Below are positions 1 through 64,000 of a DNA stretch of 64,000 nucleotides, piece after piece. The DNA is from Flavivirga aquimarina (GTDB taxonomy: Bacteria > Bacteroidota > Bacteroidia > Flavobacteriales > Flavobacteriaceae): positions 434,001-498,000 of the forward strand of contig NZ_JAUOEK010000184.1 in the NCBI RefSeq assembly GCF_030540835.1, read 5' to 3'. The notes under the pieces were generated by a model. It had not been told where the DNA came from. It saw nothing but the letters and a program-made list of their open reading frames with translations, and ran no database searches. The position numbers were made by a program, and so were the translations under genes. Position 1 is the stretch's first letter. Each line of letters begins with the position of its first letter.

Positions 1-196
1 AACCAACTAAACCATACATAAATGCTGTAATAGCGATACGTGTAGGCTCTAAACCCATGGCTTTGTCTAGTCCGTGAACTGGAAATGGTGTATATATCTC
101 TTCAATGTGATGTTTTTCTGCCTTAACTTTTTTAACAGCAGACATTAATACATCATCATCCGTATAAATAGCGTGAATAACTTTTGAAGCTTCCAT
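1..196 (-). CDS. actD: ActD-like DUF3341 protein of alternative complex III (partial)
   Basis: The first 65 codons of a leftward gene are present; the rest lies outside the window. The start codon is at 196, ten bases after the end of the NrfD-like gene, so the two are in one operon. The visible part begins MEASKVIHAIYTDDD and continues with EEIYTPFPVHGLD, typical of the N-terminus of DUF3341 (ActD), a membrane subunit of the quinol-oxidising alternative complex III. A transmembrane stretch begins just before the cut (RIAITAFMYGLVG). The assignment rests on this motif and on the neighbours ActB and ActC. Only the exact boundary of the protein is unknown. Confidence 0.85.
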   Translation of the reverse strand, partial: MEASKVIHAIYTDDDVLMSAVKKVKAEKHHIEEIYTPFPVHGLDKAMGLEPTRIAITAFMYGLVG

Positions 197-205
197 TGAC
201 TATAT

Positions 206-1960
206 TTAGTTTATTAAATTTTTAGCTTGTCCAGACCAATCATCACGTTCTGCTCTTCCTGGAAAAGAACCTGTAATAGAATCTAACAAGTCATATTCTT
301 TTTTCGTCATCTTACTAACCTGAAGGAAGGTATAAATACCAATACTGTTAAGTGTTTCTTCCATTTTAGGTCCGATACCATTTACTTTCTTCAAATCATC
401 AGCTTCTTGTGTAGCAGCATCAAAGACTCCTATACTTCCAAGTAAGTCATTTACTTTAGCTGAGTTATCTTCTGTCGAATTATCTTCTTCTTCAGTAGTT
501 GTCTCAGCAGCTGGTGCTGGTGCAGGAGCTTGTCCTCCTGAAGTTCTTGCATCTACTCCAGTACCTACTAAGCTATCTCCTCTTTCTCTAATTTTCTTAT
601 AACGTTCTCCAGAAGATTTTAAAATGGTTTTAACCTCTGCTTGTGCTATTACCGGGAATGTTCTTGAATATAATAGGAATAATACAAAGAAGAATCCAAT
701 AGTACCTACAAAGATACCGATATCTACAAATGTTGGTGAGAACATAGTCCATGATGATGGTAAGTAATCTCTATGTAATGATGTTACAATAATTACAAAA
801 CGCTCAAACCACATACCTATATTTACTACAATCGAGATAAAGAAAGAGAACATAATACTTGTTCTTAATTTCTTGAACCACATGAATTGAGGCGAGAATA
901 CATTACAAGTCATCATCGCCCAATAGGCCCACCAGTAAGGTCCTGTTGCTCTGTTTAAGAACGCATATTGTTCGTATTCTACGCCAGAATACCAAGCAAT
1001 AAATAACTCTGTTATATATGCTACACCTACAATAGAACCCGTAATCATAATAACGATGTTCATTAATTCGATGTGTTGCACTGTTATATAATCTTCTAGG
1101 TTACACACTTTTCTCATAATAATAAGAAGCGTGTTTACCATCGCAAATCCTGAGAATACGGCTCCAGCAACAAAGTAAGGTGGGAAAATAGTAGTATGCC
1201 AACCTGGAATAACAGATGTTGCGAAGTCAAACGATACAATGGTATGTACAGAAAGTACTAATGGTGTCGCTAAACCTGCAAGTACCAAAGATACTTCTTC
1301 AAAACGTTGCCAGTCTTTTGCACGACCAGACCATCCGAAACTTAATAATGAGTATATTTTCTTTTGGAAAGGTTTAATAGCTCTATCACGTAACATAGCA
1401 AAATCTGGTAGTAAACCTGTCCACCAGAACACTAATGATACAGATAAATAAGTAGATATTGCAAATACATCCCAAAGTAGTGGTGAGTTAAAGTTTACCC
1501 AAAGTGATCCAAATTGATTCGGAATTGGTAATACCCAATACCCTAACCATGGACGGCCCATGTGAATAATTGGAAATAATCCTGCTTGTACTACTGAGAA
1601 AATAGTCATTGCTTCTGCAGAACGGTTAATCGCCATTCTCCATTTTTGACGGAATAATAATAGTACTGCAGAAATAAGTGTTCCTGCGTGACCAATACCT
1701 ACCCACCAAACAAAGTTAGTAATATCCCAAGCCCAACCTACGGTCTTGTTTAAACCCCAGGTTCCAATACCTGTTGATATGGTATAAATAATACATCCAA
1801 TTCCCCAAAGAAAAGCAGCAAGTGAAATACCAAAAACTATCCACCATTGTTTGTTTGCTTTTCCTTCTACAGGCTTTGCTACATCCACAGTAACGTCGTG
1901 GTATGATTTTTCACCTGTAACTAAAGGTCTTCTAATAGGTGCTTCGTAATGAGACGCCAT
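206..1960 (-). CDS. actC: ActC-like NrfD/polysulfide reductase membrane subunit with C-terminal helix-hairpin-helix tail
   Basis: Integral membrane quinol-binding subunit of alternative complex III, which passes electrons from menaquinol to cytochrome c or an oxidase. The first roughly 450 residues hold about ten hydrophobic helices with NrfD-family features such as WWVGIGHAGTLISA and a histidine-containing VLSVHTIVSFDF segment. The last 130 residues are unusual for the family. A low-complexity Ala/Pro and Glu/Asp linker is followed by a helix-hairpin-helix-like unit (KKVNGIGPKMEETLNSIGI) and a W-containing end (DDWSGQAKNLIN). A similar tail occurs, from memory, on some Bacteroidota ribosomal L21 proteins. 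It sits 28 bases after actB in the same operon. Core function is secure; the role of the tail is unknown. Confidence 0.9.
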   Translation of the reverse strand: MASHYEAPIRRPLVTGEKSYHDVTVDVAKPVEGKANKQWWIVFGISLAAFLWGIGCIIYTISTGIGTWGLNKTVGWAWDITNFVWWVGIGHAGTLISAVLLLFRQKWRMAINRSAEAMTIFSVVQAGLFPIIHMGRPWLGYWVLPIPNQFGSLWVNFNSPLLWDVFAISTYLSVSLVFWWTGLLPDFAMLRDRAIKPFQKKIYSLLSFGWSGRAKDWQRFEEVSLVLAGLATPLVLSVHTIVSFDFATSVIPGWHTTIFPPYFVAGAVFSGFAMVNTLLIIMRKVCNLEDYITVQHIELMNIVIMITGSIVGVAYITELFIAWYSGVEYEQYAFLNRATGPYWWAYWAMMTCNVFSPQFMWFKKLRTSIMFSFFISIVVNIGMWFERFVIIVTSLHRDYLPSSWTMFSPTFVDIGIFVGTIGFFFVLFLLYSRTFPVIAQAEVKTILKSSGERYKKIRERGDSLVGTGVDARTSGGQAPAPAPAAETTTEEEDNSTEDNSAKVNDLLGSIGVFDAATQEADDLKKVNGIGPKMEETLNSIGIYTFLQVSKMTKKEYDLLDSITGSFPGRAERDDWSGQAKNLIN

Positions 1961-1988
1961 AATTATATAATTGATTCTTTAATTAGAT

Positions 1989-4900
1989 TTATGCTTCAGT
2001 TGTATTTCTCACTTTTGTTTGATACTGTACATTAGGTTTTGTGCCTACGTGCTCTAACAAGTGATACATACGATTATCTTCTAAAAGTTTTGCAACTTTA
2101 CTTTCTTTGTCATTGATATCTCCAAATGCCATAGCACCACTGCTACAAGCTGCAGAACAAGCTGTTTGGAATTCATCTTTTCCAACTTTTCTTCCTTCAC
2201 GTTTTGCATCAAGAATAGTTTTCTGTGTCATTTGAATACACATAGAACATTTTTCCATCACACCACGTGAACGTACAACGACATCTGGGTTTAATACCAT
2301 ACGTCCTAAATCATCATTCATATGATAATCAAACTCATCATTTCCATTGTATAAGAACCAGTTAAAACGACGCACTTTATAAGGACAGTTGTTTGCACAG
2401 TATCTAGTACCTACACAACGGTTATATGCCATATGGTTTTGCCCTTGACGACCATGTGATGTTGCTGCCACTGGACATACAGTTTCACAAGGTGCATGGT
2501 TACAATGCTGACACATTACTGGTTGGAATGCTACTTGAGGATTCTCTGAAGCGTTTTCCATTTCACCAAACTCACTTAAAGAGCTTCCTAATCCAGAGAT
2601 CTCATCCTTTTTAGTGTTATCTCCTTCAAATGATTCTTCTGATGAATAATATCTATCTATACGTAACCAGTGCATATCACGGCTACGACGTACTTCTGTT
2701 TTTCCTACTACTGGTACATTGTTTTCTGCATGACATGCAATCACACAAGCTCCACATCCTGTACACGCATTTAAATCGATTGATAAGTTGAAGTGATGTC
2801 CGATTGAACGATCAAATTCATCCCATAAATCAACCTTTGGTGATGTTACTGGAACAGGTTCGTGATTTAAAGAAACCTCAGGAACTGCATTCCAATCCTT
2901 TTTCTCTTTAGTATTGAATATCTCTAAAGTTGTTTCTTTTACAATATCACCACGTCCCATTAGGGTATTGTGTAATTGTACCGAAGCAAACTCATGCTCT
3001 CCAGCTGCAGGTTCAATAGTTACTGTTTGAACATTATTGAAACCTTGATATAATGCATAAGCGTTTACGCCTGTTTGCATTTCAGATTTTAAACCTAGCG
3101 TTTTTCCATATCCAAATGCTAAACCAACAGAACCTTTTGCTTGTCCTGGTTGAATTATTACTGGAGCAGTAATTGTTACTCCGTTAACCGTAACATTAGC
3201 ATAACTACCATTTAATGCGCCATTAGCAACATGTTTATTCACTAAACCTTTTTCATCTGCATCTGCTTTTGAAATAGTTAAATAGTTATCCCAAGATGTT
3301 CTTGTTATTGGATCTGGAAACTCTTGTAACCATGGGTTATTGGCTTGTTGCCCATCTCCCATACCTACTTTGGTATATAGTGTTAATTCTAATCCTGTAC
3401 TTTTTGCTGAAGCTGCTAAAGCTCTGGCTGCATTTCCAGAAGGTGTTGCCTCTGCAGATTCTTCTGTACTATCATTTGATGAAGTACCTTCTGTTGTTTC
3501 AACTGTTTCTGTAGCTATAGTTCCAACAAACACACCATCGTGTAATGCTTCATTGAATGAGCTTCCTCCTAAAATGTCTGTTCCCCAGGCTTCTTTAATA
3601 TAATCATGGTAAGAAACATTATTCCCTGTCCATTTTAATAAAGCATCCTGAAATTGTTTTGTATCGAATAAAGGACGAATGGTTGGTTGTGTTAACGCAT
3701 AATGTCCTTTTTTAAACTCTACATCTCCCCACGATTCTAAGTAGTGAGGTGCTGCTCCTATATATTGTGCTTCTGAAGACGTTTCATCTACTTTCATAGA
3801 GAATGCTACAGATAGTTCTGTTTTTTTCAATCCTTCAATAAAATCTGAAGTATTTGCAAGGGTATAAACTGGATTGACACCACTCATAATAATAGCACCA
3901 ACTGTTCCGGCTTTCATATCGGCAACTAATTTGGTTACTGCCGCATCACTACCTTGTCTTGTTTTAATAGGTGTTTTAGGATCGAATGCCTTACTAGCTA
4001 AAGCTTCATTTATTTCTAAAGCAACTGTCTGTGCATTTACGTCTTGAATTCCTGTAACTACAACACCATTACTTCCTGCTTTCTTTAATTGAGATGCTGC
4101 TTTTTGAATGGCTTCATCAACTTTAGCAGATAACCCTTTACCAGAATACGAACCACCAACTACTAAACTATATAATTTAGCTAATGCTAATTTTTGTTGT
4201 GTTGGTGTTAATGGCACACGTTTATCTGCATTCGCACCAGTTAAAGACATATTAGACTCAAACTGTATATGACGTGACATTTTACCGTGATCTGGCACTC
4301 TGTTTTTAGCATATCCGGAATCGAAACCACCACCTTGCCAATCGCCTAAGAAATCTGCACCGACAGATACAATAGTCATCGCTTTAGAAAAATCGTAATT
4401 TGCTAATCCTCGCTCTCCATATTTAGCTTGGTAAGCGTCTAATGCAGCAGATTCTGAAATAGCGTCATATATTACATGACGAACATTACCATATTTTTCT
4501 GAAAATTCTGAAATCAACTTGCTTGTAGATGGGCTTGCAAACGTTTGTGTTAGTAACACGATATCTTTATTTGCAGCAGCAATACTTGTTAGCTTTTCAG
4601 TTGTTTCAGCGTTAAAGGTATCCCAAGAAATAGATGCTTCTCCTTTTTTAGGGACTTGAACTCTTAAACTGTCATACAAACCTAAAACCGAAGCATTCAC
4701 TCTGGCATTTGCACTACCATTAGTAGCTGCCATAGTATTGTTTTCAATCTTAATTGGACGACCTTCACGCGTTTTAACTAAAACACTAGCAAAATCAAAA
4801 CCATCGGCAACTGTTGTTGCATAGTAATTAGCAACACCAGGAATAATTTCTGTTGGTTGTACAACGTAAGGAATCGCTTTTTTAACAGGACCTTCACAAG

Positions 4901-5108
4901 CTGCTAATGATGCAGCTGCTGTACTAAAACCTACATATTTTAAGAAATCGCGACGTGTTGTAGCTGTTTCTTCCAATGTTTCTTTATCACCTAAAAATTC
5001 ATCAGTAGGAATCTCTTCTACAAACTCGTTTTGTTTTAGCGTCTCAACAATAGAGCTATTCTCGTTTAGCTCTTCAACACTTTTCCAGTATTTCTTGTTT
5101 GATGACAT
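1989..5108 (-). CDS. actB: ActB-like TAT-targeted molybdopterin-oxidoreductase-family iron-sulfur subunit of alternative complex III
   Basis: Large periplasmic subunit of alternative complex III that wires electrons through iron-sulfur clusters. Residues 51-71 carry a twin-arginine motif (TRRDFLKYVG) and a lipobox-like LAAC ending at Cys71, so it is probably exported by Tat and anchored as a lipoprotein. A molybdopterin-oxidoreductase-like domain, which does not bind the cofactor in this family, spans about 80-760. The C-terminal ferredoxin-like part has four cysteine groups: CTGCGACVIAC, CQHCNHAPCETVC, CVGTRYCANNC and CSMC. An Ala/Ser/Glu-rich linker (EGTSSNDSTEESAEA) separates two parts of the domain. 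At 1039 residues it is of normal length. It lies between the multiheme cytochrome gene and actC in one leftward operon. Confidence 0.93.
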   Translation of the reverse strand: MSSNKKYWKSVEELNENSSIVETLKQNEFVEEIPTDEFLGDKETLEETATTRRDFLKYVGFSTAAASLAACEGPVKKAIPYVVQPTEIIPGVANYYATTVADGFDFASVLVKTREGRPIKIENNTMAATNGSANARVNASVLGLYDSLRVQVPKKGEASISWDTFNAETTEKLTSIAAANKDIVLLTQTFASPSTSKLISEFSEKYGNVRHVIYDAISESAALDAYQAKYGERGLANYDFSKAMTIVSVGADFLGDWQGGGFDSGYAKNRVPDHGKMSRHIQFESNMSLTGANADKRVPLTPTQQKLALAKLYSLVVGGSYSGKGLSAKVDEAIQKAASQLKKAGSNGVVVTGIQDVNAQTVALEINEALASKAFDPKTPIKTRQGSDAAVTKLVADMKAGTVGAIIMSGVNPVYTLANTSDFIEGLKKTELSVAFSMKVDETSSEAQYIGAAPHYLESWGDVEFKKGHYALTQPTIRPLFDTKQFQDALLKWTGNNVSYHDYIKEAWGTDILGGSSFNEALHDGVFVGTIATETVETTEGTSSNDSTEESAEATPSGNAARALAASAKSTGLELTLYTKVGMGDGQQANNPWLQEFPDPITRTSWDNYLTISKADADEKGLVNKHVANGALNGSYANVTVNGVTITAPVIIQPGQAKGSVGLAFGYGKTLGLKSEMQTGVNAYALYQGFNNVQTVTIEPAAGEHEFASVQLHNTLMGRGDIVKETTLEIFNTKEKKDWNAVPEVSLNHEPVPVTSPKVDLWDEFDRSIGHHFNLSIDLNACTGCGACVIACHAENNVPVVGKTEVRRSRDMHWLRIDRYYSSEESFEGDNTKKDEISGLGSSLSEFGEMENASENPQVAFQPVMCQHCNHAPCETVCPVAATSHGRQGQNHMAYNRCVGTRYCANNCPYKVRRFNWFLYNGNDEFDYHMNDDLGRMVLNPDVVVRSRGVMEKCSMCIQMTQKTILDAKREGRKVGKDEFQTACSAACSSGAMAFGDINDKESKVAKLLEDNRMYHLLEHVGTKPNVQYQTKVRNTTEA

Positions 5109-5178
5109 ATTATATAATTGAATTACTTCTTATTATTTATTTTAAAGTTTTCCGCCTTCGCGGAAAAGAAAAATCATT

Positions 5179-6474
5179 CTAGTAATGACACTTACCACAT
5201 TCCAGTCCGCCCATTTGAGCCGCTGTTAACTCTTCTACACCATACTTTTTAGATAATTCTTCATGTATTTTTGTATAGTAAGCATTGTCTTTTACATTTA
5301 CATTTGTTGTTCTATGACACTCTATACACCAACCCATTGTTAATGGCGCATGCTGGTACATTACTTCCATTTCTTCTACAGGACCATGACATGTTTGACA
5401 CTCAACTCCTGCAACGCTAACGTGCTGTGAGTGATTAAAATAAACAAAGTCTGGCAAGTTATGAATACGCACCCATTTTACCGGTTGCGAATTTCCTGTA
5501 TATTTTTGTTCTGCATCATCCCATCCAGCGGCAGTATATAATTCTTGAATTTCATCATTATAATTAACACCTATTGCTTTTCCTTCTGCTAAAGTTTCAG
5601 GGGCTACTTCATAAATTGATTTATGACAATTCATACATACATTTAAAGAAGGGATACCAGACGTTTTACTAACTCTTGCAGAAGAGTGACAATATTTACA
5701 ATCGATACCATTATCTCCTGCATGAATTTTATGCGAAAAATGTATTGGTTGTACCGGCTCATATCCTTGATCGATTCCTATTTGCATGAAATACCCGAAA
5801 GCAAAATAAGCACTAGCTAATAAAAAGAATATAGCTGTTACTAACATTAAGAATTGATTCTTAACAAAAGCTTTCCATAATGGTGTTCTTGTAGTTTCTG
5901 GTAAATCTATATTTTGTGCCGAAACAAAACGACGCAATGTTTTATTTACTACATATAAACCAATGGCTAATAGTATAAATAAAATAGCTAACGCTCCTAA
6001 GATAAGTTCGTTTGAAACACCTCCAGTATTAGACGCAGTTGCTCCAGATCCCGGATTAGCAACGACAGCGGGTGGCGCTGCTTTTTCTTGAGCAGTATAC
6101 GCTAAAATATTATTTAAATCATCATCAGATAATTGTGGAAATGCCGTCATTGCTGCATTGCTATATTCAGCATAAATCTTGTTTGCATATGCATCACCAG
6201 ATTTTATTACACCTGCACTATTACGAATCCAAGCATAAATCCAATCTCTGTCTAAACCTTGTTCGTCCGACAAGCGTTGTTCTACATGACGTAATGCAGG
6301 GCCTGTCATTTTTTTGTCTAATTGATGACAAGCAGCACAATTGGCATTAAATAATGATTTTCCTTTTGCTGAATCTCCTTCCTGAGCAGAAAGAGAAGCT
6401 GTAAACGCTAATAAAATAATTAAGCCTAAACGAAGAATGTTTTTCCCTAATTTACGGTGAATCACCTTTTTCAT
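5179..6474 (-). CDS. actA: Hexaheme c-type cytochrome, ActA-like subunit fused to a monoheme cytochrome c domain
   Basis: First gene of the alternative complex III operon. Six CXXCH heme sites are visible: CAACH in a class I cytochrome c domain near the N-terminus, then CKYCH, CMNCH, CQTCH, CIECH and CGKCH in a cytochrome c7-like C-terminal domain. A signal peptide (LGLIILLAFTASLSAQ) precedes the first domain, and two hydrophobic helices (about residues 150-170 and 200-225) separate the two heme domains. I place the start at Met 6474 because the signal peptide follows directly; an in-frame ATG 45 bases upstream would add a hydrophilic stretch. The arrangement suggests a membrane-anchored electron outlet of the complex. 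Confidence 0.88.
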   Translation of the reverse strand: MKKVIHRKLGKNILRLGLIILLAFTASLSAQEGDSAKGKSLFNANCAACHQLDKKMTGPALRHVEQRLSDEQGLDRDWIYAWIRNSAGVIKSGDAYANKIYAEYSNAAMTAFPQLSDDDLNNILAYTAQEKAAPPAVVANPGSGATASNTGGVSNELILGALAILFILLAIGLYVVNKTLRRFVSAQNIDLPETTRTPLWKAFVKNQFLMLVTAIFFLLASAYFAFGYFMQIGIDQGYEPVQPIHFSHKIHAGDNGIDCKYCHSSARVSKTSGIPSLNVCMNCHKSIYEVAPETLAEGKAIGVNYNDEIQELYTAAGWDDAEQKYTGNSQPVKWVRIHNLPDFVYFNHSQHVSVAGVECQTCHGPVEEMEVMYQHAPLTMGWCIECHRTTNVNVKDNAYYTKIHEELSKKYGVEELTAAQMGGLECGKCHY

Positions 6475-6556
6475 ATTGTTGGTTAAATTAACTTCTAACT
6501 TTGGCATGATTTTTTCCATATAATAATAGAAAAAAACACAGTTGTAAAATCTCAGG

Positions 6557-6587
6557 CAAAAGTAATACTTAAAGTCGATTTTAGAAA
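6557..6587 (-). promoter_or_regulatory. Candidate promoter of the act operon
   Basis: On the minus strand a TACTTTTG box (6557-6564) matches the Bacteroidota -7 consensus TAnnTTTG. A TTTC (6584-6587) lies exactly 19 bases upstream, near the TTTG/TTG -33 element. It stands about 83 bases before the act start. Confidence 0.5.
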
Positions 6588-6662
6588 TGTTACTGAACCG
6601 TAATTAGTAATTTAGACAAATTCTAAATAATAAAAAGACCAACAATTAAGTTTATAACGTAT

Positions 6663-6670
6663 TACATTTG
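6663..6670 (+). promoter_or_regulatory. Candidate -7 box for the SPOR gene
   Basis: TACATTTG matches TAnnTTTG, 19 bases before the ATG at 6690. No convincing -33 element was seen. Confidence 0.4.
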
Positions 6671-6689
6671 TACAAATATATTTAGAAAC

Positions 6690-7091
6690 ATGAAATCATT
6701 TAATCTAAAAAATAATTATTTAAGTATTTTTTGCTTTGTAATTACTTCAATTTATTGCTTTGGACAGCAAGGTAATGTGACTATAAATCAAGATAAGAAT
6801 ATTACTGCTTTATTGGATATCAAGAAAACGATGAATAAAGAAGTGAATAATTCGAAAATGTATAAAATACAGATCTATTCTGGAAATCATCGCTCTAATG
6901 CTAAAAGTGCTCAAACTGAGTTTAGTAATTCGTTTTCGAATTGGCGCCCTACTATTCAATATGAGCCACCAAACTTTAAAATTTGGGCAGGTAATTTTAG
7001 AACGCGCTTAGAAGCAGATAGAGCACTAAAAAAAATTAAAAGAAAATTTCCTAATGCTTTTATATTTAAACCTAAAAAAAAGAAAAGCTAA
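6690..7091 (+). CDS. Secreted SPOR-domain protein
   Basis: A 133-residue protein with an N-terminal signal peptide (about residues 1-26, ending YCFGQQG). The C-terminal half has the SPOR pattern: YKIQIYSGNHRSNAKSAQTEF, then a second strand FKIWAGNFRTRLEADRALKKIKRKFPNAF. SPOR domains bind denuded septal peptidoglycan glycan strands, so a cell-envelope or division-site role is likely. It ends in a lysine-rich tail. Its stop codon overlaps the stop of a convergent 47-residue ORF by three bases. The promoter region is shared divergently with the act operon. Family call is firm; the precise role is unknown. Confidence 0.8.
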   Translation: MKSFNLKNNYLSIFCFVITSIYCFGQQGNVTINQDKNITALLDIKKTMNKEVNNSKMYKIQIYSGNHRSNAKSAQTEFSNSFSNWRPTIQYEPPNFKIWAGNFRTRLEADRALKKIKRKFPNAFIFKPKKKKS

Positions 7092-7231
7092 TTCAATAAC
7101 CAGCTACATATTATATAGATGCCATAAAAAATACCGCAGATAAAAAACAAAGCCATTCCTGTTGTAACTATCTCCATAAGTTTATTTACATAACTAGCGT
7201 TTCCGCTATCTTCTTCTTTAAAAAAATTCAT
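7088..7231 (-). CDS. Small single-pass membrane protein, 47 residues
   Basis: An ORF from ATG at 7231 to TAG at 7088. It reads MNFFKEEDSGNASYVNKL, then a hydrophobic helix (IVTTGMALFFICGIFYGIYI) and a short ICSWLLN end. It has no signal-peptide cleavage pattern and would be a single-pass inner-membrane peptide with a charged N-terminus. It overlaps the end of the convergent SPOR gene. No assigned family is recognised. Support comes from the clean start, the well-formed membrane helix and the otherwise empty strand between 7092 and 7390. Protein-level evidence is lacking. Confidence 0.55.
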   Translation of the reverse strand: MNFFKEEDSGNASYVNKLMEIVTTGMALFFICGIFYGIYIICSWLLN

Positions 7232-7390
7232 TTATTTCGAGGGATTGGTTAGAAACTAATTTAAAATTAAAGAAAAATATTCACTATTACAATTTTTATG
7301 TTCAATTTATGAACATAAATACTTAAAGCAATAAGAAGAAATACCTTACTTAAAAATTTACCATATAATACAAAATATGATAAGAACATA

Positions 7391-7427
7391 CAAAAAAACC
7401 GATCAAGTTTGATCGGTTTTTTTGTTT
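7391..7427 (-). terminator. Intrinsic terminator after infB (symmetric)
   Basis: ACCGATCAA-GT-TTGATCGGT (7398-7417) is a perfect inverted repeat flanked by A and T runs. Reading leftward it follows the infB stop by about 55 bases. It could work in both directions. Confidence 0.75.
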
Positions 7428-7481
7428 TAACTCATTTTATTGATAACGATATATCAAATTCATTCAAAAACGAAGAATCTA

Positions 7482-10298
7482 TTATTTAAGTTTCTTCTTA
7501 ACCTCAACTTCATGGAAAGCTTCAATAATGTCACCTTCCTTAATATCATTATAATTTTTAACTTGCATACCACAATCGTAACCTTTTGCTACTTCTTTAG
7601 CATCATCTTTAAATCGTTTTAACGATGCTAATTCACCTGTATAGACTACAACACCATCTCTAATTAAACGAATACTTGATGACCTAAGTATTTTTCCATT
7701 AGTTACCATACAACCGGCTATACTTCCTACTTTAGATACTTTAAATATTTCTCTAATTTCGGCAGTACCTGTAATCTCTTCTTTAAGCTCTGGAGATAAC
7801 ATACCTTCCATCGCATCTTTAAGATCGTTGATGGCATCGTAAATAATAGAATATGTTCTAATATCTATTTCTTCTTTATCGGCAATCATTCTGGCATTTC
7901 CTACCGGACGCACATTAAATCCAACAATAATGGCATCGGATGCAGATGCTAATAGCACATCACTTTCTGTAATGGCTCCAACTCCTTTATGTAAGATATT
8001 AACTTGAATCTCTTCGGTAGATAATTTCTGGAATGAATCTGTTAATGCTTCAACAGAACCATCCACATCACCTTTAAGTATAATATTTAATTCTTGGAAA
8101 TCACCTAGTGCTATACGACGACCAATTTCATCAAGTGTGATATGGCGTTGTGTTCTAACGGATTGCTCACGTTGTAATTGTGCTCTTTTTGATGCTATTT
8201 GTTTTGCTTCACGTTCGTCTGCAAAGACATTAAATTTATCACCTGCTTGTGGCGCACCATCTAATCCTAAAATAGATACTGGCGTTGAAGGTCCTGCTTC
8301 TACAACGTCATTACCACGTTCGTCATGCATCGCTTTAACTTTACCACTATGTTGACCTGCTAATACATAGTCACCTACTCTTAAAGTTCCTGCTTGCACC
8401 AAAATAGTTGACACATAACCACGGCCTTTATCTAAGAAAGCTTCTACAACTGTACCAACAGCTGGTTTATCGGGGTTTGCTTTAAGCTCTAATAATTCGG
8501 CTTCTAGCAATACTTTTTCCAGTAATTCTTTTATCCCGGTACCTACTTTAGCTGAAATATCATGGGACTGAATTTTTCCACCCCAATCTTCAACCAATAA
8601 GTTCATATTAGCTAATCCTTCTTTAATCTTATCTGGATTTGCATCTGGCTTATCAATTTTATTAATTGCAAAAACAATAGGAACGCCTGCTGCTTGTGCA
8701 TGGGATATGGCTTCTTTTGTTTGCGGCATGATATCGTCATCTGCTGCAGCTACAATAATAGCAATATCTGTAACTTGAGCACCACGAGCACGCATCGCTG
8801 TAAAGGCCTCGTGACCAGGCGTATCTAAAAACGCTATTTTCTGTCCGCCTTCCAGTTCTACACCATAAGCTCCAATATGTTGTGTGATGCCTCCGGATTC
8901 ACCCGCAATTACATTTTCTTTACGTATATAATCCAGAAGTGATGTTTTACCGTGATCTACGTGACCCATTACTGTTACAATAGGTGCACGCGTTTTTAAA
9001 TCTTCTTCGTTATCTACAACTTCTTCTATAGATTCTTCAATATCGGCAGTTATAAATTCTACCTGATAACCAAATTCTTCTGCTACGATAGATAATGTTT
9101 CGGCATCTAAACGCTGATTCATCGTTACCATCATACCTAATGACATACATGCAGATATAATTTGAGTTACAGATACATCCATCATAGTTGCAACTTCACT
9201 TGCTGTTACAAATTCTGTAACTTTAAGAATTTTACTTTCTGCTGCTTCTATTTGTTGATCAATCTCAGTTTGTTCTCTGTGTTGATCTCTTTTATCTCTT
9301 CTATATTTTGCTCCTTTACCTTTTGAAGACTTTCCTTGAAGTTTTTCAAGCGTTTCGCGCACTTGTTTTTTTACATCTTCCTCACTAGGCTCTTCTTTAA
9401 CAATATTGCGACGTCCTTGTCCAGGCTTTCCTTTGAATCTGTCATTTCCTCCAGGTCTTCCTCCTCCAGATCTGTTACCTGATCCGTTATTACCAGACTG
9501 AGGACCACCTACTTTACTAATACGTCTACGCTTTTTCTTATTAGTAGCCCCTGCATCTCCTGCAGCTTTAGCTTCAGGTTTCTTATCTTCTTTCTTTTTC
9601 TTTGGTTTATTAAACTGAGACAAATCAATTTTATCACCTGCTATTTTAGGCCCCGTAAGTTTCTTATACTGTGTTGTTACCTTTTCATCAGGAAGAACTT
9701 CTCCTTCTTCATTTATAATCTGCTGCTTAGGTTTGTCTTCCTTCTTTTCTTCAACTTTTTTCTCTACAACAATTTCGGCTTTAACCTCTTTTTTAACAGG
9801 TATTGCAACTTTTTCTTTTACTTCCTCCTGCTTAACAGGCTCTTTTTTAACAGGCTTTGCTGGTGTTTCGGCTTTTTTATTTACAGGCGCTTCAACCTCT
9901 TCTACCTTTTCTGCTTTCTTAGAAACGGTTTCGGTTTTTTTCTTTTTTGGCTCTAAATCAATTTTTCCAATTTGTTTAGGTCCTGAAAGTGACGCAGCAG
10001 CTTTAACTATTTCTTCTTTTTTGGCTGTTACTTTTTGCTTCTCTTCAAGTTCACGCTCGCGTTGCTCACGCAACACTTCTTTCTCTTTTATCTTAGCTTC
10101 TCCAACCTCTTTAGATGCTACTTTTTTACTAGCATCTGTTTGAAATTCATTAGAAAGAACATTATATACTTCCTCTGAAATCTTTGTAGTGGGTCGTTTC
10201 TCTATTTCGATGCCTTTAGAATCCAAAAATTCTACAGCACGATCTAGAGAGATATTAAGTTCGCGTAATACTTTATTTAATCTAATTGTTTCAGCCAT
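7482..10298 (-). CDS. infB: Translation initiation factor IF-2
   Basis: GTPase that positions initiator tRNA on the 30S subunit. A Bacteroidota-style long N-terminal region (about 1-430) is rich in Lys, Glu and Val repeats and Gly/Arg/Asn stretches and starts with an IF2_N helix unit ([21 protein letters not shown]). A second IF2_N-like unit lies near 360-430. The G domain follows with [16 protein letters not shown] (G1), [10 protein letters not shown] (G2), DTPGHEAFT (G3) and [10 protein letters not shown] (G4), then the beta-barrel and IF2 C-terminal domains. At 938 residues the length is normal. It is the last gene of rimP-nusA-infB, followed by a strong hairpin terminator. Confidence 0.98.
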
Positions 10299-10405
10299 AA
10301 ATCGCCTTTAAATACTCAAATATAATATGTTATATCAATTAATCTAGAATTTACCATAAAACATCCTTGATTTATTTTACAGTAAATTCAATATAATAAC
10401 TGATA

Positions 10406-11638
10406 TTATTCTTCAAATTCTTCTCTTAAAATTCTAATAACGTCATTAATTGTTTCTTCTTCTAAGTCTGTTCTTTTTACTAAATCATTTACTTCTTGTT
10501 CTAAAATACTTTTAGCAGTATCTAGACCAGCCTTACTAAACTCATCAATAATCCATTCTTCTATTTCATCAGAGAACTCTCTTAATTCTACATCTTCTTC
10601 AGCTCCTTCTCTAAACACATCAATCTCATAACCGGTTAATTGCCCTGCTAAACGAATATTATGTCCGCCTCTACCAATCGCTTTACTTACCTCTTCTGGT
10701 TTTAGAATAACTTCTGCTCTTTTGGTTTCTTCATTCAATTTTATTGAAGTTACTCTGGCAGGACTTAATGCTCTTGTAATGAATAATTGTAAATTATTTG
10801 TGTAATTAATAACATCAATATTTTCATTTCCTAATTCGCGAACAATACCGTGAATTCTTGATCCTTTCATACCAACACAGGCTCCAACAGGATCTATTCT
10901 ATCATCATAAGAGTCTACCGCTACTTTTGCTTTTTCTCCTGGAATTCTTACTACATTTTTAATCGTAATTAAACCATCAAAAACTTCTGGGATTTCTTGT
11001 TCAAATAATTTCTCTAAAAATACAGGGGAGCTTCTAGACATGATTATGGTTGGCTTAGCGCCTTTAAGCTCAACACTATCAATAACACCTCTTACATTAT
11101 CTCCTTTTCTGAAAAAATCTGACGGTATTTGTTTGTCTTTTGGCAATACAATTTCGTTACCTTCATCATCTAATAAAATCACTGCTCTATGACGAATATG
11201 GTGTACTTCTGCTGTATATATATCTCCTATTAAATCTTTAAATTGTTTATAGATTATGGTATTATCGTGCTCATGAATTTTAGAAATTAAGTTTTGACGT
11301 AATGCCAATATAGCTCTTCTCCCTAATTCGATAAGCTTTACTTCTTCAGATACATCTTCTCCTACTTCAAAATCTGGTTCAATTTTTCGAGCTTCGGATA
11401 AAGAAATTTCCTGATTTGGTTCTTCAACTTCACCATCTGCAACTACGATTCTATTTCTCCATATTTCTAAATCTCCTTTATCTGGGTTTACAATAATATC
11501 AAAATTATCATCATCGCCGTACTTCTTTTTTAAGGCACTTCTAAATACATCTTCTAAAATGGCCATTAACGTTACTCTGTCAATTAGCTTATCGTCTTTA
11601 AATTCTGAAAAAGATTCAATTAACGCGACATTCTCCAT
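10406..11638 (-). CDS. nusA: Transcription termination/antitermination factor NusA
   Basis: RNA polymerase-associated elongation factor. The 410 residues show the N-terminal polymerase-binding domain (ALIESFSEFKDDKLIDRVTLMAILED), an S1 domain (about 130-200, starting DIYTAEVHHI) and tandem KH domains (DPVGACVGMKGSRIHGIVREL and KAIGRGGHNIRLAGQLTG). It is shorter than E. coli NusA because the two C-terminal acidic repeats are replaced by one short acidic tail ending REEFEE. It lies 12 bases after rimP and 107 bases before infB, the conserved gene order. NusA can act on terminators, which matters for the hairpin in front of rimP. Confidence 0.97.
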   Translation of the reverse strand: MENVALIESFSEFKDDKLIDRVTLMAILEDVFRSALKKKYGDDDNFDIIVNPDKGDLEIWRNRIVVADGEVEEPNQEISLSEARKIEPDFEVGEDVSEEVKLIELGRRAILALRQNLISKIHEHDNTIIYKQFKDLIGDIYTAEVHHIRHRAVILLDDEGNEIVLPKDKQIPSDFFRKGDNVRGVIDSVELKGAKPTIIMSRSSPVFLEKLFEQEIPEVFDGLITIKNVVRIPGEKAKVAVDSYDDRIDPVGACVGMKGSRIHGIVRELGNENIDVINYTNNLQLFITRALSPARVTSIKLNEETKRAEVILKPEEVSKAIGRGGHNIRLAGQLTGYEIDVFREGAEEDVELREFSDEIEEWIIDEFSKAGLDTAKSILEQEVNDLVKRTDLEEETINDVIRILREEFEE

Positions 11639-11650
11639 AACTCTTTTGAA

Positions 11651-12112
11651 TTAAAATTTTATCATAACTTTTGCTTCTACAATATTTTCGTAAGCGATAT
11701 TCGCTTGTTTTTTTACGGTTACTTTCCCTTTCCCTATGGGTTTCGGTTCTCTAACCTTCCATTCTAATCTAATATTACTGTCTGTTGCTTCTGTAAGTGT
11801 TCCTTCCATGTTATCGGAGTCCGTCTTAACATTAAGCACTCTATTTAAATTTTTTTTATACTGCCTTTTGTTAACTAAAGGCGATGTTGCTCCTGCAGAC
11901 ATAACTTCTAAAGAAAAATCTTGTTCTTCTCTATCAAGACTATGTTCTATAGCTCTGCTAACAAACATACAATCTTCAACTAAAACACCGTTATCTCCGT
12001 CTATAGTTATCTTAATTTGATTATCTCCCTGAATGGAAAAATCTATAAGAAATAAATCCGGTCTTTCAATTAAAGCAGATTCTAATAAATCTGTAACAGT
12101 ACTTTTAAACAT
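11651..12112 (-). CDS. rimP: Ribosome maturation factor RimP
   Basis: Assembly factor for the 30S subunit. The 153-residue protein has the two-part RimP layout: an alpha/beta N-terminal domain with DNQIKITIDGDNGVLVEDC (about 28-46) followed by SRAIEHSLDREEQDFSLEVMSAGA, and an SH3-like C-terminal domain with KRQYKKNLNRVLNV. It is the first gene of the rimP-nusA-infB operon. Its ATG lies only nine bases after the T run of a terminator-like hairpin, so its expression may be attenuated. Confidence 0.95.
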   Translation of the reverse strand: MFKSTVTDLLESALIERPDLFLIDFSIQGDNQIKITIDGDNGVLVEDCMFVSRAIEHSLDREEQDFSLEVMSAGATSPLVNKRQYKKNLNRVLNVKTDSDNMEGTLTEATDSNIRLEWKVREPKPIGKGKVTVKKQANIAYENIVEAKVMIKF

Positions 12113-12121
12113 TTTTTAGTA

Positions 12122-12148
12122 TAAAAAGAGGGGACTTTCCGTCCCCTC
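12122..12148 (-). terminator. Attenuator-like hairpin in the rimP-nusA-infB leader
   Basis: On the minus strand GAGGGGAC-GGAAA-GTCCCCTC (12128-12148) is a perfect 8-bp stem followed by TTTTTAT. It lies between a candidate promoter (12177-12184) and the rimP ATG (12112). The neighbouring gene on the other side is divergent and starts at 12249, so no upstream gene ends here to be terminated. Confidence 0.7.
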
Positions 12149-12176
12149 ATTTATTAAATTTCGCCTTACAACGGTG

Positions 12177-12184
12177 CAAATATA
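12177..12184 (-). promoter_or_regulatory. Candidate -7 box of the rimP operon
   Basis: TATATTTG on the minus strand fits TAnnTTTG. Transcription would begin near 12170 and run through the hairpin at 12128-12148. No clear -33 element is seen. Confidence 0.45.
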
Positions 12185-12194
12185 TAATATTTTA

Positions 12195-12225
12195 TTGATT
12201 TTTAAAGGAATTTTTTATAAATTTA
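12195..12225 (+). promoter_or_regulatory. Candidate promoter of the universal stress protein gene
   Basis: TTG (12195-12197), 20 bases, then TAAATTTA (12218-12225), one mismatch to the -7 consensus. It lies 24 bases before the ATG. Confidence 0.4.
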
Positions 12226-12248
12226 GGTAATATCTCACCTGTATTGTT

Positions 12249-13073
12249 ATGAAAAAAATACTCGTTCCAACTGACTTTTCAACCCAAGCTGAAAATGCTT
12301 TGAAAGTAGCTGCTCAATTAGCAAGAAAACATCATAGTGAAATTTATTTATTACATATACTTGAAATGCCTATACAGCAGGTCGACCCTTTAAGTTCTTA
12401 CACTAAATTACCCGAAGCTGTTTATTTTATGAAACTAGCACATAAGCAGTTTGAAGAATTAAAAACCAGAGACTATTTAGAAGATTTAATAATACATGAA
12501 ACTGTAGAATTTCATGAGATTTTTAAAGGCGTTTTTCATGTTTGTAAAAAACACGATATAGATTTGATTGTTATGGGCTCTAATGGTGTTAGTGGTTTAA
12601 AAGAAATGCTTATTGGTAGTAATACTGAAAAAGTGGTTCGCACATCTAATACTCCAGTGCTCGTTGTAAAAAATGAACACAAAACTTTTAAAGTTAATGA
12701 TTTTGTATTTGCATCTGATTTTAAGGATGAAAGCAAAGCTACTTATGAAAAGGCTATTGATTTTGCCAATGTGCTAAAAGCTAAAATGCATTTGCTCATG
12801 GTAAATACTCCTAATAAATTTATTACTTCTATAAAATCGAACAACAGAATAAAACAATTTGTTGAAGCTTTCGATTTTTCAAATTATACTATTAATGTTT
12901 ACAATGATATTAGTATTGAAAAAGGTATTATGAATTTTTCTAAATCCATAAATGCTGACTTAATTGGTATGAGTACTCATGGACGGCAGGGCATTTCTCA
13001 TTTCTTTAACGGTAGTATTAGTGAAGATTTAGTAAACCATGCTAAACGTCCTGTGATTACTTTTAAGATATAA
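12249..13073 (+). CDS. Universal stress protein with two tandem UspA domains
   Basis: A cytoplasmic 274-residue protein with two UspA domains, about 1-140 and 147-274. Domain 1 starts KKILVPTDFSTQAENAL and ends with the ATP-binding pattern GSNGVSGLKEMLIGSNTEKV. Domain 2 has a degenerate beginning (DFVFASDFKDESKATYEK) but a good nucleotide loop, STHGRQGISHFFNGSISEDL. The GxxGx(9)GS pattern is therefore kept in both halves and ATP binding is likely. It is monocistronic, transcribed divergently from rimP, and followed by a clear terminator. Confidence 0.9.
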   Translation: MKKILVPTDFSTQAENALKVAAQLARKHHSEIYLLHILEMPIQQVDPLSSYTKLPEAVYFMKLAHKQFEELKTRDYLEDLIIHETVEFHEIFKGVFHVCKKHDIDLIVMGSNGVSGLKEMLIGSNTEKVVRTSNTPVLVVKNEHKTFKVNDFVFASDFKDESKATYEKAIDFANVLKAKMHLLMVNTPNKFITSIKSNNRIKQFVEAFDFSNYTINVYNDISIEKGIMNFSKSINADLIGMSTHGRQGISHFFNGSISEDLVNHAKRPVITFKI

Positions 13074-13090
13074 CGCTGCTCTAATAAAAC

Positions 13091-13120
13091 AAAAAAGCCT
13101 TTCTCACGAAAGACTTTTTT
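13091..13120 (+). terminator. Intrinsic terminator after the universal stress protein gene
   Basis: AAAAAAGcCTTTC-TCAC-GAAAGaCTTTTTT, a stem with one mismatch and a 4-base loop ending in a T run, 17 bases after the stop codon. Confidence 0.75.
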
Positions 13121-13204
13121 ACTCTGATGTATCTTGGTTTGATTTTTATACCCTTTTTACCTCAATAACCTATTTTACTTTAAAAAAATAATTTAATCCG
13201 GCTT

Positions 13205-16200
13205 CTATAATTTAACAAAACGCTTTATACCATACGCTTTTGTTTTTATGATATAGATTCCAGAAGTTAACTCAGAGACATTTAAATGGTTCTCTTCCTC
13301 AAACCTTTTCACCTCCTGGCCACTAACATTATAAATAACTCCAGATAGTGTTTTATTAAACCTTAAGTTGACCTCAACTACTGTTGGATAAATTTTAAAG
13401 TTATTTTTAGCAACTTCTTCGCTAATGCTTAATGAGGCGTCGTCTATTTGTATAATTCCCAATGAGCCACTTACTTCATAACCTACTAAAAGTAAATTTT
13501 TCGAGTTAGGGCTATCGGCTGCCGAAACAAATTTTATAATTTCCGGTGCTGTATCTCCTGTTGTTCTGTTATACTTATAGTAAGTAATAAACTCTACATC
13601 TGTAGGGTCTGTGACATCGTACATCAATATAGCGCTTTGTCTTTCTAAACCAATAAAGGCGTATGTTACACCATCAATAGTACCAACAGCCAATGCTTCC
13701 GGCTCACCACCTTTATCATCAGACCTATCATCTAATTCTCCTTCATCTTCGTTAAACAATGCTGACTCTTCTAAAGCTATTTTCTGTCCAAAATCATCGG
13801 CACTATCAAACACCAAATTGCCATACTCATCAAAGATTGAAAAAGATCTTGCTCCATAAGAATAAATTTGTTCGATCATCCCATCATTATTATAATCGCC
13901 CGTAGCTGTTGTTGTTTTTAACCTGCCAAGATCTTCATCTTCCTGAAGTGTTACAGCATCTGGATAATATGCTGTGTTTAATGTTAAATCCTTAACACGT
14001 TCTTCTTCCGAATACCCATCATAAACTCTGGAATCACCCTCATTTGCTGTTACGATATAATTTACACCATTTACTTCATAGGAGGTAATAGCATCTGGCA
14101 TAAACATCCCCAAAGTAGGGTGATGTGTAATATTAATAGCATCATCTTTGTTAGATGCATCGAAACCATAATCGTTTGCAAAAGAAATGATTCCCAATAC
14201 ACTGGAATCTGTAATTCCTGCTCCGGCTAAACCAAAATCATTATCGTTTATTATAGCAATTTCATTATTTGGTAGTAATGCAATGCCTTCTGCTTTATCT
14301 GACCCCTGATATCCTACTGATGGTAAGTTAAGTACTTTTGTTTTATGAACTGCCTGAATATTTTGGGCTGCTATTTCATCGGCTGTTAACTCTTCCAACT
14401 CTTTACCGCCTGTTATGGTTGTATTTAAAATATTGGTGGCAAAGTTAATATCTATTTCGAAAACATATTTTTTTCCGGTAGAAACGGTTGGACCTTCTGA
14501 ATCTCTTTCTATAACTAAAAATTTACCATGTCCTATATAAACGGCATCGCCCATTTTATCTACTCTTGATGAGGCATAACCAGCATCTTTATTTCTCTCT
14601 AATAAATACACATATTCTTCTACTGGAACTCCGGTATCGCAACTAATACCTAAGATTCTAATAACATCGGAGTTGTTTCTAACCGCACTTGACGGATTTT
14701 CTATTGGAGACTGAATAAATGCATATATAATATGATTCACATCATCGTAGGCAATGGCTTCAAAACCTCTGTTCGCTCTTCTTTTAGAATATACCTCAGG
14801 CAACGTTTCTGCACCATATGTCCCTGCTGTTTGTGGTGTTGTACCTAATAACGATGTTCCGGATGGCACGTAACGTTCTATTAATTTCCCGTTATAATCA
14901 AACTGGTATATGGCAGGTCTATACTCATCACACATCCAAAAGTTACCATTTTTATCAATTAAAACACCTTCAAAATCACCTCCATATGCATCGTAAGATA
15001 ATGCATGGTACTCTTCTGATGACCCATCAACGTAATCAGCATTTGCGTAGGCGGTCGATCCGTCTGTAAAGGTTACAGGAACCTCATCAAATCCTGGGAT
15101 ATTACCTTTTCCGGTAATAGGTGTTGTACCATCTTTTCTAGTTAATAGAATCTGATCGCCTAAAGTGACACTGCCTGTTGTTTTGTTTAATGTAAACTTT
15201 GCTATTCTACCTTGATAGTCTGGCAACTTAAATGGTCTTAAGTTTTGTGGTGCTGCTGGTGTGACATCCGATTTACCAACAGTACTTCCGTTAGGACCTC
15301 TATCTGGCACTGCATAGAAAACATATTCGGTAGCGGTTGAATTTGCTTCATCATAAAAAAGTCCAGAAAATCCACCTAATAATACTGGCTCCTGACCACC
15401 ATCGTAAACTGGTGTTCCTAGTTCCGGCCAATTAGTAACCAACTCATTTATAGTATAACTTGTTACGGTAGGTGTTCCTAAAAGATGATTTTTAAAACCT
15501 AATGGTAACATATCAAGAATTGTATTATTTGTTAAATCAACAACGATTAATGCATTGTTTTCCTGACAGTTAATATATGCTTTTGTGCCGTCTTCAGTAA
15601 CTGTTATAAACTCCGGTTCTAAATCTTGAGAAACGCTGGCAGTTCCACTATTTCCAAAAATACGGATGCCCTTGTTTTGCAGTGATACTTTTTTATCATC
15701 GTACCCATTAAAATCAATGGCACTCGTTGTAGCAAACATAACACCCGAACTTAAATCTACCACTGTAATGCTCCCCTCTGGATCGTTAGTATAATCATCT
15801 GAAGGTTCTCCTTCATTCGCTACCAAAAGCTTTGATCCATCTGGTGTAAATGTTAACATATCCGGTAGTGCTCCGGCTGTAACATGGTTTAAATAAATGC
15901 CATCTAAATCAAAAAACACCACTTTTCCAGGGTCTTGTTTTGGATCGGATTCTATAGCAACTGCAACAATACTTCCGTGAATTGCAATAGAATTGGGTCC
16001 GGCACCATACGTTGATAAATCTACTGTTTTAACCAGAGCGGGAGTTGCTGGTGTACTAATATCTACAATAGTAAAACTATTGGTTGAAGAGTTTGTAAAA
16101 AAGGCTTGTTGATTGGTTACATCATGAGCAACAGTCTCAGCAGAGCCTTCTTCATTTGTATTATAAGTCGCTAAGTGTTGAAGGGAGTTTTGACTTTTAA

Positions 16201-16252
16201 CTGTTGTAAAAGTGAGTGCCAGAAAACCGGCAATAAGCGTAATTTTTTTCAT
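13205..16252 (-). CDS. Type IX-secreted choice-of-anchor I / esterase-like phytase protein
   Basis: A 1015-residue exported protein. A signal peptide (LIAGFLALTFTTVKSQ) leads into a beta-propeller of the choice-of-anchor I type (about 30-270: LPDMLTFTPDGSKLLVANEGEPSDD). An esterase-like phytase-family domain seems to be inserted at about 290-680, with YAVPDRGPNG, GFEAIAYDD and LLPNNEIAIINDND. Propeller sequence then resumes (FMPDAITSYEVNG, YIVTANEGDSRVYDGY). The last 75 residues are a type A T9SS sorting domain (FKIYPT...LTSGIYIIKTKAYGIKRFVKL), so it is secreted or surface-attached. Substrate is unknown; phosphate or ester release is only an inference from the family. No close operon partner. 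Confidence 0.85.
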   Translation of the reverse strand: MKKITLIAGFLALTFTTVKSQNSLQHLATYNTNEEGSAETVAHDVTNQQAFFTNSSTNSFTIVDISTPATPALVKTVDLSTYGAGPNSIAIHGSIVAVAIESDPKQDPGKVVFFDLDGIYLNHVTAGALPDMLTFTPDGSKLLVANEGEPSDDYTNDPEGSITVVDLSSGVMFATTSAIDFNGYDDKKVSLQNKGIRIFGNSGTASVSQDLEPEFITVTEDGTKAYINCQENNALIVVDLTNNTILDMLPLGFKNHLLGTPTVTSYTINELVTNWPELGTPVYDGGQEPVLLGGFSGLFYDEANSTATEYVFYAVPDRGPNGSTVGKSDVTPAAPQNLRPFKLPDYQGRIAKFTLNKTTGSVTLGDQILLTRKDGTTPITGKGNIPGFDEVPVTFTDGSTAYANADYVDGSSEEYHALSYDAYGGDFEGVLIDKNGNFWMCDEYRPAIYQFDYNGKLIERYVPSGTSLLGTTPQTAGTYGAETLPEVYSKRRANRGFEAIAYDDVNHIIYAFIQSPIENPSSAVRNNSDVIRILGISCDTGVPVEEYVYLLERNKDAGYASSRVDKMGDAVYIGHGKFLVIERDSEGPTVSTGKKYVFEIDINFATNILNTTITGGKELEELTADEIAAQNIQAVHKTKVLNLPSVGYQGSDKAEGIALLPNNEIAIINDNDFGLAGAGITDSSVLGIISFANDYGFDASNKDDAINITHHPTLGMFMPDAITSYEVNGVNYIVTANEGDSRVYDGYSEEERVKDLTLNTAYYPDAVTLQEDEDLGRLKTTTATGDYNNDGMIEQIYSYGARSFSIFDEYGNLVFDSADDFGQKIALEESALFNEDEGELDDRSDDKGGEPEALAVGTIDGVTYAFIGLERQSAILMYDVTDPTDVEFITYYKYNRTTGDTAPEIIKFVSAADSPNSKNLLLVGYEVSGSLGIIQIDDASLSISEEVAKNNFKIYPTVVEVNLRFNKTLSGVIYNVSGQEVKRFEEENHLNVSELTSGIYIIKTKAYGIKRFVKL

Positions 16253-16262
16253 GTCTTTTAAT

Positions 16263-16278
16263 AGGATTAATTAATCCT
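16263..16278. repeat. 16-bp perfect palindrome before the T9SS-secreted protein gene
   Basis: AGGATTAATTAATCCT lies 11 bases upstream of the start codon at 16252. It could be an operator or a 5'-leader hairpin. The rest of 16279-16520 is AT-rich with no gene that I can see. Confidence 0.4.
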
Positions 16279-16521
16279 TTAAAGGAATGATTTAAAAACA
16301 TTTTTAATATTACCCAATAATTATGTTGCTGTAAAATATTTACTTTTAATATGTATTTATTGCTATCTGTGTATTAAGAATGTTAAGTTGATATTAAGAA
16401 TTATTAATAAAGTTCTCATATAAAAATACAAGATTGATCCTTTTATTATAAGTAAGTATTAGTTACTTAAAAGAAAGCTCTGTGATCTACACAACTTTTG
16501 AAACTGATCTATTTTAACGAA

Positions 16522-16555
16522 AACAAAAAACCCCAACCAAATTAATGATCGGAGT
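16522..16555 (-). terminator. Probable terminator after tRNA-Gln
   Basis: On the minus strand AAAACTCC, about 16 bases, GGGGTTTTTT. It forms an 8-bp stem with one G-U pair and a T run, 14 bases beyond the tRNA end. Confidence 0.5.
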
Positions 16556-16568
16556 TTTACAATTTATG

Positions 16569-16641
16569 TTGGCCCACTAGGGCTCGAACCTAGACTCTTT
16601 GGTACCAAAAACCAACGTGTTGCCAGTTACACCATGGGCCA
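16569..16641 (-). tRNA. tRNA-Gln (anticodon TTG)
   Basis: A 73-nt cloverleaf on the minus strand. Acceptor TGGCCCA pairs with TGGGCCA, the anticodon stem TTGGT/ACCAA encloses loop TTTTGGT (anticodon TTG), and the T arm is CTAGG-TTCGAGC-CCTAG. The 3' CCA is not encoded. It stands alone between two protein genes. Confidence 0.95.
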
Positions 16642-16813
16642 ATATGCAATTTAGTCGGTTACTATCCGCTAAAGCAGGTGCAAATTTAGCACAAAGTTTT
16701 ATTTGTACAAGTATTTTTTTGAAAATAATTTCTATTACTTAACGTTTCCTTAAAAAGATATAGAATAACATATTTATTATTAAATTCGCCAAAGCAAACA
16801 AAGATCGATATAC

Positions 16814-19800
16814 ATGGCACATTTCAACTTTAAAAAATGGAATACTATTTTAGGTTGGCTATCTTTTTCAATAGCCCTTATTACCTATACTTTAACGGTT
16901 GAACCTACTGTTAGTTTTTGGGATGCAGGCGAATATATTTTAACATCGTCTAAACTACAGGTTGGACATCCACCAGGAGCACCATTATTTCAAATGTTTG
17001 GTGCCTTTTTCTCCATTTTTGCTTTAGAACCTTCTCAAATTGGTTGGGTTATGAATATGATGAGTGCCGTATCTAGTGCCTTTACTATCTTATTCATGTT
17101 TTGGACCATTACTTTATTATTAAAAAAACTTGTTGGTAATAACGAAAATCTTGACAAAAACCAATCTATGGCTATTTTAGGAAGTGGTTTAGTTGGTAGT
17201 TTAGCTTTTACATTTACAGATTCTTTTTGGTTTAATGCTGTTGAAACTGAGGTATATGCCATGGCAACCTTAATTATGGCTATTTTATTTTGGTTAGGCT
17301 TACGTTGGGAACAAGACATGGACAAACCTCGCGGTAATCGTTGGCTCATTTTAATTGCTTTTGTTATCGGGTTATCTTTTGGAGTTCACTTTATGGGACT
17401 GCTTACTATTCCCGCCATTGGTCTTGTTTACTATTTTAAGAACTACAAAACCATTACAATTAAAAACTTTATTATAGCAAATGTTGCTTCCGTAGCAGTT
17501 CTCTTGTTCATTTTTAAACTTTTAGCACCAAATATTCTTAAAATTTTTAGTGTTTCTGAAATCTTTTTTGTGAACACTATCGGGTTACCTTTTAATTCAG
17601 GATCTATAATTGCAGGTATATTACTAGTAGCCATAATTTATTACGCTTTACGGTACACCAGACAAAAAAACTATGTCCATTTAAATACGGGTGTTCTTTG
17701 CTTAACCTTTGTTATTATTGGGTTTTCTACTTGGCTTATGCTTCCTATTCGTGCCAATGCCAATGTGGTTATTAACGAAAACAATCCATCAAGTGCCCGA
17801 GAGTTACTGGCTTATTATAACTTAGAGCAATATCCAGAAACACATTTATTTTACGGCCCTCAGTTTACAGATCAATATGCTTATCTTGATGAGAATAATC
17901 CTTATATAGATGATAAGCCTAAATATGAAAAAGACGAAACTAAAGGCGAGTATGTTGTAGTAAACGATTATAAAAATGCAAAGCAAAATTACAACTCTAA
18001 ACATGCTTCCATTTTGCCTCGTATGTGGAGTCCCGAACATGCTGAAAACTATATGATGTTTTCCGGGTTTTTAAATTTTAAACTAAAGCCGGAATATCAA
18101 ATGGAAAACCAGTTACGAACAACGGTTTCAAATTTTAAAAATGATGTCGCACGTGGCAATGTAGATTATGAAGATTATAATAATTTCTTAAAACGATTTA
18201 AAAGCTATATAGACATTGAAAAACCTTCGCTGGCAAGTAACATTGCCTATCTGTTTGAGTATCAATTAGGCTATATGTATTGGCGTTATTTTATGTGGAA
18301 TTTTTCGGGGAGACAAGACGATATCCAAGGTAATTATGACAATCATGGAAATTGGATTACAGGTATAAAACCTTTAGATAAGCTCCTTTTAGGTTTCTCG
18401 CAAGATAATTTACCAAGCGATGTTAAAAACAATAAAGCGCGAAATACCTATTATCTTTTGCCTCTTATTTTAGGGGTTATTGGTTTTTTCTTTTTATTTA
18501 ATATAGACAAGAAGCTATTTTGGACCATGTTTGTTTTTTTCCTTTTTACAGGAATAGCGATACAAGTATACACAAACGTACGCCCATTTGAACCTCGTGA
18601 GCGCGACTATTCGGTTGTTGGTTCTTTTTATGTATTTGCACTTTGGATTGGTTTTGGAGTATATGCTATTTTTGATGCACTAAAAAAACACCTACCAACA
18701 AAATTGGCTGCACCAATAATTACAGCTGTTTGCTTAATTCTTGTTCCTAGTATTTTAGCTGCTAACAATTGGGATGATCATGATCGATCGGATAAATATA
18801 CCGCTAAATCTATGGCAAGAAAGTATCTTGACTCTTGTGCAGAAAATGGCATTTTATTTACTATTGGCGATAATGACACATTTGCACTCTGGTATGCTCA
18901 AGAAATTGAAGGATACAGAACCGATGTACGTGTTGTTAATACCAGCTTATTTCAAACCGATTGGTATATAGACCAAATGAAACGTAAGGCTTACGAAAGT
19001 GATCCTGTACCGTCTCAATTAACACATGATTTATACAAATACGGCACAAACGATTATATAGTAATAGCGCCTGACTTTATTAAAGATACTTTAGAAGTAA
19101 AGAAATTTTTAAATTTTGTAGCAAGTGATAACCCTAGATCTAAATACAAATATGTATTACAAAAACAAGATTATGACATTACTCAAGTTAGAAGTCAGGA
19201 TTTAAATGCTACATATTTACCCACCGAATTTTTAAGAATTCCAGTCAACAAAGAGAATGCTTTAAAGTCTGGCATTGTAAAACCAAAAGATGCTGATAAA
19301 ATAGTATCTCACATTGATATACAAATAAAAGGAGGAGCCCTTTACAAAAACAGATTGCTTATGCTCGATATAGTTGCTAATAACGCATGGAAACGTCCTA
19401 TATATTTTACCGGCGGTAGTTTTGGTGATGATGACTATATCTGGATGAAAGATTACCTACAGCTAGACGGTATGTGCTATAAATTAGTGCCTATAAAAAC
19501 ATCTATAGATAGAGCTAATCCATTTGATATGGGACGAGTGGATGCTGATCTTATGTACGAGAAGGTTAAAAAATGGGATTGGGGTAATAGTGGAAGCCCA
19601 GATATTTATCATGATGTTGAAACCCGTAAAAATTCCATAACCTATAGAGGTAATTTAGCAAGGCTCATTGAAACACTAATCAATGAAGAAAAATTAGATA
19701 AAGCTGAAGAAATTGCAGATATAGCAATGACTAATATGCCTGTTGAATACTTTGGATACTATACCCTTTTAGAGCCTTACATTAGTGCTTATTACGAAGT

Positions 19801-20128
19801 TGGAAATAAAGAAAAAGCACAACGTCTGTTTAAGGATGTGGCAGTAAAATACCAAGAAAACTTAAAGTATTACAGCGGATTAAAGGTTGAAAACCAAGAA
19901 CGTTTATTTGAAGATATTTATACCGATATTCAACGTTATAAAGGTTTGGTTGATGTTTTAATAAAATACGATATAGAATTTGCAGAAACTGAAGGCGATA
20001 TATTTAACAGTTACTTAAAACTATTCAGGCATTTTTATGGTGATGAACCAGAGGAGGAGTTGATCCCTAAAGTTGATAATGATATTCCTGCAACAGATAG
20101 TAGCTCACAAATAGATAACATCAATTAA
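16814..20128 (+). CDS. DUF2723 / TMEM260-like membrane glycosyltransferase
   Basis: A 1104-residue membrane protein. The N-terminal 670 residues carry about a dozen hydrophobic helices of the GT-C type with the family hallmark PTVSFWDAGEYILTSSKL followed by GHPPGAPLFQ. Asp35 in DAGE is the likely catalytic residue by analogy with GT-C enzymes. A further signature, PRERDYSVVGSFYVFALWIG, lies near residue 595. The C-terminal 400 residues are a soluble domain with GDNDTFALWYAQE and end in TPR-like helices (about 960-1070). DUF2723 is related to human TMEM260, a protein O-mannosyltransferase; a role in O-glycosylation of exported flavobacterial proteins is an inference. A polysaccharide deacetylase gene follows after 13 bases. 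Confidence 0.87.
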   Translation: MAHFNFKKWNTILGWLSFSIALITYTLTVEPTVSFWDAGEYILTSSKLQVGHPPGAPLFQMFGAFFSIFALEPSQIGWVMNMMSAVSSAFTILFMFWTITLLLKKLVGNNENLDKNQSMAILGSGLVGSLAFTFTDSFWFNAVETEVYAMATLIMAILFWLGLRWEQDMDKPRGNRWLILIAFVIGLSFGVHFMGLLTIPAIGLVYYFKNYKTITIKNFIIANVASVAVLLFIFKLLAPNILKIFSVSEIFFVNTIGLPFNSGSIIAGILLVAIIYYALRYTRQKNYVHLNTGVLCLTFVIIGFSTWLMLPIRANANVVINENNPSSARELLAYYNLEQYPETHLFYGPQFTDQYAYLDENNPYIDDKPKYEKDETKGEYVVVNDYKNAKQNYNSKHASILPRMWSPEHAENYMMFSGFLNFKLKPEYQMENQLRTTVSNFKNDVARGNVDYEDYNNFLKRFKSYIDIEKPSLASNIAYLFEYQLGYMYWRYFMWNFSGRQDDIQGNYDNHGNWITGIKPLDKLLLGFSQDNLPSDVKNNKARNTYYLLPLILGVIGFFFLFNIDKKLFWTMFVFFLFTGIAIQVYTNVRPFEPRERDYSVVGSFYVFALWIGFGVYAIFDALKKHLPTKLAAPIITAVCLILVPSILAANNWDDHDRSDKYTAKSMARKYLDSCAENGILFTIGDNDTFALWYAQEIEGYRTDVRVVNTSLFQTDWYIDQMKRKAYESDPVPSQLTHDLYKYGTNDYIVIAPDFIKDTLEVKKFLNFVASDNPRSKYKYVLQKQDYDITQVRSQDLNATYLPTEFLRIPVNKENALKSGIVKPKDADKIVSHIDIQIKGGALYKNRLLMLDIVANNAWKRPIYFTGGSFGDDDYIWMKDYLQLDGMCYKLVPIKTSIDRANPFDMGRVDADLMYEKVKKWDWGNSGSPDIYHDVETRKNSITYRGNLARLIETLINEEKLDKAEEIADIAMTNMPVEYFGYYTLLEPYISAYYEVGNKEKAQRLFKDVAVKYQENLKYYSGLKVENQERLFEDIYTDIQRYKGLVDVLIKYDIEFAETEGDIFNSYLKLFRHFYGDEPEEELIPKVDNDIPATDSSSQIDNIN

Positions 20129-20141
20129 TCTGGTATAAGGT

Positions 20142-20807
20142 ATGACCTTAACACCTATTAAAACACCCTTGGTTGCAAAAAAGATGTTTCCAAATTATAT
20201 TTGGGACATCCCTTCTGCAGATAAAGTAATATACTTGACATTTGACGATGGTCCAACTCCCGAGATTACTAATTGGGTATTAAATACTTTAAAAAAACAC
20301 AAAGCCAAAGCGACTTTTTTTTGCATTGGAAATAATATTGAAAAGCACCCAGATATATTTTATAATATCTTAAATGATGGACATGGTGTTGGAAATCATA
20401 CTTATAATCATGTTAAAGGTTGGAAAACAAAAACAAAAGATTATTTAAAAAATATTTCAGAAACCCAAGAAACCATTGAGAGTAAAATTCAAAGTCAAAG
20501 TACAGAATTTAGAATTCAGAATTTATTTCGCCCTCCTTATGGACAAATAACCCCTAAGCAAGGAAAAAAACTCATAGCATTAGGTTATAAAATCATTATG
20601 TGGGATGTGCTGTCTTTTGATTGGGATTATAAAGTTAATGAGGAAAATTGTTTAAACAACGTTATCCATAAAGCAACTAACGGTAGTATTATTGTGTTTC
20701 ATGATAGTGTAAAAGCTTCAAAAAATATGCAATATGCTTTACCAAAGGTATTAGATCATTTTAGCAAATTAGGCTACCGTTTTAAAGCTATAGCTAAATC
20801 AAAATAA
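20142..20807 (+). CDS. Polysaccharide deacetylase (NodB homology domain)
   Basis: A metal-dependent carbohydrate esterase 4 fold of 221 residues. Motif 1 is TFDDGP (residues 29-34), motif 2 is the metal-binding NHTYNH (about 86-91), motif 3 RPPYGQ, motif 4 a DVLSFDW segment, and the last motif IIVFHDS. All the metal ligands expected for the family (Asp, His, His) are present, so activity is likely, for example on peptidoglycan or another N-acetylated glycan. There is no obvious signal peptide. It is 13 bases downstream of the DUF2723 glycosyltransferase and probably cotranscribed with it. Confidence 0.88.
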   Translation: MTLTPIKTPLVAKKMFPNYIWDIPSADKVIYLTFDDGPTPEITNWVLNTLKKHKAKATFFCIGNNIEKHPDIFYNILNDGHGVGNHTYNHVKGWKTKTKDYLKNISETQETIESKIQSQSTEFRIQNLFRPPYGQITPKQGKKLIALGYKIIMWDVLSFDWDYKVNEENCLNNVIHKATNGSIIVFHDSVKASKNMQYALPKVLDHFSKLGYRFKAIAKSK

Positions 20808-20838
20808 ATCGTCATTAATTAGATTTACTTCTTTCGAA

Positions 20839-20871
20839 AGACCTGCTAGGTTTTTAAAACCTGGCAGGTCT
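20839..20871. repeat. REP-like palindrome, AGACCTGC type
   Basis: A 33-base inverted repeat: AGACCTGCTAGGTTTT, one T, AAAACCTGGCAGGTCT (16-bp arms, one mismatch). Elements of this type recur between genes in many flavobacterial genomes (from memory). It may also end transcription of the deacetylase gene. Confidence 0.7.
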
Positions 20872-20960
20872 AATATAAAATTCCGCCTATGTCAAATTAT
20901 GATGATTTAGCTATATAAGATTAAAAACAGATAACTAGCGAACTTGTCTTCAATACAAAT

Positions 20961-21000
20961 ATTGGAGCATATCTCAAATATGCTCGGTACCAATTTTTAT
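20961..21000 (+). terminator. Possible terminator hairpin
   Basis: GAGCATAT-CTCAA-ATATGCTC (20965-20985) inside an outer TTGG/CCAA pair, followed by TTTTTATT. It lies between the convergent deacetylase and thioredoxin-fold genes; the rest of 20872-21041 shows nothing else. Confidence 0.45.
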
Positions 21001-21041
21001 TAATTTGATTTTTTGATTGAGATACTTGTCTTCATAGAAGC

Positions 21042-21338
21042 TTAAGCATATTGCTGAATAATACTTATAAGCGTATTGGCATCCTGTTCACCACTTTGGC
21101 GCCATTTCATTTCACCATCTTTATAAATAATAAGCGTTGGTAAAGCCTTCACTCTTAAAGCTTCGGCAAGTTCTTCATTCTTTTCTACATCAATCTTTAT
21201 AACTTTAGCTTTATCTCCAAGTGCAGCAGCGACATCTCTTAAAACAAGATGCATGGCAGTCGATTCATCATTCCATTCTGTATAAAAATCTAACAAAACA
21301 GGAATTTCTACATCTATAAGTTCTCCAAATTTTGACAT
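21042..21338 (-). CDS. Thioredoxin-fold protein lacking the active-site cysteines
   Basis: A 98-residue protein that follows the thioredoxin fold from end to end: PVLLDFYTEW at residues 13-22, the middle strand KAKVIKIDVEKNEELAEALRV, the cis-proline loop ALPTLIIYKDGE and the final helix. The active-site segment reads EWNDESTAM where thioredoxins have WCGPCKAM, so both cysteines are replaced (Asn23, Ser26), and no cysteine occurs anywhere in the protein. It cannot be a dithiol reductase and may be a chaperone-like or adaptor protein. It lies 54 bases after the metallophosphoesterase gene, on the same strand. Confidence 0.85.
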   Translation of the reverse strand: MSKFGELIDVEIPVLLDFYTEWNDESTAMHLVLRDVAAALGDKAKVIKIDVEKNEELAEALRVKALPTLIIYKDGEMKWRQSGEQDANTLISIIQQYA

Positions 21339-21392
21339 ATTTTAGTATTTATTAGTCAAATATTCTTATACAAATATAGCATTTATTAGCAA

Positions 21393-22643
21393 TTATGCAT
21401 TATTTGAGCCTTTTTTAAGCTCTATAACTGTAATTTCTGGCCATATTCCAACGCGCCCTGGAAATGCTAAATAACCAAAACCTCTATTTACGTTTATATA
21501 CTGACCGAGCTCTTCGTAAATGCCTGCCCAATATTTGTAACGCCATTTTACAGGGCTCCATTTAAACCATCCGGGAATTTCAATACCAAACTGCATACCA
21601 TGAGTGTGTCCACTTAATGTTAAATGATAATGATAATCATCTTCAATTACCTTTCTTTCCCAATGCGTTGGGTCATGGCTCATCAAAATTTTAAAATCAT
21701 TTTTATCAATCGCACTTGCAGCCTTTTTTAAATCGCCTGCTGTTTTAAATCCACCTGCTCCCCAGTTTTCTACCCCCACCAAAGCAATACGCTCTCCTGC
21801 TTTTTCTAAATATCTGCTTTCATTTAACAATAAGTCAAAACCCATTTCTTTTTGAAATGATTTTAAAGTTTCTAAATTTTTATGTTTATCTTCTTTTGAT
21901 TCCCATCTAACATAATCGCCATAATCGTGATTTCCTAAAACAGAATACAAACCATCTTTAGCCTTAAGTTTTCCAAAAATCTCTTTGTATGGTATTAGCT
22001 CTTCCGCTTTATTATTTACCATATCACCGGTAAATAAGATAACATCACTTTGTTGTTCGTTAATTAAATCTACTGCGTACTCGACTTTATTAATATTATC
22101 GAAACTACCAGAATGTATATCGCTAATTTGAGTAAGTTTATAACCATCAAAAGTCTCTGGCAAATCTTCAAAATGTAGTGTATATTTTAACACCTTATAA
22201 TTGTACTTGCCTTTAATAACACCATATAAAATTGAAGCAAAAGGGATAGCCGCCAAGCCAAGTGCTATTTGCGAAATAAACTTTCTTCTATTTTGTAATG
22301 CAACGCCTTCGGTATTGGCCGTTTTTATATAGTTTTCGTTAATATAAACAATAAACCTAAAAATATCTTCGCCTAATAAAGTTACAGCAACTACAATTTT
22401 TGGAACATAAAACAAAACCAACAAACTAAGTGCCAATGAAAACTTAAAAGGAATACCATTAGACCTGTCAAACGTTAAAATCTGATAGAAAAAATTACCT
22501 AAAACAACCAGAGAAAAGAATATATAAACATAGGTTATAATATTGTTTTTAATAATAACTCTAAAAGATTGTAACGTATAAAAATCTAAGACCAAAAATA
22601 TTATAAGAAATATAATTAAACGCGACATTCTTTTTTTAATCAA
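21393..22643 (-). CDS. Membrane-anchored metallophosphoesterase (YkuE/YaeI-like)
   Basis: A 416-residue protein with three or four N-terminal hydrophobic helices (1-150) and a calcineurin-like phosphoesterase domain (about 165-405). The metal-binding motifs are intact: ISDIHSGS, FTGDMVNN, VLGNHDYGD, a HDPTHWE segment and SGHTHGMQFG. By similarity to YkuE/YaeI it may act on phosphorylated lipid or cell-wall intermediates at the membrane, but the substrate cannot be read from sequence. It is likely cotranscribed with the thioredoxin-fold gene downstream and divergent from polA. Confidence 0.87.
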   Translation of the reverse strand: MIKKRMSRLIIFLIIFLVLDFYTLQSFRVIIKNNIITYVYIFFSLVVLGNFFYQILTFDRSNGIPFKFSLALSLLVLFYVPKIVVAVTLLGEDIFRFIVYINENYIKTANTEGVALQNRRKFISQIALGLAAIPFASILYGVIKGKYNYKVLKYTLHFEDLPETFDGYKLTQISDIHSGSFDNINKVEYAVDLINEQQSDVILFTGDMVNNKAEELIPYKEIFGKLKAKDGLYSVLGNHDYGDYVRWESKEDKHKNLETLKSFQKEMGFDLLLNESRYLEKAGERIALVGVENWGAGGFKTAGDLKKAASAIDKNDFKILMSHDPTHWERKVIEDDYHYHLTLSGHTHGMQFGIEIPGWFKWSPVKWRYKYWAGIYEELGQYINVNRGFGYLAFPGRVGIWPEITVIELKKGSNNA

Positions 22644-22779
22644 AGATAATAGTATTACAAGTTAATACTTCTTTAACACATCTAATTTAACTTATAGTTA
22701 AGATTTTGTCATGTATTATACTTTATAAAAAAATAAGTACAACAGATTTAAAAACTCATTTTTTAAGAATAACTTTTTG

Positions 22780-22787
22780 TAGTTTTG
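22780..22787 (+). promoter_or_regulatory. Candidate -7 box of polA
   Basis: TAGTTTTG fits TAnnTTTG and lies 22 bases before the polA ATG. Confidence 0.45.
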
Positions 22788-22809
22788 ATTTTCTATCAAA
22801 ACAAAAAAC

Positions 22810-25689
22810 ATGTCAGATCAAAAACGCCTTTTCTTAGTCGATGCCTATGCTCTAATTTTCCGTGGTTATTATGCCTTTATTAAAAACCCAAGAATTAATT
22901 CAAAAGGCACCGATACTTCGGCAATACTAGGGTTTATGAATTCTCTTTTAGATGTTATAAAACGAGAACGACCAGACCATTTAGCTGTTTGTTTTGATAA
23001 AGGAGGAAGTGCAGATCGTCTTGAGATGTATAAGGAATATAAAGCTAATAGGGATGAAACTCCCGAAGCGATTAAAGTTGCTGTGCCATACATTTATAGT
23101 ATTTTAGAAGCTATGCATATTCCAATTATGGTGAAAGAAGGTTATGAAGCCGATGATGTTATTGGAACACTTTCCAAACAAGCCGAAAAAGAAGGTTATA
23201 AAACCTTTATGGTAACTCCAGATAAAGATTTTGCACAACTGGTTTCTGAAAATATTTTTATGTATCGCCCTGTTTTTGGTGGTGGTTATGAGACTTGGGG
23301 TATCCCAGAAGTGCAGAAAAAGTTTGAAGTTACCGACCCTCTGCAAGTCATTGATTTTTTAGGAATGATGGGAGATTCCAGTGATAATATCCCCGGACTT
23401 CCCGGAGTTGGCGAAAAAACAGCTAAAAAGTTTTTAGCACAATATGGCAGCATGGAAAATCTTTTAGCCAATACCCATGAACTCAAAGGAAAAATGAAGG
23501 AGAAAATTGAAGCGAATGGTGAATTGGGAATCCTGTCAAAAAAACTGGCTACCATTATGCTGGACGTTCCTGTTGCATTTAATGAAAAAGATTTTGAAAT
23601 GTCTCAACCGGACATCCCTAAAGTCTCAGAGATTTTTCAAGAATTAGAGTTTAGACGCTTAATAGATAATTTCAATAAGACATTTGCTACAGACACTTCG
23701 GCTACGCCCAATACCCAAACTCCAAATTCAAAACAATCAGAAACAAAAGCGACACCAAAAGAACAGGCATCTGCTGGTGCCGGACAGTTTTCTTTATTTG
23801 GTGGTGATTCGGCTACGCCCAGCAATCAAAATAATAACTCAGAAACTGAGCAGGGTCAAAGTTCAGAATATACTCGAAAAACAGCAGAAACGACCTCTCA
23901 TTTTTACCAGAGTGTAGACTCAGGCATAGCCACCAAACTCTTTATTAAAAATTTAATGAATCAAACTTCTGTTTGTTTCGATACTGAGACCACAGGTTTA
24001 AATCCTATTACAGCAGAACTGGTTGGCATTGCTTTTTCATGGGAAGTAGGTAAAGGGTTTTATTTACCATTTCCAGAAGATAAAACTGAAACTCAAAAAC
24101 TTATTGAACAATTACGTCCATTTTTTGAAAGCGAAGCTATTCAAAAAATTGGTCAGAATTTAAAATATGACATCAAGGTTCTCGCTAAATACAATATTGT
24201 TGTTAAAGGTAAATTGTTTGATACCATGTTAGCACATTATCTTATCAATCCGGATATGCGACATAACATGGATGTACTTGCAGAAACATATTTAAATTAC
24301 ACCCCTATTTCTATTGAAACGCTTGTTGGTAAAAAGGGGAAAAACCAATTATCAATGCGCGATGTTCCTTTAGAAAAACAAACCGAATATGCCGTTGAAG
24401 ACTCCGATATTACACTTCAATTAAAAGAACATTTTGAAAAAGAATTGGGAGAAGCCGATACCCAAAAACTTTTCGACGATATTGAAGTCCCATTGCTTCG
24501 TGTACTGGCTGCTATGGAATTAGAGGGTATTAATCTGGATAAAAATTTCCTAAATACCCTTTCGGAAGAATTAAATAAAGATATTGCTTCATTAGAGACT
24601 AAAATTTACGAGGCTGCAGGTGAAGAATTCAATATAGCGTCACCAAAACAATTGGGTGTTATTCTTTTCGAAAAATTAAAACTTGTAGATAAACCTAAAA
24701 AGACTAAAACTGGTCAATATGCTACCTCTGAGGACATTCTATCTTATTTAGCAAAAGATCATGACATTATTCAAAATATTCTAGACTACAGAGGCTTAGC
24801 AAAACTAAAAAGCACCTATGTTGATGCTTTACCAGACCAGGTTGAAGAATCAACCGGTCGTGTACATACCGATTATATGCAGACCGTAGCAGCGACAGGA
24901 CGATTAAGCAGTAACAATCCGAATCTTCAAAATATCCCTATTCGTACCGAACGTGGACGACAGGTAAGAAAAGCATTCATTCCACGAAGCGAAGATTATA
25001 CGCTTTTAGCTGCCGATTATTCTCAAATAGAACTTCGAATTATTGCGGCTTTAAGTGAAGAAGAAACCATGATTAATGCCTTTAAGAATGGAGAAGATAT
25101 TCACGCATCAACGGCTTCAAAAGTATTTGATGTGCCTTTAAACGAGGTGACTCGTGAGCAGCGTAGTAATGCTAAAACCGTTAATTTTGGGATCATTTAT
25201 GGTGTTTCGGCTTTCGGATTAAGTAATCAAACTAATTTATCGAGAAGCGAATCCAAAGAATTAATTGATACCTATTACACCACATACCCTAAGCTTAGAA
25301 ACTTTATTAGTGAGCAAGTAGATTTTGCACGAGATAATGGTTATGTGCAAACCGTTTTAGGACGTCGTCGCTATTTAAAAGACATTAATTCTCGTAATGC
25401 TGTGGTTCGTGGTGCTGCAGAACGGAATGCCGTTAATGCACCCATTCAGGGTAGTGCTGCTGATATTATTAAAATTGCTATGATTAATATTTATAACAAA
25501 CTTCAAGAAGGCGATTTTAAAACTAAAATGCTTTTACAAGTGCATGATGAATTGGTGTTTGATGTTTATAAACCCGAATTAGAAACCATTAAAACCTTAG
25601 TTAAAACAGAAATGGAAAGCGCATATAAGTTAGAAGTCCCTCTTGATGTTGATTTAGATATTGGCGATAATTGGTTGGAGGCGCATTAA
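22810..25689 (+). CDS. polA: DNA polymerase I
   Basis: A 959-residue replication and repair polymerase with all three activities. The 5'-3' exonuclease (1-290) has FLVDAYALIFRGYYAF, DKDFAQLV and GDSSDNIPGLPGVGEKTA. The 3'-5' exonuclease (about 370-560) keeps FDTETTGLNP, NLKYDIKVL and EDSDITLQL, so proofreading is likely. The polymerase domain has DYSQIELRIIA, RSNAKTVNFGIIYGVSAFGL and QVHDELVFD. Between the first two domains is a 75-residue Ser/Thr/Gln/Asn-rich linker. It contains two copies of a 14-bp sequence (23698-23711 and 23809-23822, TTCGGCTACGCCCA) that resembles an intergenic repeat. Single gene, divergent from the metallophosphoesterase. Confidence 0.98.
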   Translation: MSDQKRLFLVDAYALIFRGYYAFIKNPRINSKGTDTSAILGFMNSLLDVIKRERPDHLAVCFDKGGSADRLEMYKEYKANRDETPEAIKVAVPYIYSILEAMHIPIMVKEGYEADDVIGTLSKQAEKEGYKTFMVTPDKDFAQLVSENIFMYRPVFGGGYETWGIPEVQKKFEVTDPLQVIDFLGMMGDSSDNIPGLPGVGEKTAKKFLAQYGSMENLLANTHELKGKMKEKIEANGELGILSKKLATIMLDVPVAFNEKDFEMSQPDIPKVSEIFQELEFRRLIDNFNKTFATDTSATPNTQTPNSKQSETKATPKEQASAGAGQFSLFGGDSATPSNQNNNSETEQGQSSEYTRKTAETTSHFYQSVDSGIATKLFIKNLMNQTSVCFDTETTGLNPITAELVGIAFSWEVGKGFYLPFPEDKTETQKLIEQLRPFFESEAIQKIGQNLKYDIKVLAKYNIVVKGKLFDTMLAHYLINPDMRHNMDVLAETYLNYTPISIETLVGKKGKNQLSMRDVPLEKQTEYAVEDSDITLQLKEHFEKELGEADTQKLFDDIEVPLLRVLAAMELEGINLDKNFLNTLSEELNKDIASLETKIYEAAGEEFNIASPKQLGVILFEKLKLVDKPKKTKTGQYATSEDILSYLAKDHDIIQNILDYRGLAKLKSTYVDALPDQVEESTGRVHTDYMQTVAATGRLSSNNPNLQNIPIRTERGRQVRKAFIPRSEDYTLLAADYSQIELRIIAALSEEETMINAFKNGEDIHASTASKVFDVPLNEVTREQRSNAKTVNFGIIYGVSAFGLSNQTNLSRSESKELIDTYYTTYPKLRNFISEQVDFARDNGYVQTVLGRRRYLKDINSRNAVVRGAAERNAVNAPIQGSAADIIKIAMINIYNKLQEGDFKTKMLLQVHDELVFDVYKPELETIKTLVKTEMESAYKLEVPLDVDLDIGDNWLEAH

Positions 25690-25777
25690 ATTTATTTATT
25701 TTCAATTATCATTGCATTGAAATAAGTTTTGTTTGTATTTCAACTCATAGTACCTGAGATCATTCAGTAATTTCTTT

Positions 25778-25873
25778 TTACTTTTTAATTGTTTTTTTTT
25801 GATTAAGGGAAACAATATTCCATACTGTAAAGACTAAAACAGCAAAAACGAGTATGACTAAAATTGTATTCAT
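25778..25873 (-). CDS. Small membrane peptide, 31 residues
   Basis: An ORF from ATG at 25873 to TAA at 25778, within the 320-base gap after polA. It encodes one hydrophobic helix (NTILVILVFAVLVFTVWNIV) and a positively charged tail ending KKTIKK. The orientation of charges fits a single-pass inner-membrane peptide. It resembles no family known to me and could be a chance ORF in AT-rich DNA. Confidence 0.4.
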   Translation of the reverse strand: MNTILVILVFAVLVFTVWNIVSLNQKKTIKK

Positions 25874-25922
25874 TGATTATTTTTATTAAAAGTAGGAAAA
25901 TTCGTTTATTTTTGCATTAAAT

Positions 25923-25989
25923 ACACCCCTATAATCCCCTCGAGGGGATATTGGTTTGGATTGTCCCCTTGAGGGGACTTTAGGGGTGT
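25923..25989. repeat. Nested palindromic repeat, left of the DUF559 gene
   Basis: A 67-base element with outer arms ACACCCCT (25923-25930) and AGGGGTGT (25982-25989). Inside are two further palindromes, ATCCCCTCGAGGGGAT (25934-25949) and GTCCCCTTGAGGGGAC (25963-25978). A related copy lies on the other side of the DUF559 gene. Confidence 0.8.
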
Positions 25990-26009
25990 CAGAGTACAAA
26001 ATGTAAACC

Positions 26010-26375
26010 ATGAGAAACAAAATAATTCCATATAATCCAGAATTAAAACTGCTAGCCAGACAATTAAGAAAGAACAGCACATTGCCCGAAGTTTTATTAT
26101 GGCAAAATATAAAACAACGAGCTTTTGGCGTACAATTTCACAGACAAGTTCCCATGCTTAATTATATTGTTGATTTTTATTGTCATGAAATTGGTTTAGC
26201 TATTGAAATTGATGGTAGCAGCCATGACCATAGTTTTTTATACGATGCTAAAAGGCAAGGAGAATTAGAAGTTTATGGTGTTAAATTTTTGAGATTTTCA
26301 AATGAAGAAGTCAAGAAAAACATGTTCAGTGTTTTATTGGTTATTGAAGAGACTGTAAAAGAATTGATGGGATAA
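26010..26375 (+). CDS. DUF559 endonuclease-domain protein (Vsr-like fold)
   Basis: A 121-residue single-domain protein with the complete DUF559 pattern: arginine/lysine-rich start, TLPEVLLWQ (Glu27), FGVQFHRQVPMLNYIVDFYC (Asp55) and LAIEIDGSSH (Glu66, Asp68), then a C-terminal strand VKFLRFSNEEV. The E...D...ExD arrangement is that of the restriction-endonuclease/Vsr superfamily, so nuclease activity is likely, though no DUF559 function is settled. Its ATG is 20 bases beyond one nested palindromic repeat and its stop 25 bases before another. This suggests that gene and repeats form one mobile or co-evolving unit. No methylase or other partner is adjacent. Confidence 0.85.
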   Translation: MRNKIIPYNPELKLLARQLRKNSTLPEVLLWQNIKQRAFGVQFHRQVPMLNYIVDFYCHEIGLAIEIDGSSHDHSFLYDAKRQGELEVYGVKFLRFSNEEVKKNMFSVLLVIEETVKELMG

Positions 26376-26400
26376 TTGTAAAAAACTAATTCTGTAAAAA

Positions 26401-26541
26401 ACACCCCTAAAGCCCCTTCAAGGGGACAATTATAACGACATATCTATATGCGTAGCTCAAATACTACCTACTATATTAATAACTTTAGTTTGTATTTAGG
26501 TTTCATGATTTAGATTGCCCCCTCAAGGGGATTACAGGTGT
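26401..26541. repeat. Nested palindromic repeat, right of the DUF559 gene
   Basis: Begins ACACCCCTAAAGCCCCTTCA with inner palindrome CCCCTTCAAGGGG and ends at 26517-26541 with GCCCCCTCAAGGGGAT and ACAGGTGT. About 85 bases of AT-rich DNA separate the two halves. It is a longer, worn relative of the element at 25923-25989. Confidence 0.7.
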
Positions 26542-26545
26542 ATTA

Positions 26546-26652
26546 CTACCTCCGTTTTTTCTTAGATAAACCTTAGTCTTGTTTTTACGCTGATAAAAAG
26601 AAATAGCATTATCATGAAGTAATACTTTTAACAAATATTGGCATACTAATTT
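26546..26652 (-). pseudogene. Decayed duplicate of the ygiQ 3' end
   Basis: This stretch aligns base by base with the 3' end of the intact ygiQ gene at 29852-30013. Examples are CTTAGTCTTGTTTTTACG here against CTTAGTCTTATTTTTACG there, and AATACTTTTAACAAAT against AGTACTTTTAATAAAT. About 60 bases of the gene (near 29922-29980) are missing in the copy. It has no start and no useful reading frame. It directly follows the right-hand palindromic repeat, as the true ygiQ end follows a worn repeat at about 29799-29838. Confidence 0.7.
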
Positions 26653-26695
26653 GTCCAAAAGATAGTATCTTTTTATCTAAAACTAAATTAACGCA

Positions 26696-27268
26696 CTAAT
26701 ATTCTTTAACCTTCAATTGAAAATTGATTTCAATAAGATCTTCAACCACTATTAACCCCAAGGCTTTTTTAGGTGGTTCTAAATTAAAATCTCGAATATT
26801 TAAACACAACACTCCTTTAACAACTAATATATCTTCACCTTCTAATTCTACTGGAATTACATAAGATTTTGTAACTCCTGCTAGTTCTAAATCTAATAGT
26901 GCATTTACAAGATTTTCATCTTTGAGATCTTTACTTATCTCTTTTAATTTAATACGTATTTGTGGATGTGTTTCAGATTTTAAAAGCTCTTGAAAATCAG
27001 TATTTATTCCTCTTCCGCCACAATCAAAATCAGCATTTTCTAATACTAAAGTTGTTTTATTAAAAATAATTTTTGCTTTATGCCTCTTAAAAAAAACAGG
27101 GATTGGTTTATTTAATTTCAAGATATTGTATTGACACTTAAAACTATTAACATTGGTTTTCCCCTTAATAACAAGTTGGCTACTAGGTGTAATTACTACA
27201 GAGATACCCCTTAAACTTGAAAAAGCCAGCATTGTGAAGATAAAAATATAAAACAATACCTTTTTCAT
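26696..27268 (-). CDS. YceI-family secreted protein
   Basis: A 190-residue exported protein. An N-terminal signal peptide (KKVLFYIFIFTMLAFSSL) precedes a YceI lipocalin-like barrel: SQLVIKGKTNVNSFKC, a cysteine-containing middle strand (NADFDCGGRGINTDF), LDLELAGVTKSYVIPVELEGE and FNLEPPKKALGLIVVED. YceI proteins bind polyisoprenoid-type lipids in a hydrophobic barrel. It is the third gene of a YceI-porin-YceI cluster but is separated from the porin gene by a strong hairpin and a possible -7 box (TATATTTG on the minus strand, 27304-27311). It may therefore also have its own promoter. Confidence 0.8.
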   Translation of the reverse strand: MKKVLFYIFIFTMLAFSSLRGISVVITPSSQLVIKGKTNVNSFKCQYNILKLNKPIPVFFKRHKAKIIFNKTTLVLENADFDCGGRGINTDFQELLKSETHPQIRIKLKEISKDLKDENLVNALLDLELAGVTKSYVIPVELEGEDILVVKGVLCLNIRDFNLEPPKKALGLIVVEDLIEINFQLKVKEY

Positions 27269-27317
27269 ATTCTTTTTTTAACCAAAATATTTTTTTGTGT
27301 TATCAAATATAAAAATC

Positions 27318-27379
27318 AAGTCTAAAAGTGTTTGAGTTATTAATTAAACCAGCAACTCAATTATGCTACTTTTAGACTT
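27318..27379 (-). terminator. Long inverted repeat between the porin and second YceI gene
   Basis: AAGTCTAAAAGT (27318-27329) pairs perfectly with ACTTTTAGACTT (27368-27379), with an inner TTGAGTT/AACTCAA pair. On the minus strand it is followed by GATTTTTAT. It probably terminates or attenuates transcripts leaving the porin gene. Confidence 0.65.
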
Positions 27380-27408
27380 AATTTTACATTTATTTTTTTA
27401 ATTAGTCT

Positions 27409-28680
27409 TTAGAAACTTATAGCCGCTTCTAGCATAAATCCATTAAATTTACCATCTTCCAAAAGATTTCCAGTAGGATAGTCTTTATATTCTTGAACTA
27501 CATATTCTGCCTTCATCAAAATGTTTTTGGTCATAAACCAACCAGCGCCTAATTGAAACCTATTAATATTTATATCATCACCACTCGTTAACTCAGCACT
27601 TACTGTATTGTATCGGCTACCTAAATAGAAATTTTCTGTTTCACCAAATCTATATATAATCTCACCCGCAAATTGTTTTGCTTCTCTCCTATCAACTTCA
27701 CTTAAACTTCTTCCAGAGCTTATCTCTGCAGTTCCAAATACTTCAACTCCCTTATATTTGATAAAAGGGTTAACCATAACAGCAGTAATTTTATTATTAA
27801 AACTTGGATTAAAACGCCCTGATCTAAAATTATCACTAGCGGCATCTGCATCTTGCATAATATTGTAATATCTAGAACCTGCTCTATCTGCGCTATACAA
27901 ATAAACACTTTGTGCATATCCTGTATTATATAAAGACCCCGTTAACCTAAATCTAAAATCATCATTTATTTGTTTGTCATACCCTAATTTTGCTAAAAAA
28001 GCTCCTCCTCCTGTTGTGCCATTGGACTCCTCTACATTTTGGTTTAATTTACCATTAGAAAATCCAATCATACCTAAAAATCCATTATTACGATAATAAA
28101 ACTCAACTCCAACTTCTGTTGTAAATGAATCCATAATTAAGTTTCCTACAAATGGGTTGTGAATGGTTTGAGCGTTATCACTTCTTCTAAAATGGGCATC
28201 TCCGTAATTGTTTTCCATGTGTCCAATTTTAATGGTAGTATATTTCATGAAACCTTCCATAAAGCCTTCACTAATAAAATCTAACTTATCTATTTGGAAA
28301 TATCCCCCTTTTACATAAGGTTCGTGGTGATGCCTAGAAGACAAATAAGTTCTTAAATGCATTCTCACACCATCAAAAAGCACCACATCTAAATCTAAAT
28401 TAGCTGTTGCTAAATTAAAGTTACTCCCTACTTCTGACAAAGGAATAGCACCAGAATTCTCATTATCTAAAGCTTGAAATTGGAGTGTGGAGGCCCCACC
28501 TAATCTTACTTGTACACCATTAAAATTTGATACTGTATCTTTTGTTTTTGGACTCTCGAATACATTAACCCCTCTTTGATCTGGTTGCCTATAATTACCT
28601 AGGTCCCTGTTCTGTGCATAAAAACTAAATCCGGTAAATAGGATTACTAATAGTAATATTTTTTTTAAAATTGATTTCAT
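27409..28680 (-). CDS. Outer-membrane porin-like beta-barrel protein
   Basis: A 423-residue exported protein with a signal peptide (ILLLVILFTGFSFYAQ). It has alternating aromatic and polar strands throughout, for example VQVRLGGASTLQFQAL, LDLDVVLFDGVRMHLRTYLSSR and TTIKIGHMENNYG, and ends in the typical outer-membrane signature GFMLEAAISF. The layout resembles phosphate-selective or other Bacteroidota OprP-type porins, but the substrate cannot be read. It lies between two YceI genes, 37 bases after the first, so a shared function is likely (for example lipid-soluble compound or quinone handling), which is an inference. Confidence 0.7.
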   Translation of the reverse strand: MKSILKKILLLVILFTGFSFYAQNRDLGNYRQPDQRGVNVFESPKTKDTVSNFNGVQVRLGGASTLQFQALDNENSGAIPLSEVGSNFNLATANLDLDVVLFDGVRMHLRTYLSSRHHHEPYVKGGYFQIDKLDFISEGFMEGFMKYTTIKIGHMENNYGDAHFRRSDNAQTIHNPFVGNLIMDSFTTEVGVEFYYRNNGFLGMIGFSNGKLNQNVEESNGTTGGGAFLAKLGYDKQINDDFRFRLTGSLYNTGYAQSVYLYSADRAGSRYYNIMQDADAASDNFRSGRFNPSFNNKITAVMVNPFIKYKGVEVFGTAEISSGRSLSEVDRREAKQFAGEIIYRFGETENFYLGSRYNTVSAELTSGDDININRFQLGAGWFMTKNILMKAEYVVQEYKDYPTGNLLEDGKFNGFMLEAAISF

Positions 28681-28717
28681 AACTTCTATTTTTAACTGTT
28701 TATTATTTAGTTGATTT

Positions 28718-29302
28718 TTATTTAAAGACTGTTGAAAATTTAATTATTATATCATCACCAGTAGTAATTGTCCCTAATAGAGCTTTTGGTGGGTTTATAT
28801 TAAAATCTGTCATTTTAATTTTTCTCTCACCTGTTAGTGTTATCTTAGATTCGATGATACTCGCGGTAAAATCTAATGTGATAGTTTTTTTTACTCCAGA
28901 AATAGTTAAGTCACCAAGTGCGCTTACTAAAAATGCGCCGTCCTCTTTATTGACAATGTTTTTAACTTCAATTAATTGAAATGAAATAATTTTATTGTGT
29001 TCTGTTTTTAAGGCTTTATAAGTGTTCTTATCCATTGAGGATTTTCCACTTTTCAAGCTCTCGGCCACTATGTTTATGGTGATTTTTTCTACTTGACAAG
29101 TTTCAACATCTTTAAAACTTATTTTTCCATCTTGCTTTTCGGCTACTATATCCCAATCATGTAAACTTGATGTTCCTGAAACCGTTAAAGATGATTCACT
29201 ATTTATTAAATTAAATTCTTGTGCCTGAATTACATTTGCGATTATGACAAAAAGCACTATTAGACTTAAATATTTTGTTCTTGTTTCTTTGAATATTTTC
29301 AT
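28718..29302 (-). CDS. YceI-family secreted protein
   Basis: First gene of the YceI-porin-YceI cluster. I place the start at 29302: residues from there (MKIFKETRTKYLSLIVLFVI) form a good signal peptide. An in-frame ATG at 29368 would add 22 residues and lies inside a palindrome. The mature part shows the YceI pattern: FNLINSESSLTVSGTSSLHDW, LKSGKSSMDKNTYKAL, ALGDLTISGVKKTITLDF and the end MTDFNINPPKALLGTITTGDDI. This close match to YceI, including the SSLHDW element common in Bacteroidota, makes the family secure. The ligand is unknown. Confidence 0.85.
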   Translation of the reverse strand: MKIFKETRTKYLSLIVLFVIIANVIQAQEFNLINSESSLTVSGTSSLHDWDIVAEKQDGKISFKDVETCQVEKITINIVAESLKSGKSSMDKNTYKALKTEHNKIISFQLIEVKNIVNKEDGAFLVSALGDLTISGVKKTITLDFTASIIESKITLTGERKIKMTDFNINPPKALLGTITTGDDIIIKFSTVFK

Positions 29303-29353
29303 GGCTATATTTTTAATTATACTACAAATCTCTATCCAAATCGGATCGAAAAC

Positions 29354-29369
29354 TATGATTTTTATCATA
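29354..29369. promoter_or_regulatory. Candidate Crp/Fnr-type operator before the YceI-porin-YceI cluster
   Basis: TATGAT-TTTT-ATCATA, a 6-bp inverted repeat with 4-base spacer, about 52 bases upstream of the chosen start. It has the size and spacing of Crp/Fnr-family sites (TGATnnnnATCA). Confidence 0.45.
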
Positions 29370-29851
29370 ATATAAATCCTAAAAAAATTGGAACTTAGAA
29401 GTAAATCATCTCCGATGTAATCTGCGAGGAGTTCCTTAAATAAAATATTGATTCTTTAAAAGAAAAAAAATGTTAATTACTAAAAAATCAGATACTTGAC
29501 TTAATAAAATGTAAATCGTAAAACTTAAGGCAAGCCCTGAATCCAATAATTTGAATGTGTATTACAGGCTTCTCAAAATTTAAGTTTCATTAATAAAAAA
29601 AAGCAAACAAACAGCTTTAATCTATCAGAATCAGGTAAACTGAAGGCGATCATTTTTATCACTAACATTTTATAGAGATAAATAGTTAAGCAAGCTTGTT
29701 AAAAATTGAATAAACTTAAAAATTTAGTTATTGAATTCTTGGAGACTTTTTAATAAACAAAATGAAGAAAATAATGATATTATTTAAAAGAATAATTCCT
29801 TAAAAAACAACTCTAAAGACCTACCTAGGAAAGCAACCAAAACCTTAAAAA
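29370..29851. other. Intergenic stretch without a recognisable gene
   Basis: AT-rich DNA of 480 bases with no ORF that I trust. Around 29799-29838 the sequence AAAAAACAACTCTAAAG matches the right-hand palindromic repeat (AAAAAACACCCCTAAAG at 26395-26411) at 15 of 17 bases, a worn copy. Confidence 0.5.
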
Positions 29852-31801
29852 TCACCTGCGTTTCTTCTTACTCCTAAACTTAGTCTTATTTTTACGTCGA
29901 TTAAAAGGAATAGCATCATCAAATGTATGCTTCGCTTCTCCGCTAGGTTTATTTTTACGCCATTTGTCATTTTCAGGCAAGAGTACTTTTAATAAATCCT
30001 GACGCCCCAATTTATTTAAAGTGTTTTTAATCCAAGCTTTATTTTCCTTTTTATACCAAAAGAAAAAACGGTGCTGTTCGTCTTTTTCTTTACGAGTTTT
30101 AGGTGTTTTTACTTTTTGAAGTGTGTATGGATGGTAACCACTGTAGTAAATAACCGTAGCCACCGTCATAGGTGTTGGCGTAAAACCTTGTACTTGCTCT
30201 AGCTGAAAACCCATATCTTTAGTTTCGGAAGCAAGATTAGCCATGTCTTCGACTTCGCAAGCTGGGTGATTCGATATAAAATAAGGGATTAACTGTAGCT
30301 TTAAATTCTTCTTAATATTAATCTTATCAAAACGCTCTTTAAACTTATGAAAATAAGAAAACGATGGTTTCCGCATTAATTTAAGAACAGGGTCACTAGT
30401 ATGCTCTGGAGCTACTTTAAGTCTACCAGAAACATGTTTTGTCATAACCTCTTCAGTATAATCATCTAATTCTTTTGCATCCGCATTTTTATTAAATTCC
30501 GGTACGAGCATATCATGACGAATCCCACTGCCAATAAAAGACTTTTTTACTTTTGGATGCTTATCAACTGCTTGGTATAATTTAGTTAACGGTTTATGTG
30601 AGGTATCTAAATTGCTACAAATAACTGGCGAAATACAAGAAGGTGCTACACACTTATCACAAATCTCCTGCACTTTACCTTTCATCTTATACATATTGGC
30701 ACTAGGTCCACCAATATCAGATAAATAGCCTTTAAAATCTGGCATATTGGCCACAACATCTACTTCTCTTAAAACAGATTCCTGACTACGAGACGCAATA
30801 AATTTTCCTTGGTGTGCCGAAATAGTACAAAAACTACAACCTCCAAAACAACCACGATGGATGTTAATGGAAAACTTAATCATTTCAAAAGCAGGAATGG
30901 GTCCTCGTTTATTGTATTTTGGATGTGGCAATCGTGTATAAGGCAATTCAAAAGAGGCATCAATTTCTTCCTCTGTCATCGTTGGATATGGCGGATTAAT
31001 CATTAAAGTTTTATCACCTACTTTCTGAAAAATACGTCGCGCTGCCAATTTATTACTCTCTTGTTCTATAATCTTAAAATTAGCTGCATAAGCTTTTTTA
31101 TCCTTTAAGCACGTTTCATGCGAAACAATTTCAACATCTTCCCAATTACTATTTTTCGGGATTTTAGCATCTTTATTTAAAAGTACTGCTGTTTGTTTTA
31201 TAGTGGTAATACTGCTAAAAGGCACTCCTTTTTGCAACAAACGCACTACCTCTCGTAAAGGTTGCTCCCCCATTCCATAAACCAACATATCTGCTTTCGA
31301 ACTTTCTAAAATAGTAGGCACTAATTTATCACTCCAATAATCGTAGTGTGTTACTCGACGTAATGACGCTTCAATACCCCCAATTAAAACAGGAACATCC
31401 GGCCATTTTTCTTTTAATATTTTAGAATAAACAGTAGTTGCATAATCCGGTCTAAAACCAATATCACCATTAGGTGTATAGGCATCTTTATCTCGGCGTT
31501 TTTTATTAGCATTATAATTGCTAATCATAGGATCCATACAGCCTCCAGTAACCCCAAAAAATAATTTTGGAGCACCTAACTTTACAAAATCCTGAAGGTT
31601 ATCATTAACATTAGGTTGTGGCACCACAGCTACACGTAAACCATAACTTTCTAAAATTCGACCAATTACGGCTGGACCAAACGATGGGTGATCTACGTAA
31701 GCATCCCCACTAAATAGAATAACATCTAGTTCATCCCAACCACGTATTTTAACCTCTTTGTTTGTGGTAGGTAACCAATCTGAAAGCTGTAATTCTTGCA
31801 T
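29852..31801 (-). CDS. YgiQ-family radical SAM protein
   Basis: A 649-residue iron-sulfur enzyme. The N-terminal part (LSDWLPTTNKEVKIRGWDELDVILFSGDAYVDHPSFG) and GGIEASLRRVTHYDYW are typical of the YgiQ N-terminal domain. The radical SAM cluster motif is RGCFGGCSFC (CxxxCxxC), followed by the TIM-barrel part with GSGIRHDML and KVAPEHTS, and a basic C-terminus (KNKTKFRSKKKRR). The reaction of this family is not settled. A -7-like TATTTTTG box (31809-31816, minus) ends eight bases before the ATG, so the transcript may have almost no leader. A decayed copy of its 3' end lies 3.2 kb away. Confidence 0.92.
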   Translation of the reverse strand: MQELQLSDWLPTTNKEVKIRGWDELDVILFSGDAYVDHPSFGPAVIGRILESYGLRVAVVPQPNVNDNLQDFVKLGAPKLFFGVTGGCMDPMISNYNANKKRRDKDAYTPNGDIGFRPDYATTVYSKILKEKWPDVPVLIGGIEASLRRVTHYDYWSDKLVPTILESSKADMLVYGMGEQPLREVVRLLQKGVPFSSITTIKQTAVLLNKDAKIPKNSNWEDVEIVSHETCLKDKKAYAANFKIIEQESNKLAARRIFQKVGDKTLMINPPYPTMTEEEIDASFELPYTRLPHPKYNKRGPIPAFEMIKFSINIHRGCFGGCSFCTISAHQGKFIASRSQESVLREVDVVANMPDFKGYLSDIGGPSANMYKMKGKVQEICDKCVAPSCISPVICSNLDTSHKPLTKLYQAVDKHPKVKKSFIGSGIRHDMLVPEFNKNADAKELDDYTEEVMTKHVSGRLKVAPEHTSDPVLKLMRKPSFSYFHKFKERFDKINIKKNLKLQLIPYFISNHPACEVEDMANLASETKDMGFQLEQVQGFTPTPMTVATVIYYSGYHPYTLQKVKTPKTRKEKDEQHRFFFWYKKENKAWIKNTLNKLGRQDLLKVLLPENDKWRKNKPSGEAKHTFDDAIPFNRRKNKTKFRSKKKRR

Positions 31802-31889
31802 AGCAATGCAAAAATAGACAAAAATTGACTCTTAATACTTTAAACATAAAAGGCTTTAGCTTTTTTCAGTTAATAATCATAGACGCTAA

Positions 31890-32081
31890 AAAATAATTTA
31901 TTACGATTTTAACGAGTCTGAAGCTTTCTTTAGTGATAATGAAGGAAACAAATGGTCTATTTTCGGAAACGCCATTGAAGGTCCGAGATTGGGTGAAACA
32001 TTAACTGGAGCAAAATCTGTCATGAGTTATTGGTTTGCTATTGCTGCATTTTATCCAAATCCAGAGATTTATACACCTTAA
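31890..32081 (+). pseudogene. C-terminal remnant of a DUF3179 protein
   Basis: An open frame of 63 codons that starts right after an in-frame TAA and has no start codon. It encodes the C-terminal end of DUF3179: SEAFFSDNEGNKWSIFGNAI, EGPRLGETLTGAKSV and YWFAIAAFYPNPEIYTP-stop. Full DUF3179 proteins are several hundred residues, so at least 80% of the gene is gone. The surrounding 31802-32160 region holds nothing else coding. The reading frame is still intact, so the loss may be recent, or it may be the end of a rearranged gene. Confidence 0.75.
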
Positions 32082-32170
32082 TAAAAGCCTATTAAAGCTT
32101 AGTATTTATTTATTATGCCATCTATTAATTTAGCACATTAAAATTTACATGAAATTATCTCTCCTCGCTA

Positions 32171-32201
32171 TTTGGTAATCAAATATATAATCGTAAATTT
32201 G
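32171..32201 (+). promoter_or_regulatory. Promoter of rplM-rpsI
   Basis: TTTG (32171-32174), 19 bases, TAAATTTG (32194-32201): a full match to the Bacteroidota -33/-7 consensus. Transcription would start near 32208, leaving a leader of about 42 bases that begins near a small CTCT-TTTCG-AGAG hairpin (32206-32218). Confidence 0.75.
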
Positions 32202-32249
32202 CAAACTCTTTTCGAGAGAGGAATGTTTAATAAATAAAATTAATTTAGT

Positions 32250-32705
32250 GTGGATACATTAAGCTACAAAACGATTTCAGCAAACAAAGCTACTGTAAAC
32301 AAGCAGTGGGTTTTAGTTGATGCTGAAGGTCAAGCACTTGGTCGTCTCGCTTCTAAAGTTGCAAAACTTTTAAGAGGTAAGCACAAGCCAAACTTCACAC
32401 CACATGTTGATTGCGGTGATAACGTTATTGTTATCAATGCAGAAAAAATCAGTTTATCTGGAAACAAATGGAACGATAAAACGTACATTCGTCACACAGG
32501 TTACCCAGGTGGTCAAAGAAGTTTAACTGCTACAGAATTGTTTGGAAAAGACCCTGCAAGAGTAGTAGAAAAATCAGTAAAAGGAATGTTGCCTAAAAAT
32601 AAATTAGGTGCAGCTATATTCCGTAATTTAAATGTTGTTGTTGGTTCGACTCATACACATGAAGCTCAAAAGCCAAAAACAATTAACTTAAACGAATTCA
32701 AATAA
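32250..32705 (+). CDS. rplM: 50S ribosomal protein L13
   Basis: A 151-residue ribosomal protein. The L13 signatures are [35 protein letters not shown], the HTGYPGG segment and [15 protein letters not shown]. The start is a GTG at 32250; no in-frame ATG is available before conserved residues, and [20 protein letters not shown] is the usual N-terminus in this group. It overlaps rpsI by one base (TAATG), so the two are translationally coupled. Confidence 0.98.
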
Positions 32706-33091
32706 TGGATGTAATTCACAAAATTGGCCGTAGAAAGACGGCTGTTGCTCGTGTGTATGTTGCCCCAGGAAAAGGGAACATCACGATTAATAAAAAAGAC
32801 ATAGCAGCTTACTTTACTACTGCAACATTACAGTATAAAGTAAAGCAACCTTTAGTTATGACTAACAATGATAGCAACTTTGATATTACAGTAAATGTAT
32901 TTGGAGGCGGTATTACAGGTCAAGCAGAAGCTGTTCGTTTAGCAATATCTCGCGCTATGTGCGAAGTTGATGCTGAAAACAGATTAACTTTAAAACCAGA
33001 AGGTTTATTAACAAGAGATCCAAGAATGGTGGAGCGTAAAAAATTCGGACAGAAGAAAGCGCGTAAGAAATTCCAGTTCTCTAAACGTTAA
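32705..33091 (+). CDS. rpsI: 30S ribosomal protein S9
   Basis: A 128-residue ribosomal protein. It starts HKIGRRKTAVARVYVAPGKG, has VFGGGITGQAEAVRLAISRAM in the middle, and ends in the invariant basic tail RKKFGQKKARKKFQFSKR whose last residues reach the P-site tRNA. Its ATG shares a base with the rplM stop codon. Confidence 0.98.
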   Translation: MDVIHKIGRRKTAVARVYVAPGKGNITINKKDIAAYFTTATLQYKVKQPLVMTNNDSNFDITVNVFGGGITGQAEAVRLAISRAMCEVDAENRLTLKPEGLLTRDPRMVERKKFGQKKARKKFQFSKR

Positions 33092-33161
33092 AATCCTCAA
33101 CTTGGTTGGGGATCTGCATATCAGTTATCTCAATCTTGTTGGAATTAAAAAATTTAAAAAG

Positions 33162-33182
33162 ATGCTGAAACAAGTTCAGCAT
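33162..33182 (+). other. Hairpin in the rpsI-rpsB spacer
   Basis: ATGCTGAA-ACAAG-TTCAGCAT, a perfect 8-bp stem followed by TTTAAAAAA. The 223-base spacer also has CCTCAAC-TTG-GTTGGGG (33095-33111) and TGACT-TAATT-AGTCA near 33207-33221. Together these could be an rpsB leader structure, but no TAnnTTTG box was seen. Confidence 0.4.
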
Positions 33183-33314
33183 TTAAAAAACCAGTTATTG
33201 TTGTCCATGACTTAATTAGTCAGGATTTAGTTTAGCATCTAAATGGTTAAGGCGATTTTAAAAAAATGACCACTTAATCATTGCTAATTCAACAGAACGT
33301 AAACTATTACAAAA

Positions 33315-34118
33315 ATGGCAGTAGAAGTAAAAGAATTACTTGAAGCAGGTGTACACTTCGGTCACCTTACACGTAAATGGGATCCAAATATGGCTCCTTA
33401 CGTATATATGGAACGTAACGGTATCCATATTATCAACTTATACAAAACAGCGGCAAAAATTGAGGAAGCAGGAGCAGCATTAAGCAAAATTGCTAACTCT
33501 GGTCGTAAAATTTTATTCGTTGCAACAAAAAAACAAGCAAAAGATATCGTAGCAGAAAAAGCCGGTGCTATTAATATGCCTTACATCACTGAAAGATGGC
33601 CAGGAGGTATGTTAACCAACTTTGTTACTATTAGAAAAGCTGTTAAAAAAATGGCTACTATTGATAGAATGAAGAAAGATGGTACGTTCATGACTCTTTC
33701 TAAAAAAGAACGTTTACAAGTAGATCGTTTAAGAGCTAAGTTAGAGAAAAACTTAGGTTCTATTAGCGATATGACACGTTTACCAGGTGCTTTATTTGTT
33801 GTAGATATTAAGCGTGAACACATCGCTATTAAAGAAGCTCAAAAATTAAACATTCCTATTTTTGCTATGGTAGATACCAACTCAGACCCACGTCAAGTTG
33901 ATTACGTTATCCCAGCAAATGATGATGCTTCTAAATCTATAGATAAGATTTTAACTCATGTAGCTTCTGCTGTTTCTAAAGGCTTAGCTGATCGTAAAGC
34001 TGAAAAAGAAGCAAGCGCTGCTAGCGCTAACGAAGCTCCAGCTCCTAAAAAAGAAGCGGCTCCAAAAGCAAAAGCAGCTCCAGTTAAAGCAGCAGTTGCA
34101 AACGAAGAAGAAGAATAA
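33315..34118 (+). CDS. rpsB: 30S ribosomal protein S2
   Basis: A 267-residue ribosomal protein. It starts VEVKELLEAGVHFGHLTRKWDPNMAPYV, has FVATKKQAKDIV, ERWPGGMLTNFVTI and IPIFAMVDTNSDP, all S2 landmarks. The final 45 residues are an Ala/Lys/Glu-rich extension (APKKEAAPKAKAAPVKAA) usual in Bacteroidota. It lies upstream of tsf in the conserved order, separated by a strong hairpin. Confidence 0.98.
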   Translation: MAVEVKELLEAGVHFGHLTRKWDPNMAPYVYMERNGIHIINLYKTAAKIEEAGAALSKIANSGRKILFVATKKQAKDIVAEKAGAINMPYITERWPGGMLTNFVTIRKAVKKMATIDRMKKDGTFMTLSKKERLQVDRLRAKLEKNLGSISDMTRLPGALFVVDIKREHIAIKEAQKLNIPIFAMVDTNSDPRQVDYVIPANDDASKSIDKILTHVASAVSKGLADRKAEKEASAASANEAPAPKKEAAPKAKAAPVKAAVANEEEE

Positions 34119-34136
34119 ATAACATTAACAAAACAC

Positions 34137-34189
34137 AAAAAAGTCGTTTAGTCTTTTTCTTTGTTGAAAATTTATTGAACGACTTTTTT
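34137..34189 (+). terminator. Terminator or attenuator between rpsB and tsf
   Basis: AAAAAAGTCGTT (34137-34148) and AACGACTTTTTT (34178-34189) form a perfect 12-bp stem with a 29-base loop and a T run. The tsf start follows 14 bases later. Confidence 0.7.
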
Positions 34190-34203
34190 AAATTATAATA
34201 ATT

Positions 34204-35178
34204 ATGAGTACTACAGTAAAAATTACAGCTGCTGAAGTAAATAAATTAAGAAAAGCAACTGGAGCAGGTATGATGGACTGCAAAAAAGCCTTAGTTGAAG
34301 CTGAAGGTAATTTTGATAAAGCTATTGAAGTTCTTCGTAAAAAGGGACAAAAAGTAGCTGAAAAGAGAGCCGATAGAGATTCTTCTGAAGGTGCTGCTGT
34401 TGCTAAAATTAATGCAGAACAAACTGAAGGTGTTGCTATTGTATTAGGTTGTGAAACTGATTTTGTTGGTAAAAATGAGAACTTTTTAGCTTTAGCTAAT
34501 GAGTTAGCAGAAATCGCATTAAGCTCTGACACTAAAGAAGACTTTTTAGCTTCTAATTTTGGAGGCATGTCTGTTGCAGAAAAATTAGTTGAACAAACTG
34601 GTGTCATTGGTGAAAAACTAGACATTACTTCTTTTGAAAAGTTAAAAGCTGATTATGTTGGTTCTTACGTTCACATTAATAAAATTGCTGCTTTAGTAGG
34701 TTTAAGTACTAAGGTTGATAAGGCTGACGTTTTAGTTAAAGATGTTGCCATGCAAGTAGCTTCTATGGGAGCAACTACATTGTCTTATAAAGATTTCGAT
34801 CCTGCTTATGTAGCATCAGAAACTGAAGCTAGAATTGCTGTTATAGAAAAAGATAATATAGAATTAGGACGTTTAGGTAAAACCCTTAAAAATGTACCTC
34901 AATACATTTCTATGGCGCAACTTACTCCAGAAGTTTTAGCTAAAGCTGAAGAAGCAGCTAAAGCCGAATTAAAAGCCGAAGGCAAACCAGAACAAATCTG
35001 GGATAGAATTTTACCAGGAAAAATGGAGCGTTTTGTTTCTGATAATACAACATTAGATCAAGAACAATGTTTATTAGATCAAAACTTTATTAAAGATGAA
35101 AAATTAAACGTTGCTAAATACGTAGCATCTTACGGTGATGTTGAAATTACAGGTTTTAAACGTGCATCTGTAGGGTAA
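34204..35178 (+). CDS. tsf: Elongation factor Ts
   Basis: Nucleotide exchange factor for EF-Tu. The N-terminal UBA-like unit is ITAAEVNKLRKATGAGMMDCKKALVEAEGNFDKAIEVLRKKG; the core begins CETDFVGKNENFLALANELA, the conserved TDF motif that contacts EF-Tu. A long insert (about 175-250) makes it 324 residues, as in other Bacteroidota. It is followed by a strong terminator, so rpsB-tsf is a closed unit. Confidence 0.98.
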   Translation: MSTTVKITAAEVNKLRKATGAGMMDCKKALVEAEGNFDKAIEVLRKKGQKVAEKRADRDSSEGAAVAKINAEQTEGVAIVLGCETDFVGKNENFLALANELAEIALSSDTKEDFLASNFGGMSVAEKLVEQTGVIGEKLDITSFEKLKADYVGSYVHINKIAALVGLSTKVDKADVLVKDVAMQVASMGATTLSYKDFDPAYVASETEARIAVIEKDNIELGRLGKTLKNVPQYISMAQLTPEVLAKAEEAAKAELKAEGKPEQIWDRILPGKMERFVSDNTTLDQEQCLLDQNFIKDEKLNVAKYVASYGDVEITGFKRASVG

Positions 35179-35212
35179 TATATTCCTGAGAAGGTAAAAT
35201 CTTAAAAAATTT

Positions 35213-35247
35213 AAACCACTATTCAAAATTTGAATAGTGGTTTTTTT
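35213..35247 (+). terminator. Strong intrinsic terminator after tsf
   Basis: AAACCACTATTCAAA, one A, TTTGAATAGTGGTTT: a perfect 15-bp stem, followed by a T run to 35247, 34 bases after the tsf stop. Confidence 0.85.
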
Positions 35248-35288
35248 ATTTTGATAAATAGGTCTTCGGTAAACAGCAAAAAATTGTT

Positions 35289-35296
35289 TAGTTTTG
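35289..35296 (+). promoter_or_regulatory. Candidate -7 box of pyrH
   Basis: TAGTTTTG fits TAnnTTTG, 21 bases before the pyrH ATG. Confidence 0.5.
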
Positions 35297-35317
35297 CACA
35301 ACTTCAGTAAATAACAC

Positions 35318-36025
35318 ATGAAATATAAAAGAATTCTTTTAAAACTATCTGGCGAGGCATTAATGGGAAATCGTCAATACGGTATTGACCCTGAACGATT
35401 AGCAGAATATGCCCAAGATATAAAAACCATTACAGATAAAGGTGTAGAAGTTGCCGTCGTTATTGGAGGTGGCAATATTTTTAGAGGTGTAGCAGGTGCC
35501 AGCAAAGGAATGGATCGAGTACAAGGAGACTACATGGGTATGTTAGCCACTGTTATAAATGGTTTAGCTTTGCAAGGTGCTTTAGAAGATGCAGATATAC
35601 CAACACGATTACAGACAGCTATTAAAATTAACGAAGTAGCAGAACCCTTTATTAGAAGAAGAGCGATGCGCCATTTAGAAAAAGGACGCGTTGTTATTTT
35701 TGGTGGTGGTACAGGAAATCCTTATTTTACTACAGATTCTGCTGCAGTTTTAAGAGCTATAGAAATTGAAGCGGATGTTATTTTAAAAGGAACTCGCGTT
35801 GACGGAATTTATAATACAGATCCCGAAAAAGACGATAATGCGATTAAATTTAATTTCATATCTTTTGACGATGTTTTACGTAAAGGCCTAAAAGTAATGG
35901 ATACTACGGCATTTACACTTAGCCAAGAAAACAAATTACCTATTATTGTTTTTGATATGAATAGGAAAGGGAATTTATTAAAAGTAGTTTCCGGTGAAAA
36001 AATCGGTACTGAGGTAAATATATAA
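35318..36025 (+). CDS. pyrH: Uridylate kinase (UMP kinase)
   Basis: Phosphorylates UMP to UDP in pyrimidine synthesis. The 235-residue amino acid kinase fold shows [13 protein letters not shown] at the start, [11 protein letters not shown], the UMP-binding [14 protein letters not shown], and [19 protein letters not shown]. All are standard for bacterial PyrH. It precedes frr by 130 bases, the common PyrH-Frr order. Confidence 0.98.
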
Positions 36026-36155
36026 AACTTGGTGTGATTTTTGAAATGAATGTATTCAAGTTTGGTTTGAAACCAACAAATTAAAAAACGAATAACATTT
36101 AGTAATTTAATGGATACGTCCAGATACTATTTTTCAGATATAAAAGTTTAATACA

Positions 36156-36713
36156 ATGAACGAAGACATACAATTTATATTAGATACAACAAAAGAAGCT
36201 ATGACTAATGCTATAAAGCATTTAGAAAAACAATTTGTTAATATTAGAGCAGGAAAAGCAAGTCCTGCTATGCTTGGCAGTGTTATGGTCGACTATTATG
36301 GGTCACAAACGCCATTGAGCCAAGTTGCTAATGTAAATACACCCGATGGAAGAACCATTACCGTACAACCTTGGGAAAAAAGTATGCTACAAGAAATAGA
36401 ACGTGGTATTGCCTATGCAAACCTTGGTTTTAACCCAATGAATAACGGCGAAACTATAATTATTAATGTCCCACCATTAACAGAAGAACGTAGACGCGAT
36501 TTAGCAAAACAAGCTAAAGCTGAAGCTGAAGATGCTAAAGTTAGTATAAGAACAGCTCGTAAAGATGCTAATAACGATATTAAAAAATTAGATGACGTAT
36601 CGGAAGATTTAATTAAGAATGCTGAAATTGATGTACAACAAATGACAGATACTTATGTAAAAAAGGTTGATGATCTTTTCGATATAAAAGAAAAAGAAAT
36701 CATGACAGTATAA
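36156..36713 (+). CDS. frr: Ribosome recycling factor
   Basis: Splits post-termination ribosomes together with EF-G. The 185-residue protein has NIRAGKASPAMLGSVMVDYYGSQTPLSQVA, the ITVQPWEKSML strand and PPLTEERRRDLAKQAK, the typical RRF helical-arm motif. It is followed at once by a hairpin terminator. Confidence 0.98.
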   Translation: MNEDIQFILDTTKEAMTNAIKHLEKQFVNIRAGKASPAMLGSVMVDYYGSQTPLSQVANVNTPDGRTITVQPWEKSMLQEIERGIAYANLGFNPMNNGETIIINVPPLTEERRRDLAKQAKAEAEDAKVSIRTARKDANNDIKKLDDVSEDLIKNAEIDVQQMTDTYVKKVDDLFDIKEKEIMTV

Positions 36714-36720
36714 TTGAAAA

Positions 36721-36763
36721 GGCGACGTCTGGTTACTGAGCGTAGCCAAAGTAGTCGTTTTTT
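36721..36763 (+). terminator. Terminator after frr built on a repeat-like core
   Basis: GCGACGTCTGGTTAC, loop TGAGC, GTAGCCAAAGTAGTCG, then TTTTTTTT. The inner part ACTGAGCGTAGCCAAAG resembles a repeat common in flavobacterial intergenic DNA, which is also seen twice in the polA linker (opposite strand form). Confidence 0.65.
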
Positions 36764-36790
36764 TTAAACCTTTAGTCTCTCTATGCTTAA

Positions 36791-38062
36791 ATGTTAAAAC
36801 ATGTTACTCACTTACTTTTTTTTATTTGTGCAGTATTTGTGCAGGCACAAACTTCATCAGAACACATTTTAGAACCTGCTAAAGATTCTATTAAAAAACG
36901 TGAGTTTATAAAACATCTTGGCAACGGGTATCTACCTACTAGGTATTTTAACTTCGATTTAAGGTATTTAATTAAATATAATCAATACGAAGGTGTAAGA
37001 ACAGGTTTAGGCGGTGTAACTAACGATGCATTTTCGAAAAAATACCGTATAAACAGTTATGGTGTATATGGTTTTAGAGATCATCGTTTTAAATATAGTT
37101 TAGGAGGCGGATTTAGATTAGCCGAAAAAACGAATACTTGGGTAAACATTTCTTATACCAACGATTTACAAGAAACAGGGAGCGCTAAATTTTTAACAGA
37201 TGGCCGTTTCTTTCAATTCTTTGAACCTCGCTTATTAAACATAGATTTATTTCACAAGTTTGTCTCAAAATCTATAAATATAGAACATCAATTAAACCCA
37301 AAATTATTTACCGAAGTCGAGTTGGCTGTTAGCAATATAGATCCCACTTACAGTTATGGCTATATTTTAGACAATAATATAGTAACTACTTTTCATTTAA
37401 GTACTGCTGTAACATCTTTACAGTGGAATCCATTTAATAAAGTTGACATTTTAGAAAATGGGTCGAAAGAAATTAAAAAAGGATATCCGCAGTTTACACT
37501 TCAATACACAAAGAGCTTTAAAGATGTTTTTAAAAGTGATTTTAACTTTTCTAAATTAGATTTTAGAACTATTTATAAAATAGGAAATGAAAACGAAGGA
37601 GCTTCTGAAATAACCTTAGTTTCCGGAATAACAAATGGTAATACACCATTAACACACTTATATCACGCTTATCCTAACAATATTACTAAAGAAACTGTTA
37701 TGCAACGTTTTTCTGTTGCAGGGTTAAATAGTTTTGAAACTATGTATTTTAATGAATTTTTTTCAGATAAGTTTACTACAATTCAGCTAAAGCATTATTT
37801 AAAGCCTTTCAACATTTCTGAACATTATAAACCACAAATCGTTTTAACAACCCGATATGCTATAGGTGATATAAAACAACCTGAATTACATCAAAATGTG
37901 ACTTTTGGATCTTTAAAAAAAGGCTACACAGAATCTGGTTTTGAAATTAATAAATTGCTCTTTGGTTTCGGTTTAAGCTTTACTTACCGCTATGGCGCTT
38001 ACCACTTACCGGAATTTAGCGATAATATTGCTTTAAAGTTTACATTTAACGTCTCTTTATAA
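36791..38062 (+). CDS. DUF5686-type outer-membrane protein, barrel part only
   Basis: A 423-residue protein with a signal peptide (HLLFFICAVFVQAQ). The rest matches the C-terminal region of DUF5686 proteins: GNGYLPTRYFNFDLRYLIKYNQYEG, TGLGGVTNDAFSKKYRI, YGVYGFRDHRFKYSLGGG and the terminal LKFTFNVSL. Full-length family members are about 800 residues and begin with a carboxypeptidase-regulatory-like domain, which is absent here. The gene has its own start and signal peptide, so it looks like a natural short form. Function is unknown. Confidence 0.7.
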   Translation: MLKHVTHLLFFICAVFVQAQTSSEHILEPAKDSIKKREFIKHLGNGYLPTRYFNFDLRYLIKYNQYEGVRTGLGGVTNDAFSKKYRINSYGVYGFRDHRFKYSLGGGFRLAEKTNTWVNISYTNDLQETGSAKFLTDGRFFQFFEPRLLNIDLFHKFVSKSINIEHQLNPKLFTEVELAVSNIDPTYSYGYILDNNIVTTFHLSTAVTSLQWNPFNKVDILENGSKEIKKGYPQFTLQYTKSFKDVFKSDFNFSKLDFRTIYKIGNENEGASEITLVSGITNGNTPLTHLYHAYPNNITKETVMQRFSVAGLNSFETMYFNEFFSDKFTTIQLKHYLKPFNISEHYKPQIVLTTRYAIGDIKQPELHQNVTFGSLKKGYTESGFEINKLLFGFGLSFTYRYGAYHLPEFSDNIALKFTFNVSL

Positions 38063-38082
38063 CGTTTTACACTCCTTTTTTC

Positions 38083-38090
38083 TACCTTTG
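38083..38090 (+). promoter_or_regulatory. Candidate -7 box of the MMPL-type gene
   Basis: TACCTTTG fits TAnnTTTG exactly and lies 21 bases before the ATG. No good -33 match. Confidence 0.5.
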
Positions 38091-38111
38091 CGCTTCTTTT
38101 AGATAAGGGGC

Positions 38112-40517
38112 ATGTTTAAATTATTTAGTAAAGATTTTTGGGATATTATAGCAAGGTTGATTTTACGGAATAAAATCATCATCCTTATTGGTATTGTGGC
38201 AGTTACCATATTCTTTAGTACAAAGTGGGAAAACATGCGTTTTACTTATACTGAAGCTAATTTATTGCCAGACGATCATGACGTCAACATCATTTATAAT
38301 AACTTTTTAAAAACCTTTGGAGAAGAGGGAAATCTTATTGTATTAGGAATAAAAGATAGTACGCTCTTTACTGTTGAAAAATTAAATGCCTGGAATAAAC
38401 TTTCAGAAAGTTTTAAAAAATATCATGAGGTTGAAACGGTTGTTTCTATTAAAGACCTTCAGAAGCTTATAAAAGATACTGAAAATGAAAAATTTAATTT
38501 AGAACCTTTTATAAAAGATTCTATTTCTTCAATAGCACAAGTTGAAGCACTTCAGGAAGAGCTCTTTAAAAAATATCCTTTTTATGATAATTTTTTATTC
38601 AATACTAAAACAAAAACCATTCGAACAGCCCTTTATTTAAAAAAGGATATTGTAAATACGTCTGCCAGAAAAGATTTTGTCGTAGATGTTTTGATTCCAA
38701 AAATAAATACATTTCAAGAATCGCATAACTTGGATGTTAGAATATCGGGCATGCCTTATATTAGAACTTTAAATTCGCAAAATATTGTTGATGAAATCAG
38801 TTTATTTGTAGGTGCTGCGCTATTAGTAACTTCTATTATTTTCTTTTTCTTTTTCAGATCGTTTAGGGCTACTATAATTTCGCTTATTGTGGTGTGCATC
38901 GGTGTGATGTGGACCTTGGGAATTCTAGGGTTATTAAACTACGAAATAACTGTTTTAACAGCGCTCATCCCACCGTTAATTATTGTTATTGGTATTCCAA
39001 ACTGTATTTTTTTAATTAATAAATACCAACACGAAGTAAAATTACATGGCAACAAGGTAAAATCGTTGCAACGTGTTATCACAAAAATCGGGAATGCCAC
39101 TTTAATGACCAATGTTACCACGGCTTGCGGATTTGCAACTTTCATTTTAACAGAAAGTCAACTTTTAAAAGAATTCGGTATTGTAGCATCATTAAGCATT
39201 TTAGCCATTTTTATTCTGTGCTTGCTTATTATTCCTATTATTTACACCTTTTTACCTTATCCAAAAGAGCGGCATTTAGAGCACTTAAACAAACGTTGGA
39301 TAGGTGGTTTCGTAAATTGGATGGAGCGCATGGTAAGACAAAAACGCATTGCTATTTATTGCACATCTTTGGTTTTATTAATAGTAAGTATTATTGGCAT
39401 TTATCAAATAAAAATTTCTGGTAGTTTAATAGAAGATATGTCTAAAAAAACAGAGTTTTTTAATGACATCCGTTTTTTTGAAAAAGAGTTTAATGGTATT
39501 ATGCCTTTAGAAATTATGATTGACACCAAGCGCAAAAAAGGTGTTATGAAACTTTCTACTCTAAAACGTATGGATGAGTTAGAAGATTTAATTATTGAAA
39601 CTCCAGAATTGTCTAAACCAATATCGGTAGTGGGCTTAGTTAAATACTCTAAACAAGCTTATTATAATGGTAATACTAAATTCTATCAATTACCAACATC
39701 GCAAGAGAATAGTTTCATTTTATCCTATGCTAAAAACTCATCTTCAAATGTAGATTTACTTAAAAATTTTGTTGATAGTACCGGGCAATATGCTCGTATT
39801 ACAACATTTATGAAAGATATTGGAACCGATAAAATGGAACGTATCGAAGAAAATCTTCAAAATAAAATAGACAAAGTTTTTCCAAAAGAAAAATACGATG
39901 TTACCATGACAGGTAAAGCCTTAGTATTTCAAAAAGGCACCAAATACCTTGTTAAAAACTTAGCCATATCATTATCGCTTGCCATCTTTTTAATATCCTT
40001 GTTTATGGCCTATATGTTTAGGTCGGGAAGAATGATTATTGTATCGTTAATACCAAACCTACTACCATTGTTAGTAACAGCCGGTTTAATGGGGTATTTA
40101 GGAGTACCTATAAAACCTTCAACCATATTAGTATTTAGTATTGCTTTTGGTATTTCGGTAGATGATACCATTCATTTTTTAGCAAAATACCGTCAAGAAC
40201 TTCAAGCGAACCATTGGAAAATTAAAATCTCCGTTTACGGTGCTTTACGAGAAACCGGGGTTAGCATGTTTTATACCTCTATCGTCCTGTTTTTTGGATT
40301 TTCGGTATTTACTATTTCCAGTTTTGGTGGTACTGTAGCATTAGGTGCTTTGGTCTCTGCCACACTGCTATTTGCCATGTTATCAAACTTACTTTTATTA
40401 CCTTCTTTATTGCTATCGTTAGAGCGCAGTATTGCAAATAAAGAAGTACTAAGAGAACCTGCTATTAATATTATTCCCGAAGAAGACGAAGCAGAAAACG
40501 AAAATTCCAATATTTAA
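38112..40517 (+). CDS. RND/MMPL-family transporter
   Basis: An inner-membrane protein of 801 residues with the duplicated RND layout: one helix, a large periplasmic loop (about 40-225), five helices, a second loop (about 440-620) and five more helices. The membrane-spanning motifs are VTTACGFATFILTES and IAFGISVDDTIHFLAKYRQE, the latter the proton-relay-like helix of RND/Patched-type proteins. Substrates of this subfamily are often lipids or hopanoids, but none is evident. There is no adaptor or outer-membrane channel gene next to it. Confidence 0.85.
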   Translation: MFKLFSKDFWDIIARLILRNKIIILIGIVAVTIFFSTKWENMRFTYTEANLLPDDHDVNIIYNNFLKTFGEEGNLIVLGIKDSTLFTVEKLNAWNKLSESFKKYHEVETVVSIKDLQKLIKDTENEKFNLEPFIKDSISSIAQVEALQEELFKKYPFYDNFLFNTKTKTIRTALYLKKDIVNTSARKDFVVDVLIPKINTFQESHNLDVRISGMPYIRTLNSQNIVDEISLFVGAALLVTSIIFFFFFRSFRATIISLIVVCIGVMWTLGILGLLNYEITVLTALIPPLIIVIGIPNCIFLINKYQHEVKLHGNKVKSLQRVITKIGNATLMTNVTTACGFATFILTESQLLKEFGIVASLSILAIFILCLLIIPIIYTFLPYPKERHLEHLNKRWIGGFVNWMERMVRQKRIAIYCTSLVLLIVSIIGIYQIKISGSLIEDMSKKTEFFNDIRFFEKEFNGIMPLEIMIDTKRKKGVMKLSTLKRMDELEDLIIETPELSKPISVVGLVKYSKQAYYNGNTKFYQLPTSQENSFILSYAKNSSSNVDLLKNFVDSTGQYARITTFMKDIGTDKMERIEENLQNKIDKVFPKEKYDVTMTGKALVFQKGTKYLVKNLAISLSLAIFLISLFMAYMFRSGRMIIVSLIPNLLPLLVTAGLMGYLGVPIKPSTILVFSIAFGISVDDTIHFLAKYRQELQANHWKIKISVYGALRETGVSMFYTSIVLFFGFSVFTISSFGGTVALGALVSATLLFAMLSNLLLLPSLLLSLERSIANKEVLREPAINIIPEEDEAENENSNI

Positions 40518-40573
40518 AATCTTAAATTCCAATCTATCACAATTTTGGAGTTTGTTTTTTAAATATTTGGTGC

Positions 40574-40603
40574 TTGAAAGCCGATACGCTTTTTTTATCT
40601 TTA
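40574..40603 (+). promoter_or_regulatory. Candidate promoter of asnS
   Basis: TTG (40574-40576), 19 bases, TATCTTTA (40596-40603), one mismatch to TAnnTTTG. It is 20 bases before the asnS ATG. Confidence 0.5.
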
Positions 40604-40623
40604 CGCTTTAAATTTTAGTGCTT

Positions 40624-42057
40624 ATGAAATCACGTACAGTTTCAGAATTATTGTCACAAGATATTGTTTATCCAGAAGTAGAAATTAAAGGCTGGGTTAG
40701 AACCTTTAGAGCAAATCGTTTTATTGCTTTAAACGATGGTTCTACATTAAGTAGTATTCAATGTGTTGTTGATTTTGAAAATTTCGATGAAGCACTTTTA
40801 AAACGTATAACCACTGGAGCAGCAATTTTTGTTAAAGGCGAATTAGTTGAAAGCCAAGGCAAAGGGCAAAAAGTTGAAATACAAGTCAATCATATTGAAG
40901 TTTTAGGAGATTCCGATCCAGACACCTACCCTATTCAACCCAAAAAACATTCGTTTGAATTTTTACGAGAAAATGCACATTTACGTACTCGTACAAACAC
41001 ATTTAGTGCTATTATGCGTTTACGTTCGGCATTATCGTTCGCCATTCACAAATATTTTAACGAGAACGGTTTTTACTATATGCATGCTCCTATTATAACA
41101 GGAAGCGACGCTGAAGGTGCAGGAGAAATGTTTAAAGTTTCTAGTCTCGATTCTAAAAATCCACCTTTAGACGATGATGGAAACATAGATTACTCTAAAG
41201 ACTTTTTTGGGAAAGAAACCAATTTAACGGTTTCCGGTCAGCTTGAAGCAGAAACCTATGCCATGTCTTTAGGTAAAGTATATACATTTGGGCCTACTTT
41301 TAGAGCAGAAAACTCAAATACATCAAGGCATTTAGCTGAATTTTGGATGATTGAGCCAGAAGTTGCATTTATGGACTTGGCGGGCAATATGGATTTAGCC
41401 GAAGATTTTATGAAATCTGTTATAAAATACATTTTAGATAATAACCGCGAGGATTTAGAATTTCTTGATAAACGTTTACAGGACGAGGACAAAACAAAAC
41501 CTCAGGCCGAAAGAAACGATATGACTTTGATAGAAAAACTAAATTTTGTAACAGATAATCATTTCAAACGCGTTAGCTATACGGAAGCTATCGATATTTT
41601 ACGCAATTGTAAACCTAATAAGAAAAAGAAATTTAAATATTTAATTAACGAATGGGGAACAGATTTACAAAGTGAACACGAGCGTTTTCTCGTAGAAAAA
41701 CACTTTAAATGTCCAGTAATTTTATTTGATTACCCGGCAAATATCAAAGCGTTTTACATGCGCTTAAATGACGATGGAAAAACCGTTCGCGCTATGGATA
41801 TTTTATTCCCCGGTATAGGGGAAATTGTTGGTGGTGCACAACGTGAAGAACGTTTAGATATTTTAAAACAAAGAATGGCAGCTATTAATATTCCTGAAGA
41901 AGACCTTTGGTGGTATCTGGATTTACGAAAGTTTGGTACTGCTGTTCATTCTGGTTTCGGATTGGGTTTTGAACGTTTAGTTATGTTTGCTACCGGCATG
42001 AGTAATATTAGAGATGTTATTCCGTTTCCAAGAACCCCTCAAAACGCAGAATTTTAA
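40624..42057 (+). CDS. asnS: Asparagine-tRNA ligase
   Basis: Class IIb aminoacyl-tRNA synthetase of 477 residues. The OB-fold anticodon-binding domain starts [22 protein letters not shown]. Catalytic motif 2 is [22 protein letters not shown] and motif 3 [15 protein letters not shown]. The AsnS-type segment [21 protein letters not shown] is present. I use the ATG at 40624; a GTG two codons upstream is the only other option. The lysine-rich insert [16 protein letters not shown] is usual in Bacteroidota. Confidence 0.97.
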
Positions 42058-42126
42058 AAACAATAACCCTTTGGCTAGTAGCAGGTAAAAGTTTTTTTTT
42101 ACTTTTATTGCAAACCAAATCAGAAT

Positions 42127-43581
42127 ATGCTTAAGCAGTATTTACAATTTAAATTATCGCAAAAACTATCGCCGCAACAAATTCAATTAATGAAATTGAT
42201 ACAGTTGCCTACCCAAGCTTTTGAACAGCGCTTAAAACAAGAATTGGAAGAGAATCCGGCTCTCGAAAGTGGCAAAGAAGATAATGATGAATACGATTCT
42301 GAGTTTAGTAATACAGACGATTTTAATGAAGGTGAATCTATAAATGCAGATGATATTAATGTTGATGAATATTTAAGTGATGATGAAATTCCTGATTATC
42401 GTACACAAGTCAATAATTATAGTAGCGATGATGAAGAAAAAACAATGCCTTATGCAGCAGGCACATCATTTACACAACATTTAATAAACCAATTAAACAC
42501 GTATCGTCTCAATGATGAAGAGCGCGAAATCGCAGAATTTTTAGTAGGAAGTGTTGATGAAAGTGGTTATATACGCAGAGAGTTAAGCGATATTATGGAC
42601 GATTTGGCGTTCACTCAAAATGTTTATACTACTGAAGAAAAAATTGAAAGCGTTCTAAGAATTGTGCACCAATTAGACCCTGCTGGTGTTGGAGCAAGAA
42701 GTTTACAAGAGTGTTTAAGCATTCAATTACATAGAAGAGAAAAAACACCTCATTGCGAATTGGCAATAAACATTATTGACAATGCGTTCGATCAATTTAT
42801 AAAAAAGCACTATCAGAAATTAATTCAAAAGTTTGATGTTTCTGAAACTCAGTTAAAAGATGCTATTTCAGAAATTGAACATTTAAACCCCAAACCGGGA
42901 GGTTCTTATGCAGGAAATAATAGAATTGTAGAACACGTTGTTCCCGATTTTGCTATTAAAATTATAGATGGCGAATTAGAGTTAACGCTTAATGGAAGGA
43001 ATGCACCAGAGCTTCATGTATCGAGAGAATACAATAACATGCTTAAAGGGTATAAAGACACTAAAGACAAATCTAAATCACAAAAGGATGCCGTTATCTT
43101 TATAAAACAGAAACTAGATGCTGCAAAGTGGTTTATCGAAGCTATAAAACAGCGCCAACAAACTTTGTTTGTTACCATGAGCGCTATTATGCATTATCAA
43201 AAAGACTATTTTTTAACAGGCGATGAGCGTAACTTAAAGCCTATGATTCTAAAAGATATTGCCGATGAAATTTCTATGGACGTTTCAACAGTGTCTAGAG
43301 TTGCAAATAGTAAATATGTTGATACCCCTTATGGAACAAAATTGATTAAAGAGTTCTTTTCTGAATCTATGAAAAACGATCAAGGAGAAGATGTCTCTAC
43401 AAGAGAAATCAAAAAAATATTGGAAACAGTTATAGAAGAAGAAAACAAGAAAAAACCTTTAACAGACGAAACCTTAGCTACTATCTTAAAAGAAAAAGGG
43501 TATCCTATTGCGCGACGTACAGTAGCTAAATACAGAGAGCAACTGGATATTCCTGTTGCCAGATTACGTAAAAAAATATAA
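42127..43581 (+). CDS. rpoN: RNA polymerase sigma-54 factor
   Basis: A 484-residue alternative sigma factor. Region I is glutamine/leucine-rich (LKQYLQFKLSQKLSPQQIQLMKLIQLPTQ), region II is very acidic (about 48-115), and the core-binding and DNA-binding parts follow. The RpoN box ARRTVAKYRE lies at 462-471. Sigma-54 promoters need AAA+ activators; none is encoded in this window. Its stop overlaps the next start by one base (TAATG). Confidence 0.97.
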   Translation: MLKQYLQFKLSQKLSPQQIQLMKLIQLPTQAFEQRLKQELEENPALESGKEDNDEYDSEFSNTDDFNEGESINADDINVDEYLSDDEIPDYRTQVNNYSSDDEEKTMPYAAGTSFTQHLINQLNTYRLNDEEREIAEFLVGSVDESGYIRRELSDIMDDLAFTQNVYTTEEKIESVLRIVHQLDPAGVGARSLQECLSIQLHRREKTPHCELAINIIDNAFDQFIKKHYQKLIQKFDVSETQLKDAISEIEHLNPKPGGSYAGNNRIVEHVVPDFAIKIIDGELELTLNGRNAPELHVSREYNNMLKGYKDTKDKSKSQKDAVIFIKQKLDAAKWFIEAIKQRQQTLFVTMSAIMHYQKDYFLTGDERNLKPMILKDIADEISMDVSTVSRVANSKYVDTPYGTKLIKEFFSESMKNDQGEDVSTREIKKILETVIEEENKKKPLTDETLATILKEKGYPIARRTVAKYREQLDIPVARLRKKI

Positions 43582-44186
43582 TGGATAAAATACTACGAAG
43601 TATCTCATATATTTTTAATCCGTTATTAATACCTATCTTGGGTGTCATTTTTTATTTTTATATAACGCCGCGGTTTATTCCAGAAGATATCGTAAAAGCA
43701 AAGTTAGTGTCTCTTTTTATCCTAACAGTTATTTTACCTATTCTCCTTTATTTTTTGTTAAAAACATTGGGTAAGGTAAAATCAATTCATTTGGAAACTA
43801 CAAAAGAGCGTATCATCCCTTTAATACTTAACTGTTTTGTTATCATAATAGTGTTACAACGTATTATTATGATTTCTCAAATTATAGAGCTTTATTTTTT
43901 CTTTGTTGGCATATTAATCTCCAATATGGCATGTCTAATGCTTGCTGTTTTTAAGTTTAAGGCAAGTATCCATATGATTTCTATTTCTGGATTATTCGTA
44001 TTCTTTACTATCTTAAGTATTCATTTTAGTATAAACATTAATAATACATTAGCTTTGGTAGTCATAATAATTGGAGCTGTCGCTACATCCAGACTACATG
44101 TACATGCACATACTTACAAAGAACTTATTATGGGCGTTTTTGTTGGAGTGATTCCTCAATTAATTTTAGTGTCTTATTGGTTATAG
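43581..44186 (+). CDS. PAP2-like membrane protein
   Basis: A 201-residue protein with about six hydrophobic helices. The C-terminal segment SRLHVHAHTYKELIMG fits PAP2 phosphatase motif 3 (SR-x5-H-x3-D) except that the final Asp is Glu. KERIIP near residue 75 may be a weak motif 1. A lipid-phosphatase role is possible, but a clear SGH motif 2 is not visible, so it may be inactive. It is translationally coupled to rpoN. Its 3' end overlaps the convergent beta-barrel gene by six bases. Confidence 0.65.
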   Translation: MDKILRSISYIFNPLLIPILGVIFYFYITPRFIPEDIVKAKLVSLFILTVILPILLYFLLKTLGKVKSIHLETTKERIIPLILNCFVIIIVLQRIIMISQIIELYFFFVGILISNMACLMLAVFKFKASIHMISISGLFVFFTILSIHFSININNTLALVVIIIGAVATSRLHVHAHTYKELIMGVFVGVIPQLILVSYWL

Positions 44187-44876
44187 AATATAAAACATCA
44201 AACCAATTTTTACTGCATTCATATCCATTTTATTTCCATTTAAACGCGCATCGCTAGAAAAGATAGGATTTAAAGCATAATATAAAAACACATTCCAGGT
44301 ATTATAACCAGCACTTAATGTTAAACCATATTGAAAGTCATTAAAAGCTTCAATATCACTGTATCTTATCTTTCCTAAATCACCTTTGTACTTAGTAGTA
44401 TGCGTTAACACATAACCTAATTTAAACCCCATATAAATGCGCCAAAAATTATAATCTGTTGCTGTAGACGTTCGCCATCTAAACTCAATAGGAAGTTCTA
44501 TTAAATGGCTTGAGAATTTATTTTTAGTGTATGTGCTGCTAGATTCTAAAACACTATAAGTTACACCCCCATTGTCTTTATTAATAAGCAAGTTTTGATT
44601 AAATGAATTAGCAGAATACCCAAGCCCTAAACCTATGGCAATATTTCTATTTTTATTAATAGGCATATCTTTAATAAAGCCTAAATGAAAGCCTAAAGAG
44701 AAACCGCTTTGCGAAACATTTGCTGGCTTTTTGCCTAACAAGTTATATGTAACACCTGCGTAAAATTGGTCTTCTTTATAAAGCGAGTCCACTTCTTCAT
44801 TAATATGTTCTTCTTGAGCAAAGCAACATACAAAACTCATTAAAAAAAATATGGAAACAAATAGATGATATTTCAT
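44181..44876 (-). CDS. PorT-like outer-membrane beta-barrel protein
   Basis: An exported protein of 231 residues from the start I choose at 44876 (MKYHLFVSIFFLMSFVCCFAQ, a good signal peptide; an upstream in-frame ATG at 44903 would spoil it). Beta strands alternate through the protein: FYAGVTYNLLG, GFSLGFHLGFIKDM, AIGLGLGYSAN, SHLIELPIEFRWR and the terminal AVKIGLMFYIL. The SHLIELPIEFRWR element is typical of the PorT/outer-membrane beta-barrel group. True PorT is a type IX secretion component; whether this is it or a paralogue is not decidable here. Confidence 0.65.
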   Translation of the reverse strand: MKYHLFVSIFFLMSFVCCFAQEEHINEEVDSLYKEDQFYAGVTYNLLGKKPANVSQSGFSLGFHLGFIKDMPINKNRNIAIGLGLGYSANSFNQNLLINKDNGGVTYSVLESSSTYTKNKFSSHLIELPIEFRWRTSTATDYNFWRIYMGFKLGYVLTHTTKYKGDLGKIRYSDIEAFNDFQYGLTLSAGYNTWNVFLYYALNPIFSSDARLNGNKMDMNAVKIGLMFYIL

Positions 44877-44929
44877 TAATAATATTATTATACTAACATG
44901 CAATTATAATTAAAATTGTCTAAGTTTTA

Positions 44930-44967
44930 AAAACAAAAAGGCGTTTTGAGTTTATCAAAACGCCTTT
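44930..44967 (-). terminator. Terminator of the exbB-exbD operon
   Basis: AAAGGCGTTTTGA-GTTTA-TCAAAACGCCTTT, perfect 13-bp stem (44937-44967). Read leftward it ends in TTTTTGTTTTT, 27 bases after the last exbD stop. Confidence 0.85.
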
Positions 44968-44993
44968 ATCTTATATATTTTAAGAATATAAAA

Positions 44994-45470
44994 CTAATCT
45001 CTTCCCAATACAGAACCTTTTTTAGTGGTATAGTTAATTTTAAGCGCATTAACTTTTCTTAACTCCTGCTTTATATCTCCAATTAATCCCATATTGGCAT
45101 CACTGTCTACTTTTAAGGCAGTTGTTAAAAATGGTACTAATTCTTCACGTTTATCAGCTCTTTCTGCAGCGATAAAAGCAGCAATATCCTTTACATCTGC
45201 AAACTTATCATTAAGTTGTATTTTTGTTTCTGTTCCGTATTGTTTAAAATTTTCACTTGGCTTACCTGCATAAATATACATGACCAAATCCTTCTTATCC
45301 AGCTTTTCTACCTGATCAGCAAATGGTAAATTATTTTCAATCATTAAAGAATTTTGCCTCATTACCGTAGCTACCATAAAGAAGAATAACAACATAAATA
45401 CAATATCCGGTAAAGAAGCTGTATTTACTGCCGGCATATCGCCACTTTTTTTCTTATTAAATTTAGACAT
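44994..45470 (-). CDS. exbD: ExbD/TolR-family biopolymer transporter protein (second copy)
   Basis: A 158-residue protein with the ExbD layout: a short cytoplasmic basic start (SKFNKKKSGDMPAVNTASLPD), one membrane helix (IVFMLLFFFMVATVM) and a periplasmic domain. The conserved helix aspartate is in SLPDIVFMLLFF (Asp21). Together with ExbB it should convert proton motive force for TonB-dependent uptake or related envelope work. Last gene of a four-gene leftward operon, followed by a strong terminator. Confidence 0.9.
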   Translation of the reverse strand: MSKFNKKKSGDMPAVNTASLPDIVFMLLFFFMVATVMRQNSLMIENNLPFADQVEKLDKKDLVMYIYAGKPSENFKQYGTETKIQLNDKFADVKDIAAFIAAERADKREELVPFLTTALKVDSDANMGLIGDIKQELRKVNALKINYTTKKGSVLGRD

Positions 45471-45487
45471 GTTTTATAAATGTTAAA

Positions 45488-46075
45488 TTATTGTACTTCT
45501 GAAAGTTTTTGAGGATAATCAATCTTTATTTGATTGATCCTCTCTTTTAACTTATCCTTATTTCCTTGCCAATTTACATCCTTATAGTTTGCTTGCATTT
45601 CTGCAAAAGATTTCCCATATAGTGCCTGAGCTCTAATATCTCTTAATTCGTTATAAGCTGCTACCAATTCATTTTGAACAGCTATATAAGTCTTATAAGT
45701 TGTTTCTCGCTCATTTTTTAAGGATATTATCGCCTTATCCGGATTATCTGAAGATGCTATATCTTTTTCTCCACTACAATAATCACATGTTCCATCTCCG
45801 CCATTATCTAAAAATTTAAAGGCTGCTGCTCTTAACTCACTAATCTCCATTAACTCATCTTCTACAAGCAACTGATCTTTACCATTTAGAAGAACAGTAA
45901 AAATGTTTCTTTCCTTAATAATAACTTCTTCATCAGACTCTTCCATAGGTGGGAGTTTTCTATTAATCCCGGAATCTGTTTCGATCGTTGTTGTTACTAA
46001 GAAAAATATTAATAGTAAGAACGCAATGTCGGCCATGGAGCCTGCATTTACTTCTGGTGCTGCTCTTTTTGCCAT
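45488..46075 (-). CDS. exbD: ExbD/TolR-family biopolymer transporter protein (first copy)
   Basis: A 195-residue ExbD: basic start APEVNAGSMAD, membrane helix IAFLLLIFFLVTTTI with the conserved Asp just before it, then a periplasmic domain. It is longer than its neighbour because of an insert near residues 88-110 with a CDYC pair that might form a disulfide or bind a metal. It lies 17 bases upstream of the second exbD and three bases after the small membrane-protein gene. Confidence 0.9.
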   Translation of the reverse strand: MAKRAAPEVNAGSMADIAFLLLIFFLVTTTIETDSGINRKLPPMEESDEEVIIKERNIFTVLLNGKDQLLVEDELMEISELRAAAFKFLDNGGDGTCDYCSGEKDIASSDNPDKAIISLKNERETTYKTYIAVQNELVAAYNELRDIRAQALYGKSFAEMQANYKDVNWQGNKDKLKERINQIKIDYPQKLSEVQ

Positions 46076-46078
46076 AAT

Positions 46079-46510
46079 TTATTTATTTAATATTTTTTTT
46101 ACTCCAGAAAATAACATAGATGCTATAGCCAAAAATGCCAATACATAAAATGTGTATAATCCAGCACCTACTTTTTTGGAAGTAGCCTCAGTAACATCCA
46201 ATCCCTTCTTTGTAAAAGGTGCTAGATCTAAATCTGTACCTGAAGACATAACATAAGAAACAACTATAATTGCTAAAAAAGCGCCAACAATCATTAATGT
46301 CTTCTTAATATTTCCTTCAAATAGTCCTTTTATAACAAACAAAAAAACCATTACCAATATCAATCCGAGTATAGTATATGCTATATACAGCATATTTCCA
46401 CTCATACTTAAAGCAGTATCTTCATCACCAGCTATTATCATTAGTGCAAAAATCGCGCCAACAATAGCAAGTGCATAAGCTACTACTTTTAAAATCTTAT
46501 GTAAATTCAT
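46079..46510 (-). CDS. Four-helix membrane protein in the exbB-exbD operon
   Basis: A 143-residue protein with four predicted membrane helices: VVAYALAIVGAIFALMI, LYIAYTILGLILVMVFLFVI, LMIVGAFLAIIVVSYVMS and LYTFYVLAFLAIASMLF. I recognise no named family. It is placed between exbB and exbD with 19- and 3-base gaps, so it is probably an accessory part of that energiser complex. The location is the only functional clue. Confidence 0.75.
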   Translation of the reverse strand: MNLHKILKVVAYALAIVGAIFALMIIAGDEDTALSMSGNMLYIAYTILGLILVMVFLFVIKGLFEGNIKKTLMIVGAFLAIIVVSYVMSSGTDLDLAPFTKKGLDVTEATSKKVGAGLYTFYVLAFLAIASMLFSGVKKILNK

Positions 46511-46529
46511 AATTTTTTATATTTAATTA

Positions 46530-47309
46530 TTACTTTTTATTTCTAATTAATAGATCCATTAACGTAATAGAAGCATCTTCCATGTCGTTAACAATACTAT
46601 CAATTTTAGCAATAATGTAATTGTAAAAAATTTGAAGTATAATAGCTACTATTAAACCAAATACGGTTGTTAAAAGTGCTACTTTAATACCTCCTGCAAC
46701 GAGAGATGGTTGTATATCTCCAGCAGCTTCAATTTTATTAAAAGCTTCAATCATACCAATTACCGTACCCATGAAACCAAGCATCGGAGCAAGAGCAATA
46801 AATAATGAGACCCAAGATACATTTTTTTCTAGTTGCCCCATTTGGACACCTCCATAAGCAACAACAGCTTTTTCAGCAGCTTCTATACCTTCGTCAGTTC
46901 TGTCTAACCCTTGGTAGTAGATAGATGCGATTGGGCCTTTTGTATTTCTACAAACTTCTTTTGCCGCTTCAACACCACCTGAAGATAAAGCATCTTCAAC
47001 GCTTTGTGTTAATTTTTTTGTATTAGTAGTTGAAAGGTTTAAAAAGATAATTCTTTCTATAGCAATTGCTAATCCAAGAATTAAACATAATAATACAATA
47101 CCCATAAAGCCAGCTCCTCCTTCCAAGAAATACTTTTTTAATACTTGATGAAATCCAAGAGGCTGGTCTGCTGCTGCATCTTCCGACTCTTGAGTTGTAT
47201 TAATAGTTGTTGATGTTGCTACTGTAGTTGTGTTTGCAATTGTTGTTGCATTAATAGTTCCAAATGCCATCATTCCTGTTATGGCAAGGAGAGAAAATAA
47301 TCTTTTCAT
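46530..47309 (-). CDS. exbB: ExbB/TolQ/MotA-family proton channel protein
   Basis: A 259-residue inner-membrane protein. After a signal-like start and a Thr/Asn-rich stretch come three membrane helices in the ExbB layout, with the family motif GMIEAFNKIEAAGD and WVSLFIALAPMLGFMGTVIGM. With ExbD it forms a proton-driven motor. First gene of the operon exbB, small membrane protein, exbD, exbD. The N-terminal extension with a possible signal sequence is common in Bacteroidota members. Confidence 0.93.
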   Translation of the reverse strand: MKRLFSLLAITGMMAFGTINATTIANTTTVATSTTINTTQESEDAAADQPLGFHQVLKKYFLEGGAGFMGIVLLCLILGLAIAIERIIFLNLSTTNTKKLTQSVEDALSSGGVEAAKEVCRNTKGPIASIYYQGLDRTDEGIEAAEKAVVAYGGVQMGQLEKNVSWVSLFIALAPMLGFMGTVIGMIEAFNKIEAAGDIQPSLVAGGIKVALLTTVFGLIVAIILQIFYNYIIAKIDSIVNDMEDASITLMDLLIRNKK

Positions 47310-47381
47310 GTTCTAGATCTTAATATATTAGTTAAAGTGTTAAAGATATTAAAAAAAAAGCAATTAAAAATAAAATAACAG

Positions 47382-47469
47382 CAGAGAGGAAGGGATTCGA
47401 ACCCTCGATACGCTTTTGACGTATACACACTTTCCAGGCGTGCGCCTTCGACCACTCGGCCACCTCTCT
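47382..47469 (-). tRNA. tRNA-Ser (anticodon GGA)
   Basis: An 88-nt class II tRNA on the minus strand. Acceptor AGAGAGG pairs with CCTCTCT, the anticodon loop is CTGGAAA (GGA), a long variable arm is present, and the T arm is GAGGGTTCGAATCCCTT. The 3' CCA is not encoded. Confidence 0.95.
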
Positions 47470-47549
47470 GTATTTTTAATATGCATTTTGTTTATTGGGG
47501 GCTCAAATAACAAAAAAAACTTTGAACGCTAAAATTTTAAGAGTTAATT

Positions 47550-48581
47550 TTAAGACATTTCACCCCGTAAAGACACTTCGTACATGGTTTTGAGGTGATT
47601 ACCATGTGTATTTTGTCCCAATAAATACATTAATTTACTTATTGCAGCTTCAGTTGTAATGTCTTTTCCGGAAATAACACCTAGATTTTTTAGCTCATTA
47701 CTGGTTTCATAATGCCCCATCATAACACTTCCTCCAGAACATTGCGTTATATTTATAATATATATCCCTTTTAAAATATTTTCTTTTAACATATTAATAA
47801 ACCATGTTTCGGTAGTACAATTTCCCGCGCCATAGGTTTCAATAATTACTGCTTTTAAATTCGACGTATTAAAAATACTTCGCAATACACTTTCTGTAAT
47901 TCCTGGGAAAAGTTTTATTAGGGCAATATTATTGTCTAAATTTTTATGAACTTTTAGAGCTTCCTTTATATTAGGCTTAAACAAATGTTCTTTATTAACT
48001 TTTAAATGTACGCCAGACTCTGCCAAATCGGGATAATTTAAAGATGCAAAAGCTTCAAAGTGTTCTGCATTTATTTTTGTTGTTCTATTTGCTCTATATA
48101 GTTTGTATTCAAAATATAAACACACCTCCTTAATTATCGGCTCTCCTTTACTTTGTAATGACGCTATTTGTATGGATGTAATTAAATTTTCCTTAGCATC
48201 TGTTCTTAAGTCACCTATTGGCAGTTGAGACCCCGTAAAAATGATTGGTTTCGCTAAATTTTCTAACATAAAACTTAGCGCAGAAGCAGTATAGCTCATA
48301 GTGTCGCTTCCGTGTAAAACCACAAAACCATCAAACGCCTCGTAATTAGTTTCTATTATTTCTGCAATTTGTATCCAATATTTTGGATTCATATTACTCG
48401 AATCTATAGGTTCGTTAAACGATACGGTATCTATATGACATTCTAAGAGTTGTAATTCCGGGATTTTTTCTAAAAGTGTTTTGAAATCGAATGCTTTAAG
48501 CGATCCGGTTTTAAAATCTTTAACCATACCAATGGTTCCTCCAGTATATACCAATAATATCTTTGGTTTTATGTCACCCAT
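47550..48581 (-). CDS. ansA: Type I L-asparaginase
   Basis: Hydrolyses asparagine to aspartate. The 343-residue cytoplasmic enzyme has the two threonine-containing motifs LVYTGGTIGM (residues 10-19) and FVVLHGSDTMSYTASALSFML, where the usual HGTDTM reads HGSDTM. No signal peptide, which fits the low-affinity type I enzyme. It follows tatD after three bases and is probably cotranscribed with it. Confidence 0.92.
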   Translation of the reverse strand: MGDIKPKILLVYTGGTIGMVKDFKTGSLKAFDFKTLLEKIPELQLLECHIDTVSFNEPIDSSNMNPKYWIQIAEIIETNYEAFDGFVVLHGSDTMSYTASALSFMLENLAKPIIFTGSQLPIGDLRTDAKENLITSIQIASLQSKGEPIIKEVCLYFEYKLYRANRTTKINAEHFEAFASLNYPDLAESGVHLKVNKEHLFKPNIKEALKVHKNLDNNIALIKLFPGITESVLRSIFNTSNLKAVIIETYGAGNCTTETWFINMLKENILKGIYIINITQCSGGSVMMGHYETSNELKNLGVISGKDITTEAAISKLMYLLGQNTHGNHLKTMYEVSLRGEMS

Positions 48582-48584
48582 ATT

Positions 48585-49352
48585 TTAAATTTTAAAAACG
48601 TCTTTAGAATTTTGAGTCGTTATGGCTGCTATTTCTTCTAAAGATACACCATATATATATACTAATTTTTCCAAGACTTTTATAACATAGGCACTTTCAT
48701 TTCGTTTTCCTCTATATGGGGCAGGAGCCAAATAAGGAGCATCTGTTTCTAACACGACATGTTTAAGATCTATTTCATTTAAAAAAGTATCAATTTTTCC
48801 ATTCTTAAAAGTGGCTACACCTCCTATACCCAGTTTCATATTATACGAAATTGCTTGATGGGCTTGTTCTAACGTTCCTGTAAAACAGTGAAAAATACCG
48901 AATAAGTCATCACTTTTTTCTGTTTCTAAAACTTCAAATATTTCATTAAATGCGTCTCTACAATGTATAACTATTGGTAATTTATATTGTTTGGCAAGCT
49001 TGATTTGATGTTTAAATGCTTCTTGTTGAATTCCTAATGTCGATTTATCCCAATATAAATCAATCCCAATTTCGCCCACAGCATAAAAGTGCCGTTTGGC
49101 AAGCATGTCTTCTACATGTTTCAACTCAGCTTTATAATTGTCTTTTACATGGGTAGGATGTAAACCCATCATTAAAAACATATTATTAGGATACTCTTTT
49201 TCAAGCTGAAGCATGGCTTCTGTATGCTCAGAATCTATTGCCGGAATAAAAAACCGGGACACACCTTCCTCTATAGCACGATGTATCATCTCGCCTCTAT
49301 CTTCATCAAAATCTTTACTATATAAATGGGTATGGGTGTCTGTAATAATCAT
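48585..49352 (-). CDS. TatD-family hydrolase
   Basis: A 255-residue metal-dependent hydrolase. Metal-binding signatures are TDTHTHLYS at the start, GEIGIDLYWD, PIVIHCRDAF, FHCFTG and VLETDAPYLAP. TatD proteins are deoxyribonucleases or D-aminoacyl-tRNA-type hydrolases; the exact reaction is not known from the sequence. It starts 9 bases after the T run of a terminator hairpin that closes the sigma-factor operon. Confidence 0.93.
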   Translation of the reverse strand: MIITDTHTHLYSKDFDEDRGEMIHRAIEEGVSRFFIPAIDSEHTEAMLQLEKEYPNNMFLMMGLHPTHVKDNYKAELKHVEDMLAKRHFYAVGEIGIDLYWDKSTLGIQQEAFKHQIKLAKQYKLPIVIHCRDAFNEIFEVLETEKSDDLFGIFHCFTGTLEQAHQAISYNMKLGIGGVATFKNGKIDTFLNEIDLKHVVLETDAPYLAPAPYRGKRNESAYVIKVLEKLVYIYGVSLEEIAAITTQNSKDVFKI

Positions 49353-49360
49353 TTGGTAAA

Positions 49361-49392
49361 AATAAAAAAGTCACCATTAATTTGATGACTTT
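49361..49392 (-). terminator. Terminator after the TPR protein gene
   Basis: AAAGTCA and TGACTTT (49367-49373 and 49386-49392) with inner pairing. Read leftward it is followed by TTTTTTATTTTT. It separates the sigma-factor operon from tatD. Confidence 0.65.
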
Positions 49393-49476
49393 CTTTAAGC
49401 TTATTTATCTTACCTTTAAATTTAAGGTTTGTATTCTTGTGCCATGAGACAATACTTAGCCCACGCGCCCCGCTTC

Positions 49477-50211
49477 TTATTCTAATTTATTAATAAGGTT
49501 TTGCGCTTCCTTATAATCTTCTGCATATTTTGGTATGGTTTTTAATATTTCTAAACAAGCAGCAAAGTCTTTCTGTTTTAATTTACTTAAAGCCGAATAC
49601 CAAATTGCTTTGCTTTTATAAACCGACTGGGTATTAGAAAGTCTGCTGAATAAACTATCGGCTTCATCAAATTTATCTATTTCTAATAGCGCAATACCTC
49701 GGTATAATTGCAATTCTTTATTCGAATTATCTTTGGCTAATAACTGTCCAAAAATGATTTCCGCAGTAATGAAATTTTTATTATTAAAAGCGTCTTCGGC
49801 TGCTTTTAGCAATTCGTCTTGTCCACCTCTTACAGTTAAACTAATTGCCTCGTAATTATTGTAATCGCTAAAAGTTGGGTTAGGAGAATCATTAAATGTA
49901 AAGATTCCTATTAATAAAGCAATACTTGCTGCTACAGCATATTTCCAGAGCTTAAAGTGTCCTACTTTTTTAGCAGGTTTTTGTTTTTCAAAATGAGTTT
50001 TAGAAATGGTTTTTAAATTATTCTGAAAAGCGGTTGAAGCTGCTTCGTTTTCAAATTTATGTTCTAAAAAAGACGCTAACTCTTTATATGTATTAAATGC
50101 CTGGTTAAAATCCGATTCATTTTTTAATCTCGATTCAAAAGCAATTATTTCATCTTGAGGTAACTCTTTAGATAAATAGGATTCGAATAATATGTAATTT
50201 TGATCTTCCAT
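49477..50211 (-). CDS. Membrane-anchored TPR protein, probable anti-sigma factor
   Basis: A 244-residue protein with a cytoplasmic N-terminal helical part (1-90; YLSKELPQDEIIAFESRLKNE), one membrane helix (about 91-107, YAVAASIALLIGIFTF) and a TPR-like C-terminal domain (130-244). Such N-terminal helices resemble the anti-sigma domains that Bacteroidota pair with ECF sigma factors, with TPR parts outside the membrane to sense the envelope. The gene starts five bases after the sigma-factor gene ends, which supports the pairing. No catalytic motif is visible. Direct proof of sigma binding is missing. Confidence 0.72.
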   Translation of the reverse strand: MEDQNYILFESYLSKELPQDEIIAFESRLKNESDFNQAFNTYKELASFLEHKFENEAASTAFQNNLKTISKTHFEKQKPAKKVGHFKLWKYAVAASIALLIGIFTFNDSPNPTFSDYNNYEAISLTVRGGQDELLKAAEDAFNNKNFITAEIIFGQLLAKDNSNKELQLYRGIALLEIDKFDEADSLFSRLSNTQSVYKSKAIWYSALSKLKQKDFAACLEILKTIPKYAEDYKEAQNLINKLE

Positions 50212-50216
50212 GACAA

Positions 50217-50798
50217 TTAATTATTAAGTTGGTTAAATTTTGGTGACTTTTGAACCAGCTCTGTCAATTTACCAATACATAAAGATTTCTTTTTTCTGGC
50301 ATACGCATAAGTTACTCCTAAACTTTTAGCGACTTCTTCCATAGATTTTATTTTAAAAGTAGCTGTTAATAAATCTTTACAAGCGGTTCCAAGTTTTTGA
50401 AACATTTCTGTAAATAAAACTTGTTTTTCGCCAAATACAGCTGTTTCAAAAGCTAGTTCTTGAGCCTCGTCATCTTTAGATAAAACTTCTTCATTAATTG
50501 TTACCTCTTTATTAGAGTTTTTTTTCAATTCATTTAGCCATTTTCGTTTACATAGGATAAAAAAATACGCATCAAATGGGCAGGTAAGCTGTAATTTATT
50601 TTCGCTTGCCTGATTATAAATGGTAATTAAGGTATCCTGTATCACATCTTGAGCCTTATCACCATCGCCACTATTTTGCTTTATATAGTTAATTACTTTA
50701 GGAACAAACTTATCATATATAGCTTGTATAATAAACGAATTGTTTTTAAGCAGTCCATCTATGTACTTCTGGTCCTCGTGTAGTTTTTTCTCACTCAT
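50217..50798 (-). CDS. Sigma-70-family RNA polymerase sigma factor (ECF-like)
   Basis: A 193-residue sigma factor. Region 2 lies at about 20-80 (QAIYDKFVPKVINYIKQNSGDGDKAQDVIQDTLITIYNQA) and region 4 at about 130-185 (KLGTACKDLLTATFKIKSMEEVAKSLGVTYAYARKKKSLC). The usual second regulatory element is the membrane TPR protein encoded just downstream. It is transcribed away from the accessory genes at 51.1-59.9 kb. Three of those transcription units carry the same GGGTAACA-17-ATATAA-type upstream sequence, so it may drive them. Confidence 0.85.
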   Translation of the reverse strand: MSEKKLHEDQKYIDGLLKNNSFIIQAIYDKFVPKVINYIKQNSGDGDKAQDVIQDTLITIYNQASENKLQLTCPFDAYFFILCKRKWLNELKKNSNKEVTINEEVLSKDDEAQELAFETAVFGEKQVLFTEMFQKLGTACKDLLTATFKIKSMEEVAKSLGVTYAYARKKKSLCIGKLTELVQKSPKFNQLNN

Positions 50799-50822
50799 TA
50801 ACCCTTGTATTTGCTACTAAAA

Positions 50823-50918
50823 TACAGAATTTCTTTAAACCAACTATTCTCAATGCTGAGCATAAAAACATTTTATCGATTTCGTTTAACCTTTTGGGTC
50901 GAAAACAGAAATTCTGTA
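50823..50918. repeat. Inverted repeat pair in the sigma-factor upstream region
   Basis: TACAGAATTTCT (50823-50834) and AGAAATTCTGTA (50907-50918) are exact reverse complements, 72 bases apart. The second also sits in a 13-base palindrome, ACAGAA-A-TTCTGT (50905-50917). These are candidate regulator-binding sites in the divergent control region. Confidence 0.45.
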
Positions 50919-50934
50919 TTTAGATTCCCTCTCG

Positions 50935-50952
50935 TCCCGACAGCTGTCGGGA
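50935..50952. repeat. REP-like palindrome TCCCGACAGCTGTCGGGA
   Basis: A perfect 18-bp palindrome followed by a related CATCGGGATTC. Elements of this kind are widespread between genes in Bacteroidota (from memory). The rest of 50953-51040 shows nothing clear. Confidence 0.65.
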
Positions 50953-51043
50953 GCCATCGGGATTCATAGGAATAACAATTTCAAAGGAAACCCCTAGACT
51001 GTGCCTCGGGAGACTCTTTTGAATAAAAACTTTAAAATAAAAA

Positions 51044-51074
51044 GGGTAACAATTTTTAAATGGATTTGATATAA
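51044..51074 (+). promoter_or_regulatory. Shared-type promoter, unit 1
   Basis: GGGTAACA (51044-51051), 17 bases, ATATAA (51069-51074), 55 bases before the ATG at 51130. The same arrangement occurs at 51593-51623 and 53973-54003. It does not match the usual TAnnTTTG type. Confidence 0.6.
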
Positions 51075-51129
51075 GGGTGTTACAGTAAAAAACTGAAACA
51101 TTTTAATTAATCCATAAAAATTAGAAATC

Positions 51130-51573
51130 ATGAAGAAATCAATTTTAATTATCGGTACTGTAGTATTATCAATTTTAAATGCTCATGCTACAACCTTAAC
51201 ATCGGCCCTTAACCCAATAACTATTAGTGTAGATATTACAAATGAGCACTTACTTAAAGTATATGATTGGAAAGTAGAAACCAATATAGGTGTTTATTCG
51301 GGAATAGCGCTTTCTGTTGAAGATGCAAAACGAATGATTCTTTTAACAAGCTCTGGAGAAATTATAAGAGCATCTATCATTGAAGGCTATTTTGTATTAA
51401 AAACGGAAGCAAAAAACAACTCTAAAAGAAATTATTTCTGGGAAGTTGAAACTGTAACAGGATATGCAAAAGGGTACTCTTCAACAGAAGCATACGCTTA
51501 TAAAATGATGCAATTAGTTGCTTCTGGCGATGCTATTGTTTCCAAAAAAATAATCAGTCAACCTCAACAATAA
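51130..51573 (+). CDS. Secreted protein with an internal repeat
   Basis: A 147-residue exported protein of no family known to me. A signal peptide (KKSILIIGTVVLSILNAHA) precedes two related units of about 40 residues. These are YDWKVETNIGVYSGIALSVEDAKRM with LLTSSGEIIRAS (about 45-85) and YFWEVETVTGYAKGYSSTEAYAYKM with QLVASGDAIVS (about 99-140). Both share the W-x-VET, G, S-x-E-A-M and SG landmarks. A small periplasmic or surface protein is likely. It is the first gene downstream of the sigma-factor control region and has the shared promoter type. Confidence 0.7.
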   Translation: MKKSILIIGTVVLSILNAHATTLTSALNPITISVDITNEHLLKVYDWKVETNIGVYSGIALSVEDAKRMILLTSSGEIIRASIIEGYFVLKTEAKNNSKRNYFWEVETVTGYAKGYSSTEAYAYKMMQLVASGDAIVSKKIISQPQQ

Positions 51574-51588
51574 AAAAATAATTACCAA

Positions 51589-51618
51589 AACAGGGTAACA
51601 AAATAATTACCCTGTTTA
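51589..51618 (+). terminator. Terminator after the internal-repeat protein, overlapping the next promoter
   Basis: AACAGGGTAA-(8)-TTACCCTGTT, a perfect 10-bp stem followed by TATATAA. The left arm contains the GGGTAACA element of the next unit. Confidence 0.65.
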
Positions 51619-51623
51619 TATAA
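51593..51623 (+). promoter_or_regulatory. Shared-type promoter, unit 2
   Basis: GGGTAACA (51593-51600), 17 bases, ATATAA (51618-51623), 31 bases before the lipoprotein ATG. Both elements are identical to those of unit 1 with the same spacing. Confidence 0.6.
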
Positions 51624-51654
51624 CCTCGAATAATAATTTAAAACCCAATTAATC

Positions 51655-52632
51655 ATGAAAATTACAAAACACATTTTAGGAACCATTTTTATCTCAGCTT
51701 TATTATTAACCAGCTGTTCTAATAATGACGATCACGATGGCGATATTTTAATTCGTCCAACAGCTGAAGATTTTAATCAGTTAAAAGAAGCTGCCCTTGA
51801 AAACTTAACGCAAACATTTCAGTTTAATACGGATGACGGCTATGTAACACTAACATCTGATAAGGGTGTACAAATTAGCATTAGTAGTTCTTGTTTAACT
51901 TTAAATGGAGACGCTGTAACTGGAACTATCGATGTAGAGTTTGTTGAACTTTTTGACAAAGGTAGCATGCTTACAACAAATAAGCCAACCATGGGAACTT
52001 TACCAAATGGCGATAAAGCATTGCTTATTTCTGGAGGAGAATTCTTTGTGAATGCGACTCAAAATGGTGCTGCTCTAGAAACCAATTGTGGATTTCAAAT
52101 GTTAATTCCTGGAGATTTAACAGGAGGTGTAGATAATGATATGACACTTTGGGAAGGTAGAATCGATCAAGACGGAAACCTTGCATGGGCTGAAGTTGAT
52201 GAAGCTGCTGGACAAGATGGTGGTGTATTTGGAGAGGGAGACCAATACTATGGTTTTTTTCAATCATTCGGATGGTCTAACGTAGATCGTTTTTATAACG
52301 ACCCACGTGAAAAAACAACTATTCTTGTAGCAGTGCCTGAGGGGTATGATAATACAAACAGTTCTGTTTTTATTTCTTATGATGGCGAAGATGCAGGCTT
52401 AGCTAATTTAGATACTTACGATGCTGAAACTGGTTTATTTAGCGAGCATTACGGACAAATTCCTATTGGATTGGAGTGCCATATCATTTTTGCTACTGAA
52501 GATGGTGACAACTGGAAATATGCTATTAAAGCTGTAACTATTGCAGAAAATGATGTTATAACATTTACCGAAGATGAAACTTCAATAGCTACTGAAGCAC
52601 AATTAACAACTATTATTAATGGTTTACCATAA
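51655..52632 (+). CDS. Surface-type lipoprotein of unknown function
   Basis: A 325-residue lipoprotein. A signal peptide ends in the lipobox LLTSC at residues 17-21, and the mature start CSNNDDHDGD is acidic, like the flavobacterial surface-export signal (S followed by several Asp/Glu). The mature protein is acidic and rich in Gly, Asp and Thr, with beta-type stretches such as VQISISSSCLTLNGDAVTGTIDVEFVELF and SSVFISYDGEDAGLANLD. No named domain is recognised with certainty. It has its own promoter-type element and a strong terminator, so it is a single-gene unit. Confidence 0.75.
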   Translation: MKITKHILGTIFISALLLTSCSNNDDHDGDILIRPTAEDFNQLKEAALENLTQTFQFNTDDGYVTLTSDKGVQISISSSCLTLNGDAVTGTIDVEFVELFDKGSMLTTNKPTMGTLPNGDKALLISGGEFFVNATQNGAALETNCGFQMLIPGDLTGGVDNDMTLWEGRIDQDGNLAWAEVDEAAGQDGGVFGEGDQYYGFFQSFGWSNVDRFYNDPREKTTILVAVPEGYDNTNSSVFISYDGEDAGLANLDTYDAETGLFSEHYGQIPIGLECHIIFATEDGDNWKYAIKAVTIAENDVITFTEDETSIATEAQLTTIINGLP

Positions 52633-52696
52633 ACATCTACTCATTTTAAATTCCTGCTTATAACGGTTAACTTCATTTGTTAACCTTCCTTTTCAA

Positions 52697-52726
52697 ACCA
52701 GAAACTTTATGTTTCTGGTTTTTTAT
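52697..52726 (+). terminator. Terminator after the lipoprotein gene
   Basis: AACCAGAAAC-TTTAT-GTTTCTGGTT, perfect 10-bp stem, then TTTTT, about 65 bases after the stop. Confidence 0.85.
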
Positions 52727-52846
52727 TAAAGTCAATAATAAATAAGACAGTATAATTATATCTCTTTAAGTTTACAAATTGTTAACTTTTCTCACGATTA
52801 ATTTCGGTATATTTAGACATTCTTGATAACATTAAAAAAATTTAAA

Positions 52847-53581
52847 ATGGATAATCCTTTTCAAATACAGCCTGAACTTCGTTATGGCGCGCCTGTTTGC
52901 GATGAAATTTTAGTTGGACGCTACTTCTCTATTGGTTACTCTTGGTATTTTAGACAAGCCAAATGGACATTAGAAATCATAAATAGAAATCAATACCTTC
53001 TAACAGAAGCAGATAGAATGAACAACTTTCGAGCTGACACACGAATTCCTAAACGATTTCGAGCAGGACTTGGAGCTTATTCAGGTAGTGGGTTTGATCG
53101 GGGGCACCTAGTTGCAAGTGCCAATAACGATATTCTTGAAATTCAGAATAGTGAAACTTTTTTGTTATCAAATATGTCTCCGCAAAAACCTAATTTCAAT
53201 CGTATCATTTGGCGAAAACTTGAAGAAGCGGTAAGAAAGCTTAACGATAAGCCAGAAGTTTTAGAAACTTATGTTCTTACTGCCCCTGTATTTTACTTCG
53301 ATAGAAAAGTTGAAACTATTGGTGATGATTCAGATGAATATGGTATTGATGTTCCTGTGCCACATGCATTCATCAAAAGTATTTTAGCCGAGGACGATAA
53401 AGGCAGGTTGTCTCTTTGGACTTTCGAAATGGAAAATAAAAAGCTAACAGGCGAACTAAAAGATTATCTTGTTTCAACATATGATGCCGAACAGTTGGTT
53501 GGAGGTCGTTTTTGGGATCGAATTAGTGGAGGCGATCTTCATCTGCAAAAGAAGCATCCAAGAGATATTTGGGAGTTTTAA
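52847..53581 (+). CDS. DNA/RNA non-specific endonuclease (NUC1 family), no signal peptide
   Basis: A 244-residue nuclease from the chosen ATG at 52847; an in-frame TTG at 52823 would only add a lysine-rich stretch. The NUC1 beta-beta-alpha-metal core is intact: FDRGHLVAS with catalytic His87, then LLSNMSPQKPNFNRIIWRKLEE with the metal-binding Asn118. The later parts VLTAPVF and VPHAFIKSIL also match. Family members usually carry a signal peptide or act in mitochondria; here none is seen, so the enzyme would stay in the cytoplasm. No immunity gene is visible beside it. Confidence 0.85.
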   Translation: MDNPFQIQPELRYGAPVCDEILVGRYFSIGYSWYFRQAKWTLEIINRNQYLLTEADRMNNFRADTRIPKRFRAGLGAYSGSGFDRGHLVASANNDILEIQNSETFLLSNMSPQKPNFNRIIWRKLEEAVRKLNDKPEVLETYVLTAPVFYFDRKVETIGDDSDEYGIDVPVPHAFIKSILAEDDKGRLSLWTFEMENKKLTGELKDYLVSTYDAEQLVGGRFWDRISGGDLHLQKKHPRDIWEF

Positions 53582-53587
53582 AAATCT

Positions 53588-53749
53588 TCATTGTTTTTTA
53601 ACAGGAAACACTACTTGGTAGCTTTTTATTCCTTTACTTTCATTTATAGGACACCAAGTCCCATTTGATGCTCCGAAGGTTGCGGCTTGGTTTTTATTAT
53701 GTAACATAAGGTTTAAAGAAGCCCTTCCTATTAATCTAAGTGCTCTCAT
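53588..53749 (-). CDS. Uncertain 53-residue ORF
   Basis: A leftward ORF from ATG (53749) to TGA (53588) in the 614-base spacer before the CHAT operon. It contains TFGASNGTWCPINESKGIKS and ends YQVVFPVKKQ. No family is recognised. Its start is weak and it could be the end of a decayed gene. It ends seven bases from the nuclease stop. Confidence 0.3.
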   Translation of the reverse strand: MRALRLIGRASLNLMLHNKNQAATFGASNGTWCPINESKGIKSYQVVFPVKKQ

Positions 53750-53972
53750 TTGCTTTCGTATGTTTAACCATAATTATCGGTTAAATATGCTTTAATTCTG
53801 GGCATCTAAAGGTCACAGAAAAAAATTCGTTAATCTGACCTAAAGCAAAGTCTAAGCATATTTGCCATTATATATTGTTAGCGCGACTTTGAATTAAAAC
53901 TTATACTTTTTAGGGCTTTATAATTGAGCCTAGCGTTCCAATTGGAAAATTCTCATTTTCATAGCATAAAAT
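53750..53972. other. Intergenic stretch before the CHAT operon
   Basis: No gene or clear structure is seen. It lies between the uncertain ORF and the shared-type promoter at 53973. Confidence 0.4.
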
Positions 53973-54003
53973 GGGTAACAAAATGTAATTATTGTGTATT
54001 TAA
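53973..54003 (+). promoter_or_regulatory. Shared-type promoter, unit 3 (CHAT operon)
   Basis: GGGTAACA (53973-53980), 17 bases, ATTTAA (53998-54003), one base different from ATATAA of units 1 and 2 at the same spacing. It is 20 bases before the 33-residue membrane-peptide ORF. Confidence 0.55.
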
Positions 54004-54023
54004 ATATAAAAACTAGTAATAAA

Positions 54024-54125
54024 GTGAAAAAAACAATTCCAATATGGGCTATCATAGTGATGATATTGTTAGTAATAACAGCCAATATTTTTGTAATTAT
54101 ATCTAACTTTTATATTTCATATTAA
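54024..54125 (+). CDS. 33-residue membrane peptide, first ORF of the CHAT operon
   Basis: A GTG-started ORF (54024-54125). It reads MKKTIPIW, then one hydrophobic helix (AIIVMILLVITANIFVII) and SNFYISY-stop. Length and charge pattern fit a single-pass inner-membrane peptide with N-terminus inside. It lies 20 bases after the shared-type promoter and 70 before the PKD protein start, so it would be the first cistron. A second 33-residue single-helix ORF lies at 60200-60301. No homology is known to me. Confidence 0.55.
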   Translation: MKKTIPIWAIIVMILLVITANIFVIISNFYISY

Positions 54126-54195
54126 GTTAGTACTGCACAAGGCTCTTATAAAGATGACACTTTTTGTATATTTAAACCAATTTAACCAACTGTTC

Positions 54196-56151
54196 ATGAA
54201 CAAATTATTCCTTTTTATTTGCTTACTATTTATACATGTATATAGCTACTCACAACAATTAGTTGCAAACGATACACTAACAAGAACAGCAACTATTAAG
54301 AGTACTACTAATGGCAACGAAATAATATTTACCCCAGAAACACCTACTTTAAACCAAATTGCTGGTGCACCAAAAGCATTTTATACGCATTACTGGGAAT
54401 TTGGTGACGGGCATTATAGCACCGAAGAAAAACCAAAACATGTTTATAAAAATAAAGGAGATTATGAAGTAAAACTTTGGGCCACCAATAATTACGACAC
54501 AGGTAAACCACCAACAACAAGACCCAAAAAGATTGCTGTTAATTCAATTACAACAGACTATGAAGATCTGGCAGTTATGGATGAAGATTTTACATTAAAG
54601 CGTAACCGTGAACCTGTTCCCGAACAAGAAATAGTAACGGTATTGAGTTATAAAAATGTAAAAGACTACGTAACCAACGGAAAAATATACCTGTTTTATA
54701 ACGAGCTTAAATATAAAGCCAATAATTTTGAATTGTTAGAAACCAGGACACATCATAACGAAAAAAATATTTCGGCAAACGGTTTTGCATATACAAATAA
54801 TCTAGATGAAGACCACACTTATCTGGCTTCTTTAAATCATGATATTATTAAATCGAATCCTGTATTACAAGATTCGACAGAAAAGACAAACCTTCCTTTA
54901 ACCATTGCAGAATCTCAAGCATATTATAAAGACTGGAGCCTACTGGAATTTGATAATATGCAACCCAATGAAGAGCGTCATATCTTTTTTAGTTTAAAAA
55001 CTACACCAGAAATGGTTAAGGATACCAGTGCCATTATATCGGTTAGAGGTATTTATGTACCAGATGGTAACTATGATAACCATAAAGTAAAAGACATGGA
55101 AATGGAAATTGTGACCTCACATGATCCTAACAAAATGTCATCCAATGGTACGTTTATGAATTATAGATTAGTACGTTTTAAAACCTTAAAATATAAGATC
55201 AAATTTCAAAATAACGGCGAAGGTCCGGCAAGAACAATAAGACTAGAAACCGATATTCCCGACATGTTGGATAAATCGACTTTAAAGGTTCTAGATATGT
55301 ATCCTAAATGTGACATATGCCCTAAACGAGAAGTTCTCTATAGCTGCTTAGACACTACATTTACAGATAGTCAAGCCATTTTTACCTTTAAAAATATTTA
55401 TCTACCGGGAAGCGAACAAAAAAATGTAAAAGAATACGATTCTACAAAAGGTTTTGTAAAATATAGCATCAAGTTTGCAAAAGATTTTCATAAGAAAAAA
55501 ACCAAAAGTAGAACTGCCATTATTTTTGATAAAAACGAGCCTATTCTTACCAACTATTCAACCACTAGGTTTATACCCGGGTTATCCATTGGTGCCAAAA
55601 TGGGGTATAATTCGTTTAGCGACTTAAAAAACTCCAAAAGTTACTTCTTAGGTTTTACACTGTCTCCTTATAAATCTTATAGATGGTATTGGCAAGTAGA
55701 ACTCATGAATAATTTACATAACTACGATGCTGAAACTAATGTTGTTGAAGAATTTATTCAAGAAGCTCAAGGGTTTCGTTTTTTACAGCGCACCACAACG
55801 GATGCTTCTTACGAAAATATTGATTGGGATATTCCCGTTTTAATACGATATAATATTAATAATTATTTTGGTCTGGGCGCAGGTTTGCAAAACACCATTT
55901 CCTTAAGTGAAAAACAAGAACAACGTATTTTAATAGAATGGTTTGAAGGAGACACCCCAGACACGCCCTCTTTTAATATTGAAGAAGATACTGGTAGCGA
56001 AACCAATTCTTTTACCAATTTAAGAACAGGGTTATTATTTGAGGCCACTGCTGGTTTTGCCAGAATTGGCCCTAGTGTAGGTGCTCGTTATATAATGAAT
56101 TTTGAAAACGATTTTAACTACTGGCAATTTTACGCTATATGGAAATTCTGA
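54196..56151 (+). CDS. PKD-domain outer-membrane protein
   Basis: A 652-residue exported protein from the start I choose (54196, MNKLFLFICLLFIHVYSYSQ); an ATG 42 bases upstream in frame would bury the signal peptide. A PKD domain (about 50-115) has the hallmark YWEFGDGHYSTEEKPKHVY. The middle contains beta-rich repeats with a four-cysteine patch, KCDICPKREVLYSC. The last 170 residues look like an outer-membrane beta-barrel (GLSIGAKMGYNS, YFLGFTLSPYKSYRWYW, ending NYWQFYAIWKF). It is 30 bases upstream of the CHAT gene and likely presents an extracellular domain. Confidence 0.7.
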   Translation: MNKLFLFICLLFIHVYSYSQQLVANDTLTRTATIKSTTNGNEIIFTPETPTLNQIAGAPKAFYTHYWEFGDGHYSTEEKPKHVYKNKGDYEVKLWATNNYDTGKPPTTRPKKIAVNSITTDYEDLAVMDEDFTLKRNREPVPEQEIVTVLSYKNVKDYVTNGKIYLFYNELKYKANNFELLETRTHHNEKNISANGFAYTNNLDEDHTYLASLNHDIIKSNPVLQDSTEKTNLPLTIAESQAYYKDWSLLEFDNMQPNEERHIFFSLKTTPEMVKDTSAIISVRGIYVPDGNYDNHKVKDMEMEIVTSHDPNKMSSNGTFMNYRLVRFKTLKYKIKFQNNGEGPARTIRLETDIPDMLDKSTLKVLDMYPKCDICPKREVLYSCLDTTFTDSQAIFTFKNIYLPGSEQKNVKEYDSTKGFVKYSIKFAKDFHKKKTKSRTAIIFDKNEPILTNYSTTRFIPGLSIGAKMGYNSFSDLKNSKSYFLGFTLSPYKSYRWYWQVELMNNLHNYDAETNVVEEFIQEAQGFRFLQRTTTDASYENIDWDIPVLIRYNINNYFGLGAGLQNTISLSEKQEQRILIEWFEGDTPDTPSFNIEEDTGSETNSFTNLRTGLLFEATAGFARIGPSVGARYIMNFENDFNYWQFYAIWKF

Positions 56152-56181
56152 AGCTAAGTCTCTTTTAGCAGGCTCACTCTT

Positions 56182-58764
56182 ATGAAAAAACTAAGTCTTA
56201 TTTTCTTTTTAATTTACGGAATTACTTTTTCTCAAAATTTAGAAGAAGAAATTTATGTTGCTGCCGAAACATTTATTAGCAACACAAATAATACTTCATT
56301 AAACCTCTTAAGCGAGCAAGAATCTACATTCAAAAAACAAGTTAAAAGCAAAAGTGAACAACTAGCGCTTGTTTTTTTACAATGTCACAAAGGGTTTTAT
56401 CTGGAGAAAATCTTCCAGCTAAAAGATGCGATTACTACTTTTGAGGATGCTTCAAATCGGTTTAAAACAAACAACCTTTCAAAATTTTCCCATTTCGATA
56501 TAATTGAAAGCTGTCTAATCCCTTTAGGAAACTTATATACTAAAACTGATGATTTTACTAATGCCGAAAACATCATCAAACAATACATATTTTTAGCAGA
56601 AAAAAGTAATCATATTAAACACCGGACTAGTGGTATTATTAATCTGGCTAAACTATATCAAAGTGCAGGCAAGCATAAATCTGTGCTAGAATTAACGTCA
56701 AAAAATCTTAATACTCTAAACATAAATAATGTTCAAAAACAAAAATTAATTGATATAAACGATGATAGTCAAATCGCCTTAAATAGCTCATTATCAAAAA
56801 CAATCGACAACAACACTTTTGAGTATTACAAAAACAACTACCAAATAGCACTGCGAAAAAGAAATTATGAAAAAGCTCTGTTCCATTTCAATAAAGCAAA
56901 AAAAGTATTTTTATATCAAAAAGAGGTTTTCGCTAGAGATTTAGCTAAACTATATTTTCAAGAAGCACAACTATATTATTTATTAAACGATTCAAAAACA
57001 GCTTTAGATAGCTTACAAAAGGCTACTAAAGCCTTACTTCCTAATCATACTTTCGCCTCTTTACCTCTAAGAAGTGAACTATACGCCGAAAATACATTTA
57101 TAGATATTTTCGATTTGTATGCTACGCTTCAGGAAGACTATAAATTAGCACTTAAATATTACGATTTAAGTTTCTATATATCTCGATTATTACAAAATAA
57201 CTGGACATCTCAGGAAAACAAAATATCGAATCAGGCAGCAAATAGAATTCGTAGTGAAAAATGTATAGATATTATCTTTAATGCCTACCAAAGCATTAAA
57301 AATGACACACTTTTATCCGCCGCTTTTAAATACGCAGAATTAAACAAATCGGGAATCTTAAAAGAGAGAGCTTTTAAACAAACGCTTTTACAAAAATACC
57401 CCAATGATAGTTTGTTACTTAAAGAATCTCATTTACTTAAAAAACAGGAAGAAATAACCAACCTCTTAATAAATGAACAATTAGGTAAATCGAAAGCATC
57501 CATAATTTCAGCCTTAAGCTCAGATTTAAATGCTGTAAGCATAAAATTAAAAACGCTCACAGAAGCTATAAATAAAAAATACCCCGAGTTAGAAAATACT
57601 AATTTTTTAGTTAAAGATTTACAAAACAAGCTATTAAAAGACGACGCTGTTTTGGTTGAGTATTTTTATGGCAAAAAAAACATCTATCAATTTATAATTT
57701 ATAATGATAGTATCAACCTTAACAAAATTAATTTAGATGAAGCTGTCAAAACACATATTACAAATTTTATTCATTTATTCGATAACGCTTCTATAATAAA
57801 TAACGATATAAATAAATTTACAAAAACGGCTTATACTCTTTATGGTATCTTGAACCTTGCAAAAGCATCAAATTTTAAAAACATCGTTATTATCCCAGAT
57901 GGGTTATTAAGTTTTATACCATTTGAGGCTTTACTAACTTCTAAAACCCATACAACCAACTTTTCAAAAATGCCATTTGTTATACAAAAGCAACATATTG
58001 TTTACAATACAAGTCCCGCATTTTACCTAAAAAACGAAGCAGAAAATAACACAAACAAGCTTCTTGGTATCTTTCCGGTATTTGAAAAAACAAAAAACAG
58101 TTTAACCTACTCTATAGATGAGGCAAATGCTATAAAAGAAGAAATACCATCCCAGCTATTTTTAAAAGATAAAGCAACAAAAAAAGCTTTCATTGAAAAT
58201 AGTTTAAACTACAGTATATTACATTTATCTACCCATGCCAGTAGTGGCGATTTTTTAACCTCAGCTAATATTGAGTTTTATAACGATACCATGTATCTAA
58301 ATGAATTATATAGCCTCAATTTAAACACAAATCTTGTCGTCTTAAGTGCTTGTGAAACGGGTGTTGGGAAATTATATAAAGGAGAAGGCGCTATGAGCAT
58401 AGCTCGTGGGTTTCAATACGCTGGTGCCCAAAACGTATTGTTTTCTCTATGGCAAATAAACGATTTATCTACATCTCAAATTATGAAATCCTTTTATAAA
58501 AACTATGGAGATAACCAGTCGGCTTATACCTCGAATCATCAGTCAAAATTAGATTATTTAAAAAATGAAGGAATTAGCAATATTAAAAAATCACCTTATT
58601 ACTGGAGTGCTTTTGTATATTATGGTCAAATAACAAAACCAACGAATCGCGATAATAAATTAATTTACACACTCTTAGGGTTATTTATCTTATTGATTAT
58701 AGTACTTTTACTGTTGAGAATGAAAAAATCTTATGGAAAAAACACTGCAGGAATTCTTAATTAA
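56182..58764 (+). CDS. TPR-CHAT protease-like protein with C-terminal membrane helix
   Basis: An 860-residue protein of the CHAT (caspase-like) group. A signal peptide-like start (LSLIFFLIYGITFSQ) is followed by TPR-type helical repeats (about 40-430), then the CHAT domain (about 510-810). The catalytic pair is intact: LHLSTHASSG with His685 and VVLSACETGVG with Cys724, in the family pattern GEGAMSIARGFQYAGAQNVLFSLWQ. A membrane helix near the end (TLLGLFILLIIVLLLL, about 830-846) leaves a short basic cytoplasmic tail. CHAT and TPR would thus face the periplasm. It overlaps the protease gene downstream by 32 bases. Target proteins are unknown. Confidence 0.88.
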   Translation: MKKLSLIFFLIYGITFSQNLEEEIYVAAETFISNTNNTSLNLLSEQESTFKKQVKSKSEQLALVFLQCHKGFYLEKIFQLKDAITTFEDASNRFKTNNLSKFSHFDIIESCLIPLGNLYTKTDDFTNAENIIKQYIFLAEKSNHIKHRTSGIINLAKLYQSAGKHKSVLELTSKNLNTLNINNVQKQKLIDINDDSQIALNSSLSKTIDNNTFEYYKNNYQIALRKRNYEKALFHFNKAKKVFLYQKEVFARDLAKLYFQEAQLYYLLNDSKTALDSLQKATKALLPNHTFASLPLRSELYAENTFIDIFDLYATLQEDYKLALKYYDLSFYISRLLQNNWTSQENKISNQAANRIRSEKCIDIIFNAYQSIKNDTLLSAAFKYAELNKSGILKERAFKQTLLQKYPNDSLLLKESHLLKKQEEITNLLINEQLGKSKASIISALSSDLNAVSIKLKTLTEAINKKYPELENTNFLVKDLQNKLLKDDAVLVEYFYGKKNIYQFIIYNDSINLNKINLDEAVKTHITNFIHLFDNASIINNDINKFTKTAYTLYGILNLAKASNFKNIVIIPDGLLSFIPFEALLTSKTHTTNFSKMPFVIQKQHIVYNTSPAFYLKNEAENNTNKLLGIFPVFEKTKNSLTYSIDEANAIKEEIPSQLFLKDKATKKAFIENSLNYSILHLSTHASSGDFLTSANIEFYNDTMYLNELYSLNLNTNLVVLSACETGVGKLYKGEGAMSIARGFQYAGAQNVLFSLWQINDLSTSQIMKSFYKNYGDNQSAYTSNHQSKLDYLKNEGISNIKKSPYYWSAFVYYGQITKPTNRDNKLIYTLLGLFILLIIVLLLLRMKKSYGKNTAGILN

Positions 58765-59176
58765 AAAAGGATATGCTAAAGTAAAGCTACATCTTACTAA
58801 AACAAATCACTTTGAAATAAAGGCAACTATAAATGGACATAAAGGCTTATTTATTCTAGATACTGGTGCATCAAGCTCATGTGTAGGTTTTGAAGCTACT
58901 GAAACTTTTAAGCTAAAAACTGAAAACTCTACTATTAAAGCAGCAGGTGCAGGTGCTACAAATATGGACACTAAGATGTCTAAAAAAAACAAAATGAAAA
59001 TCGGAAAATGGAAACGCAATAAGGTTGTTTTAGTTTTATTTAATCTTACTCATGTAAATACGGCTCTAATAAATCATAATTCTAAACCTGTTGACGGAAT
59101 TATAGGAGCCGATATATTAAAAAAAGCTAAAGCTATTATTGATTATGAAAAGAAATATCTATATTTAAAACTATAA
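58733..59176 (+). CDS. Retropepsin-like aspartic protease
   Basis: A 147-residue single-domain protein. The catalytic loop is LFILDTGASSS with Asp43, followed by a flap region and the second hydrophobic signature DGIIGADIL, as in retroviral-type pepsins that work as dimers. There is no signal peptide, so it would be cytoplasmic, on the side of the CHAT protein's tail. Its first 32 bases overlap the CHAT gene in another frame, which makes translational coupling likely. It is basic in the middle (MSKKNKMKIGKWKRNK). Substrates are unknown. Confidence 0.85.
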   Translation: MEKTLQEFLIKKGYAKVKLHLTKTNHFEIKATINGHKGLFILDTGASSSCVGFEATETFKLKTENSTIKAAGAGATNMDTKMSKKNKMKIGKWKRNKVVLVLFNLTHVNTALINHNSKPVDGIIGADILKKAKAIIDYEKKYLYLKL

Positions 59177-59232
59177 AAAAATTTAAATAAATCTACATTT
59201 TTAATTAATAGCATTTTAATTCTCCTCTAGTA

Positions 59233-59865
59233 ATGAACACCTCAATAGTGATTGCTGATGATCATCCGTTAATGTTACGGGGGCTAACCGATTTTTTAAC
59301 TTCGAAAGGTTTTAATATTGTAGGAAGTGCCCAAGATGGAAATACAGCCTATAATCTTATAGTAAAACTAAAACCAAAAATCGCCATTCTAGATATAAGA
59401 ATGCCCTATAAAACTGGATTAGAAATCGCCGAAGCTTGCAAAAAAAATAATTTAAATACTAAAGTTATCCTTATAACTTTCGATAAAGAGGAAGAGTTAT
59501 ACGACAAGGCTAAAGAATTTGATGTTTTTGGATATATTTTAAAAGAATTTGCCATTGAAGAAATTGAAACTTGTATTGAACATGTTATAAATGGCACACC
59601 GTATTTTAGTGAAGAAATAGCATCTTATTTAAACACAAGTAATTTAGAGCAAAGACCTGATGTATTAGATTTATTAACCAAGTCTGAACTAAAAATAGTA
59701 AAGCTTATTTCTGAAAATAAAACAAGTCATGATATCGCCAATGATTTATCAATTTCTGTTCGTACAGTAGATAAGCATAGAAGTAATATTGTTGCGAAAT
59801 TAGGCTTAGATAACAAACCTACATCGCTTTCAATTTGGGCCAACTTAAATAAAGCTCATTTTTAA
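59233..59865 (+). CDS. LuxR/NarL-family response regulator
   Basis: A 210-residue regulator. The receiver domain (1-120) has the acidic pair Asp9-Asp10, the phosphorylation site Asp54 in AILDIRMP, Thr82 and Lys104, so it can be phosphorylated. The helix-turn-helix domain (about 145-205) contains LTKSELKIVKLISENKTSHDIANDLSISVRTVDKHRSNIVAKLGL. No histidine kinase is encoded in the window, so its partner is elsewhere. It is 56 bases after the retropepsin gene, likely in the same transcript, and is followed by a terminator. Confidence 0.9.
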   Translation: MNTSIVIADDHPLMLRGLTDFLTSKGFNIVGSAQDGNTAYNLIVKLKPKIAILDIRMPYKTGLEIAEACKKNNLNTKVILITFDKEEELYDKAKEFDVFGYILKEFAIEEIETCIEHVINGTPYFSEEIASYLNTSNLEQRPDVLDLLTKSELKIVKLISENKTSHDIANDLSISVRTVDKHRSNIVAKLGLDNKPTSLSIWANLNKAHF

Positions 59866-59893
59866 AAAATACGTATAAGTGCGTATTTTTTTT
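59864..59893 (+). terminator. Terminator after the response regulator gene, unit copy 1
   Basis: AAAAAATACG-TATAAGTG-CGTATTTTTT, a perfect 10-bp stem that begins in the stop codon. A second copy of this hairpin with one base change in the loop lies at about 60011-60036. Confidence 0.8.
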
Positions 59894-59908
59894 ATCATAT
59901 TCAAAACA

Positions 59909-59990
59909 TACCTTTACGGAGCTATTAATTAGTTCTTAGGGAGAATTAAAGAAGGCTCTAAATTGTTATGATTTAGAGCTTTCGTCTTTT
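59909..59990 (+). ncRNA. Candidate small RNA unit 1 of a tandem duplication
   Basis: A -7-like box TACCTTTA (59909-59916), then GAGCTATTAATTAGTTCTTA and a hairpin GCTCTAAA-(9)-TTTAGAGC (59955-59979) followed by TTTCGTCTTTT. The transcript would be about 65-70 bases. No ORF. The first half is repeated at 60055. Confidence 0.4.
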
Positions 59991-60009
59991 ATAGAACTAA
60001 CCTTTTATT

Positions 60010-60092
60010 TAAAAATACGTATATGTGCGTATTTTTTTTTTTATCTATACAACTTACCTTTACAGAGCTATTAATTAATTCTTCATAAGAGA
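60010..60092 (+). repeat. Second copy of an approximately 85-bp direct repeat
   Basis: Matches 59864-59948: hairpin AAAAATACGTATATGTGCGTATTTTT, then TACCTTTAC and GAGCTATTAATTAATTCTT, with small changes. After this point the two copies diverge completely. Confidence 0.8.
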
Positions 60093-60142
60093 GAATTTTT
60101 TCAAAAACTCTGCGCTGCAATAGGTAAGTGCAGAGTTTTTAA
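60055..60142 (+). ncRNA. Candidate small RNA unit 2 of a tandem duplication
   Basis: The box TACCTTTA (60055-60062) and the common 5' part are followed by a different 3' hairpin, AAAAACTCTGC-(16)-GCAGAGTTTTT (60103-60140), a perfect 11-bp stem with its own T run. Confidence 0.4.
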
Positions 60143-60199
60143 TAAAAGAATTTACACATTATTTAACATTTAAGGGAATAAAAAAATTAGGTAATAACA

Positions 60200-60301
60200 A
60201 TGGAAAAAAATAATAACATCCTTGACAAATATTCTATGATAGGATTAATTATTTTAGTAATTATTATTATTTCTATAAACCTTATAATGTGCTTTAATTA
60301 A
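60200..60301 (+). CDS. 33-residue membrane peptide after the tandem units
   Basis: An ORF from ATG (60200) to TAA (60301). A polar start EKNNNILDKYS is followed by one hydrophobic helix (MIGLIILVIIIISINLIM) and CFN-stop. It is the same length as the peptide at 54024-54125. A terminator hairpin begins 22 bases after its stop, which supports it as an expressed cistron. No family is recognised. Confidence 0.5.
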   Translation: MEKNNNILDKYSMIGLIILVIIIISINLIMCFN

Positions 60302-60323
60302 TTTTATATTTAGTTAGTTAATT

Positions 60324-60360
60324 AAGGAGTTATCAACCGATATTGATCACTCCTTTTTTA
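60324..60360 (+). terminator. Terminator after the second membrane peptide
   Basis: AAGGAGT (60324-60330) pairs with ACTCCTT (60349-60355), with inner TCAA/TTGA pairing, then TTTTTATTTT on the plus strand. Confidence 0.7.
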
Positions 60361-60368
60361 TTTTACAA

Positions 60369-61577
60369 TTACAGTTCTAAAGCTTTCTTAATATCATTAT
60401 TCATTAATAACTCAACAGGATTTTCTAAAGCTTCCTTAACTGCTACTAAAAACCCAACACTTTCTTTTCCATCAATAATTCTGTGATCATAAGATAATGC
60501 TACATACATAATGGGTCTAATTTCTACTTTCCCATTAATTGCTACTGGTCTTTCTACAATATTATGCATTCCAAGAATGCCGCTTTGTGGTGGATTAATA
60601 ATCGGTGTAGATAACATACTACCAAATACCCCTCCATTAGATATTGTAAAAGTTCCTCCCGTCATTTCATCAACCGTAATTTGTCCATCACGAGCGCGAA
60701 TAGCTAAACGTTTAACTTCTGCCTCAACACCTCTAAAGCTTAAATTCTCAACATTTCGCATTACAGGAACCATCAAACCTTTTGGTCCCGAAACAGCGAT
60801 ACTAATATCACAAAAATCGTAACTTATCATTTCTTTTCCATCGATCATTGAGTTAACTGCAGGATACATTTTTAATGCTCTAACAACCGCCAACGTAAAG
60901 AAACTCATAAAACCTAAACCTACTCCGTGCTTAGTCTTAAATGTTTCTTTATATTCTGAACGTAATGCAAAAATTGGAGACATATCAACCTCATTAAAGG
61001 TCGTTAACATGGCTGTTGTATTTTTGGCTTCAACTAAACGTTCTGCTACTTTACGACGTAGCATAGACATTTTACTGCGAGATGTTCCTCTACTCCCTCC
61101 TGCTGGTGTACCCATAGAAGGTACAGCTTTTACAGCGTCTTCTTTAGTAACTCTTCCATCCTTTCCTGTTCCAGAAATGGAAGCTGCATCCATTCCCTTT
61201 TCTGCTAAAATCTTTTTAGCTGCTGGACTTGCAGATCCTGTTGCATATGTTTTTGTTTCCGAAGCAGTTTGTTTTGGAGCCTCAACTTTTGGAGCTTCCT
61301 CTTTTTTGACTGCTTTAGGAGCATCACCTTCTGGTTTTGCAGCACTAGTATCAATTAAACACACAACAGCTCCAACTTCAACAGCATCCCCTTCTTCTGC
61401 TTTAAGAGTAATGGTTCCACTAACTTCTGCTGGCAACTCTAATGTTGCTTTATCACTATCTACCTCTGCTATAGCCTGATCTTTCTCAACATAATCTCCA
61501 TCTTCTACTAACCATGTTGCTATTTCCACTTCTGTAATGGATTCCCCTGGCGAAGGCACTTTCATTTCTAAAATCAT
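60369..61577 (-). CDS. odhB: Dihydrolipoyllysine succinyltransferase, E2 of 2-oxoglutarate dehydrogenase
   Basis: Carries the acyl group from 2-oxoglutarate to CoA in the TCA cycle. The 402-residue protein has one lipoyl domain (1-75) with the lipoylated lysine in [12 protein letters not shown], a peripheral subunit-binding domain (about 115-155: [34 protein letters not shown]) and the catalytic domain with [16 protein letters not shown]. Only one lipoyl domain is present, as in OdhB rather than AceF. It follows odhA by 47 bases on the same strand. Confidence 0.95.
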
Positions 61578-61624
61578 TCTTTATAATTTTAATTGTATAT
61601 GAATTATTTCTTTTTAATATAAAT

Positions 61625-64000
61625 TTAGTCAATATTGAAAACTGCATCAATCACAGATCGTTGTCTTCTTTTATCTCGTGTGCTAGATCCTGGTGCTGGT
61701 ACCGAACTATATGGTCGCGAAGCTACTTCTAATTTAACCAAATCCATACGTTGCACCATAAAACTCCAAGCTCCCATATTTTTAGGCTCTTCTTGTGCCC
61801 AAACATATTTTTCTACATTTGGATATTTATTTATAACGTCCTGTATATGTTCTAAATGTAATGGGAATAATTGCTCAATTCTTACTAAAGCAACATCATC
61901 TCTTTCTAATAATTCTCTTTCTGCCAATAAATCGTAATAGAATTTACCAGTACAGAAAACTAATTTTTTTACGTTTTTAGGAGCAATCGTATCATCAATA
62001 ACTTCTTCAAATTTACCAGTTGCCAATTCATTCATTGATGACACAGCTTTTGGATGACGCAATAAACTTTTAGGTGTAAATACTACTAATGGTTTTCTAA
62101 AATCGCGTTTCATCTGACGACGCAATAAGTGAAAAAAGTTTGCAGGTGTTGAGCAATCTGCAACAATCATATTATCTTCACCACACAATTGTAGATAACG
62201 TTCTATTCTAGCTGATGAATGCTCGGAACCTTGTCCTTCATATCCATGAGGTAATAAAACAACAATACCATTTTGAGACTTCCATTTATCTTCTGCTGCA
62301 GATAGGTATTGGTCGAAAATAATCTGTGCGCCATTACTAAAATCACCAAACTGGGCTTCCCAGATAGTTAACGTATTTGGATTGGCCATGGCATAACCAT
62401 AATCGAAACCAAGGACACCATACTCAGATAAAAAGGAATTGTAAATATCCATATTACCTTTATTCTCCGAGTTTGTATTTAATAAGTTTATACGTTCTTC
62501 AGATATTTCATCGCGTAAAATAGCGTGACGGTGACTAAATGTTCCACGCTCTACATCCTGACCTGAAATACGTACATTGAAACCTTCTTCCAACAAACTA
62601 CCATAAGCTAATGTTTCTGCCATTCCCCAATCTAGTGTATCGGTTTCAAAAACCATTTTTTTACGTCCGTCAAGAATTCTTTCTGCTTTACGTAAAAACT
62701 TAACCCCTTCTGGAACTGTTGATACTATTTTTGAAATACCTTCCAATTTATTTTTTGGATACGTTGTTTCTACTCTTTCAAGCATACCTTCTATCCCTTT
62801 GCGATTAAAAGCAGACCAACGTTCTTGCATAAACTCTCTAACCTTAGAAGACTCTGCCTTCTTAGATTTAGCATATTCTTTTTCTAATGTGTCTTTAAAA
62901 TCTGCAATAATTTTATCTACATAGGCTTTATCGACGGCATTTTCTGCAATTAACTTTTCTGAATATATTTTAAACGGATTAGGGTGTTTTGATATATGTT
63001 TATATAGATTTGGTTGTGTAAAACGAGGTTCGTCACCTTCATTATGACCATATTTACGATATCCCAATAAATCTATATATACATCTTTTTTATAGTGCAT
63101 TCTATATTCTAAAGCCATTTCCACAGCATGAACTACGGCTTCAGCATCATCAGAGTTAACATGTAAAACCGGTGATAAGGTTACCTTAGCAACATCGGTA
63201 CAATAAGTACTAGATCGCGCATCTAAATAATTAGTGGTAAAACCTACCTGGTTATTAACCACTATATGAATGGTGCCTCCTGTTTTATACCCATTTAGTT
63301 GGCTCATTTGGCTTACTTCATAGGCAACTCCTTGACCTGCAATAGCAGCATCTCCATGTACAATAATTGGTACTATTTTTGAGTTATCGCCATCATAATC
63401 ACTATCAATCTTTGCACGTGTAATCCCTTCAGCAACGGGAGCAACAGTTTCTAAGTGTGATGGATTTGGAACCAAATTCATCTTAATACTCTTTCCGTTT
63501 TGATAGGTTTTATCTAGGGTTAAACCTAAATGATATTTTACATCACCGTCAATATTTTCGTCTTCGAAATCTTTACCGTCAAATTCGCTAAAAAGTTCAT
63601 TAAGCGGTTTTCTAAAAATATTAACCAATGTACTTAAACGACCACGATGCGCCATTCCTAAAACACATTCTTTTACTCCGTATTTTTCTACCGAATAAAA
63701 AAGCACATTACTAATAGCTGGTATTAAAGATTCTCCTCCTTCTAAAGAAAAACGTTTTTGCCCCACATATTTGGTTTGCAAAAAGTTTTCGAACGTAACA
63801 GCTTGATTTAATTTAGATAAAATATATTTTTTAATTTCAACCGAATACTCAGGATGATTATCATTTTTATTTAGCCGTTCCTGCCACCATTTAATAACCT
63901 CTGGGTTACGTAAATACATATACTCAACACCAATGGAATCACAGTAAATCCTCTCTAAATGAGTAATTATTTCACGTAATGTTTTTGCACCAATGCCTAA
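61625..64000 (-). CDS. odhA: 2-oxoglutarate dehydrogenase E1 component (partial)
   Basis: Thiamine-diphosphate-dependent E1 subunit of the TCA-cycle complex. The gene continues past the window end: before the internal Met at 63919 the frame remains open and coding to 64000 (TLREIITHLERIYCDSIGVEY, a normal OdhA segment). At least 791 of the roughly 920 residues are present. Landmarks are FLQTKYVGQKRFSLEGGESLIP, the thiamine-binding HGDAAIAGQGVAYEV and QVGFTTN, and LPHGYEGQGSEHSSARIERYLQLC near the C-terminal half. First gene of odhA-odhB. Confidence 0.96.
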   Translation of the reverse strand, partial: LGIGAKTLREIITHLERIYCDSIGVEYMYLRNPEVIKWWQERLNKNDNHPEYSVEIKKYILSKLNQAVTFENFLQTKYVGQKRFSLEGGESLIPAISNVLFYSVEKYGVKECVLGMAHRGRLSTLVNIFRKPLNELFSEFDGKDFEDENIDGDVKYHLGLTLDKTYQNGKSIKMNLVPNPSHLETVAPVAEGITRAKIDSDYDGDNSKIVPIIVHGDAAIAGQGVAYEVSQMSQLNGYKTGGTIHIVVNNQVGFTTNYLDARSSTYCTDVAKVTLSPVLHVNSDDAEAVVHAVEMALEYRMHYKKDVYIDLLGYRKYGHNEGDEPRFTQPNLYKHISKHPNPFKIYSEKLIAENAVDKAYVDKIIADFKDTLEKEYAKSKKAESSKVREFMQERWSAFNRKGIEGMLERVETTYPKNKLEGISKIVSTVPEGVKFLRKAERILDGRKKMVFETDTLDWGMAETLAYGSLLEEGFNVRISGQDVERGTFSHRHAILRDEISEERINLLNTNSENKGNMDIYNSFLSEYGVLGFDYGYAMANPNTLTIWEAQFGDFSNGAQIIFDQYLSAAEDKWKSQNGIVVLLPHGYEGQGSEHSSARIERYLQLCGEDNMIVADCSTPANFFHLLRRQMKRDFRKPLVVFTPKSLLRHPKAVSSMNELATGKFEEVIDDTIAPKNVKKLVFCTGKFYYDLLAERELLERDDVALVRIEQLFPLHLEHIQDVINKYPNVEKYVWAQEEPKNMGAWSFMVQRMDLVKLEVASRPYSSVPAPGSSTRDKRRQRSVIDAVFNID

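Follow-up and report, generated by a model that had tools for sequence, protein, structure and literature searches.

The window (the whole 64,000-nucleotide stretch of Flavivirga aquimarina DNA analysed here) raises the question of whether the genes lying beside a sigma-factor gene share a promoter of their own, and whether that sigma factor is the one that reads it. The first-pass annotation had placed the same two elements before a secreted protein, a lipoprotein and a CHAT operon, and had proposed a dedicated sigma-factor regulon. Its calls for these genes, and for the neighbouring sigma-70-family factor and membrane protein, proved correct on the evidence of translations and Pfam and NCBIfam matches.

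A two-part motif at three sites

The three sites, at 51044–51074 (P1), 51593–51623 (P2) and 53973–54003 (P3), are present exactly as had been claimed, all on the + strand and with the same 17-base spacing. A scan of the 5,291,796-base genome located GGGTAACA-N17-ATWTAA exactly three times, only at these positions, and the reversed-pattern control of the exact two-part motif gave a single match; within the window, GGGTAACA was counted three times on the + strand and not at all on the − strand. When up to two mismatches were allowed, the motif yielded 161 matches genome-wide versus 191 for the reversed control; degenerate sites thus form no broad set, and a genome-wide degenerate regulon was rejected. 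The core of the motif is RGGTAACA, 17 bases, and then ATATAA, ATTTAA or ATCTAA, with the start codon mostly 58–63 or 85–98 bases from the first block.

For genome ranking, a model was built from 53 of 65 non-redundant sites, leaving out five intragenic sigma sites, six distal sites and one unassigned site (L170:6804). This model, though it held no intragenic or distal sites, placed P2 (38.4 bits), P1 (36.0 bits), P3 (28.5 bits) and a copy inside the sigma gene (19.8 bits) at ranks 1 to 4. A distal site, which precedes a lipoprotein, scored 16.0 bits, a value inseparable from noise; it is supported by 10 of 11 relatives. Among 11 one-mismatch sites in the genome, only those on contigs C34 and C104 overlap no reading frame of at least 80 amino acids. 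The C34 site is conserved in relatives, and the C104 site precedes another lipoprotein; among the matches obtained in relatives, none was noticed ahead of a gene of that kind. Neither the intragenic copy nor the distal lipoprotein site was part of the first-pass annotation.

The sigma factor and its membrane neighbour

ECF (group IV) sigma factors contain only the sigma2 and sigma4 domains and measure about 200 amino acids; their promoters have a -35 element containing AAC and a -10 element at about 16–17 bases, and the cognate anti-sigma factor is encoded adjacent. The sigma gene (50217–50798, − strand) encodes 193 amino acids and matches Pfam Sigma70_r2 at 29.5 bits (cut-off 24) and, over residues 26–180, TIGR02937 sigma70-ECF at 47.9 bits (cut-off 42.9); the Pfam sigma4 models gave no match at E 0.01. 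By size and domains, the protein is of the ECF type. Judged by its letters, GGTAACA-N17-ATATAA, with its fixed spacing in related loci, likewise conforms to the ECF promoter class. Sigma orthologs were found in all 11 same-genus genomes searched.

The adjoining gene (49477–50211, − strand), which lies next to sigma in 78 of 80 loci, encodes a membrane protein with four N-terminal helices, one transmembrane helix and a C-terminal TPR domain (TPR_19, 29.3 bits). An AlphaFold2 model placed helices at residues 3–13, 19–31, 33–52 and 56–74, then 89–106, followed by the TPR region. This layout fits a probable anti-sigma factor. The match to the antisigma model NF052375 was weak (17.8 bits against a cut-off of 100), and since the 50 matches listed in a fold search were all TPR or TPR-like, that search does not prove an anti-sigma fold.

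Conservation of the motif and its co-occurrence with the sigma gene

Comparison of sequences established the motif, its spacing, its conservation and its co-occurrence with the sigma gene. Across 80 related loci, with spacers of 16–18 bases permitted, the motif gave 150 matches versus one for the reversed control; the spacer was 17 bases in 149 of them, and all 150 were divergent from the adjacent sigma gene. The strict motif stands beside the sigma gene in 75 of the 80 loci, the remaining five having small variants. Loss of the motif in L148, L153, L154, L156 and L186 was considered and rejected, four of them having AGGTAACA and one having -10 variants. Matches in L117, L118 and L119 lie inside long reading frames and were taken as coding.

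In 120 genomes of the family, a count that includes the genome under study and one congener, the motif was present in 15 of the 16 that carry the sigma gene and in 5 of the 104 that lack it (Fisher p = 5e-14); the single sigma-positive genome that did not match has a one-base variant. The reversed control occurred in 15 of the 104 sigma-negative genomes. One sigma-negative genome, 82% complete (G122), holds a genuine-looking site. Closer to home, each of the 11 same-genus genomes has RGGTAACA before the PKD gene as well as before the lipoprotein and 147-aa genes, and the duplicated lipoproteins of G004 and G031 have one site each.

Genes preceded by the motif

P1 (exact motif) precedes a secreted 147-aa protein with a hydrophobic N-terminus (51130–51573, + strand). 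The strict site was found before this gene in 51 of the 61 loci having it, and the distance between P1 and the sigma gene is 246 bases in this genome, versus a most usual 45–47 in related loci. P2 (also exact) precedes a 325-aa beta-rich lipoprotein (51655–52632, + strand) with a lipobox TSCSNNDD in its translation, and a strict site precedes a homolog in 66 of the 76 loci having one. P1 and P2 are widely kept across related loci. Neither protein gave a Pfam or NCBIfam match at E 0.01. The lipoprotein residue C21 is invariant in 48 aligned sequences; its AlphaFold2 model reached a pLDDT of 85.5, and a structure search with it returned no usable relative, the query TM-scores of the leading matches being about 0.2. 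A terminator-like hairpin (51588–51617, + strand), recognised by folding energy about 15 bases past the 147-aa gene, overlaps P2 such that its arms hold the -35 and its T-rich tail the -10. Its energy is -13.6 kcal/mol here, and the median at 67 pre-lipoprotein sites is -13.4 versus -2.3 for shuffled spacers.

P3 (exact motif) stands before the CHAT operon. A 33-aa single-span membrane peptide with a GTG start (54024–54125, + strand) comes first; of 15 other loci examined, 9 have a similar peptide of 29–33 amino acids after a copy of the motif. It is followed, on the same strand, by a PKD/DUF7619/DUF7849 protein identified by domain search (54154–56151), which is probably anchored in the outer membrane, a TPR-CHAT protease with a C-terminal transmembrane helix (56182–58764; CHAT, 149.4 bits), an aspartyl protease (58733–59176; Asp_protease_2, 50.7 bits) and a NarL/LuxR-type response regulator, also found by domain search (59233–59865). 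At its N-terminus the CHAT protein is signal-like, and a hydrophobic stretch runs from about residue 824. Among 72 orthologs, the dyad motifs HxSTHA and SAC[EDQN][TS] are present in 66 and 70, respectively; the four exceptions among those listed comprise three with HLSTHG or HISTHG and one short frame. CHAT genes also lie near three of seven distant sigma homologs (G036, G029 and G023).

Conservation of P3 is mainly confined to this genus and its near relatives. The -35 before the PKD gene is kept in 11 of 11 same-genus genomes, with -10 variants ATCTAT in G004 and ATATCA in G005 and G011. The site is retained even where the PKD-CHAT operon lies about 21 kb (G003) or 14 kb (G010) from sigma, and in G009 it is still present with the operon on a different contig. 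Of 75 wider loci, 17 have a strict site within 330 bases of the PKD gene, a number that rises to 23 when the pattern is relaxed; in the others the operon is either read from the lipoprotein promoter or falls outside the regulon.

A predicted promoter inside the sigma gene

The fourth-ranked copy, AGGTAACA-N17-ATCTAA, occupies codons 98–108 of the sigma gene (50476–50506, − strand), where it runs in the sense direction and points at the anti-sigma-like gene. Alignment of 81 orthologs also established a codon constraint at this position. Third-position changes numbered a median of 17 per sigma codon; with Met and Trp disregarded, the only codons free of them were 98, 99, 100, 106 and 107, and synonymous variation was zero only at codons 98, 99, 100 and 107 of 189. 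This pattern predicts a sigma-driven feedback promoter for the anti-sigma-like gene. A constraint from the protein, codon use or RNA structure would be another explanation, and Val99 and Thr100 are indeed invariant also as residues in the 81 orthologs. However, synonymous codons are fixed only where the -35 and -10 fall, at the same spacing, whereas codons 101–105 between them show 7–29 third-position changes each. The residue at codon 98 varies (Glu 75, Gly 3, Gln 2, Lys 1) while its third base is always G, and replacements of Ser107 (TCT) by Tyr (TAT) or Phe (TTT) keep the -10 AT-rich. We consider an origin of the fixed codons other than a promoter unlikely.

RGGTAACA is also kept inside the sigma gene in seven of seven further homologs of 54–81% identity; the -10 reads ATCTAA in this genome, some of the distant homologs having ATCTAT or ATCTGA. 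All model matches on the strand of sigma at E <= 0.1 fell within the sigma gene, and were seen in 47 of 80 loci as well as in the window and in L063; no intragenic match was obtained at that threshold in 33 of the 80 loci.

A proposed small regulon of the adjacent sigma factor

The proposal of a dedicated regulon run by the adjacent sigma factor is supported computationally by the comparison across loci and genomes and by an intragenic copy that is constrained as DNA. We put at nearly nine in ten the probability that the motif serves as -35/-10 promoter for the sigma factor at 50217–50798, with a small regulon and an intragenic anti-sigma promoter giving negative feedback.

Two other readings of the motif were weighed. 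It might be the operator of a DNA-binding regulator such as the LuxR-type response regulator; the block here includes the gene for it, and 61 of 80 loci give a regulator match. The anatomy is nevertheless that of a promoter, with two elements at a constant distance of 17 bases, the second of them AT-rich, and start codons at the distances given above; the presence of the motif tracks the sigma gene, and in L150, L171, L173, L174, L179, L180 and L063 the motif is present where the block, the region considered, reaches sucB without a regulator match. We regard an operator as very improbable. Equally improbable, in our estimate, is that the promoters belong to another alternative sigma factor, with the adjacent sigma gene merely a target through its intragenic site. 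Motif and sigma are physically linked, so their co-occurrence is no proof of recognition. Against another sigma factor, a 31%-identical sigma in G036 has the same -35 with a different -10 upstream of its own gene, that genome contains four such sites versus none for the control, and the motif is no commoner than its reversed control in sigma-less genomes.

Under the preferred reading, promoters of the adjacent sigma factor, we infer that this factor recognises the motif, that the membrane protein acts as an anti-sigma factor and that feedback and an envelope signal are at work. The membrane protein would bind sigma through cytoplasmic N-terminal helices, and its periplasmic TPR domain would sense an envelope signal; released sigma would then switch on envelope genes. 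The regulon here would comprise the secreted protein at P1, the lipoprotein at P2, the operon at P3 (membrane peptide, PKD/DUF7849 protein, TPR-CHAT protease, aspartyl protease and response regulator), one distal lipoprotein and the anti-sigma-like gene read from the intragenic promoter. That last promoter would yield more inhibitor without more full-length sigma, forming a negative feedback loop.

Such a system would define an alternative promoter class for many marine Flavobacteriaceae (Flavivirga, Winogradskyella, Olleya, Lacinutrix, Bizionia and others), with a small regulon that is testable at once. The promoter within the sigma gene would be a clear case of a regulatory element freezing synonymous codons, and the feedback loop one that is predictable from sequence alone. 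The system would also bring a TPR-CHAT protease into one circuit with an ECF sigma factor and its membrane anti-sigma-like neighbour. A search of open-licence papers turned up no description that we recognised of the motif, the regulon or the intragenic site; the letters GTAACA in PMC13236525 belong to a primer.

Comparison with known systems

The RpoE-RseA-DegS envelope stress response of Escherichia coli combines a membrane anti-sigma factor, release by proteolysis and an envelope regulon. The present locus would resemble it in these features; the sensor domain and the proteases differ.

In Flavobacterium psychrophilum, the ECF-type motif SM6 was derived from mapped 5' ends; it has a CGT box at -10, and among its targets are several genes of type IX secretion and one ECF sigma/anti-sigma pair (PMC9723704). 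An ECF-type promoter motif in Flavobacteriaceae is common to both, but the -10 here is ATATAA, ATTTAA or ATCTAA and the targets are lipoproteins and the CHAT operon, making this promoter class unlike the one mapped there.

A precedent for the intragenic element is SigH-RshA of Corynebacterium glutamicum, where the SigH-dependent PrshA lies inside sigH and gives a separate anti-sigma transcript (PMC3489674). Both systems would have a promoter within the sigma gene, ahead of the anti-sigma gene, demonstrated there by transcripts and predicted here from codon constraint over 81 orthologs. SigH is actinobacterial with a GGAA-type -35, and the consulted sections of that paper do not mention a TPR anti-sigma factor, a CHAT protease or lipoproteins.

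The type III-E CRISPR system CASP comprises Csx29 (TPR-CHAT), Csx30 and CASP-sigma, its protease working with Cas7-11 and being RNA-activated, according to the text available to us (PMC10028731). Shared with it, to that extent, are a TPR-CHAT protease with a His-Cys dyad, represented here by the CHAT match and conserved motifs, an inhibitor of an ECF-like sigma (presumed here) and the sigma's own motif within the locus. No Cas or Csx match was obtained among nine proteins scanned with Pfam and NCBIfam. The CHAT protein further departs from CASP in its signal-like N-terminus and C-terminal transmembrane helix, and the presumed inhibitor here is membrane-bound and has a TPR domain. A CASP-like logic of the envelope, outside CRISPR, is conceivable but doubtful: the sigma-controlled, membrane-anchored periplasmic protease would cleave the TPR part of the anti-sigma factor and start the response (positive feedback), and the intragenic promoter would supply fresh anti-sigma (negative feedback). 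Hints of such a protease role are the CHAT genes near three of seven distant sigma homologs and the persistence of the dyad motifs in most orthologs; against it, the CHAT operon has a strict motif of its own in only the 17 wider loci noted above. The parallel with CASP opens a direct experimental question, that of caspase-like protease control of sigma factors outside CRISPR.

Results

An exact three-member motif set in the genome

The first-pass annotation had proposed that three accessory units share a promoter with 17-base spacing, and the three sites were present exactly as it gave them: P1 (51044–51074), P2 (51593–51623) and P3 (53973–54003), all on the plus strand and located before the genes of a 147-aa secreted protein, a lipoprotein and the CHAT operon, respectively. 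Within the window, GGGTAACA matched three times on the plus strand and not at all on the minus strand. When the genome-wide scan suggested in that annotation was carried out, GGGTAACA-N17-ATWTAA had exact matches only at P1–P3 in the whole genome, compared with one match for the reversed control. With up to two mismatches, the genome showed no enrichment (161 matches versus 191 for the control), which argues for a small regulon. A motif model built from 53 sites, intragenic and distal ones excluded, ranked P2 first in the genome (38.4 bits), P1 second (36.0), P3 third (28.5) and a site inside the sigma factor gene fourth (19.8). A one-mismatch copy was also seen at C104:62527–62557 (L010), approximately 100 bases or more upstream of another lipoprotein gene.

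A copy of the motif inside the sigma factor gene

The main addition to the first-pass annotation is this fourth site, a predicted intragenic promoter (AGGTAACA-N17-ATCTAA) at 50476–50506 on the minus strand, which is the strand of the ECF-type sigma factor gene (50217–50798) itself. It is oriented toward the gene of the anti-sigma-like membrane protein (49477–50211, minus strand). Among 81 sigma orthologs, the third base of codon 98 was always G (encoding Glu in 75, Gly in 3, Gln in 2 and Lys in 1), and codons 99 and 100 were GTA and ACA in 81/81; gene-wide use of GAG, GTA and ACA, with codons 98–100 counted in, was 27, 33 and 32%. Only codons 98, 99, 100 and 107 lacked synonymous variation among the 189 codon columns tested. 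On the gene tree the median was 17 third-position changes per codon and, Met and Trp aside, zero changes were found only at codons 98, 99, 100, 106 and 107. These change-free codons coincide with the -35 and -10 elements, and the intervening codons are variable. RGGTAACA was kept in all seven further sigma homologs of 54–81% identity (L063, L064, L228–L232), followed by -10 forms of ATCTAA, ATATAA, ATCTAT or ATCTGA; it was not at the intragenic position in a 31%-identical sigma (L065). A model scan of the window, 80 loci and three others produced 242 matches at E ≤ 0.1. On the sigma gene's own strand, all matches fell within that gene; such matches came from the window, L063 and 47 of the 80 loci, and the remaining 33 loci did not reach this threshold.

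Conservation of the sites among relatives

Each of the 11 same-genus genomes searched has a sigma ortholog, and 20 of 60 relatives had a sigma match at E ≤ 1e-10. In 11/11 same-genus genomes, RGGTAACA preceded the genes of the 147-aa protein, the lipoprotein and the PKD protein, the last of which starts the CHAT operon, with the P3 -10 deviating from ATWTAA in three (ATCTAT in G004, ATATCA in G005 and G011). The operon lies approximately 21 kb from the sigma gene in G003, approximately 14 kb away in G010 and on a separate contig in G009, and each displaced operon has retained its site, followed by CHAT. The lipoprotein gene is duplicated in G004 and G031, with one site per copy.

Co-occurrence was evaluated in 120 family genomes, counting the own genome and one congener, with sigma presence set at E ≤ 1e-40. 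RGGTAACA-N16-KATATAA occurred in 15 of 16 sigma-positive versus 5 of 104 sigma-negative genomes (Fisher p = 5e-14). The reversed pattern matched in 18 of the 120, of which 15 were sigma-negative; hence, the five motif matches are not above background. The sole sigma-positive genome without a match, G091, carries this promoter with a single-base change in the -10. One of the five, a full GGGTAACA-N17-ATATAA, was observed in G122 (C85:22779–22809), a genome that is 82% complete and has no sigma match at E ≤ 1e-40. This site looks genuine; a sigma gene could be absent from the assembly or have diverged further.

A wider scan of a genome collection yielded 351 relatives of the sigma protein, and the best 80 loci of the 351 were retained. 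Here GGGTAACA-N16-18-ATWTA had 150 occurrences, every one on the strand divergent from the sigma gene and 149 with a 17-base spacer; the reversed pattern had one. At least one strict occurrence was present in 75 of 80 loci; four of the other five have AGGTAACA and one has altered -10 elements. For the 147-aa protein gene, 51 of the 61 loci having it showed a strict site within 330 bases (59 with a relaxed pattern); for lipoprotein homologs the count was 66 of 76 (relaxed, 68), and for the PKD gene just 17 of 75 (relaxed, 23). P1 and P2 are therefore the stable core. P3 is a property of this genus plus some relatives, and elsewhere the CHAT operon may be transcribed from the preceding promoter.

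The usual gene order was tatD, the anti-sigma-like gene and sigma and, divergently, the 147-aa protein, lipoprotein, PKD protein, CHAT, aspartyl protease and response regulator genes; some loci lack one or more of these. Here 246 bases separate P1 from the sigma gene, compared with most often 45–47 in relatives. The extra DNA (50799–51043) contains an inverted repeat, TCCCGACAGCTGTCGGGA, which may be a small inserted element. Between the lipoprotein gene and P3 lies a gene for a DNA/RNA non-specific endonuclease (52823–53581, plus strand; 122 bits). It had no match in the 20 or the 80 loci examined, and may be a recent insertion.

Predicted targets and the P2 hairpin

Among the 167 sites of the 80 loci, 76 precede lipobox-like starts and 79 other signal-like starts, as assigned by a simple pattern test; six had no gene found and six were of neither type. 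A putative distal target was identified in every same-genus genome but G008 (10 of 11), with the motif 51–60 bases before the start codon of a 190–194-aa lipoprotein, an internal ATG of a longer frame being used as the start in L103; the own-genome copy (C34:40403–40433) has one mismatch. Additional sites precede exported proteins in a few relatives (L106, L110, L113, L233, L235, L236). Another copy of the motif, in L234 (G107), is located 230 bases upstream of a 379-aa protein with repeats, which we take to resemble curlin. A 33-aa single-span membrane peptide with a GTG start (54024–54125, plus strand) is encoded between P3 and the PKD protein (54154–56151), and of 15 other loci examined, 9 encode similar peptides of 29–33 aa downstream of a motif copy.

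The -35 and spacer of P2 together make up an inverted repeat approximately 15 bases past the 147-aa protein gene. For 67 pre-lipoprotein sites the median folding energy was -13.4 kcal/mol versus -2.3 with shuffled spacers, and -4 or lower was reached by 78% of sites versus 23% of shuffles; of 58 sites upstream of the 147-aa protein gene, none reached this value. P2 is thus probably embedded in the terminator of the preceding gene.

The membrane protein encoded at 49477–50211

An AlphaFold2 model of this protein (mean pLDDT 82) displayed four helices at the N terminus, a TM helix spanning residues 89–106 and a TPR domain, a modeled layout that fits a membrane anti-sigma factor. However, the matches listed in a fold search were of TPR type, and the score against an anti-sigma sequence model was far under the cut-off. 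From its position, layout and the putative feedback promoter, we infer an anti-sigma role.

Discussion

The proposal of a dedicated sigma regulon is well supported by comparison, with P3 conserved less widely than the other two sites; the functions of the motif, the sigma factor and its partner proteins are predictions from sequence. In G036, the genome of L065, a CHAT gene and a gene for a TPR protein lie close to the 31%-identical sigma. The G036 sites keep the -35 GGGTAACA with GACATWA as the -10 (four in the genome versus none for the control), and one begins 33 bases upstream of the start codon of this sigma gene. CHAT matches were found near three of seven distant sigma homologs. Together, these observations make the -35 and its tie to the sigma operon look old. 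The intragenic position looks like a trait of the present clade, judging from this one outgroup, and -10 elements may be changing in step with their sigma factors.

We recognized no description of the present motif or regulon in our literature search. The motif is unlike the ECF-type motif of F. psychrophilum, which, as reported from mapped starts, has a CGT box at -10 (PMC9723704). Class I anti-sigmas are reported to accompany only 6% of Bacteroidetes ECFs (PMC7406223). A precedent for an intragenic anti-sigma promoter is found in C. glutamicum sigH-rshA, where a sigma-dependent promoter within the sigma gene serves the anti-sigma gene (PMC3489674). Likewise, the pairing of a TPR-CHAT protease with an ECF-like sigma inhibitor has a precedent in the type III-E CRISPR system CASP, whose protease acts on the inhibitor of an ECF-like sigma factor (PMC10028731).
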